Shown here one piece after another: positions 1 through 64,000 of a stretch of DNA of 64,000 bases (position 1 is the stretch's first letter; each line of letters opens with the position of its first letter). Source of the stretch: Halobaculum marinum (lineage in GTDB: Archaea; Halobacteriota; Halobacteria; Halobacteriales; Haloferacaceae); the NCBI RefSeq assembly GCF_029338555.1, contig NZ_CP119989.1, positions 620,001 through 684,000 on the forward strand, written 5' to 3'. The notes under the pieces were generated by a model. The model worked only from the letters and a program-made list of their open reading frames with translations, made no database searches and was not told where the DNA came from. A program made the position numbers and the translations under genes.

Positions 1-64
1 GTTCGTCCCACGACTGGTAGGGGACGGGCGTTGCCCCGACGAGGATCTTCGGATTCTTGATCAC
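1..64 (-). CDS. Possible 5' end of a gene running off the left edge
   Basis: Reading leftward from a GTG at 64, the frame stays open to the window edge and gives about 21 residues beginning MIKNPKILVGATPVPYQS. A stop lies four codons before the first residue of this frame's open stretch, so the gene would start here. Codon choice looks haloarchaeal, but the stretch is too short to identify a family, and frame 2 of the plus strand is also open. Treat this as tentative. Confidence 0.2.
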   Translation of the reverse strand, partial: MIKNPKILVGATPVPYQSWDE

Positions 65-218
65 GATCGGTTCACCATCTGTCTAGACGCCCGCCACGAC
101 TATGACCATTGGTATCATATGACATATCTATGCGAGCGCTTGCGCCGGAATCGGCCATCCCGGCGGTCCACAGTGGATCGCCCGCCGACGCGGGGGCGCC
201 CGCGCCGGCCGGGTCGCG
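65..218. other. Short intergenic stretch left of the thiolase gene
   Basis: About 150 nt with no convincing gene. The part from about 100 to 130 is AT-rich (TATCATATGACATATC) compared with the surrounding DNA and could hold a promoter, but no gene start is placed suitably for certain. Confidence 0.3.
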
Positions 219-1352
219 TTACCGACTGAACTCGATTGCGGCGCCCTGCCCGAAGCCGACGCACAGCGACGCCAGCCCGCGGTCGACGTCTCGCTTGATC
301 ATCTCGTGGATGAGCGTCACCGGCAGGCGCGCGCCGGAGGCCCCGAGCGGGTGCCCGAGCGCGATGGCGCCGCCGTTGACGTTGTACTTGTCCTCGTCGA
401 TGCCGAGTTCGCGGCGGCTGTACTCACACTGGGAGGCGAACGCCTCGTTCACCTCGACCAGGCCGTAGTCGTCGATGTCGGTGCCGGCGCGCTCCAGCAG
501 GCCGCGCGTCGCCGGGACCGGGCCGATGCCCATCACGGTCGGGTCGACGCCGGCGACGTTGTTCGTGCCGACCTCCGCCAGCACGTCGAGGCCGTGCTCG
601 TCGGCGAACTCCTTCGAGCAGACCAGCGTGGCGGCGGCACCGTCGGTGAGTTGCGAGGAGTTGCCGGCGGTGACCGAGCCGTCGCCGGTGAACGCGGGCG
701 ACAGGCCGGCGAGCGTCTCGACGCTCGTGTCCCGGCGGATGCCCTCGTCCTCGGTGACGACGCCGTCGTCGGTCTCGATGGGAACGATCTCGTCGTCGAA
801 CCGGCCCGAGTCCGTCGCCTCGGCGGCGCGCTGGTGCGAGCGCACGGCGAACTCGTCTTGCGCCTCGCGGCTCACTTCGTACTCCTCGGCAACCTTCTCG
901 GCGGTCATCCCCATCTGGAGTTGGAACACGTTGTACTTCTCCGACAGCTCCGGGTGGAGGTGCTGGTAGGAGTCGCCGTCCATCGGCACGTTGCTCATCG
1001 ACTCGACGCCGCCCGCGATGATGCACTCGCGGTTGCCCGCGGCGACGGCGTCCGAGGCGGAGATGATCGACTGCATCGAGGACGCGCACCAGCGGTTGAT
1101 GCTCGTCGCGGGCGTCCCCTCGCCGAGTTCCGAGAGGAGCGCGATGACGCGCGCGACGTTGTTGTCCTGCTGGCCGCGCTGTTGGGCGACCCCCCACATG
1201 AGGTCGTCCACGGCGTCGGGTTCGAGGTCGTGCTCGTCGAGGATGTGGTCGATGAGGGCCACCGAGAGGTCCTCGCTGCGGACGTCTGCGAAGACGCCTC
1301 CCTGTCGACCGAACGGGGTGCGATACGCGGCCGCGATGACGGGCGTTGCCAT
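219..1352 (-). CDS. Acetyl-CoA C-acetyltransferase (thiolase)
   Basis: A 377-residue thiolase, full length for the family, which condenses or cleaves acyl-CoA and acetyl-CoA in the cytoplasm (beta-oxidation or acetoacetyl-CoA formation). The acyl-accepting Cys is in INRWCASSMQS (about Cys89). The GHPLGASGAR block near residue 332 supplies the catalytic His, and CVGFGQG near residue 364 the second catalytic Cys. The ATG at 1352 is favoured because a TATA-like TTTATCA lies 24-30 nt upstream, implying a leaderless mRNA. The DUF35 OB-fold partner that often accompanies archaeal thiolases is not visible next to it. Chain-length specificity cannot be read from sequence. Confidence 0.93.
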   Translation of the reverse strand: MATPVIAAAYRTPFGRQGGVFADVRSEDLSVALIDHILDEHDLEPDAVDDLMWGVAQQRGQQDNNVARVIALLSELGEGTPATSINRWCASSMQSIISASDAVAAGNRECIIAGGVESMSNVPMDGDSYQHLHPELSEKYNVFQLQMGMTAEKVAEEYEVSREAQDEFAVRSHQRAAEATDSGRFDDEIVPIETDDGVVTEDEGIRRDTSVETLAGLSPAFTGDGSVTAGNSSQLTDGAAATLVCSKEFADEHGLDVLAEVGTNNVAGVDPTVMGIGPVPATRGLLERAGTDIDDYGLVEVNEAFASQCEYSRRELGIDEDKYNVNGGAIALGHPLGASGARLPVTLIHEMIKRDVDRGLASLCVGFGQGAAIEFSR

Positions 1353-1375
1353 GGATCGAAGTCAGCGGTCGATCC

Positions 1376-1382
1376 TGATAAA
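1376..1382 (-). promoter_or_regulatory. TATA-like promoter box for the thiolase gene
   Basis: On the minus strand the sequence reads GGATTTATCAGG, with TTTATCA 24-30 nt before the ATG at 1352. This spacing is typical of leaderless haloarchaeal transcripts. Confidence 0.55.
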
Positions 1383-1510
1383 TCCGGGAGAACCCCGCAC
1401 CCGTTGGCCCGCGTTGCCGCCGCGGCGACTCCTGCCCCGTGTGACAGCCCCACACGACCGAGACGGGCTCTTCGACGCGCTTAACAGCCTCCGCGGGCAA
1501 CCTCTCGGGG

Positions 1511-2878
1511 ATGAGTGACCCGGCAGGGGACGTGGTCGAGCTTCTCGTGACCGTCCACCGCTACAACGAGGACCGCGACCTCGACGCCGACGACCTACCG
1601 CCGCGGTACCGCCGTGTCTTCTGGAGCGAGTCGCCCGAAGACGAGGAGGGACCGGGCGGCGTGGAGCGCCCACTCCACGTGACCGAATCGACCGCGAAGA
1701 CCGCTACGGGCATCGAGCGCCCGTGGGAGGCGATCGCCGACCTCCTGTTCACCGAGCGAAAGGACTTCTCCGGCGAGATCGCGTTGTCTCAGCCCGAAAT
1801 GGGGATCGAGTGGATCGTGGAGCGCGCGACCGACGAGAACCTCCTCGACAACCCGGTGCTCGCGAAGATCGCGAACGAGGCCGACACCGACGCCGAGTTC
1901 TCGGTCACGCACGCCGAGGCGCGCGAGGAGAACCGCCCGGTGCGCGCCGACCGCGTGTGGATCGACGCCCTGCTCGGCGAGTACTTCGACGAGGAGGAGG
2001 ACGCAGAGATGCTAGACCTCGTCAACGTGAAAGCGCCCGAGGAGATCGAGATGACGCTGCACGACCTCGTCCTCACGACCGATCAGGAGGGCGAGATCCG
2101 CAAGCTCATGAAGGCGATCGAGCACCGCGAGTACCTCGCCAACATCGGCCTGCGCGAGATCGGGAAGCTGCTGTTCGTCGGGCCGCCGGGGACGGGGAAG
2201 ACGACCGCCGCCCGCGCGCTCGCCCACGAACTCGGCCTCCCGTTCGTCGAGGTGAAGCTGTCGATGGTGACGAGCCAGTACCTCGGCGAGACGGCCAAGA
2301 ACGTCGAGAAGACGTTCGAGGTCGCCAAGCGCCTGGCGCCGTGTATCCTGTTCATCGACGAGTTCGACTCCGTCGCCAAGACGCGCAAGTCCGACGAGCA
2401 CGCCGCCCTCAAGCGCGCGGTCAACACGCTGCTCAAGAGCATCGACGACATCTCGCTCGTGCGCGACGAGGTGCTGCTCATCTCGGCGACGAACCACCCC
2501 GACCAACTCGACGCCGCGGCGTGGCGCCGCTTCGACGAGATCGTCAACTTCCCCAAGCCGGACCGCCAGATGCGCTCGGACATCCTCCGCGTCATCACCC
2601 GGCAGATGGAGATCGCCGACTTCGACCCCGACGAGGTCGCCGACCGCACCGAGGGGCTCACCGGGAGCGACCTCCGCCTCGTCATGCGCGAGGCCGTGCT
2701 GGAGGCGCTCACCGAAGAGCGGATGTCGATCACCCAGACGGACATCATGGACGCCGTCCAGGACTTCGAGGAGCGCGACAACCTCAAGAACATGGACATG
2801 ATCGACGGCGAGGGCGCCGAGGTCGTCGGCGACGGCGGCGGGCACGACCACGATCACGACCACTCACACGACGACTGA
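1511..2878 (+). CDS. AAA-family ATPase with His-rich tail
   Basis: A 455-residue single-AAA-domain ATPase. The first 200 residues are a family-specific acidic region. The AAA module follows, with Walker A GPPGTGKT at about residue 223, Walker B ILFIDEFDS at about residue 280, sensor-1 SATNHPDQ and an arginine-finger-like AAWRRFDE, then the helical lid with GLTGSDLRL. It resembles the Cdc48/PAN-type ATP-dependent remodelling clade but lacks a recognisable substrate-recruiting N-domain or HbYX tail. The last 14 residues alternate His and Asp (GGGHDHDHDHSHDD), a possible metal-binding tail. Substrate unknown; the gene stands alone. Confidence 0.88.
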   Translation: MSDPAGDVVELLVTVHRYNEDRDLDADDLPPRYRRVFWSESPEDEEGPGGVERPLHVTESTAKTATGIERPWEAIADLLFTERKDFSGEIALSQPEMGIEWIVERATDENLLDNPVLAKIANEADTDAEFSVTHAEAREENRPVRADRVWIDALLGEYFDEEEDAEMLDLVNVKAPEEIEMTLHDLVLTTDQEGEIRKLMKAIEHREYLANIGLREIGKLLFVGPPGTGKTTAARALAHELGLPFVEVKLSMVTSQYLGETAKNVEKTFEVAKRLAPCILFIDEFDSVAKTRKSDEHAALKRAVNTLLKSIDDISLVRDEVLLISATNHPDQLDAAAWRRFDEIVNFPKPDRQMRSDILRVITRQMEIADFDPDEVADRTEGLTGSDLRLVMREAVLEALTEERMSITQTDIMDAVQDFEERDNLKNMDMIDGEGAEVVGDGGGHDHDHDHSHDD

Positions 2879-2885
2879 GGCCGGT

Positions 2886-3764
2886 CTACTCTTCTTCGAG
2901 TATCTCCCGCTCGACGACGGTCAGGTGCTCGTCGACGACGACTCGGAGGCGGTCGCCGTCAGCCGAAAAGTACCCCTCAACCTGAATCGGGTCGCGCGTG
3001 ACCGACTCACGGGTCCAGACGAACTCGTCTGTCCACACCGGCTCTTCCCAGATGTTCCGCCCGCGTTCGGCGAAGAACGACTGCACCGCCTCTTCGATCC
3101 GGAGCACAGCGGGGAGGTTCACGTAGACGAACCACGAACACTCCGTACAGGCGGCGTTGATCGGGATGTCGTCGGTGGCGACGTCGAACTCGTCCCAGTG
3201 ATCAGAGTCGAACGCGAAATCGACCTCGACGTGGCCGGTGCAGTACGGGCACACCCCGTTGAACATCGACGTGTAATCCCTGATCAGCGTGTTCTGGAGC
3301 GCGACGGTGATCGACTCGGGGTCGTCTGGATCGATCCTGCCGGCATCGACTGGATAGCGCACCCGGTGGTCCCCACACGACCCACACGTGAGGTACGCTC
3401 TCCCACCTTCGTACCGCGCTTCTAACCCACCGCCACAGGACTCGCACTCCCACGGCACTCGGAACGGCTCCACCTCGACCTCGGGCACACTCCGGTGTGC
3501 GATCACCGCCTGGTACGCCCGGATCCCGGCGAGCGTGAGTGTGTACCCCTCGTCGGTCTTCTCGACGAACTCGTCTCGGAGTTCTCCGAGGTGGTAGGTC
3601 AGCCGACTGCTGTCGTCGACGTCTGCGGCCCGCTGGAGGTCGGAGAACGCCAGCGTCGCGTACCCCTCCGACCCACTCGCGTCGCCGAGCGCCGTGATCA
3701 CCCGCAGCCGAACTTCGTCTGACAGGAGTTCGAAGGTCCGCCGAGACGGGTGATCGTCGGCCAT
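2886..3764 (-). CDS. Winged-helix (ArsR-like) transcriptional regulator with zinc-ribbon domain
   Basis: 292 residues. The N-terminal 90 residues form a winged helix (SRRTFELLSDEVRLRVI, then a recognition region ending in LTLAGIRAYQAV). Then come Cys pairs CESCGG and CGSCG and a second set CPYC and CTEC, indicating zinc-binding ribbons, and a C-terminal beta-rich region (DUF7351-like as I recall the haloarchaeal family). It is probably a cytoplasmic DNA-binding regulator; its targets are unknown. The ATG at 3764 is preferred over an ATG at 3809 because a BRE/TATA pair lies between them. It converges on the AAA ATPase gene with a 7-nt gap. Confidence 0.82.
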   Translation of the reverse strand: MADDHPSRRTFELLSDEVRLRVITALGDASGSEGYATLAFSDLQRAADVDDSSRLTYHLGELRDEFVEKTDEGYTLTLAGIRAYQAVIAHRSVPEVEVEPFRVPWECESCGGGLEARYEGGRAYLTCGSCGDHRVRYPVDAGRIDPDDPESITVALQNTLIRDYTSMFNGVCPYCTGHVEVDFAFDSDHWDEFDVATDDIPINAACTECSWFVYVNLPAVLRIEEAVQSFFAERGRNIWEEPVWTDEFVWTRESVTRDPIQVEGYFSADGDRLRVVVDEHLTVVEREILEEE

Positions 3765-3787
3765 CACCCAGCGGAGGCGACTATCGG

Positions 3788-3802
3788 TAAGATACCTTTC
3801 GG
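3788..3802 (-). promoter_or_regulatory. BRE/TATA promoter of the winged-helix regulator
   Basis: The minus strand reads CCGAAAGGTATCTTACC, a purine-rich BRE followed by TATCTTA at 24-30 nt before the ATG at 3764. This spacing decides the shorter start and predicts a leaderless mRNA. Confidence 0.6.
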
Positions 3803-3854
3803 TCGACACGAGTGCTGCCGTCGGTCGTGGTCTCTCTCCGTTCGGCCTCGCTCC

Positions 3855-3911
3855 TGCTCACGGTTCGCTTCGCTCACCGTTCGCATCGTGGTCTCCCTCC
3901 GGTCGACCACG
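3855..3911 (+). repeat. Dispersed ~58-nt repeat, copy A (intergenic)
   Basis: This 57-nt stretch aligns with 36311-36368 at about 88% identity (six mismatches and one gap by hand). It ends in an inverted repeat, CGTGGTC at 3887-3893 and GACCACG at 3905-3911, around TCTCCCTCCGGTC. In copy B the stem has changed on both sides (CGGGGTC/GACCCCG), so pairing is preserved by compensatory change. Confidence 0.6.
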
Positions 3912-3953
3912 CTCCCGACACCGCTTAGTCTCCCCTCCACATCCTCACGGTAG

Positions 3954-4778
3954 ATGCGCGTCACGCTCCTCGGCACGGGCGACACCACCGGCACGCCCAC
4001 CGTCGGGTGCGACTGTGACACCTGCGAGGCGGCGCGCGAGCGCGGCGTCGAGCGCTCGCGCTTCTCGGTCCACGTCGAGAACGAGCGCACCGGCGAGTCG
4101 CTGCTGGTCGACCTGTCGCCGGACTTCCGCCACCAGTTCCTCACCCACGACGTCCCCCTCCCCGACGCCGCGGTCGTCACCCACATCCACTTCGACCACC
4201 TCGACGGCCTCGGCAACGCCTACCGCCTGTTCGACGACCTCCCCGTGTACGCGGCGAACGAGGTCGACCCCGCGACCGGCGAGTCGGTCGCCGACACGAT
4301 CCGGACGAAGTACGACTACCTCGACCGCGTCACCGTCCGCGACGCGACTCCGTTCGAGCCGACCCGCGTGTGCGGCCTCGACGTGACGTTCGTCCCGGTC
4401 GACCACCCGCCGCTGGTGTGCTACGGGCTCGTAATCGAGGACCCGGAGACGGGTGCGAAGCTGTCGCTGTCGGGCGACACCAGCTACGACGTGCCCGCCG
4501 AGTCCCGCGCCGCGCTCGCGAACCCGGACCTCTTCCTCGCCGACGGCATCGTCCCGGCGCGCTTCTGCGAGTATCACCCGCTCGGCGGGAAAGACGAGGG
4601 CCCCGACGGCACGCCGTACACGTTCGGATCGAAGCACATGACCCGCGAGGGGGCGCTCGCGCTCGCCGAGGACCTCGGCGCCGAGACGACGCGACTAGTC
4701 CACCTCGCCCACTACTACCCGCCCGACGAGGCGTTCGCGGAGCCGCTGGCGGTCGACGGCGAGACGTACGACCTCTGA
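3954..4778 (+). CDS. PhnP-like metallo-beta-lactamase-fold phosphodiesterase
   Basis: A 274-residue MBL-fold hydrolase. The N-terminus MRVTLLGTGDTTGTPTVGC and the paired Cys of CDCDTC are the PhnP/lipoyltransferase-like subgroup signature, often a structural zinc site. The metal-binding motif HIHFDH sits at about residues 80-85, LSGDTSYD supplies the bridging Asp, and the last metal His is in LVHLAHYYP. Family members hydrolyse phosphodiesters such as cyclic ribose phosphates; the substrate here is uncertain because no phn genes are nearby. Full length, cytoplasmic. Confidence 0.85.
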   Translation: MRVTLLGTGDTTGTPTVGCDCDTCEAARERGVERSRFSVHVENERTGESLLVDLSPDFRHQFLTHDVPLPDAAVVTHIHFDHLDGLGNAYRLFDDLPVYAANEVDPATGESVADTIRTKYDYLDRVTVRDATPFEPTRVCGLDVTFVPVDHPPLVCYGLVIEDPETGAKLSLSGDTSYDVPAESRAALANPDLFLADGIVPARFCEYHPLGGKDEGPDGTPYTFGSKHMTREGALALAEDLGAETTRLVHLAHYYPPDEAFAEPLAVDGETYDL

Positions 4779-4806
4779 GCGGCGACGGGTGGCGCCGACC
4801 AGAACA

Positions 4807-4813
4807 GTTATTT
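4807..4813 (+). promoter_or_regulatory. TATA-like box for the 76-residue membrane protein
   Basis: AACAGTTATTTCC places GTTATTT 23-29 nt before the ATG at 4836, consistent with a leaderless transcript. Confidence 0.45.
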
Positions 4814-4835
4814 CCGTGACACGGCTCGCGCGAGT

Positions 4836-5066
4836 ATGTCCCTCCACGACGCAGTCGGCAGGATCGACGACGCCCACGTCGTCCGCCTCCTGACACTCTG
4901 GTTCGCGGTCGCGACGTTCCTCCGAGTCGCGTCCGACGGCGGCTCGACGGCCGAAGCGGTGGTCGGGTTCGTCGCACTCCTGCTGTTCTGGGGGATCCCG
5001 ATCCACCTCCTCGTGACGCTACTGCTGGCGGTCGACGTGGCGATCGGCGGGTCCGCCACCGAGTGA
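4836..5066 (+). CDS. Small two-helix membrane protein, unknown function
   Basis: 76 residues with two hydrophobic stretches, at about residues 18-36 (VVRLLTLWFAVATFLRVA) and 43-70 (AVVGFVALLLFWGIPIHLL). I do not recognise a family. The reading frame has haloarchaeal codon bias and a promoter-like box at proper spacing, so it is likely real. It lies between the MBL hydrolase and the surface-protein operon, on the same strand as both. Confidence 0.6.
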   Translation: MSLHDAVGRIDDAHVVRLLTLWFAVATFLRVASDGGSTAEAVVGFVALLLFWGIPIHLLVTLLLAVDVAIGGSATE

Positions 5067-5122
5067 CGACCTCCGGGGCTCGACGGTCGGGCGGGTGCCG
5101 ACGCGTTTCAGCGTGGCGGGAA

Positions 5123-5130
5123 GCTATTTG
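5123..5130 (+). promoter_or_regulatory. TATA-like box for the CARDB-like protein/ABC operon
   Basis: AAGCTATTTGC lies 27-34 nt before the TTG at 5157. It supports that codon as the first codon of a leaderless mRNA. Confidence 0.45.
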
Positions 5131-5156
5131 CGCGTCCAACCCCTAACTGCCCTAAC

Positions 5157-6761
5157 TTGAACGCCCGTTCAACCCGGGCAGCGGCCCTCGTCGTCGGCCT
5201 CCTGCTCGTCACGTCGGTCCTCGTCCCGTTCGTCGGCGTCGCCGGCGCGGTGCCCGACGCCCGCGTCTCCGTCACCGACGCGACCGTCACACCGGCCACC
5301 CCGACGGCCGGCGCACCGATCACCGTCGCGGCGACCGTCCGCCTCTCGGGCGGGAGCGCGTCCGCCGCCGACCTCGACCGCGTCCGCGTCGTCGACGCCG
5401 ACGGCGAGGTGCTCGGCGAGGCGACCGGCCTCGGCGCGCTCTCGCCCGGCGAGACGCTCACGGTACCGGTCACCCTCACCGTCGACGACCCCGGCGCGTA
5501 CGACCTCTCGGTCGTCGCGACCGTCTCCGACAGCGACGACGAGACCGCCAGGGCGCGCTTCCCCCTCTCGCTTGTCGTCGAACGGGGCGCCCCGCAGGTC
5601 GAAGTCCGTGCGGAGAACGCCGTCGCCGGCGCCGACTCCCGCGTCGCGGTGACGCTCTCGAACCCGACGACCGCCGCGCTGCGCGACCTCACCGTCTCGG
5701 TCGTCGACCCCGCCGACGGCGAGCGCGTCGACGGCACCGTCGCCACGCTCGCCGCTGGCGCGAGTCAACAGGTGAACCTCTCGGTCCGCCCGACCGAGGC
5801 GGGCGAGCAGTCGTTCCAGGTCCGCGTCGACTACACCACCGCCGCGGGCACGCGCGCCTCCGTCACCCACGAGGGACTCGTCACGGTCGACGAACTGGCC
5901 GCCGACGTCGGCGTCCGCGTCTCGCGGTCGACCGGCGACGGCGACGGCGCGGCCGCGGGCGGCGGCGGTGCGGGCGGCCTCGCGGGCATCATCGGCGCCG
6001 CGGGCGGCGGCGGAGGCGGCGCGCTTCAGTCGTCCGGCGGCGACGAGGCGTCGGGCGACGGGTCCCGTGTCGACGTGACCGTGACCAACTTCGGCAACGC
6101 CGCCATCGAGCGCGTCGTGCTCGTCCCGCGCGGCGCGAACGGCACCGTCGTCGCCGCGGTCGGCCGCGTCGCCGTCGCCGACGCGCTGGCTCCGGGCGAG
6201 GCGGCGACCGTGACCGTCGACCTCGCGAACGTGGAGTCGGCGGGCGACATCGCGTTCGTCGCGACGTACGACCTCGCGGGCGAGCGCCGGGAGGCGGCCG
6301 CCGCCTACGACTTCCGCCCGAAGCGCGGCGCCGTCGAGTTGACCGGCCTCAACGTCTCCGTCGGCGAGGACGGGCGCGTCACCATCGGCGGCAACCTCGG
6401 CAACGTCGGCGGGTCCGAGGTGACCGGCGTCGTCGTCGGCGTCGCCGACGGCGAGTTCGCCGCGGCGGCGTACCCGCAGCGCGACTACTTCGTCGGCTCC
6501 GTCGCCGCCAGTGAGTTCGCTCCCTTCCGCGTCACCGCCCGTGTCGACACGGAAAACACCTCGACCGTCCCGGTGCAGGTCACGTACACGACCGGCGACG
6601 ACCGCGTGACGACGGTGGTCGACGTACCGCTCCCGGCAGACGAGCGACAGGGACGCCCGGTCGGCGTCTTCGGCGGCTTCGGGGCGGTCGGGGGTGTCCT
6701 CCTCGCGATCGGACTGGCGATTCCCGCCGCCGTCGGACTGCTCGTCCGTCGGTACCGATGA
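5157..6761 (+). CDS. Secreted CARDB-like (COG1361-type) surface protein, membrane anchored
   Basis: 534 residues beginning at a TTG. No ATG or GTG precedes the signal peptide, whose hydrophobic core is LVVGLLLVTSVLVPFVGVAGA (about residues 11-31). The mature part consists of repeated Ig-like beta-sandwich segments (PTAGAPITVAATV, NPTTAALRDLTVSV, NFGNAAIERVVLV, NLGNVGGSEVTGV), with a Gly/Ala-rich linker at about 265-295. The C-terminus is one helix (GGVLLAIGLAIPAAVGLLV) followed by RRYR. It overlaps the ABC ATPase gene by 4 nt (ATGA), so it probably forms the extracytoplasmic part of that transporter system, as in other archaeal COG1361/MacB-type loci. Confidence 0.8.
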   Translation: MNARSTRAAALVVGLLLVTSVLVPFVGVAGAVPDARVSVTDATVTPATPTAGAPITVAATVRLSGGSASAADLDRVRVVDADGEVLGEATGLGALSPGETLTVPVTLTVDDPGAYDLSVVATVSDSDDETARARFPLSLVVERGAPQVEVRAENAVAGADSRVAVTLSNPTTAALRDLTVSVVDPADGERVDGTVATLAAGASQQVNLSVRPTEAGEQSFQVRVDYTTAAGTRASVTHEGLVTVDELAADVGVRVSRSTGDGDGAAAGGGGAGGLAGIIGAAGGGGGGALQSSGGDEASGDGSRVDVTVTNFGNAAIERVVLVPRGANGTVVAAVGRVAVADALAPGEAATVTVDLANVESAGDIAFVATYDLAGERREAAAAYDFRPKRGAVELTGLNVSVGEDGRVTIGGNLGNVGGSEVTGVVVGVADGEFAAAAYPQRDYFVGSVAASEFAPFRVTARVDTENTSTVPVQVTYTTGDDRVTTVVDVPLPADERQGRPVGVFGGFGAVGGVLLAIGLAIPAAVGLLVRRYR

Positions 6762-7591
6762 GCGACGACTGGGCCGCCGACGCGGTCGAGGGGGCGAGCG
6801 TCGACGGCGCACCCGCCGCCGACGACGGTGACGCGGTTCGCGAGGAAGGCACCGTCGGCGACGCGGCTGTCGACCACGACGCCCGCGTCCGCGCTGGCGA
6901 GTTGGCCGCACGCATCCCCGACGCGACCGTCCCGCCGCTGCGACTCGTCGACGTGACCAAGCGCTACGACGGCGGCGGCGGCACCGTCACCGCTCTCTCG
7001 CACGTCGACTTCGCGGTGGACGCCGGCGAAGTGATCGCCGTCATCGGCCCCTCGGGGTCCGGGAAGTCGACGATGCTGAACCTGCTCGGCCTGCTCGACG
7101 ACCCCACCGAGGGGCACGTCGAACTCCACGGCTCGCCCGTCGCGGGTCGCTCCGAGCGCGAGCGGACGAACGTCCGCCGGGAGACGATTGGGTTCGTCTT
7201 CCAGGACTTCCACCTCATCCCCACCCTCTCGGCAGTCGAGAACGTCCGGCTCCCGACCGCGTTCCTCCCCGGCGACTACACCGACCGCGCGGTCGACCTC
7301 CTCGAACGGGTGGGGCTCGGCGACCGCCTCGACCACACGCCCGACGAGCTATCGGGCGGGCAGAAACAGCGCGTCGCCATCGCGCGCTCGCTGATCAACG
7401 AACCCGACGTGCTCTTGGCCGACGAGCCAACGGGCAACCTCGACCGCGACACCGGCGTCTCGGTGCTGGAAGAGATTCGGACCATCGCCCAGGGCGGCGT
7501 CGGCGTCGTCGCCGTCACCCACGACGACCTCGTGACCGAGTACGCCGACCGCACCGTCGAGTTAGTCGACGGGGTGATCGGCGATGCGTGA
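6758..7591 (+). CDS. ABC transporter ATP-binding protein (LolD/MacB type)
   Basis: 277 residues. Walker A GPSGSGKS at about residue 99, Q-loop FVFQDFHL, signature LSGGQKQR, Walker [13 protein letters not shown] and the switch His in VVAVTHDD are all present, so the ATPase should be active. The first 65-70 residues are an acidic extension not found in typical 225-residue LolD/MacB ATPases; it is probably disordered. The gene overlaps its upstream neighbour by 4 nt and the permease by 8 nt, so all three should be translated from one mRNA. The GNLD Walker B variant is characteristic of the MacB/LolD/FtsE group, pointing to export or envelope remodelling rather than import. Confidence 0.92.
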
Positions 7592-8768
7592 CCCCGCCGA
7601 CGGCGCCAGCGGCGACCGCCTCGCGGCACTCGCCGACGCGCTCGACCGCCGCTTTCCGGCGGTGTCGCTGGCGATGCGGAACCTCTCGCGGCAACGGCTC
7701 CGAGCGGGACTGGCGGCGCTCGGCATCGTCATCGGCGTGTTCGCGGTCGTCTCGCTGGGGATGCTCGGCACGGCGCTGCAGGGCGCGGCTACGGAGGAAC
7801 TCGGTGGCCTCGGCAACCAGGTGATCATCAGCCCGGCGCCGGAGACCGACTCGGACGTGCTGAACGGTCGCGATCTGGCGGTGATCGACCGCGCGGCGGC
7901 GGGTCGCGGCGAGGTCGTCCGGCTGAAGTCGACCGGCGCGACGGTGTCGGGGAGCGGCGGCCAGTCGTTCGCACAAGTGTACGGGACGACGAACCCTGCC
8001 GCGCTGTTCGGCGACGCGCCGGGCGTCCCCGACTACCACCGGCAAGGTGCGCTCGTCGGCGCCGACGTGGCCGGTGCGCTCGACCTCCGCGTGGGCTCGC
8101 AGGTCGCCATCGAGGGGAACACCTACCGCGTCGTCGCCGTCCTCCCCGAGCAGTCGAGCATCACGCCGCTGCGGGCGGACTCGGCGGTCGTGCTCCCGCC
8201 GGGCGAGTTCGCCACCGACGGCTTCTCGCAGGTGGTCGTGCAGGCGAACACCGGGGGCGACGCCGAGGCCATCGCGAGTGAGGTGCGCGACGGACTGAAC
8301 GCCCGCGAGCGCCGCGTCTCGGTGTTCTCGCTGACGAGCGTCCTCGACCGCATCACGGAGTTCTTCGCGCTGCTCAACGGCTTCCTCCTCGCGGTCGCGG
8401 GCGTGTCGCTCGTCGTCGCGGGCGTCTCCATCTTCAACGTCATGCTGATGACCGTCTCCGAACGTCGCGGTGAGATCGGCGTGCTCCGCGCCGTCGGCAT
8501 CCACCGAGACCAGGTGCTCCGGACGCTGCTGGTCGAGGCGACCCTGCTTGGGGTGGGCGGCGGCGCGTTGGGCGTCGCCCTCGGCACCGTGGGCGTGGTC
8601 CTCGTCGCGCTCAACACCGAACTCCCGCTCGCGGCGGTGCTCGTCCCGGCGAACGCGCTCGTCGGCTTGGGGGCGTTCGCCTTCGGCGCGACGGTCGCGC
8701 TCGTCGGCGGCCTCTACCCCGCGTACCGCGCGGCGTGGGAGCCGCCGGTTGAGTCACTCCGGGGATAA
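7584..8768 (+). CDS. ABC transporter permease (MacB/FtsX family)
   Basis: 394 residues with the MacB layout: a TM helix near residues 35-60 ([20 protein letters not shown]), an extracellular periplasmic-core-like domain of about 200 residues, then three C-terminal helices (about 255-280, 315-340, 350-380) of the FtsX domain including the conserved [12 protein letters not shown]. It works with the preceding ATPase and the CARDB-like protein. The exported substrate (lipoprotein, peptide or antibiotic) is not indicated. Confidence 0.9.
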
Positions 8769-8828
8769 GGTCGGGGAGGGCGGCCGGATACCCGAAGACA
8801 CTTGCGGGCGTGTTCGTTCCTGTCACCC

Positions 8829-10202
8829 ATGTCCGATCACTGGTCCCGGCGCCGAGCGCTCGCGGCCGCGGGCGCGACGCTGGTCGCCGGCTGTGCGGGC
8901 TCGCCTCCCTCCGCGGGCTCGGCTGGCGACGCCGCCGACGGCGGCGACCCGACCGAGAACGCCACCCCGACGCCGGAGCCGACGCCCGTCCCCGAGCCAG
9001 ACACGTCGTTCGAGCCACGCGAGTGGACCGCCCCCACCGACGCCCCCTCCCCTGACGTCGAACGGACGGTGCTCGTTGAGAACCTCGAGATTCCGTGGGA
9101 CATCTCCGTCGCGTCGAACGGCGACCTGTTCGTCACCGAGCGCGTCGGCCGCGTCAGCCGCTTCGCCGGCGGCGACCTCGACACCGTGTTCGCCCCCGGC
9201 GACGCCATCGACGCCGAGGCCATCCCGCAGAGCCAGACCGAACAGCAGTGGTGGGTGAAAGGCGGCGAGGGCGGCACCCTCGGCGTCGCAGTCCACCCCA
9301 ACTACCCCGACGTGGAGGTGCTGTACGTCTACTACACCGCCGACACCGACGACGGGAAGCGCAACCGCGTCTCCCGGTTCGACCTGTCGGCGTCCGATCC
9401 GGCGGCCAGCGAGCAGGTCGTCGTCGGCGACATGGCGGCCAACAAGTTCCACAACGGCGGCCGGATCGCGTTCGGCCCCGAGGGCTACCTGTGGGTCACG
9501 ACCGGCGACGCCGGCGAGGACCCACTGGCGGCTGACCCCGGCGAACTCCCCGGGTCGGTGCTGCGCGTCACGGTCAACGGCGAGCCGGCCCCCGACAACC
9601 CCGACATCGACGGCGGCGACCCGCGGGTGTTCACGTACGGCCACCGCAACCCGCAGGGACTCGTCTGGCTCCCGGACGGCACGCCCGTCATCAACGAGCA
9701 CGGCCCCGCCGGTCGCGACGAGGTGAACCGCCTCGTCCCCGGCGGCTTCTACGGCTGGCCGGAGACGCGGACCGCCGACCAGTACCGCGCGCTCCCCGCC
9801 GACAGCGACGTGCGGCGTCCGCTGGCCAACACCCAGCGGGGCGGCTGGGCGCCCACCGGCTCGCTGTTCTACACCGGCGACGCCGTCCCCTCGTGGCGCA
9901 ACCGGATGCTGATCGGCGGCCTGCGGAGCCAGCAACTGGTCGTGCTCACGCTGTCGCCGCCCGGTGCCGAGTTGCCGCCCGTCGGCGAGGGTCGTCGCTT
10001 CGACGCTGACTGGATGGACGACGCGTACACCGCCACCGCTCACCCGCTGTTGAAAGACGAGTTCGGACGCATCCGACACGTCGAACAGGGCGTGGACGGC
10101 GAGTTGTACCTGATCACCTCCAACCGCGACGGTCGCTCCGGGAAGGGCGGGTTCCCGAAGGACAACCACGACGTGCTGGTGAAGCTGGAGGCGACCGAAT
10201 GA
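8829..10202 (+). CDS. PQQ-dependent sugar dehydrogenase-like lipoprotein (GSDH fold)
   Basis: 457 residues from the ATG at 8829. An upstream GTG frame was rejected because the Tat signal starts at this ATG: SRRRALAAAGATLVAGC is a twin-arginine signal plus lipobox, so the mature protein is a lipid-anchored extracellular protein. The body is a six-bladed propeller of the glucose/sorbosone dehydrogenase family, with LWVTTGDAGED, FTYGHRNPQGLVW, INEHGPAGRDEVN and the C-terminal DGELYLITSNRDGR. Family members oxidise sugars using PQQ; whether this organism makes PQQ is unknown, so the cofactor is inferred. It overlaps the next gene by 4 nt. Confidence 0.85.
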   Translation: MSDHWSRRRALAAAGATLVAGCAGSPPSAGSAGDAADGGDPTENATPTPEPTPVPEPDTSFEPREWTAPTDAPSPDVERTVLVENLEIPWDISVASNGDLFVTERVGRVSRFAGGDLDTVFAPGDAIDAEAIPQSQTEQQWWVKGGEGGTLGVAVHPNYPDVEVLYVYYTADTDDGKRNRVSRFDLSASDPAASEQVVVGDMAANKFHNGGRIAFGPEGYLWVTTGDAGEDPLAADPGELPGSVLRVTVNGEPAPDNPDIDGGDPRVFTYGHRNPQGLVWLPDGTPVINEHGPAGRDEVNRLVPGGFYGWPETRTADQYRALPADSDVRRPLANTQRGGWAPTGSLFYTGDAVPSWRNRMLIGGLRSQQLVVLTLSPPGAELPPVGEGRRFDADWMDDAYTATAHPLLKDEFGRIRHVEQGVDGELYLITSNRDGRSGKGGFPKDNHDVLVKLEATE

Positions 10203-11632
10203 GCCGCTCTCGCTCGCGCACCGCCGCTGCGCTCGTCGTCGCAGTCGTCTTCGCACTCGCAGTCGCGGCAGTCGCCCCGGCAGTGGGTGCGTCGTCGGCA
10301 CTCGGCGGGCAGTCTGCGCCAGCAGCCCAGTCGCAGTCGCTCAACCCCTGCGTCGGCACGGTCGACGCCGAGCGCGCGCCCGACACGACGACGCTCGTCT
10401 CGGTGCAGGGCGCCCGCGGCGGCGGCAAGACGGCGGCGCTGCTGTTCGGCGTCGCCCCGAACGGCTCGGTCGTCGGCGTCCACAACGACTCCGCCGACGG
10501 GCGCTGGTGGTCGTACGACGTCGACCCGCTCCCGAACGGCGAACTGCTGATGGCGACGACGGAGCCTGGGATCACCGTCGTCGAACGCATCGACCCCGCG
10601 ACCGGCGAGAACACCGAGGTCACGCGCCTCCAGAACGTCGAGGACGCCCACGACGTCGACTACCTCGGCGACGGCGAGTTCGCCACCGTCGACAAGGGTG
10701 ACGAGCGCAACCGCGTGCTGATCTACGACCAGTCGGGTGAGATCGTCTGGCAGTGGCGCTTCGACGAGCACACCGACCAGTTCCCCAAGGACGGCGGCGG
10801 CCCCTACGGCGAGGACTGGACCCACGTCAACGACGTCGACCAGATCGGCAACGACACGCTGCTCGTGTCCGTCCGCAACTTCGACCAGGTGATCGCCATC
10901 GACCGCGACACCAAGGAGATCGAGTGGACGCTCGGCGCGGACGACGACTACGACGTGCTGAACGAGCAGCACAACCCCGACTACCTCCGCGGTGAGGACG
11001 GCACCCCGACGGTGTTGGTCGCCGACTCCGAGAACGACCGCGTCGTCGAGTACGCCCGGACCGCCGACGGCGACTGGGAGCGCACGTGGGTGCTGGAGGG
11101 CGGCGGCCTCCACGAACCGCGCGACGCCGACCGCCTCCCCAACGGCAACACGCTCGTCACCGACCGCCGCGGTCACCGCGTCGTCGAGGTGACGCCCCGC
11201 GGCACCGTCGTCTGGGAGTTCTACACGCCGTGGCAGCCGTACGACGCCGAACGCGTCGGCACCGACCGCGGCTCCTCCGGCCCGACCATGCGGCAGGTCG
11301 GCGCCGAGGGGAGCCACGAGGTGACCGGCAGCGCCGACTTCGACACCGCCGACATCGAGGCGTGCTACGCGTACCTCACGAGCTACGAGGGGAGTCGGCT
11401 CGTCCCCGACGACGAACTGTGGGGCACCGGCGGCGACCTGTTCGACGCCGAGGACGCGACGCCCGGCGACGGCGGGTCTGCCACCACCGGCGACGACGGC
11501 ACCGACGACCGGGCGTGGACGACAGTCCCCGACGAGTCGGCAGTCGACATCCCCGGCTTCGGCGTCGGCGCGGCGCTGACGGCGCTGGCGACGACGCTGG
11601 CGGCGCTCGTGGTCGTGTTGCGACGGCGGTGA
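10199..11632 (+). CDS. Arylsulfotransferase-like surface protein with PGF-type C-terminal tail
   Basis: 477 residues with a Sec signal (AALVVAVVFALAVAAVAPAVGA) and a beta-propeller of the arylsulfotransferase (ASST) family. Repeats such as GDGEFATVDKG, GNDTLLVSVRNF and NGNTLVTDRRGHRVVEVT are visible. The C-terminus VDIPGFGVGAALTALATT plus a hydrophobic run and RRR matches the PGF-CTERM pattern recognised by archaeosortase A, suggesting cleavage and lipid attachment. ASST homologues transfer sulfate between aryl groups, but many propeller proteins of this family are uncharacterised. It is translationally coupled (ATGA) to the sugar dehydrogenase gene. Confidence 0.78.
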   Translation: MSRSRSRTAAALVVAVVFALAVAAVAPAVGASSALGGQSAPAAQSQSLNPCVGTVDAERAPDTTTLVSVQGARGGGKTAALLFGVAPNGSVVGVHNDSADGRWWSYDVDPLPNGELLMATTEPGITVVERIDPATGENTEVTRLQNVEDAHDVDYLGDGEFATVDKGDERNRVLIYDQSGEIVWQWRFDEHTDQFPKDGGGPYGEDWTHVNDVDQIGNDTLLVSVRNFDQVIAIDRDTKEIEWTLGADDDYDVLNEQHNPDYLRGEDGTPTVLVADSENDRVVEYARTADGDWERTWVLEGGGLHEPRDADRLPNGNTLVTDRRGHRVVEVTPRGTVVWEFYTPWQPYDAERVGTDRGSSGPTMRQVGAEGSHEVTGSADFDTADIEACYAYLTSYEGSRLVPDDELWGTGGDLFDAEDATPGDGGSATTGDDGTDDRAWTTVPDESAVDIPGFGVGAALTALATTLAALVVVLRRR

Positions 11633-11797
11633 GCGGCGCGCGCGCCACACTCCGTCACTGACCCACCGTCCGCGATTCCCTCCAAGACCCACCGTTCGCA
11701 CCTCGCGCCGTGACTTCCACCATACTTCGCGCCGTGACTCGCGCGGTCACCACCGTTCGTGTCGCACGCACCGAGTCGGCGACGCCGAACCGCGCGC
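11633..11797. other. Convergent intergenic region with short direct repeats
   Basis: Between convergent genes. GACCCACCGT occurs twice (near 11660 and 11688) and CGCGCCGTGACT twice (near 11706 and 11731). No gene was seen; it probably holds both transcription terminators. Confidence 0.35.
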
Positions 11798-12763
11798 TCA
11801 CCTGAACCGATCTAACCCCGCCTGCCGGTCGACGACGCCCGGCGGGTCGTGCACCCACGGCGTCCGTGCGTCCCGGAGCGCCGCCGCGTCTCCGTCGTCG
11901 GCGACCGACTCGCCCGGCGCCCACCCGGGGCACGACTGTCCGCACTCGCTCGCGGGGTCGACGACGCGCTCGAAGTGGGCGCAGTGGGGTCGACCGTCGC
12001 CGTCGGCCGCGCAGTTCGCGCAGTCGGGGAACGCGAACGTCCGCCACCCCTTCCCGTAGGCGCGCTCGGCGATCCGGCGGCGCTTGCGAGCCTTCTCGTC
12101 GGGACTCACCAGCGCCACGTCCGTCCGCCCGGGGTGCTCGGTGAGCAGTTCGACGCCCGGCGCCGTGGGGTCAAGCGGCGTCGCCTCGCGCACCACTTCC
12201 CGCTCGCCGGTGTCGGGGTGGAAGCGCCAGACGCCGACCGCCTCGGGGATGCGGTTCAGGTGCGCGCCGGTGACGTGACTCTCCGTCGCGAGCACGACGC
12301 GGTCGAACAGCGCGAGGCTCGCGTCGACCCGCAGTTGTCGCTGCAGGTCACCCGGTCGGCCGAGGTCGGGCTTGTTCTCGATGGCGACCAACTCGGCGAC
12401 CCAGTCGTCGGGGTAGCGCGTCGCCTTCCGCACGTACCGCGTTCCGCCGCGGCGCTCCTCGGCGAAGAAGCCGCAGTCGACGGCGGCGTCGGCGACGCCG
12501 CGGGCGCGGTCCGGGTGGGCGTCGACCGCGCGGGCGACGGGCATCGCCTCGCCGACGCCGACGGGTGCCTCGACCGCCGCGGGCGGGATGGTCCGGTCGG
12601 TGATCCGCGCGCGGTCGTCGAACTCCGGGCCGGGGACGAGGCCGACGACGTCGACGACGCGGCTCCCCGGCGCGGCGACGGCGCCGCCGAGTTGGCGTGC
12701 GAGCACCCAGTCGGTCGCCCGTTCGAGGTGGGCACACAGCGCCAACTCGAACGCGAACTCCAT
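11798..12763 (-). CDS. DUF5787 protein, candidate PD-(D/E)XK nuclease with Cys cluster
   Basis: 321 residues, matching the haloarchaeal family I know as DUF5787. The centre holds a pattern compatible with a restriction-like nuclease: D38 in RVVDVVG, the E-x-K of AIENKPD (E129, K131), then Q142 in LQRQLRVDASL. The C-terminus carries five cysteines (about 248, 251, 261, 274, 278; CANC, then C, then CGQSC), resembling the Fe-S cluster of Cas4/AddB-type nucleases. No function has been shown as far as I know; the nuclease idea is inferred. Cytoplasmic, monocistronic, convergent with the ASST-like gene. Confidence 0.7.
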   Translation of the reverse strand: MEFAFELALCAHLERATDWVLARQLGGAVAAPGSRVVDVVGLVPGPEFDDRARITDRTIPPAAVEAPVGVGEAMPVARAVDAHPDRARGVADAAVDCGFFAEERRGGTRYVRKATRYPDDWVAELVAIENKPDLGRPGDLQRQLRVDASLALFDRVVLATESHVTGAHLNRIPEAVGVWRFHPDTGEREVVREATPLDPTAPGVELLTEHPGRTDVALVSPDEKARKRRRIAERAYGKGWRTFAFPDCANCAADGDGRPHCAHFERVVDPASECGQSCPGWAPGESVADDGDAAALRDARTPWVHDPPGVVDRQAGLDRFR

Positions 12764-12901
12764 ACCCGACCGGGGGACCCGACGGGCAAAAGCGCTCGCA
12801 CGCGGGCGCCAACGTCCGCCGCCTCAGCCGACTGATCCCGGAGTATCGACCTTGATACCCGCGACGATGCGGTTTTGTCCCCCGGTCCCTGCGCGACGAT
12901 C

Positions 12902-13669
12902 ATGGATAGACGCCGATTCCTCGCCGGCGCCGCGGCGGCGGGCGTCGCCGGACTCGCCGGGTGCGGAACCGCCTCGGGCGCGATCAGACCGCCCGAGTTG
13001 CCGAAGCGACGACTGGACGAGGGTGGGTGGGAACGCACCACCGCCGACACCGAGGAGGTGTTCTCGCGGACGGTCGCGGGGACCGACGTGTCCGCGACCG
13101 CCGTGACGCGCGTGTTCGACGACGTCGCGCTCCGGTCGGACGTGAGCGAAAAGACGCTCGGCGCGCTCGACGCACCGCTGTCGAACTTCTTCGCCGCCCG
13201 GATCGCGTTCACGCCCAACCTCGCGGACGTGCCGATCGAGTCCGCCCGCGAGGAGTTGGCCGCCCGCGCCGGCGAGGTCGCCGCGGGACAGTTCGAAGCC
13301 CAACTGGAGGCCGCCGGCTTGAGTGACGTGTCCGCCAGCGACGGGGGGACGCTCACGGTCGAGACAGGTGAGGAGGCCAGTCTCACCGCCTACAACGCGG
13401 CGTTCGAGTTCGACGCCATCTCCTTCGAGGTGCGCGGCGAGACGATCACCATCGAGGGCGGCAGCGTCGACGTCGAGGGACTGCTCGCGACGTGGGTCCA
13501 CGACGGCGGTCTCCTCCTCTCTGGCGGCGCCTACCCCGCCGAGAACTTCGCGCGGACCGTCGAGAAGGAACTCTCCGACGCGATCACCGTCTCCGTCGAC
13601 GTGGACCTCGGACTCGAACCGGAGACGTACGCCGAGGAGGTCACGGGCCTCCTCAAGCGCGTCGAGTAG
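12902..13669 (+). CDS. DUF6517 family Tat lipoprotein
   Basis: 255 residues from the ATG at 12902. MDRRRFLAGAAAAGVAGLAGC is a twin-arginine signal ending in a lipobox Cys, which fixes this start over one 27 nt upstream. The rest is alpha/beta without recognised catalytic motifs; the family (DUF6517) is a haloarchaeal secreted lipoprotein of unknown role. It is divergent from the DUF5787 gene, with about 140 nt between their starts. Confidence 0.75.
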   Translation: MDRRRFLAGAAAAGVAGLAGCGTASGAIRPPELPKRRLDEGGWERTTADTEEVFSRTVAGTDVSATAVTRVFDDVALRSDVSEKTLGALDAPLSNFFAARIAFTPNLADVPIESAREELAARAGEVAAGQFEAQLEAAGLSDVSASDGGTLTVETGEEASLTAYNAAFEFDAISFEVRGETITIEGGSVDVEGLLATWVHDGGLLLSGGAYPAENFARTVEKELSDAITVSVDVDLGLEPETYAEEVTGLLKRVE

Positions 13670-13759
13670 GACCGCTCGGCTTCCGTCGACGGGCCGAACC
13701 ACCCCGCGCGGACCGCCGGATGCACAAGCGGTTAGTCGCCCCCCGCCGATCCGCCGCGT

Positions 13760-14986
13760 GTGCGAACAACTGACGCATTCGTCGCCCTGCGGTGTGTCGA
13801 CTGCGACGCCCGACACGACCCCGCGACGGTGACCCACCGCTGCCCCGACTGCGGCGGTATCACCGACCCGGAGTACGACCTCGACGCCGTGGACCTCTCG
13901 CGCGAGGAACTCGAATCCCGCCCGTTCGACTCGCTGTGGCGCTACGAGGAACTGCTCCCGTTCCCCCGCGAGGCGGCGGTCTCGATGGGCGAGGGCGCCA
14001 CGCCGCTCGTGGAGTGTCCCACCCTCGCCGACCGGATGGGCGTCGGCGCCGTCTACGTCAAAGACGAGGGGCGCAACCCCACGGGGACGTTCAAGGACCG
14101 CGGGCAGACCGGCGCCGTCACCGCCGCCGTCGAACACGGCGCCGACGCCATCGCGCTCAACAGCGCCGGCAACGCGGGGCAGGCCGCCGCAGCGTACGCC
14201 GCCCGTGCGGGCCTCGACTCGCACGTGTTCCTCCCCGACCGCGCCGGCTTCACCCAGAAGGCGATGACGGAGGTGCACGGCGGCGACCTCCGGATCGCCA
14301 AAGGTGAGATCACCGACGCCGGCGCGGAGTACGCCGCGACGATGGAGCAGGGCGCGGAGGGCGCCGACGCCGGGTGGTACTCGACGAAGACGTTCGTCAC
14401 GCCGTACCGCCACGACGTGAAGAAGACGATGGCGTACGAGACGATCGAGCAACTCGACTGGGACGTGCCCGACGCCGTCGTCTACCCGACCGGCGGCGGC
14501 GTCGGCCTCGTCGGGATGCACAAGGCCGCCACCGAGTTCCGCGAGTTGGGCTTCACCGACTCGCTGCCGGGGATGTACGCCGCGCAGGCGGAGGGCTGTG
14601 CGCCGGTCGTTCGCGCGTGGGACGAGGGCGCCGACGCACACGAGGCGTGGGAAGAGATCACCACCGTCTGCAACGGGATCGCCGTGCCGGACCCGGGCGC
14701 CTCGCCGTGGATCCTCGACGCGATCGAGGAGTCCGGCGGCGGCGCCGTCGCCACGAGCGACGAGGCGATCCTCGACGCCGCGATCGAAGTCGCCCGCACC
14801 GAGGGGATCGAAGTCGGTGCGACGTGCGCGTCGGCGGTGTCGGGCGCGTTCGAGTTGGCCGAACGCGGCGAGTTCGGCCCCGACGACACGGTGGTCCTGC
14901 TCAACACCGGCGCGGGGAACAAGGACGTCGACACCCTGCGGAGCCACCTCGGTGCGCGCGAGGAGGCGGCGGACGAGGCCGCCTGA
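13760..14986 (+). CDS. thrC: Threonine synthase
   Basis: 408 residues starting at GTG. The N-terminus carries a zinc ribbon (CVDCDARH and CPDCGG), typical of archaeal threonine synthase. The PLP-binding Lys is in PTGTFKDRGQ (about residue 110), followed by ALNSAGNAGQAAAAYA and the phosphate-binding glycine stretch PTGGGVGLVG. It converts O-phospho-homoserine to threonine in the cytoplasm. Full length. The PLP beta-family also includes cysteate synthase, but the zinc ribbon and overall match favour ThrC. Confidence 0.9.
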   Translation: MRTTDAFVALRCVDCDARHDPATVTHRCPDCGGITDPEYDLDAVDLSREELESRPFDSLWRYEELLPFPREAAVSMGEGATPLVECPTLADRMGVGAVYVKDEGRNPTGTFKDRGQTGAVTAAVEHGADAIALNSAGNAGQAAAAYAARAGLDSHVFLPDRAGFTQKAMTEVHGGDLRIAKGEITDAGAEYAATMEQGAEGADAGWYSTKTFVTPYRHDVKKTMAYETIEQLDWDVPDAVVYPTGGGVGLVGMHKAATEFRELGFTDSLPGMYAAQAEGCAPVVRAWDEGADAHEAWEEITTVCNGIAVPDPGASPWILDAIEESGGGAVATSDEAILDAAIEVARTEGIEVGATCASAVSGAFELAERGEFGPDDTVVLLNTGAGNKDVDTLRSHLGAREEAADEAA

Positions 14987-15107
14987 CTGCGACTCGCCGG
15001 GGCGAAGCCTCTTCACCGAAGCCGGGACCAGTCGGTCGCGATGTAGCCTGTCACCGCCGCTCCGACCTGTTCGCCACACAGCCACGGCTCAGGGGTGTAG
15101 ATCGGGC

Positions 15108-15162
15108 GGCTCGGGTGAATCCCTCGTCACACGGGGCTCGGTGGGGGTAACCCTCGTCACGG
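15108..15162 (+). repeat. Tandem pair of imperfect ~27-nt direct repeats
   Basis: GGCTCGGGTGAATCCCTCGT.. at 15108-15134 is followed directly by GGCTCGGTGGGGGTAACCCT.. at 15135-15162; both end in CCCTCGTCAC plus CGG or GG. They sit in the intergenic region between thrC and the NUDIX-eIF2B gene (convergent), so a terminator or processing role is possible. Confidence 0.45.
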
Positions 15163-15194
15163 CCGCCCGGACGGACGTATCCGGTCGGCGCGTA

Positions 15195-16466
15195 TCACTC
15201 CTTCCCATCGTCGCCGTCGACCGCGCGGTCCCACTCGGCCTGTGCCCGGTGGACGGCGGCCGTCTCCCGCACCGCCGCCGCGTCGAGCACCCCGTCCTCG
15301 GTCACGACGGTCACCGCCTCCGCGGGCGCCCGGTCGAACAGGGGGGCGTACGTCGCCACCCCCTCTGGACCGTCGAAGTCGGCCCGCTCGGGGTGGAACG
15401 CGTCCGTCGGCGCCACCTTGTCACGAGCGGTCACCGCGTACACGGGGACGCCCTCGCGCGCCGCCGCCAGCGCCAGTCCGCGGGTGCCGACCTTGTTCGC
15501 CACCGAGCCGTCCGGGAACACGGCGTCGGCGCCGACCACGGCGGCGTCGACCCGGCCGGTCGCGAGCAGCGACGCGACCGCCGCGTCCGGCACCAGCGTC
15601 ACTGCACGGCCGTCGGCGGCCAGCGACGCGGCCACGTCGCGCCCTTCGCCGCCGGGGACGGACTCGGCGACGAACACCGGCCCGTCGAGGCGGTCGAGCG
15701 TCTCGGCGACCGTGCCCGACCGCGACAGCGTGAGCACCGCTGAGTCGGTGCCGTCGTCGCACTCCGAGAGCAGCGCCGCCGCCTCGCTCGCGGCCCGGTC
15801 GTCGGCGTCGACCGCCGCCGCGACGGCGTCGACGGCGCGGTCGCGGACCGCCGTCGGGGTCGCCGCCGCTTCTGCGAGCACCCGGTTCACCCGGGTCGCG
15901 AGCACGGTCATCCCCGGACGGGCGTCGCGGAGTCGCCGTGCCGTGTCTGCGAGGTCGTCCCACGACCCGTCAGCGAGTGCGAGCGCCGCGGCCTCGTCGC
16001 GCAGTGCCTCCAGTGCCCGGACGGAGACGAACGCCGACCCGTGGGTCCGATCCGCGGCGACGGTCTCGGGAGTGGGACCGACGGCGCGGTAGGCGTCCCA
16101 CAGCCGCGGCACCGTCTCGCGCGCCAGCATCGCGGTCGGCTGAACCCACTCCGTCGCCGCGAGTTCCTCGCTCGGGTCCACTGCGCGAGTCGCGCAGTCG
16201 AACAGGACCGGGTGGACCGTGAACGACCCCTCGGCGTCGTCGACGCGGACGGGGTCGCCGCGACGGACGAGCGTCAGCGCCGCCGCTTCGATGCCCGTCT
16301 CCTCACGCACCTCCCGACGCGCGTCGTCGAGACTGTCGTCGGGGTCGTCCTCGACGTAGCCGGAGACACCGGCCCAGCGTCCGGGGTAGGTGCTCGCGGT
16401 GTCGCTCCGCTTGACGAGCAGCACCGCGCCGCGACTCCGGAGGAACGCGGTGACGACGTGAGCCAT
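15195..16466 (-). CDS. NUDIX hydrolase fused to eIF-2B/ribose-1,5-bisphosphate isomerase-like domain
   Basis: 423 residues from the ATG at 16466; the longer frame up to 16841 has no homologous sequence. Residues 1-140 form a NUDIX domain with the REVREETGIE box. The remainder is an eIF-2B alpha/beta/delta-type Rossmann domain with VPDAAVASLLATGRVDAAVV, GADAVFPDGSVANKVGT and ARDKVAPTDAFHP, the last resembling R15P isomerase and MtnA relatives. In archaea this fold acts in nucleotide salvage through ribose-1,5-bisphosphate; a NUDIX partner could supply the phosphosugar or sanitise nucleotides. The precise reaction is unknown. Confidence 0.85.
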   Translation of the reverse strand: MAHVVTAFLRSRGAVLLVKRSDTASTYPGRWAGVSGYVEDDPDDSLDDARREVREETGIEAAALTLVRRGDPVRVDDAEGSFTVHPVLFDCATRAVDPSEELAATEWVQPTAMLARETVPRLWDAYRAVGPTPETVAADRTHGSAFVSVRALEALRDEAAALALADGSWDDLADTARRLRDARPGMTVLATRVNRVLAEAAATPTAVRDRAVDAVAAAVDADDRAASEAAALLSECDDGTDSAVLTLSRSGTVAETLDRLDGPVFVAESVPGGEGRDVAASLAADGRAVTLVPDAAVASLLATGRVDAAVVGADAVFPDGSVANKVGTRGLALAAAREGVPVYAVTARDKVAPTDAFHPERADFDGPEGVATYAPLFDRAPAEAVTVVTEDGVLDAAAVRETAAVHRAQAEWDRAVDGDDGKE

Positions 16467-16600
16467 GCGTTCCCTTCGCGGGTCGGGAACTTCGACGTGG
16501 CGGCGGGCGCCGTCGCGCCCGTCGCGACCGTCACGACACGAACACCGGCCACGTGTACCACCACCGGCGCGCTTTTGCGGGCGACGACCGCAGGGCGGGT

Positions 16601-17356
16601 ATGGAGCTATTCGCCGTCCCCGACCTGCCGGAGATTCGGGAAGGGGACGACCTCGCGGCGCTGATCCGCGACCGGGTCGACCTCCGGCCCGACGACGTGG
16701 TGTGCGTCGCCTCGACGGTCGTCTCGAAGGCCGAGGGTCGCGCGGTCGACCTCGCCGACTTCCCCGCCGGACCCCGCGCCCGCGAGATCGCCGCCAACTT
16801 GGAGGCAATCTCCGGGGACGAGAAGGACCCCCGCTTCGCACAGGCCGTGCTGGAGGAGTCGACGGAGGTGATCATGGAGGCCCCGTTCCTGCTCACCGAG
16901 ACGCGCTTCGGCCACGTCGGCGTCAACGCCGGCATCGACCGCTCGAACGTCCCCGGCCACGACCTGCTCCTCCTGCCGAAGCGCCCCTCGGAGTCGGCGG
17001 CGCGCATCCGCGAGGGCCTCCCGGCAGACCGCGTGCTCGTCACCGACACCTGCGGGCGCCCGTTCCGCCACGGACAGCGCGGCGTCGCCATCGGCTGGGC
17101 CGGCATGGCGCCCGCCCGCGACTGGCGCGGCGAGGGCGACCGCGACGGGCGCGAACTCGGCGTGACCGTCGAGAACGTCGCCGACGAACTCGCCGCCGCC
17201 GCCAACCTCGTCGCCGGCGAGGGCGACGATGGGACGCCGGTGGTCGTCGTCCGCGACTTCGAGTGGGGCGACCACGGCGAGTCGGACGCCCACTTCCGCG
17301 ACGTGGACGGCGACTTGATCCGCCAGGCGGTCCGGGGGTGGTCGTTCGATGGATAG
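16601..17356 (+). CDS. cofE: Coenzyme F420-0:L-glutamate ligase
   Basis: 251 residues from the ATG at 16601. The MELFAVPDLPEIREGDDLA opening, VVSKAEGRAVDL and the metal/GTP-binding block TDTCGRPFRHGQRGVAIGWA match CofE. It adds gamma-linked L-glutamate to F420-0 using GTP, completing the polyglutamate tail of F420. It overlaps mer by 8 nt, so cofactor synthesis and an F420-using enzyme are co-expressed. Confidence 0.92.
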   Translation: MELFAVPDLPEIREGDDLAALIRDRVDLRPDDVVCVASTVVSKAEGRAVDLADFPAGPRAREIAANLEAISGDEKDPRFAQAVLEESTEVIMEAPFLLTETRFGHVGVNAGIDRSNVPGHDLLLLPKRPSESAARIREGLPADRVLVTDTCGRPFRHGQRGVAIGWAGMAPARDWRGEGDRDGRELGVTVENVADELAAAANLVAGEGDDGTPVVVVRDFEWGDHGESDAHFRDVDGDLIRQAVRGWSFDG

Positions 17357-18347
17357 TCCGATGCTCGGGATCGAACTCGCGCCCGAACACCCCGTCGACC
17401 GGATGGTCGAGTTGGGGACGCTCGCCGAGGACGCGGGCTTCGACTCGCTGTTCGTCTCCCACCACTACAACAACCGCGACGCGTTCTCGGTGCTGTCGCA
17501 GTTGGCCGCCGCGACCGACGACGTCCGCCTCGGACCGGGCGTGGTGAACCCGCTCGAGTTCCACCCCGCCACGCTCGCCTCGAAGGTGGCGACGCTCGAC
17601 GAGGCCAGCGGCGGGCGCGCCGTCTTCGGCGTCGGGCCGGGCGATCCCTCCACCCTCCGCAACCTCGGTCTCGGCGACGAGCGCGGCCTACGCCCGGTGC
17701 TGGAGGCGTTCAAGACCGCGCAGAAACTGTGGGCGGGCGAGCGCGTCGACGGCGCGTCCACGTTCGACGCCGCCGACGCGGGGCTGAACTACACGCCGCC
17801 GCAGGGCGCCGACATCCCCGTCTACGTCGGTGGCGAGGGCCCGCACATGTGCCGGATGGCCGGCAAGCACGCCGACGGCCTGCTGTTCAACGGCTCCCAC
17901 CCCGACGACCTCGCGTGGGCACGCGAGCAAGTCGAGCAGGGGAAGTCGGACCGCCCAGACTCGCGTGGTTCGTTCGACCTCGCGGCGTACGCCGCCGTCA
18001 GCGTCGCCAGCGACGCCGAGGCGGCGCGTGAGGCCGCCCGACCGCCCGTGGCGTTCATCGCCGCCGGCGCCGCGCCGCCCGTGCTGAAGCGCCACGGGGT
18101 CGACGCGGATCTCGCCGGCGACATCGGCGACCACATCTCCGCCGGCGAATTCTCGGAGGCGTTCGATCTGGTCACGCCGGCGATGGTCGACGCGTTCTGC
18201 ATGGCCGGTGACGTGGACGCCGTCGCCGAGCGGATGGCCGCGGTGCTGGCGCACGCCGACTCGCTGGTCGTGGGGTCGCCGCTCGGTCCGGATCTGGACG
18301 CGGCGGTCGAGTTGGCGGCCGAGGCGGCCGCTCGGGCGACGGAGTAG
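17349..18347 (+). CDS. mer: F420-dependent methylene-tetrahydromethanopterin reductase (Mer)-like, LLM family
   Basis: 332 residues, TIM-barrel luciferase-like F420-dependent enzyme: MLGIELAPEHPVDRMVELG, SLFVSHHYNNRDAFSVL, LGPGVVNPLEFHPATLASK and FGVGPGDPSTLRNLG agree with Mer. In haloarchaea, which lack methanogenesis, it is thought to reduce methylene-tetrahydrofolate or pterin in one-carbon metabolism with reduced F420. Position directly behind cofE supports F420 use. Confidence 0.88.
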   Translation: MDSPMLGIELAPEHPVDRMVELGTLAEDAGFDSLFVSHHYNNRDAFSVLSQLAAATDDVRLGPGVVNPLEFHPATLASKVATLDEASGGRAVFGVGPGDPSTLRNLGLGDERGLRPVLEAFKTAQKLWAGERVDGASTFDAADAGLNYTPPQGADIPVYVGGEGPHMCRMAGKHADGLLFNGSHPDDLAWAREQVEQGKSDRPDSRGSFDLAAYAAVSVASDAEAAREAARPPVAFIAAGAAPPVLKRHGVDADLAGDIGDHISAGEFSEAFDLVTPAMVDAFCMAGDVDAVAERMAAVLAHADSLVVGSPLGPDLDAAVELAAEAAARATE

Positions 18348-18392
18348 CCGGAGAAGACGGTCGACAGTCGGTTCGCGTCCGCGAGTCGTCGG

Positions 18393-18638
18393 TCAGCGCT
18401 CGCCGCGCGCCTGCCGGTAGCGGCTCTGCGTCGCGAGGTCGCCGATGCCGAACTCGTAGCCGAGCGCGCCGAGCGCGAGGTAGCCGAGGACTGCCGACGC
18501 GCCCGTGACGAACAGCGCGCCGAACAGGAACGAGACGAACGCGAGCGGGTCGCGCAGCGCCACCTCCGTCACGAAGATGACGACCAGGTCGATGACGCTC
18601 GTGACCAACTCGATCACGAAGTCGGTGACAGTTACCAT
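18393..18638 (-). CDS. Small membrane protein, 81 residues
   Basis: Starts at the ATG at 18638 (MVTVTDFVIELVTSVIDLVV). The first 30 residues are an amphipathic/hydrophobic segment. A second helix is at about 38-58 (FVSFLFGALFVTGASAVLGY), and the tail is polar (LATQSRYRQARGER). Family unknown. The longer frame upstream lies in the spacer to the divergent zinc-ribbon gene and was not used. Confidence 0.6.
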   Translation of the reverse strand: MVTVTDFVIELVTSVIDLVVIFVTEVALRDPLAFVSFLFGALFVTGASAVLGYLALGALGYEFGIGDLATQSRYRQARGER

Positions 18639-18735
18639 GCCTCGGCCTCGGATCCGCGGGGACTTGAGCGTTGATGTGTCGGCGTGGGGTGCGGGCGGCC
18701 GTTCGACGGGGCCGCCGTCTCGGAGGGCGGGAGTT

Positions 18736-19029
18736 ATGTCCGCGGCGGCGCCACACCCGAGCGTGCCCGAGGACCGTTCGCTCGACGAATTCGCGGCCGC
18801 CGCCGACGCGGACGCCACCGAGACGGGGACCGACGGTGAGGAGACCGCCGACGCGGAGACCGACGGTGAGGACGGTGACTCCGCGGTCGACCCCGCCACC
18901 GTCGCACCCGCGGAAGCCACGTACGACCACTCGCCCGACGGCGCCGCCTGCGCCGCCTGCGGGGAGACGGTCACCCGGCGCTGGCGCGACGACCCCGGCT
19001 ACGTCTGCGAAGACTGCAAGGAGTGGTGA
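18736..19029 (+). CDS. Small acidic protein with C-terminal zinc ribbon
   Basis: 97 residues from the ATG at 18736. A short motif VPEDRSLDEFA is followed by a low-complexity acidic linker (Asp/Glu/Thr-rich, about residues 22-55) and a single zinc ribbon, CAACGETVTRRWRDD...CEDCKEW. It looks like the haloarchaeal family I recall as DUF7573. It may bind nucleic acid or protein; no function is known. Divergent from the 81-residue membrane protein. Confidence 0.65.
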   Translation: MSAAAPHPSVPEDRSLDEFAAAADADATETGTDGEETADAETDGEDGDSAVDPATVAPAEATYDHSPDGAACAACGETVTRRWRDDPGYVCEDCKEW

Positions 19030-19048
19030 GGCGCGGGCGGCGGCGACC

Positions 19049-19110
19049 GCCGTCCCGTCCCGTCTGGTCTCGTCCCGGTCTCGTCCCGTCCCGCTTCGTC
19101 CTGTCGCGAT
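19049..19110. repeat. Degenerate GTCCC/GTCTC short repeats between convergent genes
   Basis: About ten near-copies of CGTCCC or GTCTC run through this stretch (CGTCCCGTCCCGTCTGGTCT and on). The minus strand is therefore purine-rich, with repeated GGGAC blocks just beyond the mutL stop. It is low complexity and non-coding. Confidence 0.5.
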
Positions 19111-19118
19111 CCCCGCCG

Positions 19119-20786
19119 TCAGTGCCGCTCGAACCCGTCCGCCAGGGTCGATGCCTCCAGCGACAGCACCGTCGGACGACCGTGCGGGCAGGCGTACGGT
19201 CGCTCGCACTCGCCGAGTCGCTCGACCAGTCGCGTCGCCGTCTCGCGGTCGAGCGCATCGCCCGCCTTCAGCGACGGGTGACACGCCAGGTCCGCGAGTA
19301 GGTCGTCGCGGAGGGCGTCGGCGCCGCCCCGCCCCGACGACTCGCGCAGGTCGGTCGCGACGCCGCGCAGGGCCTCCGCGTCGGCGACGCGCCCGAGCGG
19401 CGCCGGCACCTGCGTGACGCGGTAGGTCGTCCCGCCGAACGGGTCGACGGCGAAGCCGAGTCGCGCCAGTTCCTCGCGGTGCTCCTCGACCGCGGCGGCC
19501 GTCGGCGGGTCCAGCGTCACGGTCTCCGCGGGGTCGAGTGCGGCGGCGGGTACGGCCTCGTCGGCCAGCGCCGCCCGGAGTCGCTCGAAGTTCACCCGCT
19601 CGTGGGCGGCGTGCTGGTCGACGACGAGCAGGTCGTCGCCCGCCTCACAGAGCACGTACAGGTCGCGGAACACGCCGAGCACCGTCGCGTCGGCGAAGTC
19701 GGACTCGCTCGCCTCGACGGGCGCCAGCGAGGAGTCGAGGTCCATCGCCACCTCCCCCGCGCGCCGGAGGTCGGCGGTCGTCAGCGCCTCCCGCACGCCC
19801 GCCTCGACGGCGTCGCCGACGGTGTCGCCGCCGCGGATGGCCACGCGGGCTTTCGCCGGGTGGACGTTCGGGTCCACCGCCCACGCGGGCACGTCGAGGC
19901 GGAGGACGGCGACCGGGTCGCGCCCGCTCGGGAGGAGGCTCCCGTAGCCGCGCGCGACCGCCCTCCGGAGGTCGTCGTCGCGGACGGGTCTGCCGTTCAC
20001 GGCGACGTGGACGTGGTCGCGGGTCGCCCGCGTCGTCGAGGGGTAACAGAGCCGTCCCTCGACGGTCAGGGCTGCTTCGCGACCGGCGAGGTCGACGCCG
20101 GCGCGGTGGGTGACCGCCGTCGACTCCCCGCCCGTCTCGCGCCCGTACAACGCGACGAGCGCGTCCCGCGTGCCGGTTCCCGGAGTGGACGTCGTCTCTC
20201 GGCCGTCGTGGGTCAGCGAGAACGCCACCTCGGGTCGGGCGAGCGCGTACGCCGTCACGAGTTCGGAGACGCGGCCGAACTCCCGCGCGGGCGACGCGAG
20301 CGACTCCCGCCGGGCGGGGCGGTCGCCGAACAGGTCCGTCACGACGACGGTCGTGCCGCGGGCGCGCCCGGCGTCGTCGACGATTTTCTCGCCGTCCGCG
20401 ACCGTCACGCGCGTTCCGACGGCGCCCCCGTCGTTCGTCACGAGTTCGAGGCGACCGGCGTCGGCGATGGCCGCCAGCGCCTCGCCGCGGAAGCCGAGCG
20501 TCGTCGCCCCGCGGAGGTCGTCGGCCGCTCGGATCTTGCTCGTGGTGTGCGGGTCGACCGCGCTGACGGCGTCCGCTCGGCTCATCCCGTGCCCGTCGTC
20601 GGCGACGCGGATCCGGTCGGTGCCGTCGCCGTCGACGGTCACGTCGACCCGCTCGGCGCCCGCGTCGAGCGCGTTCTCCACGAGTTCGGCGACCGCGCGC
20701 GCCGGGCGGGTGACGACCTCGCCGGCGGCGATGCGCTCGACGGTGGCCTCGTCGAGTTCCCGGACGGTTGGGGAGTCGTCGCTCAC
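19119..20786 (-). CDS. mutL: DNA mismatch repair protein MutL
   Basis: 555 residues. The N-terminal GHKL ATPase is complete: [19 protein letters not shown], the TTSKI block and [12 protein letters not shown]. The C-terminal dimerisation domain holds [12 protein letters not shown] (about residue 389), matching the endonuclease motif DQHA(X)2E(X)4E, plus ACHPSLKAG and CPHGRPT. This MutL should therefore nick DNA itself, as expected in an organism without MutH. It overlaps mutS by 4 nt and is downstream of it in the same transcript. Confidence 0.95.
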
Positions 20787-23455
20787 CGTCGCTCCTCCTC
20801 GGGCACCTCACCCGCGGCCTCCGCTGCCCGCCGCTGGAGGTCGTGGAGCGTGTTCAACGCCTCAAGCGGCGTCGTCTCCGCGAGGTGGAGGTCCCGGAGG
20901 TCGGCGAGGAGGTCGGCGACGCCACCCTCGCCGGCGTCGGGCGTCGGCGGCGTCGCGTCCGCGGCGTGCCCGTTCGTCGTCAGGTCGTCGAGCGTGCGCT
21001 GTGCGTCGTCGGCCACGAGGGAGTCTCCGCCGTCGTCTCCCGTGTCGCCGTCGCGGTCGGCGGCGACGAGGTCGTGTGCCCGGGCGACGACCGACTCCGG
21101 GACGCCCGCCAACTCGGCCACTTCGACGCCGTACGAGGAGGAGGCGGCGCCCTCGCGGATCCGGTGGAGGAACGTCACCGCGCCGTCGCGTTCGGTCGCC
21201 GCGAAGTGGCGGTTGACGACGTGCTCGTACTCGTCGGCCAGATCCGTGAGGCCGTGGTAGTGGGTGGCGAACAGGGTCGTCGCGCCCGACTCGTCGTGAA
21301 GAAATTCGACGGCCGCGCGGGCGATGGCGCGCCCGTCGGTCGTCGCCGTGCCCCGGCCCACCTCGTCGAGTAGGACCAGCGAGTCGGGCGTCGCGTCGTG
21401 GAGCACGTCGGTCAACTCGCGCATCTCGCGCATGAACGTCGACTCGCCGCCGGCGATGTCGTCGCTGGCGCCGACGCGGGTGAACACCCGGTCGACCACC
21501 GGCAGGCGCGCGGCGTCGGCGGGGACGAACGACCCCGCCTGCGCGAGCACGACGCAGAGGGCGACCTGCCGCATGTACGTCGACTTCCCGCTCATGTTCG
21601 GGCCGGTGATCAGCGCGACGGTGCCCCGCGGCAGGGCGGCGTCGTTCGGAACGAACTCCGCGGCGGTCTCCTCGACGACCGGGTGGCGCGAGCGCTCCAG
21701 GTGGACGCCGTCGGCGCCCATCTCGGGGCGGGTGTAGTCGCGCTCGACGGCGACGGTCGCGAGTGCGGCGAGCGCGTCGACGCGGGCGACGGCGTCCGCC
21801 AGCGCGCCGATCCGGTCGCACTCGGCGGCGACCTCGTCTCTGAGGCCGACGAACAACTCGTACTCCAGGGCGTCGGCGCGCTCTTCGGCGCCGAGAATCT
21901 CGTCCTCGCGGCGCTTCAGTTCGGGTGTGTAGAACCGCTCGCTGTTCTTCAGCGTCTGCCGACGCGTGTAGTCGTCTGGCACCTTCTCCAACTGGCCGTT
22001 CGTCACCTCGATGTAGTAGCCGTGGACCTGGTTGTAGCCGACTTCGAGGTTGTCGATGCCGGTGCGGTCGCGTTCGCTCGCCTCCAGATTCGCGACCCAC
22101 TCGCGCCCCTCACGAGCGGTGGTCCTGATCTCGTCCAACTCCGCGTCGTAGCCCGCGCGGATCACGCCGCCCTCGGTGAGTTCCTGCGGCGGGTCCGCGA
22201 CGACCGCCTCGTCGATCAACTCGCGGAGGTCGTCGAGGGGGTCCAGCGCCGCGCGCACCTCGGCGAGCGCGTCGACGCCGTCGAGCGCCTCGCGGACCGC
22301 GGGCACCGCCGCGAGCGTGTCGTGGAGCGAGCGGAGGTCACGAGCGGTCGCCCGCCCCCGTGAGATCCGACCGACGAGTCGTTCGAGGTCGTACGCCGCC
22401 GACAGCGCGTCGCGAACGTCCTCGCGGACGAGCGTTCGCTCGGCGAATGCGGCGACGGCGTCGTGGCGGGCATCGATCCGCTCGCGGTCGACGAGCGGGC
22501 GGCGGAGCCACGCGCGCAGGCGCCGGCGGCCCAGCGCCGAGCGCGTCTCGTCGAGCGTGTCGAACAGCGTCCGCCCGGAGTCGGCGTGGTTCTCGAACAG
22601 TTCCAGTCCGCGGAGGGCGGTCGCGTCGAGTCGCAGCGAGCGCCGGGGGTCGTACCGGCGGACGCGCCGGACGTACTCCAGCGTGCCGTCGTCGCCCTGC
22701 GTGTACTCGGCGTACCGGAGGAGTGCGCCCGCGGCGACGCGCTCGGCGGGGGCGAACCGGTCGGCGGCGGCGTAGCGGGCGAGCACCTCGCGGGCGGCGT
22801 CGGGGGCGAACGCGTCCGGGTCGCGCTCGGTGACCATGCAGTCGGCGCCGTCCACGACGCCGTCGGGCACGGCGGGGCCGACGAGCAGTTCGGCGGGCGC
22901 GACCCGCGCGAGTTCCTCGTCGACGGCGGCGGCGTCGCCCGCCGTGACGGCGCACTCGCCCGTGGACACGTCGACGTAGGCGACGCCGTAATCGTCCGTG
23001 TCGTCGGTCTCGGTTCCCTCGGCCTCGCGGGCGACGCACGCGACGTAGGTGTTCGTCCCCTCGTCGAGCAGTTCCTCCTCGACGACGGTGCCGGGGGTCA
23101 GCACCTGCGTGACCGCGCGGTCGACGAGGCCGGAGGCCTGCTCGGCGTCCTCGACTTGGTCGGCGACGGCGACGCGGTAGTCGGCGTCGAGCAGTCGCCG
23201 GAGGTACTTCGGCGCGTTGTCGACGGGGACGCCGCAGGCGGTGTAGGTGCCCGTGGAGTCCTCGCGCTCGATGCGGGTGAGTTCGCAGACGCGCGCCACC
23301 TCGTCGGCGGCCTCGCAGAACGCCTTGTAGAAGTCGCCGACGCGGAACAAGACGACGCAGTCGTCGTACTCCTCGGCCACGTCGACGTACTGGGCGAGCA
23401 TCGGCGTCAACTCCTCGCGGCGCTCGCGCATCGTCGCCGGCGCTCCCGTGACCAT
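20783..23455 (-). CDS. mutS: DNA mismatch recognition protein MutS
   Basis: 890 residues from the ATG at 23455 ([20 protein letters not shown]). The longer frame to 23842 reads through repeat-like intergenic DNA. The mismatch-binding domain carries the Phe-x-Glu-equivalent region in [15 protein letters not shown]-like form ([17 protein letters not shown]; the usual FYE is FYK here). The ATPase has [30 protein letters not shown] and [11 protein letters not shown]. The Phe/Glu lesion-probing motif proper should be checked, since a Lys follows FY. MutS scans for mismatches and recruits MutL; the two genes are coupled. Confidence 0.94.
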
Positions 23456-23858
23456 TGGTTGTTCGTGAGGGGGGCGGGCGAGCGGCGAAAGGGTTTCGCA
23501 CCGATCCGCGTGATCGGTCGGCGACTCGGTGGTGGTCGGTAGCTCGGTGGTGATCGGTGACTCGAATGCTTCCGACGCCGGCTCGGTGACGACCGCGAAA
23601 GCCCCCGCGGCTGTGCGCTCGGGGGCCTCGCCGCGCTCCTCGGTCAGTCGCTCCGCTCCCTCCCTGCGGTGCTCGCGTCGGCCGCCGTCCCGCACAGCCG
23701 CGGCCCCTTTCAGTCCCACCCGCCGCGACCGCACCGCACCCTCCCCAACCGACTCACTCGTCACTCGCTGGGCTCGCTCCTCGTTCGCCCCTCGCGCGCT
23801 CCCGCCGGACACGGCGGTCCGGCGGCACGCGCCACCACACAATCGGTGGCTCGGTCGC
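23456..23858. other. 403-nt non-coding spacer with inverted repeats
   Basis: No credible gene. Three near-repeats of TCGGTGRTSRTCGGT lie at about 23510-23560. A 13-bp perfect inverted repeat, CCGCGGCTGTGCG at 23605-23617 and CGCACAGCCGCGG at 23691-23703, bounds an 73-nt loop. A smaller hairpin GCCCCCG..CGGGGGC is nested at its left end. The rest is C-rich. It separates mutS from the methylase-like gene, both on the minus strand, and may contain the mutS promoter and an upstream terminator. Confidence 0.5.
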
Positions 23859-26090
23859 TCAGATCCCGATCTCGTCGTCGTCGCCGTCGGCCTCCCACAC
23901 CCACTCGTCGCCGGTCAGCCGGGTCGACGAGCGGCGGACGCTCGGGGCGGCGAGGCCCTCGGCGTAGTCGAACCCGTACGTCGGCGGGGCGTATTCCTCG
24001 GGGTCGACGAACGCCTCGTTCTTGCGGAACCGCCGCGCGACCAGCAGGACCGGGGTGCCACCGGCGGCGACGCCGTCGACCTCCCGGAGCGTCTCCAAGC
24101 GGTACCACTGCGGGAGGCGCTCGCGCAGTTTCAGGCCGAACCGCGTGTCGCGGAACCGGCCCGCCACGCGCAGCGCGAGCGTCCCGTTCTCCGCGAGCCA
24201 CTCGCTCGCGCGTTCGACGTACAGCGCGGAGGTGTCGTACGTGTAGTACGCCGTCTCGTAGTCGGCGTACGCCTCGTCCACCGGTCCCGCGGCCACGTCG
24301 CGCCGGAGCGTCGTCGGCGGCGCGCCCACGACGAAGCCGTAGTCGTCGCGGTCGAGCGGTTCGGGCGTCTCGGTTCCCGGCTCTTCACGCATCAGCGGGT
24401 CCGTGCAGTAGACAGGGAGCGTGTCGAGCGTGTAGTCCGGGTCCTCCCACCGCGCTTCCTGGTAGTCACTGAGCAGGCGGAGGAACAGCCGCGTCTCCGT
24501 CACCCGACACGCCAGCGGATCCGGGCTCGCGCCCGTCAGTCGCGCGCGGACGACCGCCAGCCGCTCGGCGTAGTCGACGCCGGCGAGGCGCTCGCGGAGT
24601 CGCTCGCTCGCCGCGAGCAGGTAGCGACCGTCGCCGACCGCCGGGTCCAGCAGGTCCACCGCCTCGTCGGCGGTGGCCACCTCGTCTGCCGCATCGCCAC
24701 CGCCGATCGGTTCGTCGCTCCGGTAGCCGGCGGCGTCGAGCAGCGCGGGGACGAGCGGGTCCGGGTCGCCCGGGTCCGTGTCGATCCGCGGCAGGTCCGC
24801 GACCGACAGGAGGCGGTCGTACGCGGCGACCGCTCGCTCGGGGTCGCCGTCGAACGTGAAGTGGTCGAGGTACCAGACGGTCCGCGAGAGCGCCTCCGCC
24901 ACGTCGTCGTCGTCGAGCGCCCACCCGGCCAGATCCGGGGCGCGTCGGTCGTACACCGCCGCCGACCGCTCGCGGGCGATGGCGAACAGGTCGCCGACGT
25001 CGCGCTCGACGCCGGCGGCTTCGGCGAACGTCTCGAACCGCTCGACGGCCTCGCCGGTCAGCGTGTCGTCGAGGAAGTCCATCCCCTCGAACACCTGGAC
25101 GAGCAGCGCCTCCTCGACCAACTGGAAGGCGACGACGCGGGCGAACGCCCGGCGGTTCTCCGAGGGCGTGAACCCCGTGCGCCCGGCGCCGCGGACCCAC
25201 GTGCCGTACGCCGCCCGGAGGGCGCGGGCGTCGGCGTACTCGGCCTCGTGGGCCAGCAGGCGGCGGCGAGCGGGCCCCGCGGCGGTGTCGTCGCCGTCGC
25301 CGTTGGCGGCGTCGCTGGCGGCGTCACGGAGGGCCGCGGCGCGGTCGTCGAACGCCGCCACCTCGTCGGCGAGTCGCGCCTGCGCGTCCGCGATGGCGGG
25401 CGCGAGCACGTCGGCGAGGCAGTCGCGCAGGGTGCCGACGAGCGTCTCCAGTTCGTCGTCGTCGTCATCGTCGTCTGCGTCGACGTCGACGTCCACCGTG
25501 CGCTCGGCCGGGGCGTCGAACTCCTCGTCGCGCTCGACGGGCGTCAGTTCCGCAGGGCGCAGCGTCGCGAGTTTCGCGACCGCGATCTGCGGCCCCGGGC
25601 GGAGGGTCTGCGAGAGTTTCCCGCGACGGCCGGCTTCGATCACGTCGCCCAGCGGGATGTCGGTGTGGGGCGACGCCCGCACCCCCGCGACGGTCCGGAC
25701 TTCGGCGGCCTCGGCGGCCTCCTCGTCGTCGAGGACCTCGAACACGAGCAAGCGGTCGACCCCACCGGCGGCGACGTAGCGGACGGATGGCTCGGTACTG
25801 GCAGCCTCGAACGCCGCGACGACTGCCGCGCCGACCTCGTCGGCGTCGCCGGCCGCGGCGAACGTCACGGCGACGGCGCCGTCGTCGTCGCGGAAGCGGG
25901 CGACTCGCCCGTCGCGCTCGTAGCCGTCGGTGCCGTAGCCGAGCACCTCGCCGAACAGCGTCGCGCTCAACACCGCCGCGACGTCCGCCGCGTCGGCGTC
26001 GGCGTCGAGCGCCGCCTCCGCGCCGTCTGCCGCCCTGACGGCGCGTTCGACGAAGCCTCCTCCGTACGCACTGTGTGATCCCTCAGACAT
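23859..26090 (-). CDS. Eco57I/COG1002-like DNA methylase homologue with altered catalytic motif
   Basis: 743 residues. The N-terminal 200 residues are alpha/beta ([20 protein letters not shown]..). The middle is helical. An SAM-binding motif [14 protein letters not shown] lies at about residue 478. Where N6-adenine methylases have NPPY, this protein has VVGAPPTTL at about 587, so the catalytic Asn and Tyr are both missing. The C-terminal part ([20 protein letters not shown], then [10 protein letters not shown]) matches the Eco57I methylase core. It is probably a methylase fold that lost adenine methylation, or has another role. It lies upstream of mutS-mutL on the same strand, 403 nt away. 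Confidence 0.7.
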
Positions 26091-26341
26091 CTGTGACTCC
26101 GAATCGAGTTTCCGTCGGGATCGAAGGTACCTAATCCTTTCTCAGTTTCGCTAACGTTTCTCCAGTCAACAGCCTATTTGCACGGCTCGGCCAGGTTCTC
26201 CACCCGAAACCAACGGGTTCGCCCCGTTCGGCTCCCGAGTGCTCACGAGCGGTCCGGATCCGCCGGGATCGGCGCCGCGGATCGGTGTGCGGCACGTCCA
26301 CAGGCGGCAGAGTTAGGTCCGTCGGGTCCGTCACGCGTGAT
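26091..26341. other. Divergent promoter region between methylase-like gene and MoxR operon
   Basis: Part of a 313-nt gap between divergent starts. It holds an AT-rich section (CTAATCCTTTCTCAG, 26131-26145) suitable for the leftward gene, and a small hairpin AACGGG-TTCG-CCCCGTT near 26208-26224. Nothing else is recognisable. Confidence 0.4.
26311..26317 (+). promoter_or_regulatory. TATA-like box for the MoxR operon
   Basis: GAGTTAGGTCC sits 25-31 nt before the ATG at 26342. Transcription would then start at or just before the leader ORF rather than at moxR itself. Confidence 0.35.
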
Positions 26342-26407
26342 ATGATCGACACCCAGACGGCCCGCGACCGGGTGTGTTCTCTCGTCCTCGGGGTGCGCCG
26401 CACGTGA
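26342..26407 (+). CDS. 21-codon leader ORF coupled to moxR
   Basis: ATG at 26342 opens MIDTQTARDRVCSLVLGVRRT and the stop TGA (26405-26407) overlaps the GTG start of moxR (26404-26406) in the arrangement GTGA. A TATA-like box lies about 28 nt before it, so the peptide would be read from the 5' end of the transcript and ribosomes could reinitiate at moxR. Whether the peptide itself matters or only the coupling cannot be told; chance is possible. Confidence 0.4.
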   Translation: MIDTQTARDRVCSLVLGVRRT

Positions 26408-27393
26408 GCGACGCAGAAGCCGAGGCCGACCTCGACCGGGACGCCGAGGGCGAGTTCCACGACCACGCCCCCCTCCCCGTTTCAGAGGCCGCCGATCTGG
26501 TCGGGCGCGTCGCCGACAACGTCGGGGAGGTGATCGTCGGCAACGACGCCGCCGTCGAGCACATCCTCGTCACCGTCCTCGCCCGCGGACACCTCCTCTT
26601 GGAGGACGTACCGGGCGTCGGCAAGACGATGCTGGCGCGCTCGCTCGCGAAGTCCGTCGACTGCGAGTTCAAGCGCGTCCAGTTCACGCCGGACCTGCTC
26701 CCCTCGGACGTGACCGGGATCAACGTGTACAACCAGAAGTCCGGGGAGTTCGAGTTCCGCCCCGGCCCCGTCTTCGCCAACATCGTCCTCGGCGACGAGA
26801 TCAACCGCGCGCCGCCGAAGACGCAGTCGGCGCTACTGGAGGCGATGGAGGAGCGGCAGGTGACCGTCGACGGCGTCACCCGCGAACTGCCGGACCCGTT
26901 CACCGTCATCGCCACCCAGAACGACGTCGAGCCCGGGCGGACGTACGAGTTGCCGCTCGCCGAGATCGACCGCTTCATGAAGAAACTCCGACTCGGCTAC
27001 CCGAGCAAGGCCGACGAGTCGGAGATCCTCGCCCGCACCGCCGGCAACCACCCGATCGAGTCGCTGGAGGCGGCGGCGACGACCGAGGAGTTGCGCCGCG
27101 CCCGCGCCACCGTCGGCGAGGTCGAGGTGTCCGAACCGGTGCGCGACTACGTCACCGAGTTGGCGACGTACACCCGCGAGCACGCCCAACTCGGCGTCAG
27201 TCCCCGCGGCAGCATCGCCCTCGTGCGCGCCTCGCAGGCGCGCGCCGTCCTCGACGGTCGCGACTACGTCGTCCCCGACGACGTGCAGACGGAGGCGCCG
27301 TCGGTGTTCGCCCACCGCGTGCGCCCCCGTACCGGCAGCGAGTCGGGCCTCGACGTGGTCGAGGACGCGCTCTCGACGGTGGCCGTCGAGTAG
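26404..27393 (+). CDS. MoxR-family AAA ATPase
   Basis: 329 residues from the GTG at 26404. Walker A EDVPGVGKT (about residue 72), Walker B IVLGDEINRAPPKTQSALLEAMEE, and sensor region FTVIATQND are those of MoxR ATPases (AAA_3). These work as chaperones maturing or inserting metal into partner proteins, often acting with von Willebrand/DUF58 proteins. DUF58 follows after 2 nt. The start was chosen by overlap with the leader ORF; a GTG 30 nt earlier is possible. Confidence 0.92.
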   Translation: MSDAEAEADLDRDAEGEFHDHAPLPVSEAADLVGRVADNVGEVIVGNDAAVEHILVTVLARGHLLLEDVPGVGKTMLARSLAKSVDCEFKRVQFTPDLLPSDVTGINVYNQKSGEFEFRPGPVFANIVLGDEINRAPPKTQSALLEAMEERQVTVDGVTRELPDPFTVIATQNDVEPGRTYELPLAEIDRFMKKLRLGYPSKADESEILARTAGNHPIESLEAAATTEELRRARATVGEVEVSEPVRDYVTELATYTREHAQLGVSPRGSIALVRASQARAVLDGRDYVVPDDVQTEAPSVFAHRVRPRTGSESGLDVVEDALSTVAVE

Positions 27394-27395
27394 CC

Positions 27396-28496
27396 ATGCG
27401 GCTCACCCTCCGCGGGAAGGCCGTCGTCGTCGTCGCGGTCGTCGCGGTCGCCTCGGGCCTCGCGTTCGGCCCGCGCGCGCTCAACGCCGTCGTCGTCCCC
27501 GCGCTGGTCGCCCTCGTGGCCGCGCACCTCCAACTCCGCTGGGCAGACCCGCCGCGGGCCGCCCGCGCCGTCCCGCCGGACGACCACGTGGGTCGGAGGT
27601 ACCCCGTCCGCCTGTTCTTCGGCGACCGCGACGGGCCCCGCCCCGACGCCGACACCGGGATGGCGCGCCCGTTCGCCGGCACCGTCCGCGAGCGCGTCGG
27701 CGGCGGCCTCGACGCCGACCGCGTCGTGTTCGACACGGTCGTCGGTGCGACGCCCGTCGAGTACGAGGTCGACTACGAGTCGCGCGGGCGCCACGTGCTC
27801 GGCCCCGCTTCCGTGACCGCGCGGGACGTGCTCGGCCTCGCCGAGGTCGACCTCTCGACGAGCGAGACCAGCGAGGTGCTGGTGTACCCGCGGGTCCACG
27901 CCATCGCCGGGTGGGCGCGCCGCGACCTGCGCGCGCTCCACGAGACGGGCGTCCACGAGGAGCGCCGCGAGTTCGACCGCCTCCGCGAGTACGACCGCGG
28001 CGACTCCCTGCGCGACGTCCACTGGAAGTCGACGGCCAAGCGCGACGACCTCATCGTGAAGGAGTTCTCCGCGGAGGCCGAGACGGAGGCCGTCTCCGTC
28101 TCTGCGGGCGCCGCGACGACGCCGGGTGCCGCCGACGCCATGGCCGAGGCGACTGCGAGTCTCGTGCTCGCGCTCGTCGAGGACGGCGTCCCGGTCGACG
28201 TGCGCCTCGCCGACGGGACGTTCACGGTCACCGGCGAGCGCGGCAGTCAGGTGCGCCTGCTCGAACGCCTCGCGGTCGTCGGCCCCGGACGGGTCGCAGA
28301 CGCCGACGCCGACGTGACGGTGTACGGCGAGGCCGACGGCGTCCGCGTGACGGTCACCGACGAGGAGCACGACTTCGCCGAGTTCCGCGCCGAGCGCCCC
28401 GCGACCTACGGCGTCTCCCGGCCGGACCCACGAATCGAGCGCACGCGGTCGGGTCGAGACGACGGTGACCGTGCCGACGGCGAGGTGGTCGCGTGA
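27396..28496 (+). CDS. DUF58 domain protein, membrane anchored
   Basis: 366 residues. Two hydrophobic segments lie at about 7-45 (VVVVAVVAVASGLAFG.., VVVPALVALVAAHLQL). DUF58 hallmarks follow: FDRLREYDRGDSLRDVHWKSTAKRDDLIVKEF, a degenerate vWA-like fold (about 190-230). MoxR-DUF58-transglutaminase is a widely conserved triad thought to assemble or process an envelope protein complex. The stop overlaps the GTG of the transglutaminase gene by 4 nt. Confidence 0.9.
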   Translation: MRLTLRGKAVVVVAVVAVASGLAFGPRALNAVVVPALVALVAAHLQLRWADPPRAARAVPPDDHVGRRYPVRLFFGDRDGPRPDADTGMARPFAGTVRERVGGGLDADRVVFDTVVGATPVEYEVDYESRGRHVLGPASVTARDVLGLAEVDLSTSETSEVLVYPRVHAIAGWARRDLRALHETGVHEERREFDRLREYDRGDSLRDVHWKSTAKRDDLIVKEFSAEAETEAVSVSAGAATTPGAADAMAEATASLVLALVEDGVPVDVRLADGTFTVTGERGSQVRLLERLAVVGPGRVADADADVTVYGEADGVRVTVTDEEHDFAEFRAERPATYGVSRPDPRIERTRSGRDDGDRADGEVVA

Positions 28497-30805
28497 GCAC
28501 CCCGTCGTCGCCGTTCGGCGGGATGGGGTCGGGGCAGTCGACGAGTCAGCGCCGTGCCAGTGGGTCGGGGGCCGAGCGCTACTCCGTGCTCGCGGCGCTC
28601 CGTCGCCCTGCCACCGTCGGCGTCGTGCTCGCCACCGCGTCGTTCCTCGCGGTGTTCTACCACGTCGTCGACGTGGTGGGCGGCGCGACGTTTCTGCTGA
28701 TGGAGGTGGCAGTCGTCGCCGGCGCCGCGGCGTGGCTGGGCGGGTTCCTCCGCGAGCGCACCGCCCTCGCCCTCACCGTCGTCGGGTTCGCGCTCGCGCT
28801 CGTCGGCTACGTCCTGTCGGTGCCGCCGTCGGCGCGCGCGCTGTTCACCGTCGGGCGGGTCGCGGGTGACGTGCTCGCGCTGGTGACCGGCCTGTCCGTC
28901 CTGCGCCTGCTGAATGCCGGCGCGTGGGCGCTGTTCCTCGCCCCGGTGCCGACGTTCCTCGCGACGTACCTGCTGGTGCGGCGCCACGCAACCGCCGCGG
29001 CGACGGTCGGCGCCGCCACGACGGCGTTCTTCGTGCTCACCGGCGACGCCGGCCCGTGGGTCGGCCTCGCGGCGGCGGTCGGCCTCACGCTCGCGGTCGG
29101 CTTCGACGGCCTCGCGGCCGCGGGTCGCCGGGGCGTGCTCGCCCAGTGGGACACGCTCGCGGTGCTGGTCGCCGTGATGGTCGTCGCGACGAGTCTCGTC
29201 ACGGTGGTTCCCGGCAGCGCGACGAATCCCGTCGTCCCCGGCGGCGCATCGCCGAGCGTGGAGTCGAGTCTCGTCGCCAACACCGACTCCGTTGGCGTGC
29301 TCGGGAGCATCCGCCTGTCGCCGGAGGTGCGCTTCACCGTCACCGCCGACCGCGCCGACTACTGGCGCGTCGGGTCGTACGACCGCTACACCGGCGGCCG
29401 GTGGGTCCGCACCGGCGACGCAGATCCGTACTCGGGGCAACTCGGCCCGCCGCCGGGCGAGAGCGAACGCCTGGTCCAGGAGGTGACCGCCCGCGGGAAA
29501 CTCGACGCGCTCCCGGCGGCGTGGAAGCCGGTCGACCTCCGCGGGCGCGTGGCCGACACCGCACAGGTGACCGACCACGACGGCCTCAAACCGGGGACGA
29601 CGCTCATCGAGAACGACACCTACACCGTCGTCAGCGAGCGCCCGACCGCGACGACCGGGCAACTGCGGCGCGCTGGGACGGACTACCCGACGGCGATCAG
29701 TTCCCGGTACACCCAGTTGCCCGAGAGCACGCCAGACCGCGTCGGCGAGCGCACCGCCGAGGTGTTGCGCCAGGCGGACGCGCGCAACCCGTACGACGCC
29801 GCCGTCGCCATCGAGCGCCACCTCGAACGCACCAAGGAGTACTCGCTGGACGTGCCGGCACCGCAGGGCGACGTGGCCGACCGGTTCCTGTTCGACATGG
29901 AGTCGGGCTACTGCGTCTACTACGCGACGACGATGGTGGCGATGCTGCGCACGCAGGGCGTGCCCGCCCGCTTCGTCGTCGGCTACACCCCCGGCCAGCG
30001 GGTCGCCGAGGACGAGTGGGTCGTGCGCGGCCTCGACTCCCACGCGTGGGTCGAGGTGTACTTCCCCGACCACGGCTGGATCCGCTTCGACCCCACCCCG
30101 AGCGGCCCGCGCCAGGCGGCCGAGCAGGCGAGCGTCGACGCCGCCCGCGAGGAGGGCGTCGAGAACGTCGACACCGCCGACTCGGAGGACGGCAGCTACG
30201 AGACGCCGACGCCGACTCTGGACCCCGCTGGCGACACGGCGGGATCGAACCAGATCACCGCGATCAACCCCGACGGCGACGAACTGCTCACCGGGGTCGC
30301 CACCGCCGACGGCGGCGGCTTGACGGCGAACCTGACGAACGCGGGCGCCGGCGGTGGCGGTAGTACCGACGGCGACGGCGGTAGTGGTTGGACCCCGACC
30401 CGGAGCGACGTGGCGGTCGGCCTCGCGGGCGCTGTCGGCCTCGTCGCCGGCGCCCGGCGGTTCGGGCTCACCGGTCGCGTGCGTCGGACGGTGTGGCTGT
30501 TCCGCCAGTCGCGCTCCGACCCGGCGAGCGACGCCGAGCGGGCGTTCCACCGACTGGAGTACCTCTCGGCGCTCGTGTACCGCCCCCGGCGACCGGGGGA
30601 GACGCCGCGACAGTTCGTCGAGGCGCTCTCGCGCGACCGCTTCGGCGACCGCGCCCGGACCGTGGCCGACGCGTACGAACATGCCCGCTACGGTGGCGGC
30701 GTCGACGAACGGGAGGCCGGCAGGGCCGTCGCGGCGGTCGACGACCTCGTCCGCCAGCACGCCCCGGTGGTGCGTCGCCTCGGCGGGGCGGGCAAGTCGT
30801 CGTAG
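28493..30805 (+). CDS. TgpA-type membrane transglutaminase-like protein
   Basis: 770 residues starting at GTG. Five or six TM helices fill about 35-235. The extracellular transglutaminase domain has Cys in MESGYCVYYATTM (about 470), His in LDSHAWVEVYF (about 515) and Asp in WIRFDPTP. The Gly-rich stretch near 620 precedes a further TM helix, and a DUF4129-like cytoplasmic tail (RLEYLSALVYRPRRPGETPR) ends the protein. With MoxR and DUF58 it forms a coupled three-gene operon, probably for cross-linking or proteolysis at the cell surface. The catalytic triad looks intact. Confidence 0.9.
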   Translation: MSTPSSPFGGMGSGQSTSQRRASGSGAERYSVLAALRRPATVGVVLATASFLAVFYHVVDVVGGATFLLMEVAVVAGAAAWLGGFLRERTALALTVVGFALALVGYVLSVPPSARALFTVGRVAGDVLALVTGLSVLRLLNAGAWALFLAPVPTFLATYLLVRRHATAAATVGAATTAFFVLTGDAGPWVGLAAAVGLTLAVGFDGLAAAGRRGVLAQWDTLAVLVAVMVVATSLVTVVPGSATNPVVPGGASPSVESSLVANTDSVGVLGSIRLSPEVRFTVTADRADYWRVGSYDRYTGGRWVRTGDADPYSGQLGPPPGESERLVQEVTARGKLDALPAAWKPVDLRGRVADTAQVTDHDGLKPGTTLIENDTYTVVSERPTATTGQLRRAGTDYPTAISSRYTQLPESTPDRVGERTAEVLRQADARNPYDAAVAIERHLERTKEYSLDVPAPQGDVADRFLFDMESGYCVYYATTMVAMLRTQGVPARFVVGYTPGQRVAEDEWVVRGLDSHAWVEVYFPDHGWIRFDPTPSGPRQAAEQASVDAAREEGVENVDTADSEDGSYETPTPTLDPAGDTAGSNQITAINPDGDELLTGVATADGGGLTANLTNAGAGGGGSTDGDGGSGWTPTRSDVAVGLAGAVGLVAGARRFGLTGRVRRTVWLFRQSRSDPASDAERAFHRLEYLSALVYRPRRPGETPRQFVEALSRDRFGDRARTVADAYEHARYGGGVDEREAGRAVAAVDDLVRQHAPVVRRLGGAGKSS

Positions 30806-30827
30806 TCTCCCGGCGGCGCCCGCCGAG

Positions 30828-31067
30828 TTACACGACCGACAGCGCCAGTAGCCCGACGCCGATCACTCCGACGAATCCCGTCGACAGGATCCACGTGACA
30901 CGAACGAGGGTGAGGTTGTCGTCGACGCCGAGCGCGCGAAACGGGATCATCGCGCGATACGAGAGGTGTGACTGTAGATACTCTCCCGACGCCGTGAAGC
31001 CAACCCAGAGCCCGTACCCGCTCAAAATGACGAACAGCGCGCCGAGTGCGAGGGTCGTGACAGCCAT
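30828..31067 (-). CDS. Small membrane protein, 79 residues
   Basis: Two hydrophobic helices, at about 3-27 (VTTLALGALFVILSGYGLWVG) and 57-79 (ILSTGFVGVIGVGLLALSV), joined by a polar loop. I do not recognise the family. Convergent with the transglutaminase gene and separated from it by 22 nt. Confidence 0.6.
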   Translation of the reverse strand: MAVTTLALGALFVILSGYGLWVGFTASGEYLQSHLSYRAMIPFRALGVDDNLTLVRVTWILSTGFVGVIGVGLLALSVV

Positions 31068-31226
31068 CCGGTGAATGTCGACGCAGGTGGACTTCAGTTT
31101 GAGGGTGTGGGCCGTCGGCTGAGTCGTGCGCCGCCGCTCGACCCACTACATCGCCCGCCGCGGCCGCCCGTTTCGGACGACGAGCGCCACACGCGACGGG
31201 ATTTCGCGTGCGAACACCCGACAGGA

Positions 31227-31233
31227 TTTAATA
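31227..31233 (+). promoter_or_regulatory. TATA box of the eIF1/SUI1 gene
   Basis: CAGGATTTAATACGG has TTTAATA at 27-33 nt before the ATG at 31260, a clear leaderless promoter. Confidence 0.65.
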
Positions 31234-31247
31234 CGGCGCTCTTGTAG

Positions 31248-31553
<306 letters not shown>

Positions 31554-31598
31554 CCACCGAACCGACCTGACTCCCGCAGTCGAGCAGCGACACTCTCT

Positions 31599-31607
31599 AT
31601 CGTTTTC
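31599..31607 (+). terminator. Short T-run after the eIF1 gene
   Basis: TATCGTTTTCC lies about 48 nt beyond the stop. T-rich tracts terminate archaeal RNA polymerase. It is weak but the only T-run in this spacer. Confidence 0.3.
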
Positions 31608-31729
31608 CGCCCGCCGAGCGGCGTCGCCGGTCGCCGCCTCGATCCGTGTTCGACCCGAGCGAGACTGACTCGACTCCACCCCGACCGGTGCGTTCTGTTC
31701 ACCACGCAACCACGTCACGAGCCAACGGC

Positions 31730-31734
31730 TATAC
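31730..31734 (+). promoter_or_regulatory. TATA-like box for the metallopeptidase gene
   Basis: ACGGCTATACTCG places TATAC 25-29 nt before the ATG at 31759. Confidence 0.45.
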
Positions 31735-31758
31735 TCGTCGGCTACGAACGACGCCACG

Positions 31759-33957
31759 ATGCACCTGCGGTCCCTCCTCGTCGTCGCGGCGTGCGCGCTC
31801 CTGCTCACGCAGACCGGGGCCGCGCCGGCGCTCGCAGCACCGCCTGCGCCCGTCACCGACGCACCCGCCGCGGTCGGCGAAGCGGCCGCCGCCACCGCGG
31901 TCGATGGCGACGCCGGCCCCGAGGAGTCGCTCGCCGCGTCGCCAGCGGGGTCGCCCGTCGCGCCCGCGGCTACTACGGCGACGACGAGCCACGACATCGG
32001 CCTCCGCACGACGCTCGCGCTCACGCCCGAGACGCCCGGGTCGGTGCGGGTCACCCTCAGGTTCGACGTGCCCGACCGCGTCTCCGGACTGGAGACGACG
32101 CTCGCTGACGGCGCGGAGAACGTCGCACTCGACGGGTTCGCGGCCGCCGGCGACGCCACCTACGAGTGGGACGGCGAGACGTCGACCCCGACGATAACCT
32201 ACCGGATGGCGGCGAACCGGACCTCGCAGTCGGCGACGTTCGACCCCGACGCCGACCTCGACACCGACTCTGGCGCCACCCCGACACCGACCGGCGGGAC
32301 CGACGCGCTCGCCGACGCCGCGACCGCCGAGGGTCGCTACCTCTTCGTCGACACCGGCCCCTGGGCGCTGGTGACCGTGCCGAGTCCGGGCGTCGCGTGG
32401 CGCTACCGCGGCGACGCCGTCGGCCTCTCGCGGACGGCGACGACCGCCGGCCCCGGAGCGGTCGGCAGTCGGATCGCGTTCCTCGGTGAGCACACCGTCC
32501 ACGAGCGCACGGCGCACGGCCAGACGTTCCGCCTCGTCGTCCCCGCCGCCGCCGACGGGATGGCCGCCGAGCCCGCGGCGGTGCTGGAGTCGCTGTCGGC
32601 CGCCTCCGACACGCTCCGCGTCGGCGACCGCGACGAGTCGGTGTTCCTCGTCGCCGCGCCCGCCGACGTGTCGTGGGCGGTGCGGGGCATCCAGACGGGC
32701 GACGCCGACGCGTGGGTGCGCGCCGACGAACCGCTCGACACGCCCGAGAGTCCGTGGCTCCACGAGTACGTCCACACGCGCCAGTCGTTCGCGACGACCG
32801 CCGAGACACGCTGGCTCACGGAGGGCTCTGCAGACTACTACGCCGCCCTGCTCGCGCTCCGGCAGGGCCACGTCGACTTCGACGAGTTCGCCGACCACCT
32901 CGCTCGCGGCGCGCGCGCCCCGTTCGCCGGCGCGGTGTTGGCAGAGCCGAGCACGTGGACCGCCGGCGCGCAGTACCGCAAGGGGGCGCTCGTCGCGGGC
33001 GACCTCGACCGCCGTATCCGCCTCGCGAGCGACGACGGCGCGACTCTCTCCACCGTGTTCACCCGGCTCAACGCCGAATCCGAACCGGTGTCGGGCGAGC
33101 GGTTCGCGACGCTGGTCGCGACCGCGGGCGACGCCACGACCGCCGACGCCGCACGGCGGTTCACTCGGACCGACGCCGTCCCGGAGATGTGGTCCGCGGA
33201 GGCGCACTCGGCGGCGTTCGCGACGCCGGTCGCTCGGCTGCTCGTCGACACGCCCGACCGCATCGCCGTCGACGGCGCCTACCGCAACACGACGCTGTCC
33301 ACGCCGGCGACGCTCGCGGTCGGCGAGACGGTGACGGTCCCCGTCGCCGTGCGCAACGTCGGCGGCGCCGCCGGCGACTACCGCGTGACGGCGACCGCCG
33401 ACGGGCGGCGGGTCGCAGTGGCCAACGGGACGGTCGCGGCGGGCGCGAACGCGACGGCTCGGCTGTCGTGGACGCCGCCGGGGCCCGGGCGGTACACCCT
33501 GACCGTCCGCGACCGCCGCTACACGGTGGTCGTCGCGGAACCGGCGCGACCGACGGTCACGGCGCTGTCGACGAACCGGACGAGCGTCGCGCCGGGCGAC
33601 TCGGTGTTGGTCACCGCCGAAGTGACGACAGACGGCTCCGTTCCGGCAGACGGCGCCGTCACCGTCCGCGTCGACGGTCGTGCGGTCGCCACCGAACGGG
33701 TCCGGGTCGCCCCGAACGGGACGGCGACGGTGCGAGTGCCGGTCACGTTCGACGCGGCGGGCGAGTACGTCGTCTCCGTCGGCGACGCACGCGCGTCGGT
33801 CACCGTCGAGACGACTGCCGCCGCGGCGGACAGCGTCGGCGGCGACGCCTCGGGGACAGCGGTCGCGACCCCCGGGTTCGGGCCGGCCACGACGCTGGCG
33901 GCGCTGGTCTCCTCGTTGGTCGTCGCGGCGAGACTGGGTCGCCGCTCAGAACGGTGA
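31759..33957 (+). CDS. Surface gluzincin metallopeptidase with Ig-like repeats and PGF-type tail
   Basis: 732 residues. A Sec signal (LRSLLVVAACALLLTQTGAAPALA) leads to an N-terminal beta domain. The zinc-peptidase core has HEYVH at about residue 335 and WLTEGSADYYAAL about 19 residues later (third ligand Glu), the HExxH-(18)-E pattern of M1/M61-like gluzincins. Two CARDB-like repeats follow (VRNVGGAAGDYRVT; TNRTSVAPGDSVLVTAEV). The C-terminus TPGFGPATTLAALVSS plus a hydrophobic run and RRSER fits a PGF-CTERM archaeosortase signal. It is an extracellular, lipid-anchored peptidase of unknown substrate. It overlaps the convergent rhodanese gene by 12 nt. Confidence 0.82.
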   Translation: MHLRSLLVVAACALLLTQTGAAPALAAPPAPVTDAPAAVGEAAAATAVDGDAGPEESLAASPAGSPVAPAATTATTSHDIGLRTTLALTPETPGSVRVTLRFDVPDRVSGLETTLADGAENVALDGFAAAGDATYEWDGETSTPTITYRMAANRTSQSATFDPDADLDTDSGATPTPTGGTDALADAATAEGRYLFVDTGPWALVTVPSPGVAWRYRGDAVGLSRTATTAGPGAVGSRIAFLGEHTVHERTAHGQTFRLVVPAAADGMAAEPAAVLESLSAASDTLRVGDRDESVFLVAAPADVSWAVRGIQTGDADAWVRADEPLDTPESPWLHEYVHTRQSFATTAETRWLTEGSADYYAALLALRQGHVDFDEFADHLARGARAPFAGAVLAEPSTWTAGAQYRKGALVAGDLDRRIRLASDDGATLSTVFTRLNAESEPVSGERFATLVATAGDATTADAARRFTRTDAVPEMWSAEAHSAAFATPVARLLVDTPDRIAVDGAYRNTTLSTPATLAVGETVTVPVAVRNVGGAAGDYRVTATADGRRVAVANGTVAAGANATARLSWTPPGPGRYTLTVRDRRYTVVVAEPARPTVTALSTNRTSVAPGDSVLVTAEVTTDGSVPADGAVTVRVDGRAVATERVRVAPNGTATVRVPVTFDAAGEYVVSVGDARASVTVETTAAAADSVGGDASGTAVATPGFGPATTLAALVSSLVVAARLGRRSER

Positions 33958-34323
33958 CTGCGGGCCTTCGTCTGCCTCCGCCGCCGTCGACTCGGCGGAC
34001 TCGTCGGTGCCGCTGGCGAGGTCGCCCTGCCACGAGGTGATACCGCCGGCCATGCTCTCGACGGTGGCGTCGGCGGTCCCCTCGAAGGACTTGATCAGGT
34101 TCGCCGCCTGGATGCTCGCCTGCCCGTGGGGGCAGACGGTGACGATGTGCTCGCTCCCGGCGAGCGAGTCGACTCGCTGGGTCAGTTGCTGCATCGGGAC
34201 GTTCTCGGAGCCGGGGATGTGGCCGCGCGCGAACGCCCCCGGCGAGCGGATGTCGACGACGCGCAGGTCCGCGCCCTCGTCGAGGAGTCGCTCGACCTCC
34301 TCGGGTGTGATCTCGCCGTCCAT
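33946..34323 (-). CDS. Rhodanese-domain protein
   Basis: 125 residues from the ATG at 34323. Single rhodanese domain: VVDIRSPGAFARGHIPGSEN and the active-site loop VCPHGQAS with its persulfide Cys at about 66, then MAGGITSW. An acidic 20-residue tail follows. It transfers sulfane sulfur to thiol acceptors; partner unknown. It is last in a same-strand run including NUDIX, DUF5809/5810 and RimI. Confidence 0.88.
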   Translation of the reverse strand: MDGEITPEEVERLLDEGADLRVVDIRSPGAFARGHIPGSENVPMQQLTQRVDSLAGSEHIVTVCPHGQASIQAANLIKSFEGTADATVESMAGGITSWQGDLASGTDESAESTAAEADEGPQSPF

Positions 34324-34400
34324 GCCCGAGCGGAACCGTCGGCGGGTGAAAAGCCCTCCGTCGCCGGCGACTCGCGGGCTGGTTCCGGGCGCCGCGTCGC

Positions 34401-35066
34401 CTACAGTAGTCCCTCTTCGCGAGCCAGCAACACGCCCTCCAGTGTCGCGTCGTTCGTCGGCGGCGACTGGATCACCTCCAGCGCCTCGTCGACGGGGACG
34501 CTCCTCGGGACGAGGTACTCGTTGTCGTCGAGGTCCTGCCCGACCGGCTCCAACCCCTCGCAGAACACGAACCCACGAGTGTGACGCAGGAGGCCGGTCG
34601 TGCACTGCACTTCGCCCAACAGCGAGACGCTCGACGCCGCGAAGCCGGTCTCCTCGCGCAGTTCCCGGCGGCCGGCTTCAGTGTACGACTCCCCGGCGTC
34701 GACGATGCCCGCGGGCAGTTCCAACTGGGTGTTGCGGACGGTCGGGCGGTACTGCTCGACCATCAGCAGGCGGTCGTCGGCGCGCGCGACTACGACGACT
34801 GCCGTCGCCAACTCCGCCCAGTAGTACTTCTTCGTCGAGCCGTCGGGGTGCTCGACGAGGTCGTAGCCGGCTGTCTGCCAGCCGGTCTCGTACTCGACGA
34901 CCGACTCGCGGACGGGCCAGTCCGGTTCGCCGGGCCAGTCGTGGCGGCGGCCGTCGTCGAAGTCGGGTTCGTCCGAGGTCCAGCCGTCGGTCGTCGCGTC
35001 GGTCCTGTCTGCCGCGCGGTCGGCGTCGGGGGTGTCGTCGGGGGTGTCGTGGGGGTCGTCGCTCAC
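34401..35066 (-). CDS. NUDIX hydrolase (ADP-ribose pyrophosphatase-like)
   Basis: 221 residues. An acidic N-terminal tail of about 35 residues precedes the NUDIX fold, with MVEQYRPTVRNTQLELPAG and the box REEAGF-like REELREETGF region (RRELREETGFAASS). The ELPAG element before the box is typical of ADP-ribose/NDP-sugar pyrophosphatases. It overlaps the upstream membrane-protein gene by 4 nt. Confidence 0.86.
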   Translation of the reverse strand: MSDDPHDTPDDTPDADRAADRTDATTDGWTSDEPDFDDGRRHDWPGEPDWPVRESVVEYETGWQTAGYDLVEHPDGSTKKYYWAELATAVVVVARADDRLLMVEQYRPTVRNTQLELPAGIVDAGESYTEAGRRELREETGFAASSVSLLGEVQCTTGLLRHTRGFVFCEGLEPVGQDLDDNEYLVPRSVPVDEALEVIQSPPTNDATLEGVLLAREEGLL

Positions 35067-35461
35067 GGTTGGACGACGGTTACGCGGTAGCGGGTTTCGT
35101 TGTATCGGACGAACACCGCGTCGCCGTCGACGGCGCCCGCGGGCGCGAACTCCCGGAACGTCGCCAGTTCGTCGAACGGGGAGTGGGTGAACTCCTCTTT
35201 CAGCCCGTACGGGCCGCGCTGGTAGCCCGCAGACCGGTTGTCGGTCGACTCGACGGCGGCGAAGAAGTACTCGTAGCGCCGCTCGGCGATGCCGCCCTCG
35301 GTCGCGTTCAGCGTGAACGCCGGCCCGTCGTCGGCGACCGGTTCGGCGGTCAGGTAGTACGGGTCGCCCGCGCCGAGGTACGAGGGGAGCGCGCCGAGCG
35401 CGAGCAACACCACGACGACGGCGAGCACGCCGAGGAGGAAGTTCCGCGTGACCGAGCGCAT
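35063..35461 (-). CDS. Single-pass membrane protein, unknown function
   Basis: 132 residues with one N-terminal helix (FLLGVLAVVVVLLALGALPSYL, about 8-29) and an extracytoplasmic beta-rich domain ending in FVRYNETRYRVTVVQP. No family recognised. It is translationally coupled (4-nt overlap) to the NUDIX gene downstream, but no functional link is obvious. Confidence 0.65.
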   Translation of the reverse strand: MRSVTRNFLLGVLAVVVVLLALGALPSYLGAGDPYYLTAEPVADDGPAFTLNATEGGIAERRYEYFFAAVESTDNRSAGYQRGPYGLKEEFTHSPFDELATFREFAPAGAVDGDAVFVRYNETRYRVTVVQP

Positions 35462-35492
35462 GGGCGGGGTAGGGGCCGACGGCGAAAACGCG

Positions 35493-36008
35493 TTACGGCT
35501 CGTCGACCGTGTCGCCGGCCGATTCGGCGTCGTCGGCCTCGTTGGGGTCCGCGTCCGCGTCGACGACGCCGCGGTACACCCGCCCGAACGCCCGCCGGCG
35601 GAGGGTCCCGAGCGCGGCCTCGCGCTCTGCCTGCCACGTCGCCGCGACGACGACCTTGCCGTCGTCGCCGTCGACGGCGGGGTCGTCGACGGGGAACGCG
35701 ACCGGGTGCCAGACGACGTTGTCGACGTTCTCGCTGCCCGCCAGGTCGGCCTCGTACGCGGGGTGGTCGGCGAGCCACTCGTCGTACTCCTCGCGCGTGC
35801 CGACGTGGACGCGCAACAGCGAGGCGAACAGCGAATCGCGGACCGTCTCGACCACCTCGCCGGTGACGCGGTCGGCGTACTCCGCGCGGTCGAACGCCAT
35901 CGCCTTCGTCGCCTCGCGGACGGCGACCTTCGCGGCGGGCACGAGTTCGTCGTACTCCGCGCGGGCCTCGGCGGGCGTCGCCGGCGCGAGCGTCCCTTCG
36001 GTGTCCAT
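35493..36008 (-). CDS. DUF5809 family protein
   Basis: 171 residues from the ATG at 36008 (MDTEGTLAPATPAEARAEYD). Mixed alpha/beta; conserved-looking segments are KVAVREATKAMAFDRAEYADRV.. and NVDNVVWHPVAF. The end is acidic. This matches the haloarchaeal family I know as DUF5809, commonly next to DUF5810 as here. Function unknown. Confidence 0.75.
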   Translation of the reverse strand: MDTEGTLAPATPAEARAEYDELVPAAKVAVREATKAMAFDRAEYADRVTGEVVETVRDSLFASLLRVHVGTREEYDEWLADHPAYEADLAGSENVDNVVWHPVAFPVDDPAVDGDDGKVVVAATWQAEREAALGTLRRRAFGRVYRGVVDADADPNEADDAESAGDTVDEP

Positions 36009-36063
36009 ACCCGTCGCTGGGGGCGTGCGACCCAAGAGTGGTTCCCTTCCGGGTGCCGGTGCG

Positions 36064-36585
36064 CTACTCCTCGTCGGCGTCGTCGGTGTCGCTGGCCGTC
36101 TCGTCACCGCCGGTCGACCGGTCTTCTGCATCCTCGTCCAGTCCGTACATCGCCTCCGTCAACTCCTGTGCCTCCTCCAGCACGGACTCGACGGCGTCGT
36201 CGACGACCGCCTCCGCGGCGCCGCCCATCGCACCCCCGCCGCTCACGTCGGGGCGCGCGGGGTCGCCGTGGCCGTGCTGGTGGCCATGCGCGTGGTCGTG
36301 GCCGCCGCCGTGCTCACGGGTCGCGTCCGCTCCCCGTTCGCCTCGGGGTCTCCCTCCGGTCGACCCCGCAGTGTCCTCGAACACCTCGTCGTACTCGCGC
36401 TCGGCGGCGTGCTCGGTGACGACCGACGCCAAGTCCGCGGGCGTTCGGTCGCCCCAGTCGTCGACGTGCTCGTCCAGCCACGCCTCGTGCTCGTCGTTGC
36501 GGAGCATCGCCGTGAACGCGAGGTGGTTCGCCAGGTGCTCGCCGTCGCGCTGGGGCGTCTCACACACCGGACACGCGTATCCCAT
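36064..36585 (-). CDS. DUF5810 zinc-finger protein with His-rich insertion
   Basis: 173 residues. The N-terminus MGYACPVCETPQRDGEHLANH is a C2H2-like zinc finger, followed by ANHLAFTAMLRNDEHEAWLDEH. From about residue 70 a linker rich in Gly, Arg and His appears (HDHAHGHQHGHGD), part of which is encoded by a dispersed repeat found elsewhere in the window. The last 50 residues are acidic. DUF5810 and DUF5809 are usual neighbours. It may bind metal or nucleic acid; unproven. Confidence 0.75.
   Translation of the reverse strand: MGYACPVCETPQRDGEHLANHLAFTAMLRNDEHEAWLDEHVDDWGDRTPADLASVVTEHAAEREYDEVFEDTAGSTGGRPRGERGADATREHGGGHDHAHGHQHGHGDPARPDVSGGGAMGGAAEAVVDDAVESVLEEAQELTEAMYGLDEDAEDRSTGGDETASDTDDADEE
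36311..36368 (+). repeat. Dispersed ~58-nt repeat, copy B (inside the DUF5810 gene)
   Basis: Matches copy A at 3855-3911 at about 88% identity. Its terminal hairpin is CGGGGTC (36344-36350) and GACCCCG (36362-36368). It is embedded in frame in the DUF5810 gene (antisense to it), encoding a linker of about 19 residues. Confidence 0.6.
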
Positions 36586-36634
36586 ACTGGCCGTGGGAGC
36601 GCGACGCGCAAAAACCGTCCGCGTTCGCGACCGG

Positions 36635-37192
36635 CTACTCCTCGGTCGCGTTCTGCCGACGGACCCACTCGCCCACGTCGAGGCGCATGACGAACGCCGC
36701 CTCGCCGTCGCCGTAGTACCGAGGGACCCGCCGCGCTGGCCGGAACCCCTCGTCGCTGTACAGCGCCTGTGCGGGGTGGTTGCTCTCGCGCACCTCCAAC
36801 TTCACGACGCTCGCACCGTTGGCCGCCAGGTCCCGCAGCGCCGCGCGGAGCAGTCGCCGACCGAGGCCGTGCCCCTGCACGTCGGGTCGGACCGCCAGAT
36901 CCTTGATGTGGCCGAGGTCGCGACCGTGGTTCGGCGTGAGGTCGCCGACGACGTAGCCGAGCACGTCGCCGGCGTCGATCCGTGCCGTATCGGGCGACCC
37001 GGCGCCGTCGCCTTCGGCGACGAGGAACGCCGGGGCGTCGAGCAACTGCTCGAACGCCGCGTACGGCCACGGCTGGGTGAACACTGCCTTCTCGATGCGG
37101 AACACGCCGAGGAGGTCAGCCCGCTCGACGGGTCGGACCCTCGGGTCGCCGTTCGCGTCGTCGCCCGCGGCGGCGCCGCGCGAGGTGGTCAC
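36635..37192 (-). CDS. rimI: GNAT acetyltransferase, RimI type
   Basis: 185 residues. Acetyl-CoA-binding A-motif RPDVQGHGLGRRLLRAAL (about 100-117), preceded by LGYVVGDLTPNHGRDLGHIKDLAV, and followed by VVKLEVRESNHPAQALYSDEGF, typical of RimI/Ard1. It acetylates N-terminal residues of proteins, ribosomal or general. A Gly-poor N-terminal extension of about 20 residues and a short C-tail flank the core. Confidence 0.9.
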   Translation of the reverse strand: MTTSRGAAAGDDANGDPRVRPVERADLLGVFRIEKAVFTQPWPYAAFEQLLDAPAFLVAEGDGAGSPDTARIDAGDVLGYVVGDLTPNHGRDLGHIKDLAVRPDVQGHGLGRRLLRAALRDLAANGASVVKLEVRESNHPAQALYSDEGFRPARRVPRYYGDGEAAFVMRLDVGEWVRRQNATEE

Positions 37193-37305
37193 GGTTAGGG
37201 CCTAGGAGTTCGTCGCCATAAGTGAACTGGCAGTTCTGGTTGGCGAACGGAAGCGTCGAGGCCGCTCGCGCCGCTGGCCGGGCGCGTCGAAAGAGAGTGA
37301 GAGAA

Positions 37306-37378
37306 ACTGATTGTGGGCGCAGCGGCCCGAGACCGCTCCGCCGCGTTACCGAGACGCTCGGCTGCGCCTCGCGTCTCG
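37306..37378. terminator. Hairpin region downstream of aconitase
   Basis: CGAGACGC (37350-37357) pairs with GCGTCTCG (37371-37378), an 8-bp stem over TCGGCTGCGCCTC, immediately beyond the aconitase stop codon (37381). ACTGATTGTGGGCGC at 37306-37320 recurs, with one change, at 45137-45151 beside another hairpin. A transcript end or processing role is likely. Confidence 0.45.
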
Positions 37379-37380
37379 CC

Positions 37381-39366
37381 TTAGTCGTCCGCGGGCGCGG
37401 CGCCGCCGTCGGACTCGTGCTGCTGCTTCGTCCACGAGAGCTTGCCACCCGCCGCGAGGATCTTGCGCTCGCGCTCGGAGGCGTCGAGCTGCGCGGTCGC
37501 CTCCCAGTCGTCGTTCACGCGGATGGTGAACTCGGTGGCGCCGTTGCGCACACCCTCGCCCACGTCGTCGACGATCTCCACGTCGTCACCCTGGTCGATG
37601 TTCTCGTACGTCTCCTCGTCGATGGTGAGGGGCACGAGACCGAAGTTGAACAGGTTCGCCTTGTGGATGCGGGCGAAGCTCTGTGCGAGCACACCCTCGA
37701 CGCCGAGGAACATCGGGCACAGGGCCGCGTGCTCACGCGAGGAGCCCTGGCCGTAGTTCTCGCCGGCCACGAGGAAGCCGCCGTCGGCGTCCAGCGCGCG
37801 CTGCGCGAACGTGTCGTCGACGCGGCTCAGCGTGAACTCCGAGAGCTTCTCGATGTTCGAGCGGAACTTGAGGATGTCCGCCGTCGCCGGGATGATGTGG
37901 TCGGTCGTGATGTTGTCCTCCATCTTGAGGAGCGCCTCGCCGTGGATGTCCGACGCGAGCTCGTCCTTCAGGGGGACGTCGCCGATGTTCGGGCCCTTGA
38001 TGAGGTCGTCGTCGACGGCCTCGTCGGGGCTGATGATGTCCGGGTCGGACTCGCCCATGCCGGGGCCGTACTTCGTGCCCATCTCGAGGCCGGGCGCCTC
38101 GAGGTCGCCGAGTTCGTCGGCGAGGTCACGCGGGTCGACGATCTCGCCGGTGATGGCCGCCGCCGTGGCGACCTCGGGCGAGCAGAGGTACACCGAGTCG
38201 TCCTCGATGCCCGAGCGGCCCTCGAAGTTGCGGTTGAACGTCCGCAGCGAGACGGAGTCGGAGGCGGGCACGTGGCCGATGCCGATACAGGCACCACACG
38301 TCGCCTCGGAGAAGTTGACACCGGCGGCCATCATCTCGGCCGTCCAGCCCTCGCGGGCGAGCATCTCGGACGCCTGCTTGGAGCCGGGCGCCACGATCAT
38401 CTCGGTCTTCTTGGCGACCTCGCGGCCCTTCAGCATCTTCGCGCCGGGGAGGATGTCCTCGTAGGCGCCGTTCGTACAGGAGCCGATGATGACCTGCTCG
38501 ACGTCCTCGCCCGCGACCTCGCGGACCGGGACGACGTTGTCGGGCATCGACGGCTTGGCGATGAGCGGCTCGAGGTCCGAGAGGTCGACCTCGATGGTGT
38601 CGGCGTACTCCGCGTCGTCGTCGGGCGTCAGCTCGACGTACTCCTCCTCGCGGTCCTGGCGCGCGAGCCAGTCCTCGGTCTTCTCGTCGGTGCCGAAGAT
38701 GGACGACGTGGCGCCCAGCTCCGTGCCGAGGTTCGTGATGGTCGTGCGCTCGGGGATGGTGAGGTTCTCGACACCGGGGCCGGTGTACTCGAGCACCTTG
38801 CCGACGCCGCCCTTGACGGTCAGCTCGCCCAGCAGGTGGAGCGCGACGTCCTTCGCCGTCGCCCACTCAGGGAGCTCGCCGGTCAGCTCGACGTTGACGA
38901 CTTCCGGCATCTCGACGTAGTAGGCGCCGCCGCCCATCGCGACCGCGATGTCGAGGCCGCCCGCACCGATCGCCAGCTGGCCGAGGCCGCCGGGGGTCGG
39001 CGTGTGCGAGTCGGAGCCGAGCAGCGTCTTGCCGGGCGCCGCGAAGTTCTCCTTGTGCACCTGGTGGCAGATACCGTTGCCGGGGCGGGAGAAGAACGCG
39101 CCGTAGGTACCAGCCGCAGAGCGGAGGAAGCGGTGGTCGTCGGTGTTCTTGAAGTCGAACTGGTACGTCTGGTGGTCACAGTACTGCGCGGCCAGTTCCG
39201 TCTGGACCTGGTCCAGCTCCAGCGCCTCGAACTGGAGCCAGACCATCGTACCCGTCGTGTCCTGTGTGAGAACCTGGTCGATCTCGATCCCGATCTCCTC
39301 GCCGGGCGTCAGCTCGCCCTCGACGAGGTGGTCGTCGAGAATCTGCTCCGTGATCGTCTGTCCCAT
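37381..39366 (-). CDS. acn: Aconitate hydratase
   Basis: 661 residues, similar in size to the mitochondrial-like/archaeal aconitases. [4Fe-4S] ligands are in IIGSCTNGAYED and CGACIGIG. Active-site segments are LLGSDSHTPTPGGLGQ, IAVAMGGGAYYVEMPE and the C-terminal swivel domain with VAGENYGQGSSREHAAL. It interconverts citrate and isocitrate in the TCA cycle. A strong TATA box gives a leaderless mRNA. Isopropylmalate isomerase is split into two subunits, so a fused single chain favours aconitase. Confidence 0.94.
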   Translation of the reverse strand: MGQTITEQILDDHLVEGELTPGEEIGIEIDQVLTQDTTGTMVWLQFEALELDQVQTELAAQYCDHQTYQFDFKNTDDHRFLRSAAGTYGAFFSRPGNGICHQVHKENFAAPGKTLLGSDSHTPTPGGLGQLAIGAGGLDIAVAMGGGAYYVEMPEVVNVELTGELPEWATAKDVALHLLGELTVKGGVGKVLEYTGPGVENLTIPERTTITNLGTELGATSSIFGTDEKTEDWLARQDREEEYVELTPDDDAEYADTIEVDLSDLEPLIAKPSMPDNVVPVREVAGEDVEQVIIGSCTNGAYEDILPGAKMLKGREVAKKTEMIVAPGSKQASEMLAREGWTAEMMAAGVNFSEATCGACIGIGHVPASDSVSLRTFNRNFEGRSGIEDDSVYLCSPEVATAAAITGEIVDPRDLADELGDLEAPGLEMGTKYGPGMGESDPDIISPDEAVDDDLIKGPNIGDVPLKDELASDIHGEALLKMEDNITTDHIIPATADILKFRSNIEKLSEFTLSRVDDTFAQRALDADGGFLVAGENYGQGSSREHAALCPMFLGVEGVLAQSFARIHKANLFNFGLVPLTIDEETYENIDQGDDVEIVDDVGEGVRNGATEFTIRVNDDWEATAQLDASERERKILAAGGKLSWTKQQHESDGGAAPADD

Positions 39367-39392
39367 ATCGTCCGCGTATCGACGCCCGGCGG

Positions 39393-39399
39393 ATATAAA
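39393..39399 (-). promoter_or_regulatory. TATA box of the aconitase gene
   Basis: The minus strand reads CCGGATTTATATCCGCC; TTTATAT lies 27-33 nt before the ATG at 39366. This is the best TATA match in the window. Confidence 0.65.
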
Positions 39400-39596
39400 T
39401 CCGGCGAGTTTCCACCCCGACGTTCGTGATAGACCCCCACGCAGTCCGGTAATTATTGCGTCGAACGCTCACTCGCGACCCGAGTAATCGTTCGTTCGTC
39501 ACTCCCAAGACGGGTTTCGCGTGACAGTCGCTTCCGGGAGTTCGGCGACGGCGTCCGACCGGCGGGCTTTTCGGTCGGCCTGTATCTCTCACCGGT

Positions 39597-40055
39597 ATGT
39601 ACGAGTCGGGCGCGTTCGTCGCCGACCACGTCGACCCGCTCCGCGAGGAGCAGGTCCAACCGAACGGAGTCGACCTCACCGTCGACTCGCTGTACGAACA
39701 GACCACACCGGGCCGCATCACGCGGGACGGAAAGACCGTCGGCGACCGCCGTGAGGTCGACCCGGTCGACGGACTGTACCGTCTTGACCCGGGCGCGTAC
39801 GTGCTCAAGTACGGCGAACGGCTCCAGATTCCGGACGACCACGTCGGCTTCGTCTATCCGCGCTCGACGCTGCTGCGCAACTCCTGTATGCTGAACACCG
39901 CGGTCTGGGACGCGGGCTACGAGGGGCGCGGCGAGGGCCTCCTGCAGGTGGGCGCCCCCATCGAACTGGAACCGGGCGCGCGCGTCGCGCAGTTCGTCCT
40001 CGCGGCGGCCGACCACGAGGGCCGGTACGACGGCACCTACCACGGCGAAGGCTGA
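39597..40055 (+). CDS. dut: dCTP deaminase/dUTPase-family protein (haloarchaeal dUTPase)
   Basis: 152 residues, shorter than dCTP deaminase (about 190). Contains QPNGVDLTVDSL, the FVYPRSTLLRNSC motif, and NTAVWDAGYEGRGEG; the family's uracil-binding and Mg-binding residues (Asp of DAGYEG, Arg of PRS) are present. In haloarchaea this short form is annotated as dUTP nucleotidohydrolase, removing dUTP and yielding dUMP. A T-rich GGGCTTTTCGG about 25 nt upstream could be its TATA element. Confidence 0.85.
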   Translation: MYESGAFVADHVDPLREEQVQPNGVDLTVDSLYEQTTPGRITRDGKTVGDRREVDPVDGLYRLDPGAYVLKYGERLQIPDDHVGFVYPRSTLLRNSCMLNTAVWDAGYEGRGEGLLQVGAPIELEPGARVAQFVLAAADHEGRYDGTYHGEG

Positions 40056-40167
40056 CAACCCTCCGACACTTATCAGACGATCGACACACGACGGCCCGAA
40101 CCGGTCGCCGTAGTCGGTCGAATTTCCTCGAAAGACCGATTCGGCGAGTGACTACCGTACGACAATC

Positions 40168-40190
40168 GTCTGACGAAAGACTGTTTATAA
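40168..40190 (+). promoter_or_regulatory. Promoter of the histidine kinase gene with CGTCTGACG site
   Basis: CGTCTGACG (40168-40176) runs into the BRE-like CGAAAG, and TTTATAA follows at 40184-40190, giving a transcript start near 40214 and a leader of about 24 nt before the ATG at 40238. The 9-mer CGTCTGACG recurs near two other promoters in this window. Confidence 0.55.
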
Positions 40191-40237
40191 CGGGATAGTA
40201 ACCGGTGGGTACTTCGACGGCGGGATAGTCACTCAAC

Positions 40238-41974
40238 ATGTCACTTACCGAATCGGATCTGTACCGCGAAGCGTTCCGGGAGACAGACAGCCCGGCCGTC
40301 ATCGCGGACACGAACCTCGTGATCACGGACGTCAACGAGGCGGCCCGTGAGTTCACGGGGTCCTCGCGCGGGGCGCTGATCGGGTCGACGCCCCGCCGAC
40401 TCGTCGACGACGACGCCGTCTACGCCGAAATCGAGGAGACGTTGCTCGCGGGCGACGCGTGGGTCGGCGAGTTCGAGTCGACGGCCACCGACGGTCGCGT
40501 CGTCTACGGTCGTGGCTCGTTCTCCCCGCTCACCGCCGGCGGCGAGGTCCGCGGCTACATCGCCGTCTTCACCGACATGACCCGCCACCGCCGCTACGAG
40601 GAGTCGCTACGCATCCTCAACCGGGTGTTGCGCCACAACCTCCGCAACGACGCGAACGTCGTGCTCGGCCACATCGAGCGCGTCGCCGACGAGGTGGTCG
40701 ACCGCGTCGACGCCCAGGAGGTGTCGCGCCTGCTCGACTCGCTCGACACCGCCGCCGACCGCGTCGACGACATGCTCGACCACGCGCGGACCACGCGCCG
40801 CTTCAGCGGCGTGCTCGCGGGCGAACACGGGACGCTCCGCCCCATCGACCTCGCGACCGCGATAGAAGACGCGGTCGCGGACGTGCCCACCGACGGCGTC
40901 CGGATCACCGACGACGTGTCACAGCCGACGCCGGTGTTGGCCGACGAGATGCTCGCGGGCGCGCTGCACGCCGTCATCGAGAACGCCGTCGAGCACAACG
41001 ACAAAGAGCACGTCGAGATCACGCTGTCGACGACCGAACACGCCGACCAGACGGTCCTGTCGGTCGCCGACAACGGCCCCGGCGTCGACCCCGACCGCTA
41101 CGCCGAAATCTTCGGCAACGGCGAGCACACCCAGGTCGAACACGGGGAGGGGCTGAGCCTCTTCTTCGTCGACCGCCTCATGGAACTGTACGGCGGAGAC
41201 GTCTCCGTCCGGTCGAACGACCCGGAGGGTGCGGTGTTCGACCTCCACTTCCGCCGTCCCGGCGCCGACCCGACGGTGCCGCCGCGGGAGTTCTCCACCG
41301 CCGACGGGGCCGACGCGGCGTCGTCCCGCGGCGACGTCGCGCGACGGACCGACGCCGAGGGCGACGTGACGGACGATGGGACCGCTGACGCGTGTCAACC
41401 GCCGACCGACGGTGTCGTCTCGAACCGTGCGGGCCGCGCCGGCGAGGGGCACGCAGACTCCCGTCGGGACGGGTTCGGCCGCGCCGGCAGTTCGGCAGCA
41501 GCGAACGACCTGCCCATCGAGTACGCCGAAGGTGGAACCGACGCCGACGAGGAGTCGGCCCCCACGCTCGTCGACACCGTGGCCGACGCCGTCGGCGACT
41601 CCGTCACCGCACCGCGACTCGGTGGCACCGAGCGGGGCTTCCCGCCCGTCGTCGACGCTCTCCCCGAGTACGACCAGCCCCACCACCTCCTCGCGCTGCG
41701 CGCGGCCGACCCGGTCGCCGGTGACACCGACGCCGGGTTCCGCGGCGAGGCGGCGGCGGCGTTCACCGACACCGCGGTCGTAGTCGTCGTCGACGGCGAC
41801 CACGGAGGCCGCCTGACTGTCCCGTACGACTCGTTGACGGCGGTCGGTCGACGCGGCGACGCGGTCGTGCTCGACGCCGGGGCGACCGCGTACCGACTCC
41901 AACTCCCGCGTGCGCACGACGACGACGCCGCGGTCGAGGCGGCGGTGGCGTTCCTCGAACGGGAGTTGCGGTAG
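40238..41974 (+). CDS. PAS-domain sensor histidine kinase with extra C-terminal domain
   Basis: 578 residues, no TM helix, so cytosolic. PAS domain about 12-125 (ESDLYREAFRETDSPAVI...). H-box LRHNLRNDANVVLGHI at about 128-143 with the phospho-accepting His. Catalytic HATPase at about 230-345, with N-box HAVIENAVEHND and G1 DNGPGVDPDRY. Residues 350-470 are a low-complexity acidic linker. A C-terminal segment (about 470-578; LPEYDQPHHLLALRA.., RLTVPYDSLTAVGRRGDAVV) looks like a small PH-like beta-domain and is not typical of haloarchaeal kinases. No cognate response regulator is adjacent. Confidence 0.85.
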   Translation: MSLTESDLYREAFRETDSPAVIADTNLVITDVNEAAREFTGSSRGALIGSTPRRLVDDDAVYAEIEETLLAGDAWVGEFESTATDGRVVYGRGSFSPLTAGGEVRGYIAVFTDMTRHRRYEESLRILNRVLRHNLRNDANVVLGHIERVADEVVDRVDAQEVSRLLDSLDTAADRVDDMLDHARTTRRFSGVLAGEHGTLRPIDLATAIEDAVADVPTDGVRITDDVSQPTPVLADEMLAGALHAVIENAVEHNDKEHVEITLSTTEHADQTVLSVADNGPGVDPDRYAEIFGNGEHTQVEHGEGLSLFFVDRLMELYGGDVSVRSNDPEGAVFDLHFRRPGADPTVPPREFSTADGADAASSRGDVARRTDAEGDVTDDGTADACQPPTDGVVSNRAGRAGEGHADSRRDGFGRAGSSAAANDLPIEYAEGGTDADEESAPTLVDTVADAVGDSVTAPRLGGTERGFPPVVDALPEYDQPHHLLALRAADPVAGDTDAGFRGEAAAAFTDTAVVVVVDGDHGGRLTVPYDSLTAVGRRGDAVVLDAGATAYRLQLPRAHDDDAAVEAAVAFLERELR

Positions 41975-42012
41975 CCAGTCGCGTCGCTCGTGGCGTTCGA
42001 TGTGCCTCGCAG

Positions 42013-42088
42013 AAGCGGGCTGGGAGGGATTCGAACCACACCGTCGGCTCGCGTTCGCTCGCCGCCGTCTACTTCGAATCCCTCCAGC
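42013..42088 (-). other. Hairpin carrying a copy of the tRNA-Lys 3' end
   Basis: Read on the tRNA strand: GCTGGAGGGATTCGAA (42088-42073), GTAGA, an inner stem-loop (42067-42042), GTGTGG, then TTCGAATCCCTCCCAGCCCG and CTT. The last 25 nt (42037-42013) are identical to the 3' end of tRNA-Lys plus its first trailer bases (42146-42122). The outer arms pair over 16 bp with one bulged G; the inner stem is 7 bp with one mismatch. An equivalent element lies by tRNA-Gly. Confidence 0.65.
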
Positions 42089-42124
42089 GAACGCTTTCAC
42101 TGCTCACTGACGTTCGCAGGAAAG

Positions 42125-42198
42125 CGGGCTGGGAGGGATTCGAACCCCCGACCGTCCGGTTAAAAGCCGGACGCTCTCCCTAACTGAGCTACCAGCCC
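42125..42198 (-). tRNA. tRNA-Lys (anticodon TTT)
   Basis: 74 nt, no intron. Acceptor GGGCTGG pairs with CCAGCCC and the discriminator is G. D-arm TAGCTCAGTTAGGGAGAGC. Anticodon stem TCCGG-CTTTTAA-CCGGA gives anticodon TTT. T-arm GGGGGTTCGAATCCCTC. No CCA is encoded. Reads leftward. Confidence 0.95.
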
Positions 42199-42307
42199 TG
42201 CACGCATCGCTTGCCGCCGTTCGCGCATAAGCGTTTAGGAACCGACCGGCGGCGGCGCCGTCCGTCGCCACCCACACGGCCTTGACACTGGGACTCGACG
42301 GGCCGCC

Positions 42308-43606
42308 ATGACCGTCCCAGACCTCCGGGACCTCACGACCCGACTGTGCGAGTTCGACACGACCGACGGCACGGAGGCGCCCGCGGCCGCGTGGCTCCGC
42401 GACGTGCTGGACGCCGCCGGCTTCGAGACGTACACGTGGGAGGCCGACCCCGAACGCCTCGCCGAGCACCCGTCGTTCCCCGACGACCCCGCGGCCATCG
42501 ACGCCGCCGACCGCCCGAGCGTCGCCGGGGTGCTCGAACTCGGCGACCCCGACGCCGGCCCGACGCTCGTGTTGAACGGCCACCTCGACGTGGTGCCGGC
42601 GGACGAGGAACTGTGGTCGAGCGACCCGTTCGAGCCGGTGTGGGGCGAGGCAGACGACGGGGCCGAGACGCTCACCTGCCGCGGCGCCGTCGACATGAAG
42701 GCGGCCGTCGCGGCGTGCGTCCACGCCGCGCTCGACGTGCGCGAGGCGGTCGAGCAGGGGGCTGTCGACCTCGACGGCCGCATCGTCGTCGAAGCCGTCG
42801 CCGGCGAGGAGGAGGGCGGCATCGGCGCGGCGGCGGCCGCCCTCGACTCGCCGTACCCGTTCGAGCGCGACGCCGCCGTCGTCGCCGAGCCGACCGAGTT
42901 GCGGGCGGTGACGGCGACCGAGGGCACCGTGATGAAGCGACTCCGCCTGTCGGGCCGGAGCGCCCACGCCGCCACGCGGTGGACCGGCGTCGACACCCTG
43001 CCGCTGTTCGAGCAGATTCGCGAGGCGTTCACCGAACTGGAAACGGAGCGCTGCGAACGCGTCACCCACCCGCTGTACGGCGAGTTCGAGGTACCGTGGC
43101 CCATCGTCTGCGGGCGCGTTGAGGCGGGGTCGTGGGCGTCGACGGTGCCGGGGACGCTCGCCGCCGAGTGGCGCCTGGGCGTCGCGCCCGGCGAGACCGT
43201 CGACGAGGTGGAGGCGGAGTTCGAGGAGCGCCTGGCCGAGGTCGTCGCCGCCGACGAGTGGTTGCGCGAACACCCGCCCGCGTTCGAGCGGTTCTCGATC
43301 ATGTTCGAGCCCGCCGAAATCGCCGCCGGCGAGCCGGTCGTCCGTGCGCTCCAGGGGGCGATGTCGGGCGAGGAACTGGCCGACACCAAGCCGACGGGAG
43401 CGACGTACGGCGCGGACAACCGCCACTACGTCGCGGCCGACGTCCCGACGGTCGTGTTCGGACCCGGGAGCATCGAACAGGCGCACTTCCCCGACGAGAC
43501 CGTTCGGTGGTCGGAGGTGGTGACGGCGCGAGAGGTGCTGGCGGCGACGGCGCGGGCGTTCCTCGGCGACGAGTCGGCGTCCGACCCGGACGCCGCCGCT
43601 CAGTAG
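42308..43606 (+). CDS. M20 family metallopeptidase/deacylase (ArgE/DapE-like)
   Basis: 432 residues. Two-zinc amidohydrolase: GHLDVVPADEELW (His and Asp ligands), CRGAVDMKAAVAAC (bridging Asp), EAVAGEEEGGIGA (general base Glu and ligand Glu), lid domain with GRSAHAATRWTGVD, and C-terminal His in GPGSIEQAHFPDE. It hydrolyses an amide bond such as an N-acyl amino acid or small peptide; which one is not decidable. It overlaps the convergent DUF7119-like gene by 7 nt. Confidence 0.9.
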   Translation: MTVPDLRDLTTRLCEFDTTDGTEAPAAAWLRDVLDAAGFETYTWEADPERLAEHPSFPDDPAAIDAADRPSVAGVLELGDPDAGPTLVLNGHLDVVPADEELWSSDPFEPVWGEADDGAETLTCRGAVDMKAAVAACVHAALDVREAVEQGAVDLDGRIVVEAVAGEEEGGIGAAAAALDSPYPFERDAAVVAEPTELRAVTATEGTVMKRLRLSGRSAHAATRWTGVDTLPLFEQIREAFTELETERCERVTHPLYGEFEVPWPIVCGRVEAGSWASTVPGTLAAEWRLGVAPGETVDEVEAEFEERLAEVVAADEWLREHPPAFERFSIMFEPAEIAAGEPVVRALQGAMSGEELADTKPTGATYGADNRHYVAADVPTVVFGPGSIEQAHFPDETVRWSEVVTAREVLAATARAFLGDESASDPDAAAQ

Positions 43607-44286
43607 TCGTCGAGCGCGTCTGCGAGCACGTCGCCGGGGTCGCGGTTCTCCAGGGAGGCGCGGTCGCGGAGGCGACGGTAGGCGTCCGGCGGCAACTCGA
43701 CGGTGAGACGACCGGGCGTGACGCCCTCGGCGCGGAGCGCCGCCTCGGTGGCTGTGCCGTCGTTGACCGCGCTGGCGACGCGCCGCACCTCGCGGACGGT
43801 GAGGTCGCCGTCGAGCACCGCCCACGCGATAGTGAAGCGGGCCTCGCCGGCGACGCGGGCGATGTGCTTCGCGGCGGTCGGGGCGATGTGGCCGCGGGCG
43901 ACGTGGCGCCGCACCGACTCCGGGAGGTCGTGGACGCGCGCCCACTTGCGGATGAACGACACCTGCACGTCGTCGCCGGCGGCCTCGGCGGCGGCCTTGT
44001 ACGAGCCGTGGCCGCGCACGAGCGCCGCGCAGGCGGCGGCGCCGCGCAGCATCACGACGTTGTCGTCGCCGGCGACGGCCTCGCTGGCGAACCGACGGAC
44101 GGTGTCGGCGGCGGTCGCGAGGCTCTCGGGGTCGTCCGGGTCGAACCGGGCGGCGCGCTCGGCGCGCTCGCCGGTGACCGCGGGGTCGCCGCGGACGACG
44201 GGTTCGCCGACTTCGGCCTCGCGGTCTGCCGCCCGCGACGTGGCGTCGGGACCGTCCCGGCCGTCGCCGGGCCGCTCGGGGCTCAT
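43600..44286 (-). CDS. DUF7119-like protein with ParB-type helical domain
   Basis: 228 residues. Residues 1-60 are acidic and probably disordered. The central part (VMLRGAAACAALVRGHGSYK, RKWARVHDLPESVRRHVARGHI, PTAAKHIARV) resembles the helix-turn-helix of ParB/KorB partition proteins. The C-terminal VELPPDAYRRLRDRASLEN..DVLADALDDY resembles a ribbon-helix-helix segment. It may bind DNA. A haloarchaeal family I recall as DUF7119; no ParA is nearby. Confidence 0.65.
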   Translation of the reverse strand: MSPERPGDGRDGPDATSRAADREAEVGEPVVRGDPAVTGERAERAARFDPDDPESLATAADTVRRFASEAVAGDDNVVMLRGAAACAALVRGHGSYKAAAEAAGDDVQVSFIRKWARVHDLPESVRRHVARGHIAPTAAKHIARVAGEARFTIAWAVLDGDLTVREVRRVASAVNDGTATEAALRAEGVTPGRLTVELPPDAYRRLRDRASLENRDPGDVLADALDDY

Positions 44287-44438
44287 TGCGGGTCCGTCCG
44301 CTCCCGCTCGGTAAAAGGCTCCCGGGGGTGGTGTATCTCGCCGTCATCTCTGACGCTCGTCGCAACGCCGTCGGGCGGCGGTCGTCGCTCGACGGCGCGT
44401 ATCGACGCCGATTTGGGAGGGCCGACCCGAGCGCGGGT

Positions 44439-45068
44439 ATGCTCCGGTACGTCACCACGAACGCGGGGAAAGTCCGCGAGGCCGAGGAGTACCTCGGCGA
44501 CGAGGTGTCCCAACTCGACTTCGACTACACCGAGGTGCAGGCGAGCGACCTCGCGCCCATCGCCGCCTACGGCGCTCGCGAGGCGCACCGGCACGCCGGC
44601 GAGCCCGTGCTCGTCGACGACGCTGGCCTGTTCGTCGACGGCTTCGACGGCTTCCCCGGCCCCTACTCGGCGTACGTCGAGGACACCCTCGGCGTCGAGG
44701 CGGTCCGCCGTCTCGTCACACGCGAACTCGACGACGTGCGCGCGGAGTTCCGCTGCGTGCTCGCGTACTGCGACGGCGAGGCGTTCGACGCCAGCCCCGA
44801 CCCCGTCGACCGCGACGACCGGGTCGCCGCCGCCGCCGCGGGCGCCGAGCGCGACGACGAGGAGCGCGAACCGCTCCCGGTGAAACTGTTCGAGGGCGTC
44901 GTCCGCGGCCGGATCGTGGAGGCGCGCGGCGACGGCGGCTTCGGCTACGACCCCATCTTCGAGTACGACGGCGCGACGTTCGCCGAGATGGACGCTGCGG
45001 AGAAGAACGGCGTCTCCCACCGCGGGCGGGCGTTGGAGAAGTTCGGTGAGTGGTTTGCCGAACGCTAG
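44439..45068 (+). CDS. XTP/dITP diphosphatase (RdgB/Ham1 family)
   Basis: 209 residues from the ATG at 44439. MLRYVTTNAGKVREAEEYL is the family's TxNxxK motif. VLVDDAGLFVDGFDGFPGPYSAYV and GFGYDPIFEYDG with ..SHRGRALEKF complete it. It hydrolyses deaminated purine nucleotides (XTP, ITP, dITP) to the monophosphate, cleaning the nucleotide pool. An insertion of about 15 residues rich in Asp/Glu near 125-145 is characteristic of acidic halophilic proteins. Confidence 0.92.
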   Translation: MLRYVTTNAGKVREAEEYLGDEVSQLDFDYTEVQASDLAPIAAYGAREAHRHAGEPVLVDDAGLFVDGFDGFPGPYSAYVEDTLGVEAVRRLVTRELDDVRAEFRCVLAYCDGEAFDASPDPVDRDDRVAAAAAGAERDDEEREPLPVKLFEGVVRGRIVEARGDGGFGYDPIFEYDGATFAEMDAAEKNGVSHRGRALEKFGEWFAER

Positions 45069-45076
45069 TGAGGCAA

Positions 45077-45151
45077 CCTACAGCAGACGGTCGAGCGGAG
45101 CGATGACCGTCTGCGGGTGGTTTCAGGAGCGAAGCGACTGATTGTAGGCGC
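45077..45151. terminator. Nested inverted repeats after the XTP pyrophosphatase gene
   Basis: GCAGACGGTC (45083-45092) and GACCGTCTGC (45105-45114) form a perfect 10-bp stem over 12 nt. Flanking CCTACA (45077) and TGTAGG (45143) form an outer pair. ACTGATTGTAGGCGC (45137-45151) matches 37306-37320 with one change. Confidence 0.5.
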
Positions 45152-45205
45152 GCGCCGACCACCGCCGAACACCGACGCTTTGTCTCCGCGGCGACACCCG
45201 CACGT

Positions 45206-45928
45206 ATGCCCCGCGCGGTCGCCATCAACGTCGCCGCCAACACGAACCTCCCGGGCCGCCGAGGCCCGGTGTCCCCGGACGGCTCGTTCGTCTACGTCCC
45301 CATCCCCGAGGACGAACCGACGAGCGACCCGGTCGCGACGTACGCCGACCTCGACCTCGCCGAGTACGTCCCCGACGACGCCGTCGACTTGCCGGTCCAC
45401 CTGGACCCCGAATTCGCCGGCGTGCTCGGTCGGGAGGCGTACACCTACGGCGACCCCCACGGCGTGAAGGCCCGCCCGCTCTCGCAACTCAACCCCGGCG
45501 ACTCGCTGCTGTTCTACGCCACCCTCTCCGTCACCGGCAACGAGGGCGCCCGTGCCGACTGGCTCCCGTCCGACTGGGGGTGCTTCCTGATCGGTGAGTT
45601 CCGCGTCGCAGAGGTGCTGACGGGCGACGACTACCGCGCGGCCGATGCCGCGACCCGCGAGCGGTTCGCCTCGAACGCGCACGTCCACCGCGAGTCGTTC
45701 GACGCGTCGGTGCTCGTCCGCGGCGACCCCGCCGACTCGCGACTGTTCGACCGCGCGGTGCCGCTGTCGACGCCGGCGGGCGGCGCCGAGGCGAACCGGT
45801 TGGTCACCGACCTGTCGAGCGACTCGGGGAAGGGGCCGTGGTGGCGGCGCGTGCTCCGGTACGACGACAGCGCGACGACCGAGTTGCGGGACCTGATCGA
45901 CACCGACCCCGCGGAGTGGCTGGCGTAG
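45206..45928 (+). CDS. Nmad3-like putative nucleotide-modification protein
   Basis: 240 residues. The opening AVAINVAANTNLPGRRGPVS plus DGSFVYVPIPE, and NPGDSLLFYATLS followed by WGCFLIGEFRV, fit the family I recall as nucleotide modification associated domain 3 (Nmad3). That name rests on gene-neighbourhood predictions in phages and bacteria, and no activity is known to me. There is no recognised DNA-modification partner beside it here. Soluble and cytoplasmic. Confidence 0.6.
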   Translation: MPRAVAINVAANTNLPGRRGPVSPDGSFVYVPIPEDEPTSDPVATYADLDLAEYVPDDAVDLPVHLDPEFAGVLGREAYTYGDPHGVKARPLSQLNPGDSLLFYATLSVTGNEGARADWLPSDWGCFLIGEFRVAEVLTGDDYRAADAATRERFASNAHVHRESFDASVLVRGDPADSRLFDRAVPLSTPAGGAEANRLVTDLSSDSGKGPWWRRVLRYDDSATTELRDLIDTDPAEWLA

Positions 45929-45964
45929 CCGAGTGCCCCGTTCCGAGGCGAGTACGGCCGCCGT

Positions 45965-45983
45965 CGTCAGACGACCGTCTGAC
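45965..45983. promoter_or_regulatory. CGTCAGACG inverted repeat before the lipoprotein promoter
   Basis: GTCAGACG-AC-CGTCTGAC is a perfect 8-bp inverted repeat with 2-nt centre, 12 nt upstream of a TATA-like ATTTATCG (45995-46002). Position and symmetry suit an operator for a dimeric regulator. Confidence 0.5.
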
Positions 45984-45994
45984 TGCGGCGCGGC

Positions 45995-46002
45995 ATTTAT
46001 CG
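45995..46002 (+). promoter_or_regulatory. TATA-like box of the Tat lipoprotein gene
   Basis: CGGCATTTATCGCCC, with ATTTATCG 23-30 nt before the ATG at 46025. Confidence 0.5.
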
Positions 46003-46024
46003 CCCACCGTCGGATGTGACGGGT

Positions 46025-46495
46025 ATGAACGCGACTCGACGGGCCGTGCTCGCCGGCGTCGGCGCGAGCGCGGTGGGCGGCCTCGCGGGCTGTGCGAGTT
46101 CGGACGGTGGCGGCGACCGGTCCGCACCCGACGGGACTGCTCGGCTCGCGTACGTTCGCCTCGTCAACCAGCACTCGCGCGACCACGTCGTCCACGTGCT
46201 CGTCCAGCGCGGCGGCGAGCCAGTCCACTGGTCGAGCCACGAACTCGGCGCCGACGGCGCCAGCGACGGTGAGGCGACGGCGACGGTGGAACGGACCTGG
46301 GCGGACGAACCCGGTGCGTTCGCGGTGTTCGTCCGCCTCGACGACGCCGACGAGTGGACCGAGTTCGACGTGGGCGACGGCTCCGTCGACTGCTACGGGG
46401 TGGAGACGCGCATCGACGTCGACGGCGGTATCGAGTCGCTGTTCTCGAAGAATCCGGGCGACTGCGGGTCGGCGACGGCGAGCGACGACGCCTAA
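46025..46495 (+). CDS. Tat lipoprotein, unknown function
   Basis: 156 residues from the ATG at 46025. MNATRRAVLAGVGASAVGG followed by LAGC is a twin-arginine signal with lipobox. The mature part is beta-rich (LAYVRLVNQHSRDHVVHVLV, FAVFVRLDDADEWTEFDVG), like a small extracellular immunoglobulin-fold domain. It contains two further Cys (VDCYGV, GDCGS) that could pair. A 4-nt overlap with the convergent membrane-protein gene. Confidence 0.7.
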   Translation: MNATRRAVLAGVGASAVGGLAGCASSDGGGDRSAPDGTARLAYVRLVNQHSRDHVVHVLVQRGGEPVHWSSHELGADGASDGEATATVERTWADEPGAFAVFVRLDDADEWTEFDVGDGSVDCYGVETRIDVDGGIESLFSKNPGDCGSATASDDA

Positions 46496-47031
46496 CGGGC
46501 CTGCTCGTCGACGGGCGCCGCCGGCTGGCTCGTCACCGTCTGGACGGCGGCGTTGCCGAGTCCCCCCAGCGCCGCCGCCGCGAGGAACGTGCCGGCCACG
46601 CGAACGACCCCTCCGACTGCGACCGTGACGACACCGACCGCGAGCAGCGCCGCGAGGAGGCCGAGCGCCTCCAACACGGGTGAGACGGTGCGAATCCGGC
46701 GGCGCTCGACGCCGACGCCCGTGACGACGCCGCCGAGGACGAGCGCCCAGCCCGCACCGAATCCGGCGTAGCCCGCGGCGGACGTGCCGAGCAGGAGGCC
46801 GAGTGTCGCGCCGGCACCGATGCCGGCGGCCGTCAGCACCGACTCGCCGTTGGCGGTCCAGTCGTAGCGGGCACCCAGTCGGTCGACGAGTCGCGGGACG
46901 GCCCAGCGTGCGAGGAGGAACACGGCGAGCGCGATCCCGAGTGACACGACGAGGCTGACCGCGAGTCCGACGAACCTGAACGCGACGTCGACCCCGCCGT
47001 CGACTGCCACGCCGGACTGGAGGAGCTGCAT
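46492..47031 (-). CDS. Multi-pass membrane protein, unknown function
   Basis: 179 residues from the ATG at 47031 (MQLLQSGVAVDGGVDVAFRF). About five helices: 20-45, 68-88, 92-115, 125-145, 150-172; small-residue rich. I recognise no family. Start choice is supported by poor homology-like content upstream (G/P-rich). Confidence 0.6.
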   Translation of the reverse strand: MQLLQSGVAVDGGVDVAFRFVGLAVSLVVSLGIALAVFLLARWAVPRLVDRLGARYDWTANGESVLTAAGIGAGATLGLLLGTSAAGYAGFGAGWALVLGGVVTGVGVERRRIRTVSPVLEALGLLAALLAVGVVTVAVGGVVRVAGTFLAAAALGGLGNAAVQTVTSQPAAPVDEQAR

Positions 47032-47093
47032 GGGGCCGAGTGCCGGCCCGGACGACAAGAAGCCGGCGCTTCCCACGATCGGACCGCCGAGAG

Positions 47094-47441
47094 CTACGGG
47101 CGGATGTACGCCCAGCCGTCTGCTTGGAGTCGCGTGAGTTCGCCGACGCCGGAGGAGGCGCGTTCGACGCCGTGTGGGAGATCGTCGAGGGTCGCGGTCG
47201 CCCCCCGGAGTGCGTTCGAGCAGACGCGGAACGCCGTCTCGGCGTCGTCGCCGCCGGCCGCGAGCACCGTCTCGACGCGTTCGCGGCCGTCGCCCGATTC
47301 CGCGGCGTCGATGACCGCGGGGTTGTCGACGACGACCGCGACGTGGCTGACCGGGACTGTCTCGTCGGCGAGGAGGTTGGTCACCTTCGCGTCGACGTAC
47401 GAGAGCTGATCGACCGTGGAGACGTGGAAGACGGTGCGCAC
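47094..47441 (-). CDS. DsrE-like small protein
   Basis: 115 residues from the GTG at 47441 (MRTVFHVSTVDQLSYVDAKV). Flavodoxin-like/DsrE fold: VTNLLADETVPVSHVAVVV then FRVCSNALRGATATL. The Cys at about residue 79 (VCSNAL) matches the conserved Cys of the YchN/DsrE group that handles sulfur or acts in unknown redox steps. Longer starts up to 47582 run through the tRNA-Gly mimic hairpin and were rejected. Confidence 0.65.
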   Translation of the reverse strand: MRTVFHVSTVDQLSYVDAKVTNLLADETVPVSHVAVVVDNPAVIDAAESGDGRERVETVLAAGGDDAETAFRVCSNALRGATATLDDLPHGVERASSGVGELTRLQADGWAYIRP

Positions 47442-47495
47442 GCGAACCGAGACACGATACGAAGCCGTGGCTGTTTCGTTCGAGTGCGAGAGGAG

Positions 47496-47573
47496 TGCGC
47501 CGTCCGGGAATTGAACCACGCCGAGACGTGCTCGCTCCGCTGCGCGCGTCTCGTCTACTTCAATTCCCGACGG
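47496..47573 (-). other. Hairpin carrying a copy of the tRNA-Gly 3' end
   Basis: On the tRNA strand: CCGTCGGGAATTGAA (47573-47559), GTAGA, inner stem CGAGACG..CGTCTCG (47553-47522), GCGTGG, TTCAATTCCCGGACGGCGCA. The last 22 nt (47517-47496) are identical to the tRNA-Gly 3' end including the discriminator (47629-47608). Same layout, junctions and spacing as the element beside tRNA-Lys. Confidence 0.65.
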
Positions 47574-47607
47574 AGATTCCACTCCGCACGTTCGTTTGTC
47601 GCAAGAA

Positions 47608-47678
47608 TGCGCCGTCCGGGAATTGAACCCGGGCTATTGGCTTGGGAAGCCAATGTCCTACCACTGGACCAACGGCGC
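47608..47678 (-). tRNA. tRNA-Gly (anticodon CCC)
   Basis: 71 nt, no intron. Acceptor GCGCCGT pairs with ACGGCGC and the discriminator is A. D-arm TGGTCCAGTGGTAGGACA. Anticodon stem-loop TTGGC-TTCCCAA-GCCAA gives CCC. T-arm CCCGGGTTCAATTCCCGG. Reads leftward. Confidence 0.95.
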
Positions 47679-47812
47679 CCTGTGCATCGATTCCTACCCC
47701 ACCGCCACACTTCAACTAATCGGTCGCTCGTGGCGCCGAGGAACTGGACGCGCGTCCACGCGCCGGCGCGGGGAAGTGGGGTATTAGTCGCCCGACACCG
47801 TATCGAACCGTG

Positions 47813-48646
47813 ATGAGTGAATCCGTCCTGCTGGACGAGGAATCGACGCCGTTGGATCTGCGACTCTCCGACGCCGAACTCGACCGCGTCCGCGACCACG
47901 TCACCGACTTCATCGCCGACCAGGTCGACGCCGCGGGCGCCGAGGGCGCCGTCCTCGGCCTCTCGGGCGGCATCGACTCGACGACGGTCGCGTACCTCGC
48001 CGTGGAGGCGCTCGGCGCCGAGAACCTCCGCGGGCTGGTGATGCCCGGGTCGGTCAACACCGACGAGAACATGAGCGACGCCGAGCGCGTCGCGATGGAA
48101 CTGGGCATCGAGTACGACGTGATCGAGATCGAACCGATCGCCGAGGCGTTCTACGACGCGCTCCCCGAGGCGACGGACGCCAAGATGGCCGAGAGCAACG
48201 TCCGCGTCCGCGTCCGCGCGGTGCTCAACTACTTCGCCGCCAACGCCGACGACCGCCTCGTGCTCGGGACCGGCAACCGCAGCGAGGCGCTCACGGGCTA
48301 CTTCACGAAGTACGGCGACCAGGCGGTCGACTGCAACCCCATCGGCACCCTGTACAAACAGCAGGTGCGCCAACTCGCCGCCCACGTCGGCGTCCCCCAC
48401 GACCTCGTGATGAAGACACCCTCGGCGGAGATGTGGACCGGCCAGACCGACGAGGAGGAGATGGGGCTCGACTACGACACGCTCGACGCCGTGCTCGCGC
48501 TCCACATCGACGGCCCGCTGTCGACCGCCGCGACCGTCCGCGCGCTCGACGTGACCGAAGAACAGGTCGCCCGCGTCGAGGAACTGTACGAGTCGTCGAA
48601 GCACAAGCGCGCGATGCCGCCGGCGCCCGCGGACCTGACGCTGTAA
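47813..48646 (+). CDS. nadE: NAD+ synthetase, ammonia-dependent
   Basis: 277 residues from the ATG at 47813. PP-loop VLGLSGGIDSTTVAYLAVEA (about residues 45-64); later GTGNRSEALTGYFTKYGD and NPIGTLYKQQVR are NadE signatures. The glutaminase domain of longer NadE forms is absent, so free ammonia is the amide donor. It makes NAD+ from nicotinic acid adenine dinucleotide and ATP. Full length. Confidence 0.93.
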   Translation: MSESVLLDEESTPLDLRLSDAELDRVRDHVTDFIADQVDAAGAEGAVLGLSGGIDSTTVAYLAVEALGAENLRGLVMPGSVNTDENMSDAERVAMELGIEYDVIEIEPIAEAFYDALPEATDAKMAESNVRVRVRAVLNYFAANADDRLVLGTGNRSEALTGYFTKYGDQAVDCNPIGTLYKQQVRQLAAHVGVPHDLVMKTPSAEMWTGQTDEEEMGLDYDTLDAVLALHIDGPLSTAATVRALDVTEEQVARVEELYESSKHKRAMPPAPADLTL

Positions 48647-48670
48647 GGCGGTGCCGCGTCCGCCGGCGTC

Positions 48671-49252
48671 CTACCGCACCGGATTCTCCGGGCCGCGCCC
48701 GAGGTACTCCGCACAGAACGCCCGCACCGCCGCCTCGTCGTACTCGCCCATCCGAAGCAGGTGCCGCCACGCGGTGAGCGCGTACGGCGTCTCCGGGTCG
48801 TCGTAGGGGTACGGCATCGCGAGGAAACTCTGCCACGTCCCGGTGAAGCTCCGCCCCCACGTCTGGAGGTTCTCGCGGGCCGTCTCCGTGATCGCGTCGG
48901 GGTCGTAGTACGCGACGACGGCGCCGTGTTCGAGGGTGTGGATCACGTCGCCCATCGGCTGCGCCTCCTCGTAGAAGCCCGCCTGCACCGTCCCCGCATA
49001 GTGAGGTCCGGAGGTCGGTGGTCGGGTGTCGTAGTCGACCTGCGTGCCGCGCTGGACGTGTTCGTTCCCCTGGTTCGGGAACGACTCCACGTCGGCGATC
49101 ACCTGCTGGTCGCCGCGCTGGGGGAGCGAGTCGATGGTGTCGCCGCCGCCGAGGCACCCGGCGAGCGCGCCGACCGCACCGGCGGCCACGACGCCGAGCG
49201 CGCGGCGTCTGGAGAGCTCGACGCCGCTCGCGGAATCGGGTCCGTCTGTCAT
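48671..49252 (-). CDS. DUF3105 family Tat lipoprotein
   Basis: 193 residues from the ATG at 49252. SRRRALGVVAAGAVGALAGC is a twin-arginine signal plus lipobox. The mature domain has DYDTRPPTSGPHYAG, VIHTLEHGAVVAYYDP and YALTAWRHLL, the conserved blocks of DUF3105. The repeated His could bind metal; function unknown. Lipid-anchored outside the cell. Confidence 0.82.
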   Translation of the reverse strand: MTDGPDSASGVELSRRRALGVVAAGAVGALAGCLGGGDTIDSLPQRGDQQVIADVESFPNQGNEHVQRGTQVDYDTRPPTSGPHYAGTVQAGFYEEAQPMGDVIHTLEHGAVVAYYDPDAITETARENLQTWGRSFTGTWQSFLAMPYPYDDPETPYALTAWRHLLRMGEYDEAAVRAFCAEYLGRGPENPVR

Positions 49253-49341
49253 CGTCGCTACTCGTCGCCGGGAGGATTCAAGGATTGCGGTCGCCACACC
49301 CCCCGACCGGGCCACCGGAACGGGGTCGCGGTCGTCGACCA

Positions 49342-49377
49342 CACCGCCGGCACCACCGGCACCACCGGCACCACCGG
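49342..49377. repeat. 9-bp tandem repeat (CACCACCGG)n
   Basis: CACCGCCGG followed by three exact CACCACCGG units, then a decayed AACCGCCGT. It lies in the 147-nt gap upstream of the DUF3105 gene and just after the enoyl-CoA hydratase stop; it is not in any accepted gene. Confidence 0.6.
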
Positions 49378-49399
49378 AACCGCCGTCGGCGCCGCCGGC

Positions 49400-50080
49400 T
49401 CACTCCCCGAAGTGCTCGGCGTGGAGGCGGGCGAACGTCTCGCGCTCGGCGGCCTCGGTCTCGCCGCCGCGAGCGCCCGTCCGAACGAGTCGCTTCACCG
49501 CCGCGAGCGCGCTCGGCTCGTTCTCGGCCACCTCGCGGGCCACGTCGGTCGGGTCCGGCACCACCCGCGAGACGAGCCCCAGCTCGCGCGCCTCCTCGGC
49601 GTCGACGACACGGGCCGACAGCGCGATGTCGAGAGCGGCGCCCTCGCCGACGACGCGGGGGAGTCTGGCGGTGCCGCCCCACGCGCCGAACAGGCCGAAG
49701 GCGACGCCCGTCTCCGCGAACGTCGCGTCGGGCGTCGCCACGCGGAGATCACACGCCAGCGCGAGTTCGACCCCGCCGCCGCGAGCGGCACCGTCGACGC
49801 CGGCGACGACGACGGAATCGCTCGTGGCGATGGACTCGGCGACGCGCTGGCCGTGGCCGGCGAACGCCGCCGGGTCGTCGAGGTCGGCGACCACGTCGAG
49901 GTCGGCGCCGGCGCAGAACGCGGAGCCGGCGCCGCGGAGGAGCACGACCGGCTCGTCGGCGTCGACGACGGCGGCCTCCAGGGCGTCGAGCGCGTCGGGT
50001 GTGAGGGCGTTTCGGGCCTCGGGGCGGTCGAGCGTCACGGTCCGGTACGCGCCGTCGGCGGCCCGCTCGGAGCGAATCAC
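49400..50080 (-). CDS. Enoyl-CoA hydratase/isomerase family (crotonase)
   Basis: 226 residues starting at GTG 50080. Crotonase motifs: RPEARNALTPDALDALE, the oxyanion-hole segments FCAGADLDVVAD and DGAARGGGVELALACD, and VVDAEEARELGLVSRVV. The usual two catalytic Glu sit in the GGGVELALAC block and the following helix; GVAFGLFGAWGG replaces the GLxPGxGG type block. It hydrates enoyl-CoA or acts as a related isomerase. It is somewhat short compared with the family (about 260). Confidence 0.86.
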   Translation of the reverse strand: MIRSERAADGAYRTVTLDRPEARNALTPDALDALEAAVVDADEPVVLLRGAGSAFCAGADLDVVADLDDPAAFAGHGQRVAESIATSDSVVVAGVDGAARGGGVELALACDLRVATPDATFAETGVAFGLFGAWGGTARLPRVVGEGAALDIALSARVVDAEEARELGLVSRVVPDPTDVAREVAENEPSALAAVKRLVRTGARGGETEAAERETFARLHAEHFGE

Positions 50081-50140
50081 GGGACGGGATAGCCCCCCGT
50101 TTCCAAAGGTCTTTGCGTGTGCCCGGCTTATCTGGCTTCG

Positions 50141-50806
50141 ATGGATGACGCCGCGCGGACTCGCGCCGCCGCGGAGCGGGCGGTCGGCGACGTCGAGCCG
50201 CCGGCGCTCCGGAGCGCGCTGACCGACCGCTTCGACGACGCCGAGATGACGCCGGGCGCACTCACGCTCCTCTCTGCTCGCGCGCTCGACCCCGATGTGG
50301 ACCTCGCCGGCGTCGAGGACCACGCCGCCGGCGTCCAGTTGATCTACGAGGGGCTCAGACTCACCCGCGAGCTGTCGCAGACGGAGCCGTGGGCCGGCGC
50401 CGACCTCGACGCCGAGGGCGACATCGACGCCGACCTCGACGTGCTCGCGGCGGACGTGTCCGTCTCGCGCGGCTTCTACCTCCTCGCGCGCACTGCCGCC
50501 GCCGGGAAGGCCGTCGAGACGGTCCGCGCGTTCGGTCGCGACCAGACGCTCCGCCGCGACGCCGACGCCGAGGGCGCCGCCGCGCTCGACCGGAATCTGG
50601 AGGCGGACGTGTTCGAACTCGCGGTCGTCGCCGGCACCGCCGCCGTCGGCGCCGCCGCCCCCGCCGAGTTGCTGTCGTACGCCGCCGAACTCGCCGCCGG
50701 CGAGGACGACCGGATGCCAGCCGTCGGCGCGCTCCCAGACTCCACGAGCGAACGGATCGCTCGGCTGGCAGACGACGACCGCGTCGCCTCCTCGGCGGAC
50801 TCCTGA
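50141..50806 (+). CDS. DUF7114-like all-helical protein, unknown function
   Basis: 221 residues from the ATG at 50141 (MDDAARTRAAAERAVGDV). Predicted entirely helical and alanine-rich, with LIYEGLRLTRELSQ and LAADVSVSRGFYLLARTA; the layout resembles polyprenyl synthase relatives without their DDxxD motifs. It is a haloarchaeal family I recall as DUF7114. Divergent from the enoyl-CoA hydratase gene. Confidence 0.6.
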   Translation: MDDAARTRAAAERAVGDVEPPALRSALTDRFDDAEMTPGALTLLSARALDPDVDLAGVEDHAAGVQLIYEGLRLTRELSQTEPWAGADLDAEGDIDADLDVLAADVSVSRGFYLLARTAAAGKAVETVRAFGRDQTLRRDADAEGAAALDRNLEADVFELAVVAGTAAVGAAAPAELLSYAAELAAGEDDRMPAVGALPDSTSERIARLADDDRVASSADS

Positions 50807-50912
50807 GTGGGCGTGCGACGCGGGCGACCCGCTCGTCGTCCCGTGATACACCGTGTCTCTCGTGACCGCCAATCGTAACGCCTAAAGACGACTCCCGGCT
50901 ATCCCTATTCGC

Positions 50913-50984
50913 GCCTGGGTAGCTTAGCGGTAAAGCGCGTCCTTGGTAAGGACGAGAGCCCGGGTTCAAATCCCGGCCTAGGCT
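50913..50984 (+). tRNA. tRNA-Thr (anticodon GGT)
   Basis: 72 nt. Acceptor GCCTGGG pairs with CCTAGGC (one G-T pair) and the discriminator is T. D-arm TAGCTTAGCGGTAAAGC. Anticodon loop TTGGTAA within CGTCC/GGACG. T-arm CCGGGTTCAAATCCCGG. No mimic element follows this tRNA. Confidence 0.95.
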
Positions 50985-50997
50985 TCTTCCGACGCCA

Positions 50998-51032
50998 CGA
51001 CCCCCAGCGGAGCCGTGGCTCCGCCGGGGTCG
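50998..51032. terminator. Hairpin between tRNA-Thr and DUF2892 gene
   Basis: CGACCCCCAGCGGAGCC (50998-51014) pairs with GGCTCCGCCGGGGTCG (51017-51032), a stem of about 15 bp with one bulge and a tight loop, followed on the plus strand by CGGCAAAAT. It lies between convergent transcription units, so it could terminate both. Confidence 0.5.
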
Positions 51033-51057
51033 TCGGCAAAATGGGACCGACTGCCGC

Positions 51058-51339
51058 TCAGGCAGGGCGCTCGGTGCGCTCGATTTCCTGTTCTGCCTGC
51101 TCCTCCGTCGCCCCGCGGTAGGTGTTCAGGCCGAGCAGGCTGTTCAGCGTGCACTTCTGCACCGCGCCGGTCACCGTCAGGACGAGCCCGACGAGCGCGC
51201 TCGCGGCGATCACGACGGGGCCGAGCGTCACGACACCGAGCAGCGCCGCGGCGGCGACGATCAGGAGGATGGGGCCGACGACCAGCCGTACCGTCCGGTC
51301 CCACCCGCCGACGTTCTTCTCGCTGGGAATGAGTTCCAT
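51058..51339 (-). CDS. DUF2892 small membrane protein
   Basis: 93 residues. EKNVGGWDRTVRLVVGPILL is the DUF2892 (YgaP-like TM) signature, followed by two helices (ILLIVAAAALLGVVTLGPVV, and IAASALVGLVLTVTGAV) and the conserved CTLNSLLGLNTYRG. Often associated with rhodanese or redox proteins elsewhere; function unclear. Confidence 0.85.
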   Translation of the reverse strand: MELIPSEKNVGGWDRTVRLVVGPILLIVAAAALLGVVTLGPVVIAASALVGLVLTVTGAVQKCTLNSLLGLNTYRGATEEQAEQEIERTERPA

Positions 51340-51429
51340 CTCTGATTCACCGCCCTACAGACGCGCCGTCAGAGCATAACCGTACGTTCGGTGGTGTGCC
51401 GACGGCGCCAGACCTCCGACGCGTCGACG

Positions 51430-52074
51430 TTACTCCGTGTACCCGGTTCCCGTCGCCGCGTCGGGAACCTCGTTCTTCACCACGTCCAGCCCCAACTCCT
51501 CGATTGCGGCCTCCATGTGCTCGTCGTCGACGTAGTCGGCGCCGGCGTCCACCCGCTTCGACTGGGCGACTGCCATCACCCGACCGCGCTCGTCGTCGGG
51601 CAACTCGTACTTGTCGACGACCAACTCGATGGTGAGGCCGTTGTGGTCGCGGGTGTACAGCGAGTGGAACGCGCCGCGGTCGAACTCGGCGAAGCGGTGG
51701 CCGTGCTCCGAGAGCGCCTCTTTGATCTCGGGCAACTCCTCGGCCTCGATGGAGAACGCGAGGTGGTGGACGGCGCCGATGCCGGGGCGCTGACCGGGGG
51801 CGTTGTCGCGGTCCTCCTCGACGAAGAACGTGATGATGCGCCCGTCGCCGCTGTCGAAGAACAGGTGCGTGACGTTCGGCGCGTCGAGGTTCGGCTGGCG
51901 CATCACCAGCGGCATCCCGAGCACGTCGCGGTAGAACTTCACTGTCTCCTCCTCGTTGGAGCCGATCAGCGTGATGTGGTCGGTCCCGGTCGTCCGCAGC
52001 AGACTGTCGGGTCGCTCGGCGGTCACGGGGATGTCGGACTGGTCGGCGGGCACGGGGTCGTCGTCGGTGCTCAT
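51430..52074 (-). CDS. VOC-superfamily protein (glyoxalase/dioxygenase-like)
   Basis: 214 residues. Starting near 30, TDHITLIGSNEEETVKFYRDVLGMPLVMRQ is a VOC first module; AVHHLAFSIEAEELPEIKEAL and GAFHSLYTRDHNGLTIEL supply the metal ligands His, His, Glu. The paired beta-alpha-beta-beta-beta units place it with extradiol dioxygenases/glyoxalases; the substrate is unknown. Acidic N- and C-terminal parts. Confidence 0.85.
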   Translation of the reverse strand: MSTDDDPVPADQSDIPVTAERPDSLLRTTGTDHITLIGSNEEETVKFYRDVLGMPLVMRQPNLDAPNVTHLFFDSGDGRIITFFVEEDRDNAPGQRPGIGAVHHLAFSIEAEELPEIKEALSEHGHRFAEFDRGAFHSLYTRDHNGLTIELVVDKYELPDDERGRVMAVAQSKRVDAGADYVDDEHMEAAIEELGLDVVKNEVPDAATGTGYTE

Positions 52075-52122
52075 ACTCGAGTGAACGACCGCGAGCCACT
52101 TAGCCGCTCGCTGACATCCGTG

Positions 52123-52563
52123 TCACCTGCTACTGTCCGCGTCCCTCGGAGCGTCGTCGTCGACATCGACCGCGCCGCGGCTCACACCCGTCGCCAACGC
52201 GGTCACGTCGTTGGTGCGCTCGTCGCCGGTGTCGCCCGCGTCGCCGGTGTTGTCGGTGCCGGCGGGTTCGAACAGCGCGACCTTCGTCTCCGCGCGGGCG
52301 ACGGGGCGATGTTCGACGCCCGCGGGGACGACGAGCAACTCGCCCGGGTCGAGTGTCACCGTCGGCTCGTCGCGGAACTCCACGTCGAGCGGGCCGCCGT
52401 CGACCACCCAGAACAACTCGTCGGCGTCGGGGTGGCTGTGCCAGACGAACTCGCCGTCCAACTTCGCGAGCTTCACCGCCTGTCCGTTCAACTCTGCGGC
52501 GAGTCGTGGTGACCACGGCTCGTCGAACGAGTCGAAGCCGTCGGTGAGCGACACTTTCTCCAT
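52123..52563 (-). CDS. Cupin domain protein
   Basis: 146 residues with a single cupin: EFVWHSHPDADELFWVVDGG (metal-binding His, His, Glu) and PGELLVVPAGVEHRPVAR (His). The last 35 residues are acidic and disordered. It may be a small metal-dependent isomerase or mannose-6-P type enzyme; unspecified. Same strand as VOC. Confidence 0.84.
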   Translation of the reverse strand: MEKVSLTDGFDSFDEPWSPRLAAELNGQAVKLAKLDGEFVWHSHPDADELFWVVDGGPLDVEFRDEPTVTLDPGELLVVPAGVEHRPVARAETKVALFEPAGTDNTGDAGDTGDERTNDVTALATGVSRGAVDVDDDAPRDADSSR

Positions 52564-52630
52564 GGGCGGTCGTCGGGTCGGACGCTGAAAAGCGGTCGCG
52601 TCGCCTCGGGCACCGGGCGTCGCGGCGTGG

Positions 52631-53239
52631 TTACCGTAGGTCCTCGATCAGCGTCTCTGGCACCGCCGCCAGTACCGACTCGGGGACGACTGCGACCGCG
52701 CGCTCGCCGCCGTCGACGAGCGTCCGCCGACCGAGTGCGTACACCGCCGACACGACGACGATTGTCGCGATCACCCAGCGAGCGGGGCCGTCGAGCACCG
52801 CGAACGCCGGCAGCGCCAGCGCGAGGCCCGCGAAGAAGTCCTCGGGGGCACCGTCGTAGCGGATCCAGCGACGCGGCGGGTGCCACCGCCCGCGCAGGTG
52901 CTCGTACACCGCCCGGTCGCCGGTCTGCTCCCACGGTCGGAGCTCCAGGTCCCCGCCGAACGCGTCGGAGACCGCGTGCAGCGCCGCCGCCAGGAGGAAC
53001 ACCGCGACGCCGACCGTCGCAGGCGAGGGAGCCACCGCGGCGAGCGCGACGGCCGCGAGGGCGGCGAGGCTCCCGTACGCCGGGAAGTGGAGGTCCTTCC
53101 GGTGGGCGCCCAGCAGGTCGAGGTCGGGCGCGAGCCCCCCGAGCGCGCCCCAGAGGACGAGCGGCCCGGCCTCGGGCGCCAGCGCGCTCGCCGCCACCCC
53201 GACCAGCACGCCCGCGAGGACGTGCGTCGTAGCCATCAT
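52631..53239 (-). CDS. Membrane-bound metal-dependent hydrolase (YdjM/LexA-binding-like)
   Basis: 202 residues starting at MMATTHVLAGVLVGVAASAL. The family pattern is visible: H in ATTHVLAG, the GGLAPDLDLLGAHRKDLHF stretch with Asp/His, and VFLLAAALHAVSDAFGGDLEL. Four to five TM helices. The start could be 53266 (MPARHLYLG..), which lacks TM character. Function is probably phospholipid or unknown ester hydrolysis. Divergent from trkA. Confidence 0.75.
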   Translation of the reverse strand: MMATTHVLAGVLVGVAASALAPEAGPLVLWGALGGLAPDLDLLGAHRKDLHFPAYGSLAALAAVALAAVAPSPATVGVAVFLLAAALHAVSDAFGGDLELRPWEQTGDRAVYEHLRGRWHPPRRWIRYDGAPEDFFAGLALALPAFAVLDGPARWVIATIVVVSAVYALGRRTLVDGGERAVAVVPESVLAAVPETLIEDLR

Positions 53240-53315
53240 GCCCAGATAGAGGTGACGAGCGGGCATAAGCGGACCGTGGGTGTGTTGCTCCGGGACCACA
53301 CCGATCGGCGACAGC

Positions 53316-53322
53316 GATATGT
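53316..53322 (+). promoter_or_regulatory. TATA-like box for trkA
   Basis: GCGATATGTGG, with GATATGT 24-30 nt before the ATG at 53346. An inverted repeat GGTGTG..CACACC lies just upstream (about 53277-53301) in the divergent spacer. Confidence 0.4.
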
Positions 53323-53345
53323 GGTATGACGTAGCATAACAGGGC

Positions 53346-54005
53346 ATGAGAGTCGTCATTGTCGGCTACGGCCGCGTCGGCGCGCGAACCGCCCGTGTCC
53401 TCGACGAGGAGGGACACGAAGTCGTGGTGGTGGACAACGACCACACGAAGGTGGAGCGCGCTCGCGAACGCGGACTGACGGTCGTCGAGGGCGACGGCTC
53501 GAACCCGGCGGTGCTCGCGGAGGCGGGCGTCGCCGACGCCGACGCGGTCGGTGCGATCACGGGCGACCCGAAGTTGAACTTCGAGATCTGCATGGAGGCG
53601 AAGGAGGCGACCGACTGCCGCACCGTGATGCGCGTCTCGGAGGACTTCCACGACGAGATCTACGACGAGTTCGAGCGCGCGGTCGACGAGATCATCTACC
53701 CCGAGCGCCTCGGCGCCGCGGGCGCCAAGACCGCCATGCTCGGCGGCAACTTCAACGCCATCGGCGACCTCACCGAGCGCCTCCAGATCGTCTCCGTCTC
53801 GGTCGGCGACGACGCACCCGTCCTCGGGTCGCGAGTCAACGACCTCGCGCTCGACGGCGCTCGGGTGTACGCCCACGGTCGCAACCGCCAGCCGCTCACG
53901 ATCCCACTCCCCGGCACCACGGTCGAGGCGGGCGACCGCCTCGCGGTGCTGGCGGAGACGGACCGCGTCGACGACGTGCGGACGTCGCTACTCGGCGCCG
54001 ACTGA
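53346..54005 (+). CDS. trkA: TrkA-type potassium channel regulatory protein (RCK)
   Basis: 219 residues. RCK_N Rossmann domain with GYGRVGARTARVLDEEGHEV and the NAD-binding VVVDNDHTKVERARER..VVEGDGSNP, then TrkA_C from about residue 140 (LQIVSVSVGDDAPVLGSRV, LPGTTVEAGDRLAVL). It gates a Trk-type K+ uptake system in response to NAD(H); haloarchaea need high internal K+. The channel partner TrkH is not in the window. Confidence 0.88.
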   Translation: MRVVIVGYGRVGARTARVLDEEGHEVVVVDNDHTKVERARERGLTVVEGDGSNPAVLAEAGVADADAVGAITGDPKLNFEICMEAKEATDCRTVMRVSEDFHDEIYDEFERAVDEIIYPERLGAAGAKTAMLGGNFNAIGDLTERLQIVSVSVGDDAPVLGSRVNDLALDGARVYAHGRNRQPLTIPLPGTTVEAGDRLAVLAETDRVDDVRTSLLGAD

Positions 54006-54020
54006 GGTGGGGAAAGAGGC

Positions 54021-54036
54021 GGGGCCGCGAGGCCCC
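54021..54036 (+). terminator. Compact GNRA hairpin after trkA
   Basis: GGGGCC-GCGA-GGCCCC, a 6-bp perfect stem capped by a GCGA tetraloop, starting 16 nt after the trkA stop. No T-run follows. Confidence 0.45.
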
Positions 54037-54132
54037 GACAGGCGGTGGGGGAACGCGCGCCTGTGACGCGGTGTCGAACAGCGGTGGGTGTGCCGGGCGC
54101 GACGGGGAGGGTGACTACCGGGAGTGCCCGCT

Positions 54133-54156
54133 CCGTGGCGGCCACGGGTCCGTGGC
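54133..54156 (+). promoter_or_regulatory. Three-arm mutually exclusive hairpin
   Basis: CCGTGGC (54133-54139), GCCACGG (54141-54147) and CCGTGGC (54150-54156): the middle arm can pair with either neighbour, giving two alternative 7-bp stems with 1- or 2-nt loops. It precedes the aldolase promoter. Confidence 0.4.
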
Positions 54157-54190
54157 TCCCCTGTGCCCATCGGGCGGGTCCAAGCGGACC

Positions 54191-54229
54191 GATATAAAGA
54201 CACGTCAGACGCCAGCCGCCCGTCTGACG
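54191..54229 (+). promoter_or_regulatory. Promoter with CGTCAGACG palindrome for the aldolase gene
   Basis: GATATAAAG at 54191-54199 is a strong TATA match. CGTCAGACG (54203-54211) and CGTCTGACG (54221-54229) form a perfect 9-bp inverted repeat around 9 nt, covering the expected transcription start (about 54218-54222), where a bound protein would block initiation. The same motif lies near two other promoters in the window. Confidence 0.5.
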
Positions 54230-54323
54230 CCTGTACGACCACGTTGTGGGCCGTTCACGTGGATCGAGCCAGACGGGTGACCCCGGGGGAACGCTCTTGG
54301 CCCGAGCCGGTGACACGACCGGT

Positions 54324-55205
54324 ATGTACGGAACCGGGCCACCGCTGGTCACGCCGTTCGACGCCGACGGAGCACTGGACGAAGACGCGCTGCGCGAGTT
54401 GGTCGGGTGGGTCGAAGCGCGGGGCGTCGACTTCCTCGTCCCGTGCGGCTCGAACAGCGAGGCCGAGTTGATGACCGCCGAGGAGCGCGCCCGCACGGTC
54501 GAGGTCGTCGCCGACGAGGCCACCGTTCCGGTGCTCGCCGGGACAGGGAGCCCCGGCCTGACGGAGACGTTAGAGGCGACCGACGCCGCCGCCGACGCGG
54601 GCGCCGACGCCGCGCTCGTCGTCACGCCGTTCTACTACGGGCACTCGATGGCGACGCTGGAGGAGTACTACACCGCCGTCGCCGACGCCGCCGACATCCC
54701 GGTGTACCTCTACTCGGTCCCGGCGTACACCGACGTAAAACTCGACCCCGACACCATCGCGACGCTCGCCGAGCACCCCAACATCGGCGGCATGAAGGAC
54801 TCCTCGGGCGACATCCAGACGTTCCAGCGCACGCAGCGCCGGGTCGCCGACCTCGACTTCGACCTCATGGTCGGCTCCGGTGGCGTGCTCGCGCAGGCGC
54901 TCGCGGCGGGCGGCTCCGGTGGCGTCCTCGCGCTCGCCAACATCGCTCCCGAGGCGACGACCGCCATCTACGAGGCCCACGAGGCGGGCGACCACGAGCG
55001 CGCCCGCGACCTCACCGCCGCCTGCGTGGAACTGAACTACGCCGTCACGGGCGGCTACAGCGTCCCCGGCCTGAAGTACGCGATGCGCGAACGCGGCGCC
55101 CCCGCGGGCCACGTCCGCTCCCCGCACCGTCCCCCGGACGACGACGCGAAAGCGGCGCTCGACGACCTGCTCGCGGAGTTCGAGGACCTGCGCGCCGACC
55201 TCTGA
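54324..55205 (+). CDS. DHDPS/KDG-aldolase family enzyme
   Basis: 293 residues from the ATG at 54324 (MYGTGPPLVTPFDADGAL). TIM-barrel with the Schiff-base Lys in GGMKDSSGD (about residue 158), Tyr in VYLYSVPAY and the PCGSNSEAEL block that replaces GTTGE of true DapA. The PCGSN variant and GSGGV favour a 2-keto-3-deoxy-sugar (or related keto acid) aldolase over dihydrodipicolinate synthase. It lies alone behind a leader of about 100 nt with palindromes. Confidence 0.78.
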   Translation: MYGTGPPLVTPFDADGALDEDALRELVGWVEARGVDFLVPCGSNSEAELMTAEERARTVEVVADEATVPVLAGTGSPGLTETLEATDAAADAGADAALVVTPFYYGHSMATLEEYYTAVADAADIPVYLYSVPAYTDVKLDPDTIATLAEHPNIGGMKDSSGDIQTFQRTQRRVADLDFDLMVGSGGVLAQALAAGGSGGVLALANIAPEATTAIYEAHEAGDHERARDLTAACVELNYAVTGGYSVPGLKYAMRERGAPAGHVRSPHRPPDDDAKAALDDLLAEFEDLRADL

Positions 55206-55214
55206 GTCGGCGGG

Positions 55215-55976
55215 TTACTCTGCTTCTCCGTCGCCACCACCCGCAGTCGTCACCGTCGCGCGCGTCGCCGTCGCCTTGAACGAGACGACCACGTCGCTGC
55301 CGACGGTCAGTCCGAGGCGGTCGGCGCTGTCGACGGTCACGAGCGCCGACAGCGTGGCGTTCGCGCCGACGTCGATGTGAACGTCGACGACGGCGTCGCC
55401 GCGGTCGACCGCCGTCGCGACGCCCTCGAAGCGATTTCTGGCGCTGGTCGCGTCCGGCGACGGCGTCTCCGTGGGGTCGTGCAGCGTCACCGCGTCGGCG
55501 CGGACGCTCACCTGCACGCGGTCGCCCGTCGCCGGCGTGGGGTCGCCGACGGCCAGCGCCCGCACCGCCCCGGCGTCGGTGTCGACCAGCGCCAGTTCGC
55601 CGTCGCGCCCGGTCACGACGCCCTCGAACACCGACTCCGTCGCACCGGCGGTCCCCGCGAGCGCCGCCGTCAGACGGTCGAAGCGCGCCAACAGCGCCGT
55701 CGCGTTCTCGGCGAGTCTGCTCCCGCCGCCGCCGGCGCCGCCGCGGCGGCGGTCGACGAGGTCACCGAACGCCCCCTCCAGCGTCTCCAGTCGCGAGAGC
55801 GCCCGTGCCCGCGAGCGACCCAACTCCGCGGCGGCGCCGCTCACCGACCCCGCCGCGGCGATGGCTCGCAGCAGCGCGGCGTCGCGACCGTCGAACGTCA
55901 CCCCGTCGGCGACGAGGCTCGCCTCGAACCCCGCCGCGCCGTCGTCGGCCCCGCCGACCACCGCGTCGTGTCCCAT
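55215..55976 (-). CDS. ModE-like molybdate-responsive regulator with two TOBE/Mop domains
   Basis: 253 residues from the ATG at 55976. N-terminal LysR-like helix-turn-helix (LLRAIAAAGSVSGAAAELGR, RARALSRLETLEGAFG) and two C-terminal TOBE domains (SVFEGVVTGRDGELALVD; FEGVATAVDRGDAVVDVHI, the latter ending in SFKATATRATV). This is the ModE architecture; oxyanion binding by the di-Mop part would adjust transcription. Divergent from the wtp-type operon by 65 nt between starts, so one operator may serve both. Confidence 0.82.
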   Translation of the reverse strand: MGHDAVVGGADDGAAGFEASLVADGVTFDGRDAALLRAIAAAGSVSGAAAELGRSRARALSRLETLEGAFGDLVDRRRGGAGGGGSRLAENATALLARFDRLTAALAGTAGATESVFEGVVTGRDGELALVDTDAGAVRALAVGDPTPATGDRVQVSVRADAVTLHDPTETPSPDATSARNRFEGVATAVDRGDAVVDVHIDVGANATLSALVTVDSADRLGLTVGSDVVVSFKATATRATVTTAGGGDGEAE

Positions 55977-56004
55977 CTGTCTCCCCCGTTCGCTCACCTG
56001 CTCC

Positions 56005-56018
56005 AAAACGGTTATGTG
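56005..56018 (+). promoter_or_regulatory. Promoter of the molybdate/tungstate transport operon
   Basis: CCAAAACGGTTATGTGG: BRE-like CAAAACG and TTATGT at about 25-30 nt before the ATG at 56042. It sits in the 65-nt divergent spacer, where a ModE-like regulator could bind. Confidence 0.45.
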
Positions 56019-56041
56019 GACGCCGCGACTCCGATGTTTCT

Positions 56042-57160
56042 ATGACGAAACAACGCCCCGGTGACACGGACGGGCGTGCGAGCAGGCGACGGTTCCTCGC
56101 GGCGACGGGTGCGGGCGCCGCGGCACTCGGCCTTGCTGGCTGTCTCGGCGGGGCCAGCGGGAGCGGGACGAGCGAGGGCGGCGGCTCATCGTCCGGGGGC
56201 GACGCCACGGGCAACGGCAGTGGTGACACCACGTCGGGCGGCGCCTCGGGCCTGGAGGACTCGATGACCATCTTCCACGCGGGGTCGCTCGCGCCGCCGT
56301 TCTCGACGGCCGAACCCGACTTCGAGGACGAGCACGGGGTCGACGTGAACCGCGAGGCGCAGGGGTCGGTCGCCTCGACCCAGAAGATCACCCAGCAGGG
56401 ACGGTCGGCGGACGTGCTCGGCACCTCCGACTTCCGACTCATCCGCAACCGCATCCTGCCGGACTTCGGCGACTGGTACGCCATCTTCACGACGAACGCG
56501 ATGTCGATCCAGTACCGCGAGGACTCCCCCGGCGCCGACGACATCGGGACGGACAACTGGTGGGAGGTGCTCACCCGCGACGACGTCACCATCGGCCACT
56601 CGGACCCCGCGGTCGACCCCGGCGGCTACCGCGCGGTGATGACCCAACAGCTCGGCGCCGAGGCGTTCGACGGCGAGCGCCTCTACGACGACGCGACCTA
56701 CCAGAAGCTCCGAGAGAACTCGGTCGTCCCGACGGGGACGGAGACGAACCTGGAGGGCCAGTTGGAGTCGGGCGAGTTGGACTACGTGTTCTACTACCAG
56801 TCCATCTCTGCGAGTTCGGGCCTCCCGTACGTCGAACTCCAGCCGGAGGTCGACCTCTCGAAGGCGACCAGCGAGTACGCCAGCCACTACGCGAAGGCGG
56901 AGGTGGAGACCGACTCGGGCACGTTCACCGGTGCGCCCATCGCGTACGGTATCACGGTCCCGTCGGTCGCAGAGTCGCCGAACGCGGGCGCGAAGTGGGT
57001 CGAGTATTTCGCCACCGACGCGGGTCAGTCGGTGCTGGAGGAGTTGGGGCTGGTGCCGGTCGACCCCATCGTCGTCCCCGAAGCGAGCGGGGACGCCGTC
57101 CCCGAGAACGTCATGTCGGTCGCGAGCGCACAGGCGACGCTCGGACCGCTGGAACTGTAA
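56042..57160 (+). CDS. wtpA: Molybdate/tungstate-binding Tat lipoprotein (WtpA type)
   Basis: 372 residues from the ATG at 56042. ASRRRFLAATGAGAAALGLA plus GC is a twin-arginine signal with lipobox, then a Gly/Ser linker. Binding-protein blocks are MTIFHAGSLAPPFSTAE, VASTQKITQQGRSADVLGT and TIGHSDPAVDPGGYRAVM, the last being the WtpA/ModA oxyanion signature (SDP..DP.GYR). It captures molybdate or tungstate outside the cell for the permease. Molybdate versus tungstate cannot be assigned from sequence. Confidence 0.86.
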   Translation: MTKQRPGDTDGRASRRRFLAATGAGAAALGLAGCLGGASGSGTSEGGGSSSGGDATGNGSGDTTSGGASGLEDSMTIFHAGSLAPPFSTAEPDFEDEHGVDVNREAQGSVASTQKITQQGRSADVLGTSDFRLIRNRILPDFGDWYAIFTTNAMSIQYREDSPGADDIGTDNWWEVLTRDDVTIGHSDPAVDPGGYRAVMTQQLGAEAFDGERLYDDATYQKLRENSVVPTGTETNLEGQLESGELDYVFYYQSISASSGLPYVELQPEVDLSKATSEYASHYAKAEVETDSGTFTGAPIAYGITVPSVAESPNAGAKWVEYFATDAGQSVLEELGLVPVDPIVVPEASGDAVPENVMSVASAQATLGPLEL

Positions 57161-57208
57161 CCGGCCCCGAGCCGGAGTGATTTATGTCTCCCACCGATTG
57201 GACCCGCT

Positions 57209-58189
57209 ATGGCAACCGGGACTGAGACGGGCGCGCGGCTCGACCGGTTCGGTCGAACGCCGCTGGCCGTCGCGTTCGGCGCCGTCCAACTGGCGGCGTT
57301 CGCGGCCGCCTACGCGGCCGACCGGCCCACGCTGTACGCGTTCTTCCTCGTCGGCAGCGTCGCCGTCGCGGCGTACGCGCTCGACGGGAGCGCCTTCGTC
57401 GTCGGCGCGGCGACGCTCGCGAGCGTCCTGCTCGTGGCGCTGGCGCTCCCGCTGGCGCTGTTCGTCGCGCGCCAACAGCCCTCGCTGATCGCCGAGGCGG
57501 CGCTCGACCCGGACGTCCACCGCGTGCTGTACCTCGGGGTGTACGGCCCGCTGCTGGCGGCCATCGTCAGCCTGCTGTTCGGCGTCCCGCTGGCGCGCCT
57601 GCTGGCGGACGGCTTCCCCGGCCAGGCGGTCGTCGAGAGCCTCGTCGACCTCCCGCTGGTCGTCCCCCACAGCGTCGCGGGGATCATCATCCTGTTCGGC
57701 TTCGGGCGCGGCGGCGCCTTCCCGAACGTCTCGGTGCTCGGGACGATGACGGGGATGGTGCTGGCGATGACGTTCGTCTCCGCACCGTACGCCGTCAACG
57801 CCACCCGCGAGGCGTTCGAGTCCATCGACGACCGCCTCGAGTACGCCTCGCGCATCCACGGCGCCTCTCGCTTCGAGACGTTCCGCCGGGTCACCGCGCC
57901 GCTCGCGGTCCGCGGGATGGTCACCGGCGGCGTGCTCGCGTGGGCGCGGGCCGTCTCCGAGTTCGGCGCCGTCGCCGTCGTCGCCTACTCGGTGTCGTTC
58001 TTCTACCCGCCCGCCGGTGGGGAGGTGACCGCCCAGCACGCGCCCGTGTTCGTGTACAACACCTACCTCCAGAGCGGACTGGAGGAGAGCGGCGCCGTCG
58101 CGTTCCTCCTGTTGGCCGTCTCGGCGGTCATCTTCCTCATCGTGCGCTACCTGACCGACGACGGCGGCTCAACCGGTGGTGTCGCCTGA
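57209..58189 (+). CDS. wtpB: Molybdate/tungstate ABC permease (WtpB type)
   Basis: 326 residues. Eight or so TM helices; the binding-protein-dependent permease loop ESIDDRLEYASRIHGASRFETFRRVTAP (EAA motif) is at about 210-235. N-terminal 80 residues contribute two extra helices compared with ModB (about 220 aa). Stop and next ATG share TGATG. Confidence 0.88.
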   Translation: MATGTETGARLDRFGRTPLAVAFGAVQLAAFAAAYAADRPTLYAFFLVGSVAVAAYALDGSAFVVGAATLASVLLVALALPLALFVARQQPSLIAEAALDPDVHRVLYLGVYGPLLAAIVSLLFGVPLARLLADGFPGQAVVESLVDLPLVVPHSVAGIIILFGFGRGGAFPNVSVLGTMTGMVLAMTFVSAPYAVNATREAFESIDDRLEYASRIHGASRFETFRRVTAPLAVRGMVTGGVLAWARAVSEFGAVAVVAYSVSFFYPPAGGEVTAQHAPVFVYNTYLQSGLEESGAVAFLLLAVSAVIFLIVRYLTDDGGSTGGVA

Positions 58190-59202
58190 TGGGTCTGCAC
58201 GCCGACGTGTCGGCTACGTTCGCCGCCGACGGCGCCGAGGCGTTCGTCGTCGACGCCGCCATCGAAGTCGAGCGCGGCGAGAGCCTCGTGGTGCTCGGCC
58301 CCAGCGGGAGCGGGAAGACGCTCCTGCTGGAGACCATCGCCGGCTTCCACGCCCACGACGGCACCGTCTCGCTCGACGGTGAGGCGCTCGACGGTCGCCC
58401 CCCGGAGCGGCGCGACTTCGGCTTCGTGTTCCAGGACTACGCGCTGTTCCCCCACCTCACGGTACTGGAGAACGCCGCCTACGGCACCCGCTACCGCGAC
58501 GACCACGGCGACCCCGAGGCGCTGCTGGCGGAACTGGGCGTCGCCGACCTCGCGGATCGGTACCCGCCGACGCTGTCGGGCGGGGAGAAACAGCGGGTCG
58601 CGCTCGCACGGGCGCTGGCGGTCCGGCCCGAGGTGATGCTGCTCGACGAACCGCTGGCCGCGCTCGACGTGCCGACGCGACAGGCGCTTCGGGACGACCT
58701 GGCGACCGTCCTCGACGACGTGACGGCGGTGTACGTCACCCACAACCGGACGACCGCCCGCGCGGTCGCCGACCGCATCGCGGTGATGCGCGACGGGCAC
58801 ATCGTCCAGACCGGCACGCCCGAGGACGTGTTCGAGCGGCCGGACTCTCCCATGGTCGCCGCGTTCACCGGGTCGAACGTCGTTGCCGCCGACGCACTTC
58901 GGGAGGCGGTCGACCTCTCCCCCGACGCGACGACGGTCGCCGTCCGCCCCGAGCACGTCTGCATCGATGCCGACGGTCCGATAACCGGCGAGGTCGCCCG
59001 CGTGGTCCGAGAAGACGCGGCGGTTCGGGTGCTCGTCGACCTCGACGTGGCCGTCCCTGCCGCCGGTGGACGGGCAGACCCGTTCGGCGAGGGGGGCGAC
59101 ACCCGCCTCTCGGTGTTCGTCGCCGACCCGCCCGCCGCGGGCGACCGCGTCCGCCTGTCGGTGCCGCGCGACCGGCTCACCGTCTACACCGACGAGACGT
59201 AA
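58189..59202 (+). CDS. wtpC: Molybdate/tungstate ABC ATPase (WtpC type)
   Basis: 337 residues. Walker A GPSGSGKT (about 38), Q-loop FVFQDYALF, signature LSGGEKQR, Walker B VMLLDEPLAALD, switch His in YVTHNRTTA. A C-terminal TOBE domain (VAVRPEHVCIDADGPITGEV) binds oxyanion and can feed back on transport. Terminal gene of the operon by overlap with wtpB. Confidence 0.9.
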   Translation: MGLHADVSATFAADGAEAFVVDAAIEVERGESLVVLGPSGSGKTLLLETIAGFHAHDGTVSLDGEALDGRPPERRDFGFVFQDYALFPHLTVLENAAYGTRYRDDHGDPEALLAELGVADLADRYPPTLSGGEKQRVALARALAVRPEVMLLDEPLAALDVPTRQALRDDLATVLDDVTAVYVTHNRTTARAVADRIAVMRDGHIVQTGTPEDVFERPDSPMVAAFTGSNVVAADALREAVDLSPDATTVAVRPEHVCIDADGPITGEVARVVREDAAVRVLVDLDVAVPAAGGRADPFGEGGDTRLSVFVADPPAAGDRVRLSVPRDRLTVYTDET

Positions 59203-59286
59203 CTCGATCTGGTTTCGACTCGATCCCTCGCCGACCGGATCCAGTTTCCGGACACGCTCAAGTAGATCGCGACGAAGCGTGAGGTA

Positions 59287-60405
59287 GTGGCGCTCTCGGA
59301 GCGATTCGAACCGACTCGTGCGATCCGATTCGACCTCGGTGAGTGGACCGGCGCGGTCGGAGATTCGGTTACGGTGCTCCCGATCGTTGTCGCCCTCGCG
59401 GCGCTGACGCCCGTCTCGCTCCCGCACGCGCTGTTGTTCTTCGGCGGCTTCCAGGTCCTGTGGGGGGTGGTGTACGGCCTGCCGCTCTCCGTCGAGCCGA
59501 TGAAGGCGCTGGCGGGGTTGGCGCTGGCGGGCGCGCTCACCGCGGGCGAGTACGTGACGGCGGGCCTGCTCGCGGGCGTCGTGCTCGTCGTCGCGGCGGC
59601 GACGGGCGCGCTCTCGCGCGTCGAGCGGTACGTCGGCGAACCCGTGGTCCGCGGCATCCAGTTGGCGGTCGCGCTGCTGTTGCTCCGAGCGGGGGTCGAC
59701 CTGGGGCTCGCCGAGCCGACGCTCGCGCTCGCGGCCGCCGGCGTCGCGGGCGTCGTCGCACTGGCGGGGTTCCGGCGCGGCGCCGCCCTCGCGGTGCTCG
59801 GCGTGGGTCTCGCGCTCGCGCTCGCGGAGACGGGCGTGCCGAGCGCCGATCTCCCCGCGTTCACCGTGTTCCCCACGGCGGCGCCCGCGCTCACGACGCC
59901 CGCGCTCTCGGCGACGGCGGGCCAACTCGCGATGACCGTCGGCAACGCCGCGGTGGCGACGAGCCTCCTCCTGTCGGACCTGTTCGACGCCGACGTGGCC
60001 GCCGACCGCCTCTCGGGGAGCATGGGTGCGATGTGTCTGTCGGCGGTGCCGCTGGGTGGCGTCCCGATGTGTCACGGCTCGGGCGGCCTCGCGGGCAAAC
60101 ACGCCTTCGGTGCGCGCACCGGCGGTGCGAACCTCGTCCTCGGCGGTCTCTACCTCGCGGCGGTGCCGTTCGCGGGCGTCGTCGCCGCGTTCCCGATGCC
60201 GGTGTTGGGGGTCGTCCTCGGCTTCGTCGGCGTCCACCTCGGTCGGCGCGCGGTCGGCGTGGAGGGGCGCGGCGCGCTCGCGCTGGTCGCGCTCGTGGGC
60301 GTCGTCGGGGTCGGGTGGAACGTCGGGGCGGCGTTCCTCGTCGGTCTCGTCGCCGACGCGCTCCGCCGTCGACTCGCCGCCGACGCGGCGACGACTGCGA
60401 ACTGA
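59287..60405 (+). CDS. MOT1-like sulfate/molybdate permease
   Basis: 372 residues from the GTG at 59287. Ten to eleven TM helices, with SVEPMKALAGLALAGALTAG and the LGGVPMCHGSGGLAGKHAFG block of the SLC26-like molybdate transporter family (MFS_MOT1). Downstream of wtpC by 84 nt, so probably a second route for molybdate (or sulfate). No STAS domain, as in MOT1. Confidence 0.85.
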   Translation: MALSERFEPTRAIRFDLGEWTGAVGDSVTVLPIVVALAALTPVSLPHALLFFGGFQVLWGVVYGLPLSVEPMKALAGLALAGALTAGEYVTAGLLAGVVLVVAAATGALSRVERYVGEPVVRGIQLAVALLLLRAGVDLGLAEPTLALAAAGVAGVVALAGFRRGAALAVLGVGLALALAETGVPSADLPAFTVFPTAAPALTTPALSATAGQLAMTVGNAAVATSLLLSDLFDADVAADRLSGSMGAMCLSAVPLGGVPMCHGSGGLAGKHAFGARTGGANLVLGGLYLAAVPFAGVVAAFPMPVLGVVLGFVGVHLGRRAVGVEGRGALALVALVGVVGVGWNVGAAFLVGLVADALRRRLAADAATTAN

Positions 60406-60438
60406 CCGGCTTTTCACGGTGGGCGACGACGGACGGGT

Positions 60439-61116
60439 ATGGAGACGTGGGCGACGCTGTTCGACCGCGCGGCCGCCGTCGGCGTCGGTGTCGACGAGGT
60501 CTCGGCGACGCTCGCCGAGCGCCGCGACCGGAACCGCAACCGCGCCGCCGCCGACGGTGCGGACACCGAGACTGACGGCGACGACACCGCCGACGACACC
60601 GCAGACGACACCACCGACGACGCCGACCCGGACCGAGTGGGCGACCGCCCGGAGCCGTCGCCGGCCCGCGTCGTCGCGGACGCCGACGTGCTCGCGGCGG
60701 ACCTGCTCGTCGGGGACGCCGCCCGCGACGCACTCGACCCGCTCCGGGCACACTCGTGGACGACGCTCGTCGCCAGCGACGCCCTGCTCGACGACGCGGA
60801 GGCGGTGGTGGAACGCCTCGCCGACGCGGACCTCGCGACGGCGTGGCGCGCGACGGTCGAGGCGTGGCGCGAGCCGGTGGTCCAGCCGCCGGGGGACCAC
60901 CCGGCGCTCGCGTCGGCGTACCGCGGCGGCGCGATGCACGTGCTCTCGTTCGACGACCGCCTCACGGCGGCGGGGACGGGCGCCGGCCTCACCGACCGCT
61001 TCCCGGTGAGCGTGCGCGACCCGCGCGCGTTCGCGGCGCTGTTCGACGCCGAAAAACTGTACCCCGAGGTCGGGGACGGCGCGTATCCGGGTCCGGATCG
61101 GGACCCGCGGGCGTGA
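60439..61116 (+). CDS. PIN-like domain protein (DUF7384-like)
   Basis: 225 residues. The first 70 are acidic with repeated DDT/ADD stretches. The C-terminal 150 resemble PIN nuclease domains: VVADADVLAADLL (first Asp), TLVASDALLDDAEAV, HPALASAYRGGAMHVLSFDDRL (last acidic pair). I recall this as haloarchaeal DUF7384. A nuclease activity or a role with molybdate is unsupported. 33 nt after the permease, so perhaps co-transcribed. Confidence 0.6.
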   Translation: METWATLFDRAAAVGVGVDEVSATLAERRDRNRNRAAADGADTETDGDDTADDTADDTTDDADPDRVGDRPEPSPARVVADADVLAADLLVGDAARDALDPLRAHSWTTLVASDALLDDAEAVVERLADADLATAWRATVEAWREPVVQPPGDHPALASAYRGGAMHVLSFDDRLTAAGTGAGLTDRFPVSVRDPRAFAALFDAEKLYPEVGDGAYPGPDRDPRA

Positions 61117-61149
61117 GAACGGTGGCGGCTGTCGAGTTCGCGAGCGGTG

Positions 61150-62070
61150 TCAGTTCTGCGGCGCGTCGACGCCGTCCGGCGGCGTGAGGTCGCGCTGGAA
61201 CTCGTCGAACACGTCGAGGTCGTCGGGCAGGTCGTACTCGATCTCTCGCTCGTCGGCGCGGTTGACCAGTTTCTCCTCGACGGGGTCGGCGACGGACTCC
61301 CAGCCGGGTTTCACGCGGATATCGCGCGCGGGCGACCCGGCGACGATGTGGTGGTCCGGCACGTCGCCTTGCACGGTCGACTTCGCGCCGACGACCGCGT
61401 TCTTGCCGATGCGGCAGCCCGCGCGCACCATCGAGTCGTAGGTGACGCGCGCGTCGTCGTCGACGATGGTGTGGAAGTTCCGTACCGCCGTCTGGTCGTT
61501 CACGTCGTGGTCGTGGCTGTAGATGTGGGCGGAGTCGGAGATGGAGACGCGGTCGCCGATGGTGAGCCTCCCGCGGTCGTCGAGGTGGACGTCGTCGTGG
61601 ACGACGGTGTTGTCGCCGATCTCGATGTTGTGGCCGTAGGTGAACGTGATCCCCTTGAACAGCCGGAGGTTGTCGCCGGCCTCCGCGAACAGGTGGTTCG
61701 CGAGCATCTGGCGGAACCGCAGCGCGAAGTCGATGTTGTCCGCCATCGGCGTGTCGTCGAACTGGCGCCACAGCCACTGGAGGTGCTTCGAGCGCGTGTA
61801 CTGCTCCTCGTCTTTCTCGGCGTAGTACTCCGACTCCAGCGTCGCGTTACACGGGTCGTACCCCTGCAAGCGCACGCGCTCTGCGGGCGTCACGTCTTCG
61901 CCGGCCTGCCACCGCTCGTAGGCGTCGCGGTCGCCGAACAGGTCCACGAGCGTGTCGCGGACCACCTCACAGGTGTCCTCCTCCGACGAGAGTCGGTCGT
62001 CCACCTGTTCGATGAAGGCCGTGACCCCCTCGTCGGCTTCCGCCGGCAGGGACACGTGACGCTTGGTCAT
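61150..62070 (-). CDS. Left-handed beta-helix (hexapeptide) acyltransferase-like protein
   Basis: 306 residues from the ATG at 62070. An alpha-helical N-terminal domain of about 110 residues (LWRQFDDTPMADNIDF, then LRFRQMLANHLFAEAGDN) precedes hexapeptide repeats (GITFTYGHNIEIGDNTVV, RLTIGDRVSISDSAHIYSHD, RIGKNAVVGAKSTVQGDVPD, HHIVAGSPARDIRVK). Resembles maltose/galactoside O-acetyltransferases (Maa/LacA). It would acetylate a sugar or cell-surface compound. Divergent from the GH68 gene. Confidence 0.8.
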   Translation of the reverse strand: MTKRHVSLPAEADEGVTAFIEQVDDRLSSEEDTCEVVRDTLVDLFGDRDAYERWQAGEDVTPAERVRLQGYDPCNATLESEYYAEKDEEQYTRSKHLQWLWRQFDDTPMADNIDFALRFRQMLANHLFAEAGDNLRLFKGITFTYGHNIEIGDNTVVHDDVHLDDRGRLTIGDRVSISDSAHIYSHDHDVNDQTAVRNFHTIVDDDARVTYDSMVRAGCRIGKNAVVGAKSTVQGDVPDHHIVAGSPARDIRVKPGWESVADPVEEKLVNRADEREIEYDLPDDLDVFDEFQRDLTPPDGVDAPQN

Positions 62071-62114
62071 AACTGATTGATACTCCACCACGAGACAAAT
62101 GGGTTCGGATATGC

Positions 62115-62172
62115 GAAGCCAGCGACGAACCGTCGGGGATCCGCCGACGCTGGCGAAGCGACAGCGGTTAGG
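62115..62172 (+). promoter_or_regulatory. Inverted repeat and TATA-like element before the GH68 gene
   Basis: GCGAAGCCAGCG near 62113-62124 and CGCTGGCGAAGCG at 62148-62160 contain a 7-bp inverted repeat (GCCAGCG/CGCTGGC) with a nested GTCGG/CCGAC pair. GCGGTTAGGAA (62164-62174) lies about 28 nt before the ATG at 62196. Confidence 0.4.
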
Positions 62173-62195
62173 AACTCCCATCCGTGCCTCCGTCC

Positions 62196-63548
62196 ATGAC
62201 CGACATCGACCCCGTCTCCGGGGACGACCCCGCACGGGACGCGGCGGCGATTCGTCGCCGGACGCCGGCGTGGACCCGCGAGCAGGCGAGTCGCCTCGCT
62301 CGCGTCGACGACGCAGTGAAGCCCGTCATCTACCCGCCTGCCGACCCCGTCAGCGACGAGGTGTACCTGTGGGACACGTGGCTGTTGCGCGAGCGCGACG
62401 GCTCCATCGCCGACGTGGGCGGCTACCGCGTCGCCTTCGCGCTCACCGCGCCGCGCGACCTCCTGCCGGGCAAGCGCCACGACGTGGCGACGATCCGCTG
62501 TTTCTACTCCGCCGACGGCGAGTCGTGGGAGAACGCCGGCCCCGTCTTCGAGCACAGCGACCCGCTCGGCTCCCGCCAGTGGGCTGGGTGTGCGCTGTGG
62601 GACCCCGACGGCGAGGGGCCGTCGGACCTCTACTGCTACTACACCGCCGCCGGCGAAGCCGGTGAGGAGGACCTGAGCTACACCCAGCACATCGCGCTGG
62701 CGACCGGCGGGACGCTCGCCGTCGAGGGCGACGCCGACGACCCGGACGGCCTCGCCGTCGAGGGGACCTTCACCCACGAGTCGCTGCTGCGCCCCGACGG
62801 CGTCCGATACGAGACGGAGGAGCAGTCGCGCGGGATGATCTACACCTTCCGCGACCCGTGGTTCTTCACCGACCCCGCGACCGGCGAGACGCACTTGCTG
62901 TTCGAGGCGAACGTCCCAGTCCCCGAGGGGAGCGACGCCTGCGACGGCGACGCCGCCCTCCAGGAGTTCAACGGCGCCGTCGGCATCGCCGACTCCCCGA
63001 CGGGCGACCCGACCGACTGGGAACTGCGCGACCCGCTGCTCCACTCGACGTGCGTCAATCAGGAACTGGAACGCCCGCACGTCGTCGTCCGCGACGGTCG
63101 CTACTACCTGTTCGTCTCCAGCCACGAACACACGTTCGCGCCCGGCATCGAGGGGTTCGACGCGCTGTACGGCTTCGTCGCCGACTCCCTCCACGGCGAG
63201 TACCGCCCGCTCAACGACACCGGGCTGGTGCTCACGAACCCCGGGAATGCCCCGTTCCAGACGTACTCGTGGCTCGCGTTCCCCCACGAGGAGGAACTGC
63301 TCGTCACCTCCTTCTTCAACTACTACGACTTGGAGGGCCGGAGTCTCGACGACGTGGCCGACCTCCCGCCCGAGGAGCAGTTCCGCCGCTTCGGCGGCAC
63401 GCTGTCGCCGACGATCCGGCTCGAACTGGACGGCGATCGGACCCGCGTGCTGGGGAAACTGAAGCACGGTCACATCCCGCTGCCGCACGAGGCCCTGCCG
63501 GAGTTGCCGACGCGGAGCGTCGGGGGGCGGCGCGGCGGGTATAGCTGA
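62196..63548 (+). CDS. GH68 fructosyltransferase/fructosidase (levansucrase or beta-fructofuranosidase)
   Basis: 450 residues from the ATG at 62196. Five-bladed propeller of GH68: nucleophile Asp in VYLWDTWLL (about residue 64), transition-state stabiliser Asp in TFRDPWFFT, acid/base Glu in QELERPHVV. There is no Sec or Tat signal, unlike the secreted levansucrases, so it appears cytoplasmic or exits another way. Cleaves sucrose and transfers or releases fructose. Divergent from the acyltransferase. Confidence 0.88.
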   Translation: MTDIDPVSGDDPARDAAAIRRRTPAWTREQASRLARVDDAVKPVIYPPADPVSDEVYLWDTWLLRERDGSIADVGGYRVAFALTAPRDLLPGKRHDVATIRCFYSADGESWENAGPVFEHSDPLGSRQWAGCALWDPDGEGPSDLYCYYTAAGEAGEEDLSYTQHIALATGGTLAVEGDADDPDGLAVEGTFTHESLLRPDGVRYETEEQSRGMIYTFRDPWFFTDPATGETHLLFEANVPVPEGSDACDGDAALQEFNGAVGIADSPTGDPTDWELRDPLLHSTCVNQELERPHVVVRDGRYYLFVSSHEHTFAPGIEGFDALYGFVADSLHGEYRPLNDTGLVLTNPGNAPFQTYSWLAFPHEEELLVTSFFNYYDLEGRSLDDVADLPPEEQFRRFGGTLSPTIRLELDGDRTRVLGKLKHGHIPLPHEALPELPTRSVGGRRGGYS

Positions 63549-63793
63549 GACGCTTCTTCCTCTCGGTCGATTCCCTTTGCACGTCTCCGTGACCGCTGGA
63601 AAGCGGGTACTGGATCTGGCTCGCTTGGGTCGTGTGCAGAAGCCGTGTCTCTCGAACGGTTCGGACCGAACTGATTGATAGAAGGAGACTGCGTGTCGAC
63701 TGTTCTGTGTTACTCTTGAACGGGTTCCATTTCTCCTTCACAGTTGATTATCTGTGGAACTAACTATCAAGTCACAGCTCAAACAGTTCTCAA
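63549..63793. other. AT-richer non-coding stretch at an apparent compositional boundary
   Basis: 245 nt without a supported gene. G+C falls to about 50% by eye compared with about 70% before it. ACTGATTGATAGAAGGAG and short T-runs (63728-63733) appear. It precedes a truncated lipoprotein gene of similar composition. Confidence 0.45.
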
Positions 63794-64000
63794 ATGGTTC
63801 GTTGGCTTGCAATCGGACTCATTGTCATCATCGGGCTGGTTGGATGTGCTGCTGTCCCGTTTGGAGAACCTACCGCGCAGAAGAAGCCAGCGCCAGTGAT
63901 GCTCGTGAACAACGCGAGTCAACCGGAGACATTCACGGTTGGCGTGGTTGAGGAAAGCGCTAACTTAACAGTACACCGTCAGGACGGAGACATCGCTAAC
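63794..64000 (+). CDS. Lipoprotein, truncated by window end
   Basis: 69 codons visible from the ATG at 63794. WLAIGLIVIIGLVG then CAAVPFGEPT is a Sec signal with lipobox Cys at about residue 18. It continues APVMLVNNASQPETFTVGVV and further, consistent with a small secreted beta-domain. Codon use has many A/T third positions (AAG AAG, ATT GTC ATC ATC, GTT), unlike the rest of the window, suggesting recent acquisition. The protein is unnamed and its end is outside the window. Confidence 0.6.
   Translation, partial: MVRWLAIGLIVIIGLVGCAAVPFGEPTAQKKPAPVMLVNNASQPETFTVGVVEESANLTVHRQDGDIAN

What the first reader, a model, noticed from the sequence alone, without database searches (positions are those of the whole stretch)
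47496..47629. Same architecture beside tRNA-Gly, arms customised to that tRNA
22 nt (47496-47517) equal the tRNA-Gly 3' end including its discriminator, 112 nt apart, again with an inverted T-arm half (47559-47573) and a different inner stem-loop. The non-tRNA junctions match those at tRNA-Lys (GTAGA and GYGTGG on the transcript strand), and the spacing is almost equal. Two unrelated tRNAs carrying the same design with tRNA-specific arms argues against coincidence and for a mechanism, either a functional RNA or a mobile element that copies its target in inverted form.
Basis: partly seen in the sequence, partly recalled or inferred. Interest (0 to 1): 0.8.

Follow-up and report, generated by a model that had tools for sequence, protein, structure and literature searches.

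The report
Haloarchaeal tRNA-copying hairpin cassettes
Salt-loving archaea carry short non-coding cassettes directly behind many tRNA genes; each cassette contains a forward copy and an inverted copy of part of that very tRNA, folded into a hairpin, and although they occur across the whole class I found no description of them, so they may be a new kind of tRNA-anchored genetic element.

Summary
Behind tRNA-Gly(CCC), and behind 6 other tRNAs of this genome, sits a non-coding unit made of hairpin H1, an inverted copy of the T-arm 3' half, a core hairpin, and a 20-nt copy of the tRNA end. I collected about 140 distinct units in Halobacteria at more than 20 isoacceptors. The direct copy runs from T54 to discriminator N73. 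G53 precedes it in 151/151 copies. The inverted arm (about 10-12 nt, ending at T54) tracks the adjacent tRNA, including allelic T-loop differences within one isoacceptor. The inner stem shows compensatory changes. Some sister species have exact empty sites. H1 and core assort independently, and cores can be replaced or inverted between the arms. A core-independent pattern hit 26 of 33 Halobacteria and 0 of 164 other genomes of the phylum. I found no description in the open literature, and no match in Rfam or the phage records. Favoured reading (0.45): a DNA cassette recombined at G53|T54, whose arm-core-tail hairpin acts as a folded recombination site, analogous to integron attC but not shown to be one. 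Main rival: a functional RNA co-transcribed with the tRNA. No recombinase, cargo or transcript has been identified.

The parts
47608..47678 (-). tRNA-Gly(CCC), the anchor; T54-N73 is 47627-47608
   Evidence: ARAGORN and Rfam
47571..47607 (-). H1: spacer hairpin region directly after the discriminator base
   Evidence: sequence; same position in all units; absent at the empty site of sister genomes
47559..47570 (-). inverted arm, reverse complement of tRNA T54-C64 (TCGGGAATTGAA, 11 of 12 exact, then one-base bulge and CCGTC)
   Evidence: the repeat finder; alignment
47516..47558 (-). core: GTAGA loop, 7-bp inner stem CGAGACG/CGTCTCG with apical GCGGAGC (GNA triloop), GCGTGG ending in invariant G
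47496..47515 (-). direct copy of the tRNA tail T54-N73 (20 of 20)
42125..42198 (-). tRNA-Lys(TTT), anchor of the second unit in the window
42085..42124 (-). H1 of the Lys unit
42073..42084 (-). inverted arm of the Lys unit (GAGGGATTCGAA, 12 of 12 to tRNA T54-C65)
42036..42072 (-). core of the Lys unit (GTAGA ... GTGTGG)
42016..42035 (-). direct copy of the tRNA-Lys tail T54-N73 (20 of 20)

Best explanation
Each unit is a small non-coding DNA cassette that joins the chromosome inside the T-loop of a tRNA gene, between G53 and T54. SHOWN: the unit begins with a tail identical to T54-N73, so the tRNA stays intact and the original tail is left at the far end; units stack in tandem; exact empty sites exist. 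SHOWN: the arm-core-tail segment is predicted to form a hairpin on the tRNA-sense strand, with outer stem = arm + tail T54-C63, an internal loop, a covarying inner stem and usually a GNA triloop. INFERRED: that hairpin, folded from single-stranded DNA, is the recombination site of an unidentified structure-recognising recombinase that exchanges strands at G|TT, as integron attC sites do. The tail must equal the tRNA to keep it alive and the arm must pair with the tail to form the site, so both become customised to the host tRNA. Recombination between direct tails gains or loses units; recombination at the inverted arm swaps or flips cores.
For: Repeat boundaries: identity is 1.00 at 53-55, stays at or above 0.93 to N73, and drops to 0.51 at 74; position 52 is not copied; G53 in 151/151. 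Empty sites at the same locus in G385 (93% identical), G293 and G184, with BLAST geometry for a fourth, G109. Arms match their own tRNA: 949 matches against a maximum of 827 in 2000 permutations; located by the core alone, 536 against a maximum of 480 in 5000; allelic tracking. The arm is the reverse complement of the 3' strand, not a copy of the 5' T-stem strand, at 32 of 44 informative positions. Inner stem Watson-Crick pairs exceed every shuffle at 6 of 7 positions. GNA triloop in 96 of 136 cores on the sense strand, 12 on the antisense strand, 15% in background. Sense strand folds better in 73-75 of 87. Of 90 unit pairs with similar H1, 43 have dissimilar cores. In L343, two tRNA-Asp copies share H1 and arm but have different cores, one inverted. 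No CCA follows the copies, against an origin from mature tRNA. G-U (24) is not in excess over A-C (19) among arm-tail mismatches at 54-63, against pure RNA selection.
Against: No recombinase was linked to the units and none of the units carries an obvious gene. No unit was caught moving whole between tRNAs: no same-genome pair at different tRNAs is similar in both H1 and core, while units at the same tRNA in different species often are. This fits old, vertically kept units. No true hit in viral contigs or phage records; the only plasmid hit sits behind a tRNA-Val gene. Where a copy differs from the tRNA the arm does not follow it: 0 covaried cells. The base after GAA is often not C, unlike the AAC of attC. 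Homologous recombination between 20-nt repeats could explain gain and loss without a special enzyme.
Confidence: 0.45

Rival explanations
1. Functional RNA: the units are transcribed as trailers of the tRNA and fold into two hairpins. The second mimics the tRNA T-arm with an extended loop, perhaps to steer 3' processing, bind a tRNA-binding protein or give stable small RNAs. Arms are tRNA-specific because the stem uses the duplicated tail.
For: Same strand as the tRNA; the sense strand folds better; core orientation constant except 2 clear flips and one ambiguous case in 52 units; conserved loops and compensatory inner stem; vertical inheritance at the same tRNA.
Against: Only 7 of 44 tRNAs of this genome have one; sister species lack it at the same tRNA; several unrelated core types serve one tRNA; inverted cores occur; no G-U excess in the arm; no Rfam match outside the tRNA itself. 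No expression data were available.
Confidence: 0.25
2. Neutral by-product of DNA synthesis: a hairpin-prone sequence behind tRNA genes repeatedly causes template switching, which perfects the inverted arm against the tail, while recombination between tails spreads units in tandem. No function and no dedicated enzyme.
For: Arms are imperfect (typically 0-3 of 12 mismatched) while tails stay nearly identical; block duplications in arrays, as in L324; hairpin-forming GNA motifs are common in these genomes (15% of background 43-mers).
Against: It does not explain the same two boundaries (T54 and N73) at more than 20 isoacceptors, the conserved loops GTAGA/GYGTGG across the class, the compensatory inner stem, or restriction to Halobacteria.
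Confidence: 0.17
3. Scars or minimal satellites of ordinary tRNA-targeting integrative elements, moved by their tyrosine integrases, with the interior deleted down to about 110 bp.
For: Direct repeats at tRNA 3' ends are the usual footprint of integrases; integrase-bearing elements sit at the same tRNA ends in L169 and L196.
Against: Those elements share only about 13 nt (from about position 61) and have no arm-core hairpin at their ends. Unit length is narrow (mostly 97-160 bp), not like random deletions. No cargo-bearing relative was found in 10-kb loci. Usual att sites do not contain an inverted tRNA half.
Confidence: 0.1

Closest known systems
Integron gene cassettes with attC sites
   Same: Tandem cassettes behind one anchor site; each has a folded hairpin with outer stem, unpaired loop and inner stem; invariant G-TT at the junction; structure kept while sequence drifts.
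   Different: No gene in the cassette, no integron integrase identified, the anchor is a tRNA T-loop, AAC of the R'' box often absent, arm and tail customised to each tRNA. Integron details are from general knowledge.
Elements integrated by tyrosine recombinases at tRNA 3' ends (reviewed for archaea in PMC8371274)
   Same: Anchored in tRNA genes; the 3' end is duplicated as a direct repeat and the tRNA restored.
   Different: About 110 bp, non-coding, repeated in tandem, with an inverted T-arm half; identity runs T54-N73 instead of the shorter end segment used by the integrase elements in L169 and L196.
[quoted passage not shown]
   Same: Short, non-coding, palindrome-bearing, haloarchaeal.
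   Different: PATEs are described there as having palindromes near their ends and causing no target duplication; these units are strictly behind tRNAs, carry a 20-nt repeat and use tRNA sequence as a stem.
Palindrome about 10 bp behind tRNA genes of Methanopyrus kandleri (PMC5217627)
   Same: A palindromic motif following many tRNA genes in one archaeon.
   Different: There a short generic palindrome; here tRNA-specific arms, a copied tRNA tail and tandem units.
Casposon/CRISPR-type Cas1 insertion
   Same: Repeated insertion next to an anchor with duplication of a short repeat; casposons are known for tRNA 3' ends (general knowledge).
   Different: No terminal inverted repeats seen, a 20-nt instead of about 14-nt duplication, and an inverted target copy inside the insert.

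Membership tests
Integron cassette / attC | Hairpin with outer stem, unpaired spacer and inner stem kept by compensatory change | tested here: met
Integron cassette / attC | Junction at G-TT | tested here: met
   G53 151/151, T54 and T55 1.00; G53 is also universal in tRNAs, so this is weak evidence
Integron cassette / attC | R'' box ending AAC | tested here: not met
   the base after GAA is G in the commonest core type and T or C in others
Integron cassette / attC | Extrahelical bases that mark the recombining strand | tested here: inconclusive
   24 unpaired bases on the tail side against 6 on the arm side, at variable positions
Integron cassette / attC | Cassette carries a gene | tested here: not met
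   bodies of about 80-140 bp without a gene
Integron cassette / attC | Integron integrase in the genome | not tested
   the window next to the units was read only as ORFs; no genome-wide search for an integron integrase was made
tRNA-integrated tyrosine-recombinase element | Direct repeat restoring the tRNA 3' end, with empty sites in relatives | tested here: met
tRNA-integrated tyrosine-recombinase element | Element encodes an integrase | tested here: not met
   units are non-coding; the integrases in L169 and L196 belong to separate insertions
IS200/IS605 derivative (PATE) | No target duplication, dispersed insertion | tested here: not met
   20-nt direct repeat in every unit; 39 of 41 core-independent loci contain a tRNA
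Known Rfam RNA family | Covariance-model match over the unit | tested here: not met
   matches to E=1 only over the tRNA itself
Functional ncRNA | Stable transcript | not testable with these tools
   no expression data held

The most novel reading that the evidence does not exclude
A class-wide haloarchaeal cassette system in which every tRNA gene can act as an attI-like anchor and an unknown recombinase recognises single-stranded hairpins whose stem is built from the host tRNA's own T-arm, so that the recombination site is rewritten for each tRNA.
Probability: 0.35. Interest if true: 0.92.

Novelty: categorically new. Interest (0 to 1): 0.82.

Why it matters
If right, Halobacteria carry a widespread, undescribed cassette system tied to tRNA genes, with a self-matching hairpin that is rewritten for each tRNA. 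It would add a second case of structure-recognised DNA recombination beside integrons, or else a tRNA-specific RNA family. Either way it makes concrete questions testable: which enzyme acts at the tRNA T-loop, how an inverted target copy is made, and why tRNA 3' ends are such frequent insertion sites. It also warns that extra tRNA ends behind haloarchaeal tRNAs are not automatically provirus scars.

Tried and rejected
1. Coincidence: rejected. 2. Viral or plasmid carriers of the core: viral-contig hits are chance or bacterial tRNA-Ser anticodon arms, none in phage records, one plasmid hit sits behind a plasmid-borne tRNA-Val. 3. Cargo-bearing long version: no far tail copies with arms in 10-kb loci. 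4. Full minihelix mimicry (arm pairing through the acceptor stem): only weakly above swapped controls. 5. Donor signature in mismatched arms: not convincing, mostly positions 64-65. 6. Arm as a copy of the 5' T-stem strand: disfavoured, 9 against 32 of 44. 7. Origin from mature tRNA by reverse transcription: no CCA after copies. 8. Recent whole-unit transposition inside a genome: not seen. 9. The early genome-contig scan used too loose a pattern and gave mostly chance hits, but named Halobaculum gomorrense, Natrinema hispanicum and Halovivax asiaticus as carriers. 10. Literature searches found no description; subscription journals are largely missing, so prior description cannot be excluded.

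Full report
OBSERVATION. The window lies in a haloarchaeal genome close to Halobaculum: the H. gomorrense record shows the same pair of tRNA-Gly and tRNA-Lys units about 5 kb apart. tRNA-Gly(CCC) is at 47608-47678 on the minus strand and tRNA-Lys(TTT) at 42124-42198. Reading along the tRNA, each is followed by a spacer, an inverted T-arm half, a core and a copy of the tRNA end. The repeat finder confirms the direct repeats (25 nt; spacing 112 and 109) and the inverted arms (11 and 13 nt, exact). The RNA fold of the Gly element has z = -3.86 against dinucleotide shuffles.

EXTENT. In this genome 7 of 44 tRNAs carry such a unit: Gly(CCC), Lys(TTT), Lys(CTT), Ser(GGA), Arg(TCT), Ser(CGA) and Leu(TAG), several with other core types. 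The exact GTAGAC/GYGTGG pattern occurs in 50 of 391 Halobacteria, 32 of 86 genera, and never in reversed form. A core-independent pattern (GGATTTGAA, 24-54 nt, GTTCAAATCC) hits 26 of 33 Halobacteria and none of 164 other genomes of the phylum. Of 41 loci examined (40 from that search and one plasmid), 37 show a unit directly behind a tRNA and 2 more contain a tRNA. From the fetched loci I collected 95 units and 63 more, including some duplicates, at more than 20 isoacceptors; up to five stand in tandem (L324).

ANATOMY. Aligning 151 copies with their tRNA gives sharp boundaries. Identity is 1.00 at 53, 54 and 55 and stays at or above 0.93 to N73, falling to about 0.5 at position 74. Position 52 is not copied: when the tRNA has A, the unit usually has G. 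So the repeated segment is T54 (or the invariant G53) to the discriminator base. The inverted arm is the reverse complement of T54 to about C63-65. Where the tRNA T-stem has a non-Watson-Crick pair, the arm follows the 3' strand in 32 of 44 cases and the 5' strand in 9. A one-base bulge on the tail side is common (24 against 6 on the arm side). The core holds two short loops around a 7-bp inner stem whose pairs swap (GC, CG, AT) well above shuffles at 6 of 7 positions. In 96 of 136 cores the apex is an NN-GNA-NN hairpin on the tRNA-sense strand, against 12 on the other strand and 15% of background stretches. That GNA loops are unusually stable in DNA is general knowledge. The sense strand folds better than its complement in 73 (RNA) or 75 (DNA) of 87 units.

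CUSTOMISATION. Arms match their own tRNA in 949 positions against a maximum of 827 in 2000 permutations. When arms are located by the core alone, so that the search cannot favour a match, the figures are 536 against a maximum of 480 in 5000. Within one isoacceptor, arms follow allelic differences: tRNA-Val(UAC) with T-loops TTCGAAT, TTCAAAT, TTCGACT and TTCGAAC has arms reading GAT, AAT, GCT (one GCG) and GAC at the variable positions. Over eight isoacceptors 79 of 86 cells match, with a shuffled maximum of 65. Some of these loci were found with a pattern that fixes arm and tail; the stricter subset without that bias gives 17 of 24, reached by 29 of 5000 shuffles. Where a copy has departed from the tRNA the arm stays with the tRNA: 12 copy-only, 80 arm-only and 0 joint changes. 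The arm therefore follows the tRNA and not the individual copy.

DYNAMICS. At the tRNA-Gly locus sister genomes G385 (93% identical), G293 and G184 have a single tail and run straight into the flank, and the BLAST geometry shows the same for G109. Others carry units with different inner stems and H1. Units at the same tRNA in different species are often similar in both modules (9%), while units at different tRNAs of one genome never were, so whole-unit movement between tRNAs is not recent. Modules recombine, however: of 90 unit pairs with H1 at least 75% alike, 43 have unlike cores. In L343 two tRNA-Asp copies share H1 and arm but have different cores, one of them inverted. L312 holds another inverted core, and L307 is an ambiguous third case. 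The breakpoints lie at the arm.

INTERPRETATION. The exact repeat, empty sites, tandem arrays, core exchange and inversion at the arms, absence of CCA, and the lack of G-U excess over A-C mismatches in the outer stem (24 against 19 at positions 54-63) favour a DNA-level cassette joined at G53|T54. A folded sense-strand hairpin acting as the recombination site would explain why arm and tail must match and why the tail must equal the tRNA. The enzyme and the route by which the inverted arm is made or corrected are inferred, not shown. The strand preference, constant core orientation and conserved loops leave room for a co-transcribed functional RNA; no expression data were available. Integrase-bearing elements at the same tRNA ends (L169, L196) are separate insertions that share only about 13 nt of tail.

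NOVELTY. Rfam has no match beyond the tRNA. Phage records and viral contigs have no true hit. The open-access literature searched contains no description. Membership in integron cassettes, classical tRNA-integrated elements or PATEs fails on defining features. Because most subscription journals are not held, an earlier mention cannot be excluded.

Noticed in passing
L169:3838-4869 and L196:about 5000-6240: Tyrosine-recombinase genes of integrative elements lie between a tRNA tail fragment and a unit array, so ordinary integrases also use these tRNA ends; their shared segment is short (about 13 nt).
   Followed up: partly
L350, L353, L358, L360, L363: Five high-GC viral contigs carry a near-perfect 58-61 nt palindrome made of an inverted and a direct tRNA-like 3' half (CACGGTTCAAATCCATG) without a tRNA gene; it could be an attachment site with an inverted tRNA half.
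   Followed up: partly
L341, L343, L315: tRNA-Asp(GTC) genes are duplicated inside unit arrays, the units forming part of the duplicated block.
   Followed up: no
L187:about 8160: A GTAGAC...GGCGTGG core without tRNA arms and not next to a tRNA, just behind a coding gene: an orphan core.
   Followed up: no
L303:1360-1570 (Natronorubrum bangense plasmid NZ_CP031306.1): A plasmid-borne tRNA-Val(CAC) with a complete unit, showing that units travel with tRNA genes on megaplasmids.
   Followed up: partly
L324: tRNA-Ser(UGA) with five units in which units 2/4 and 3/5 are near-identical, indicating block duplication between tails.
   Followed up: no
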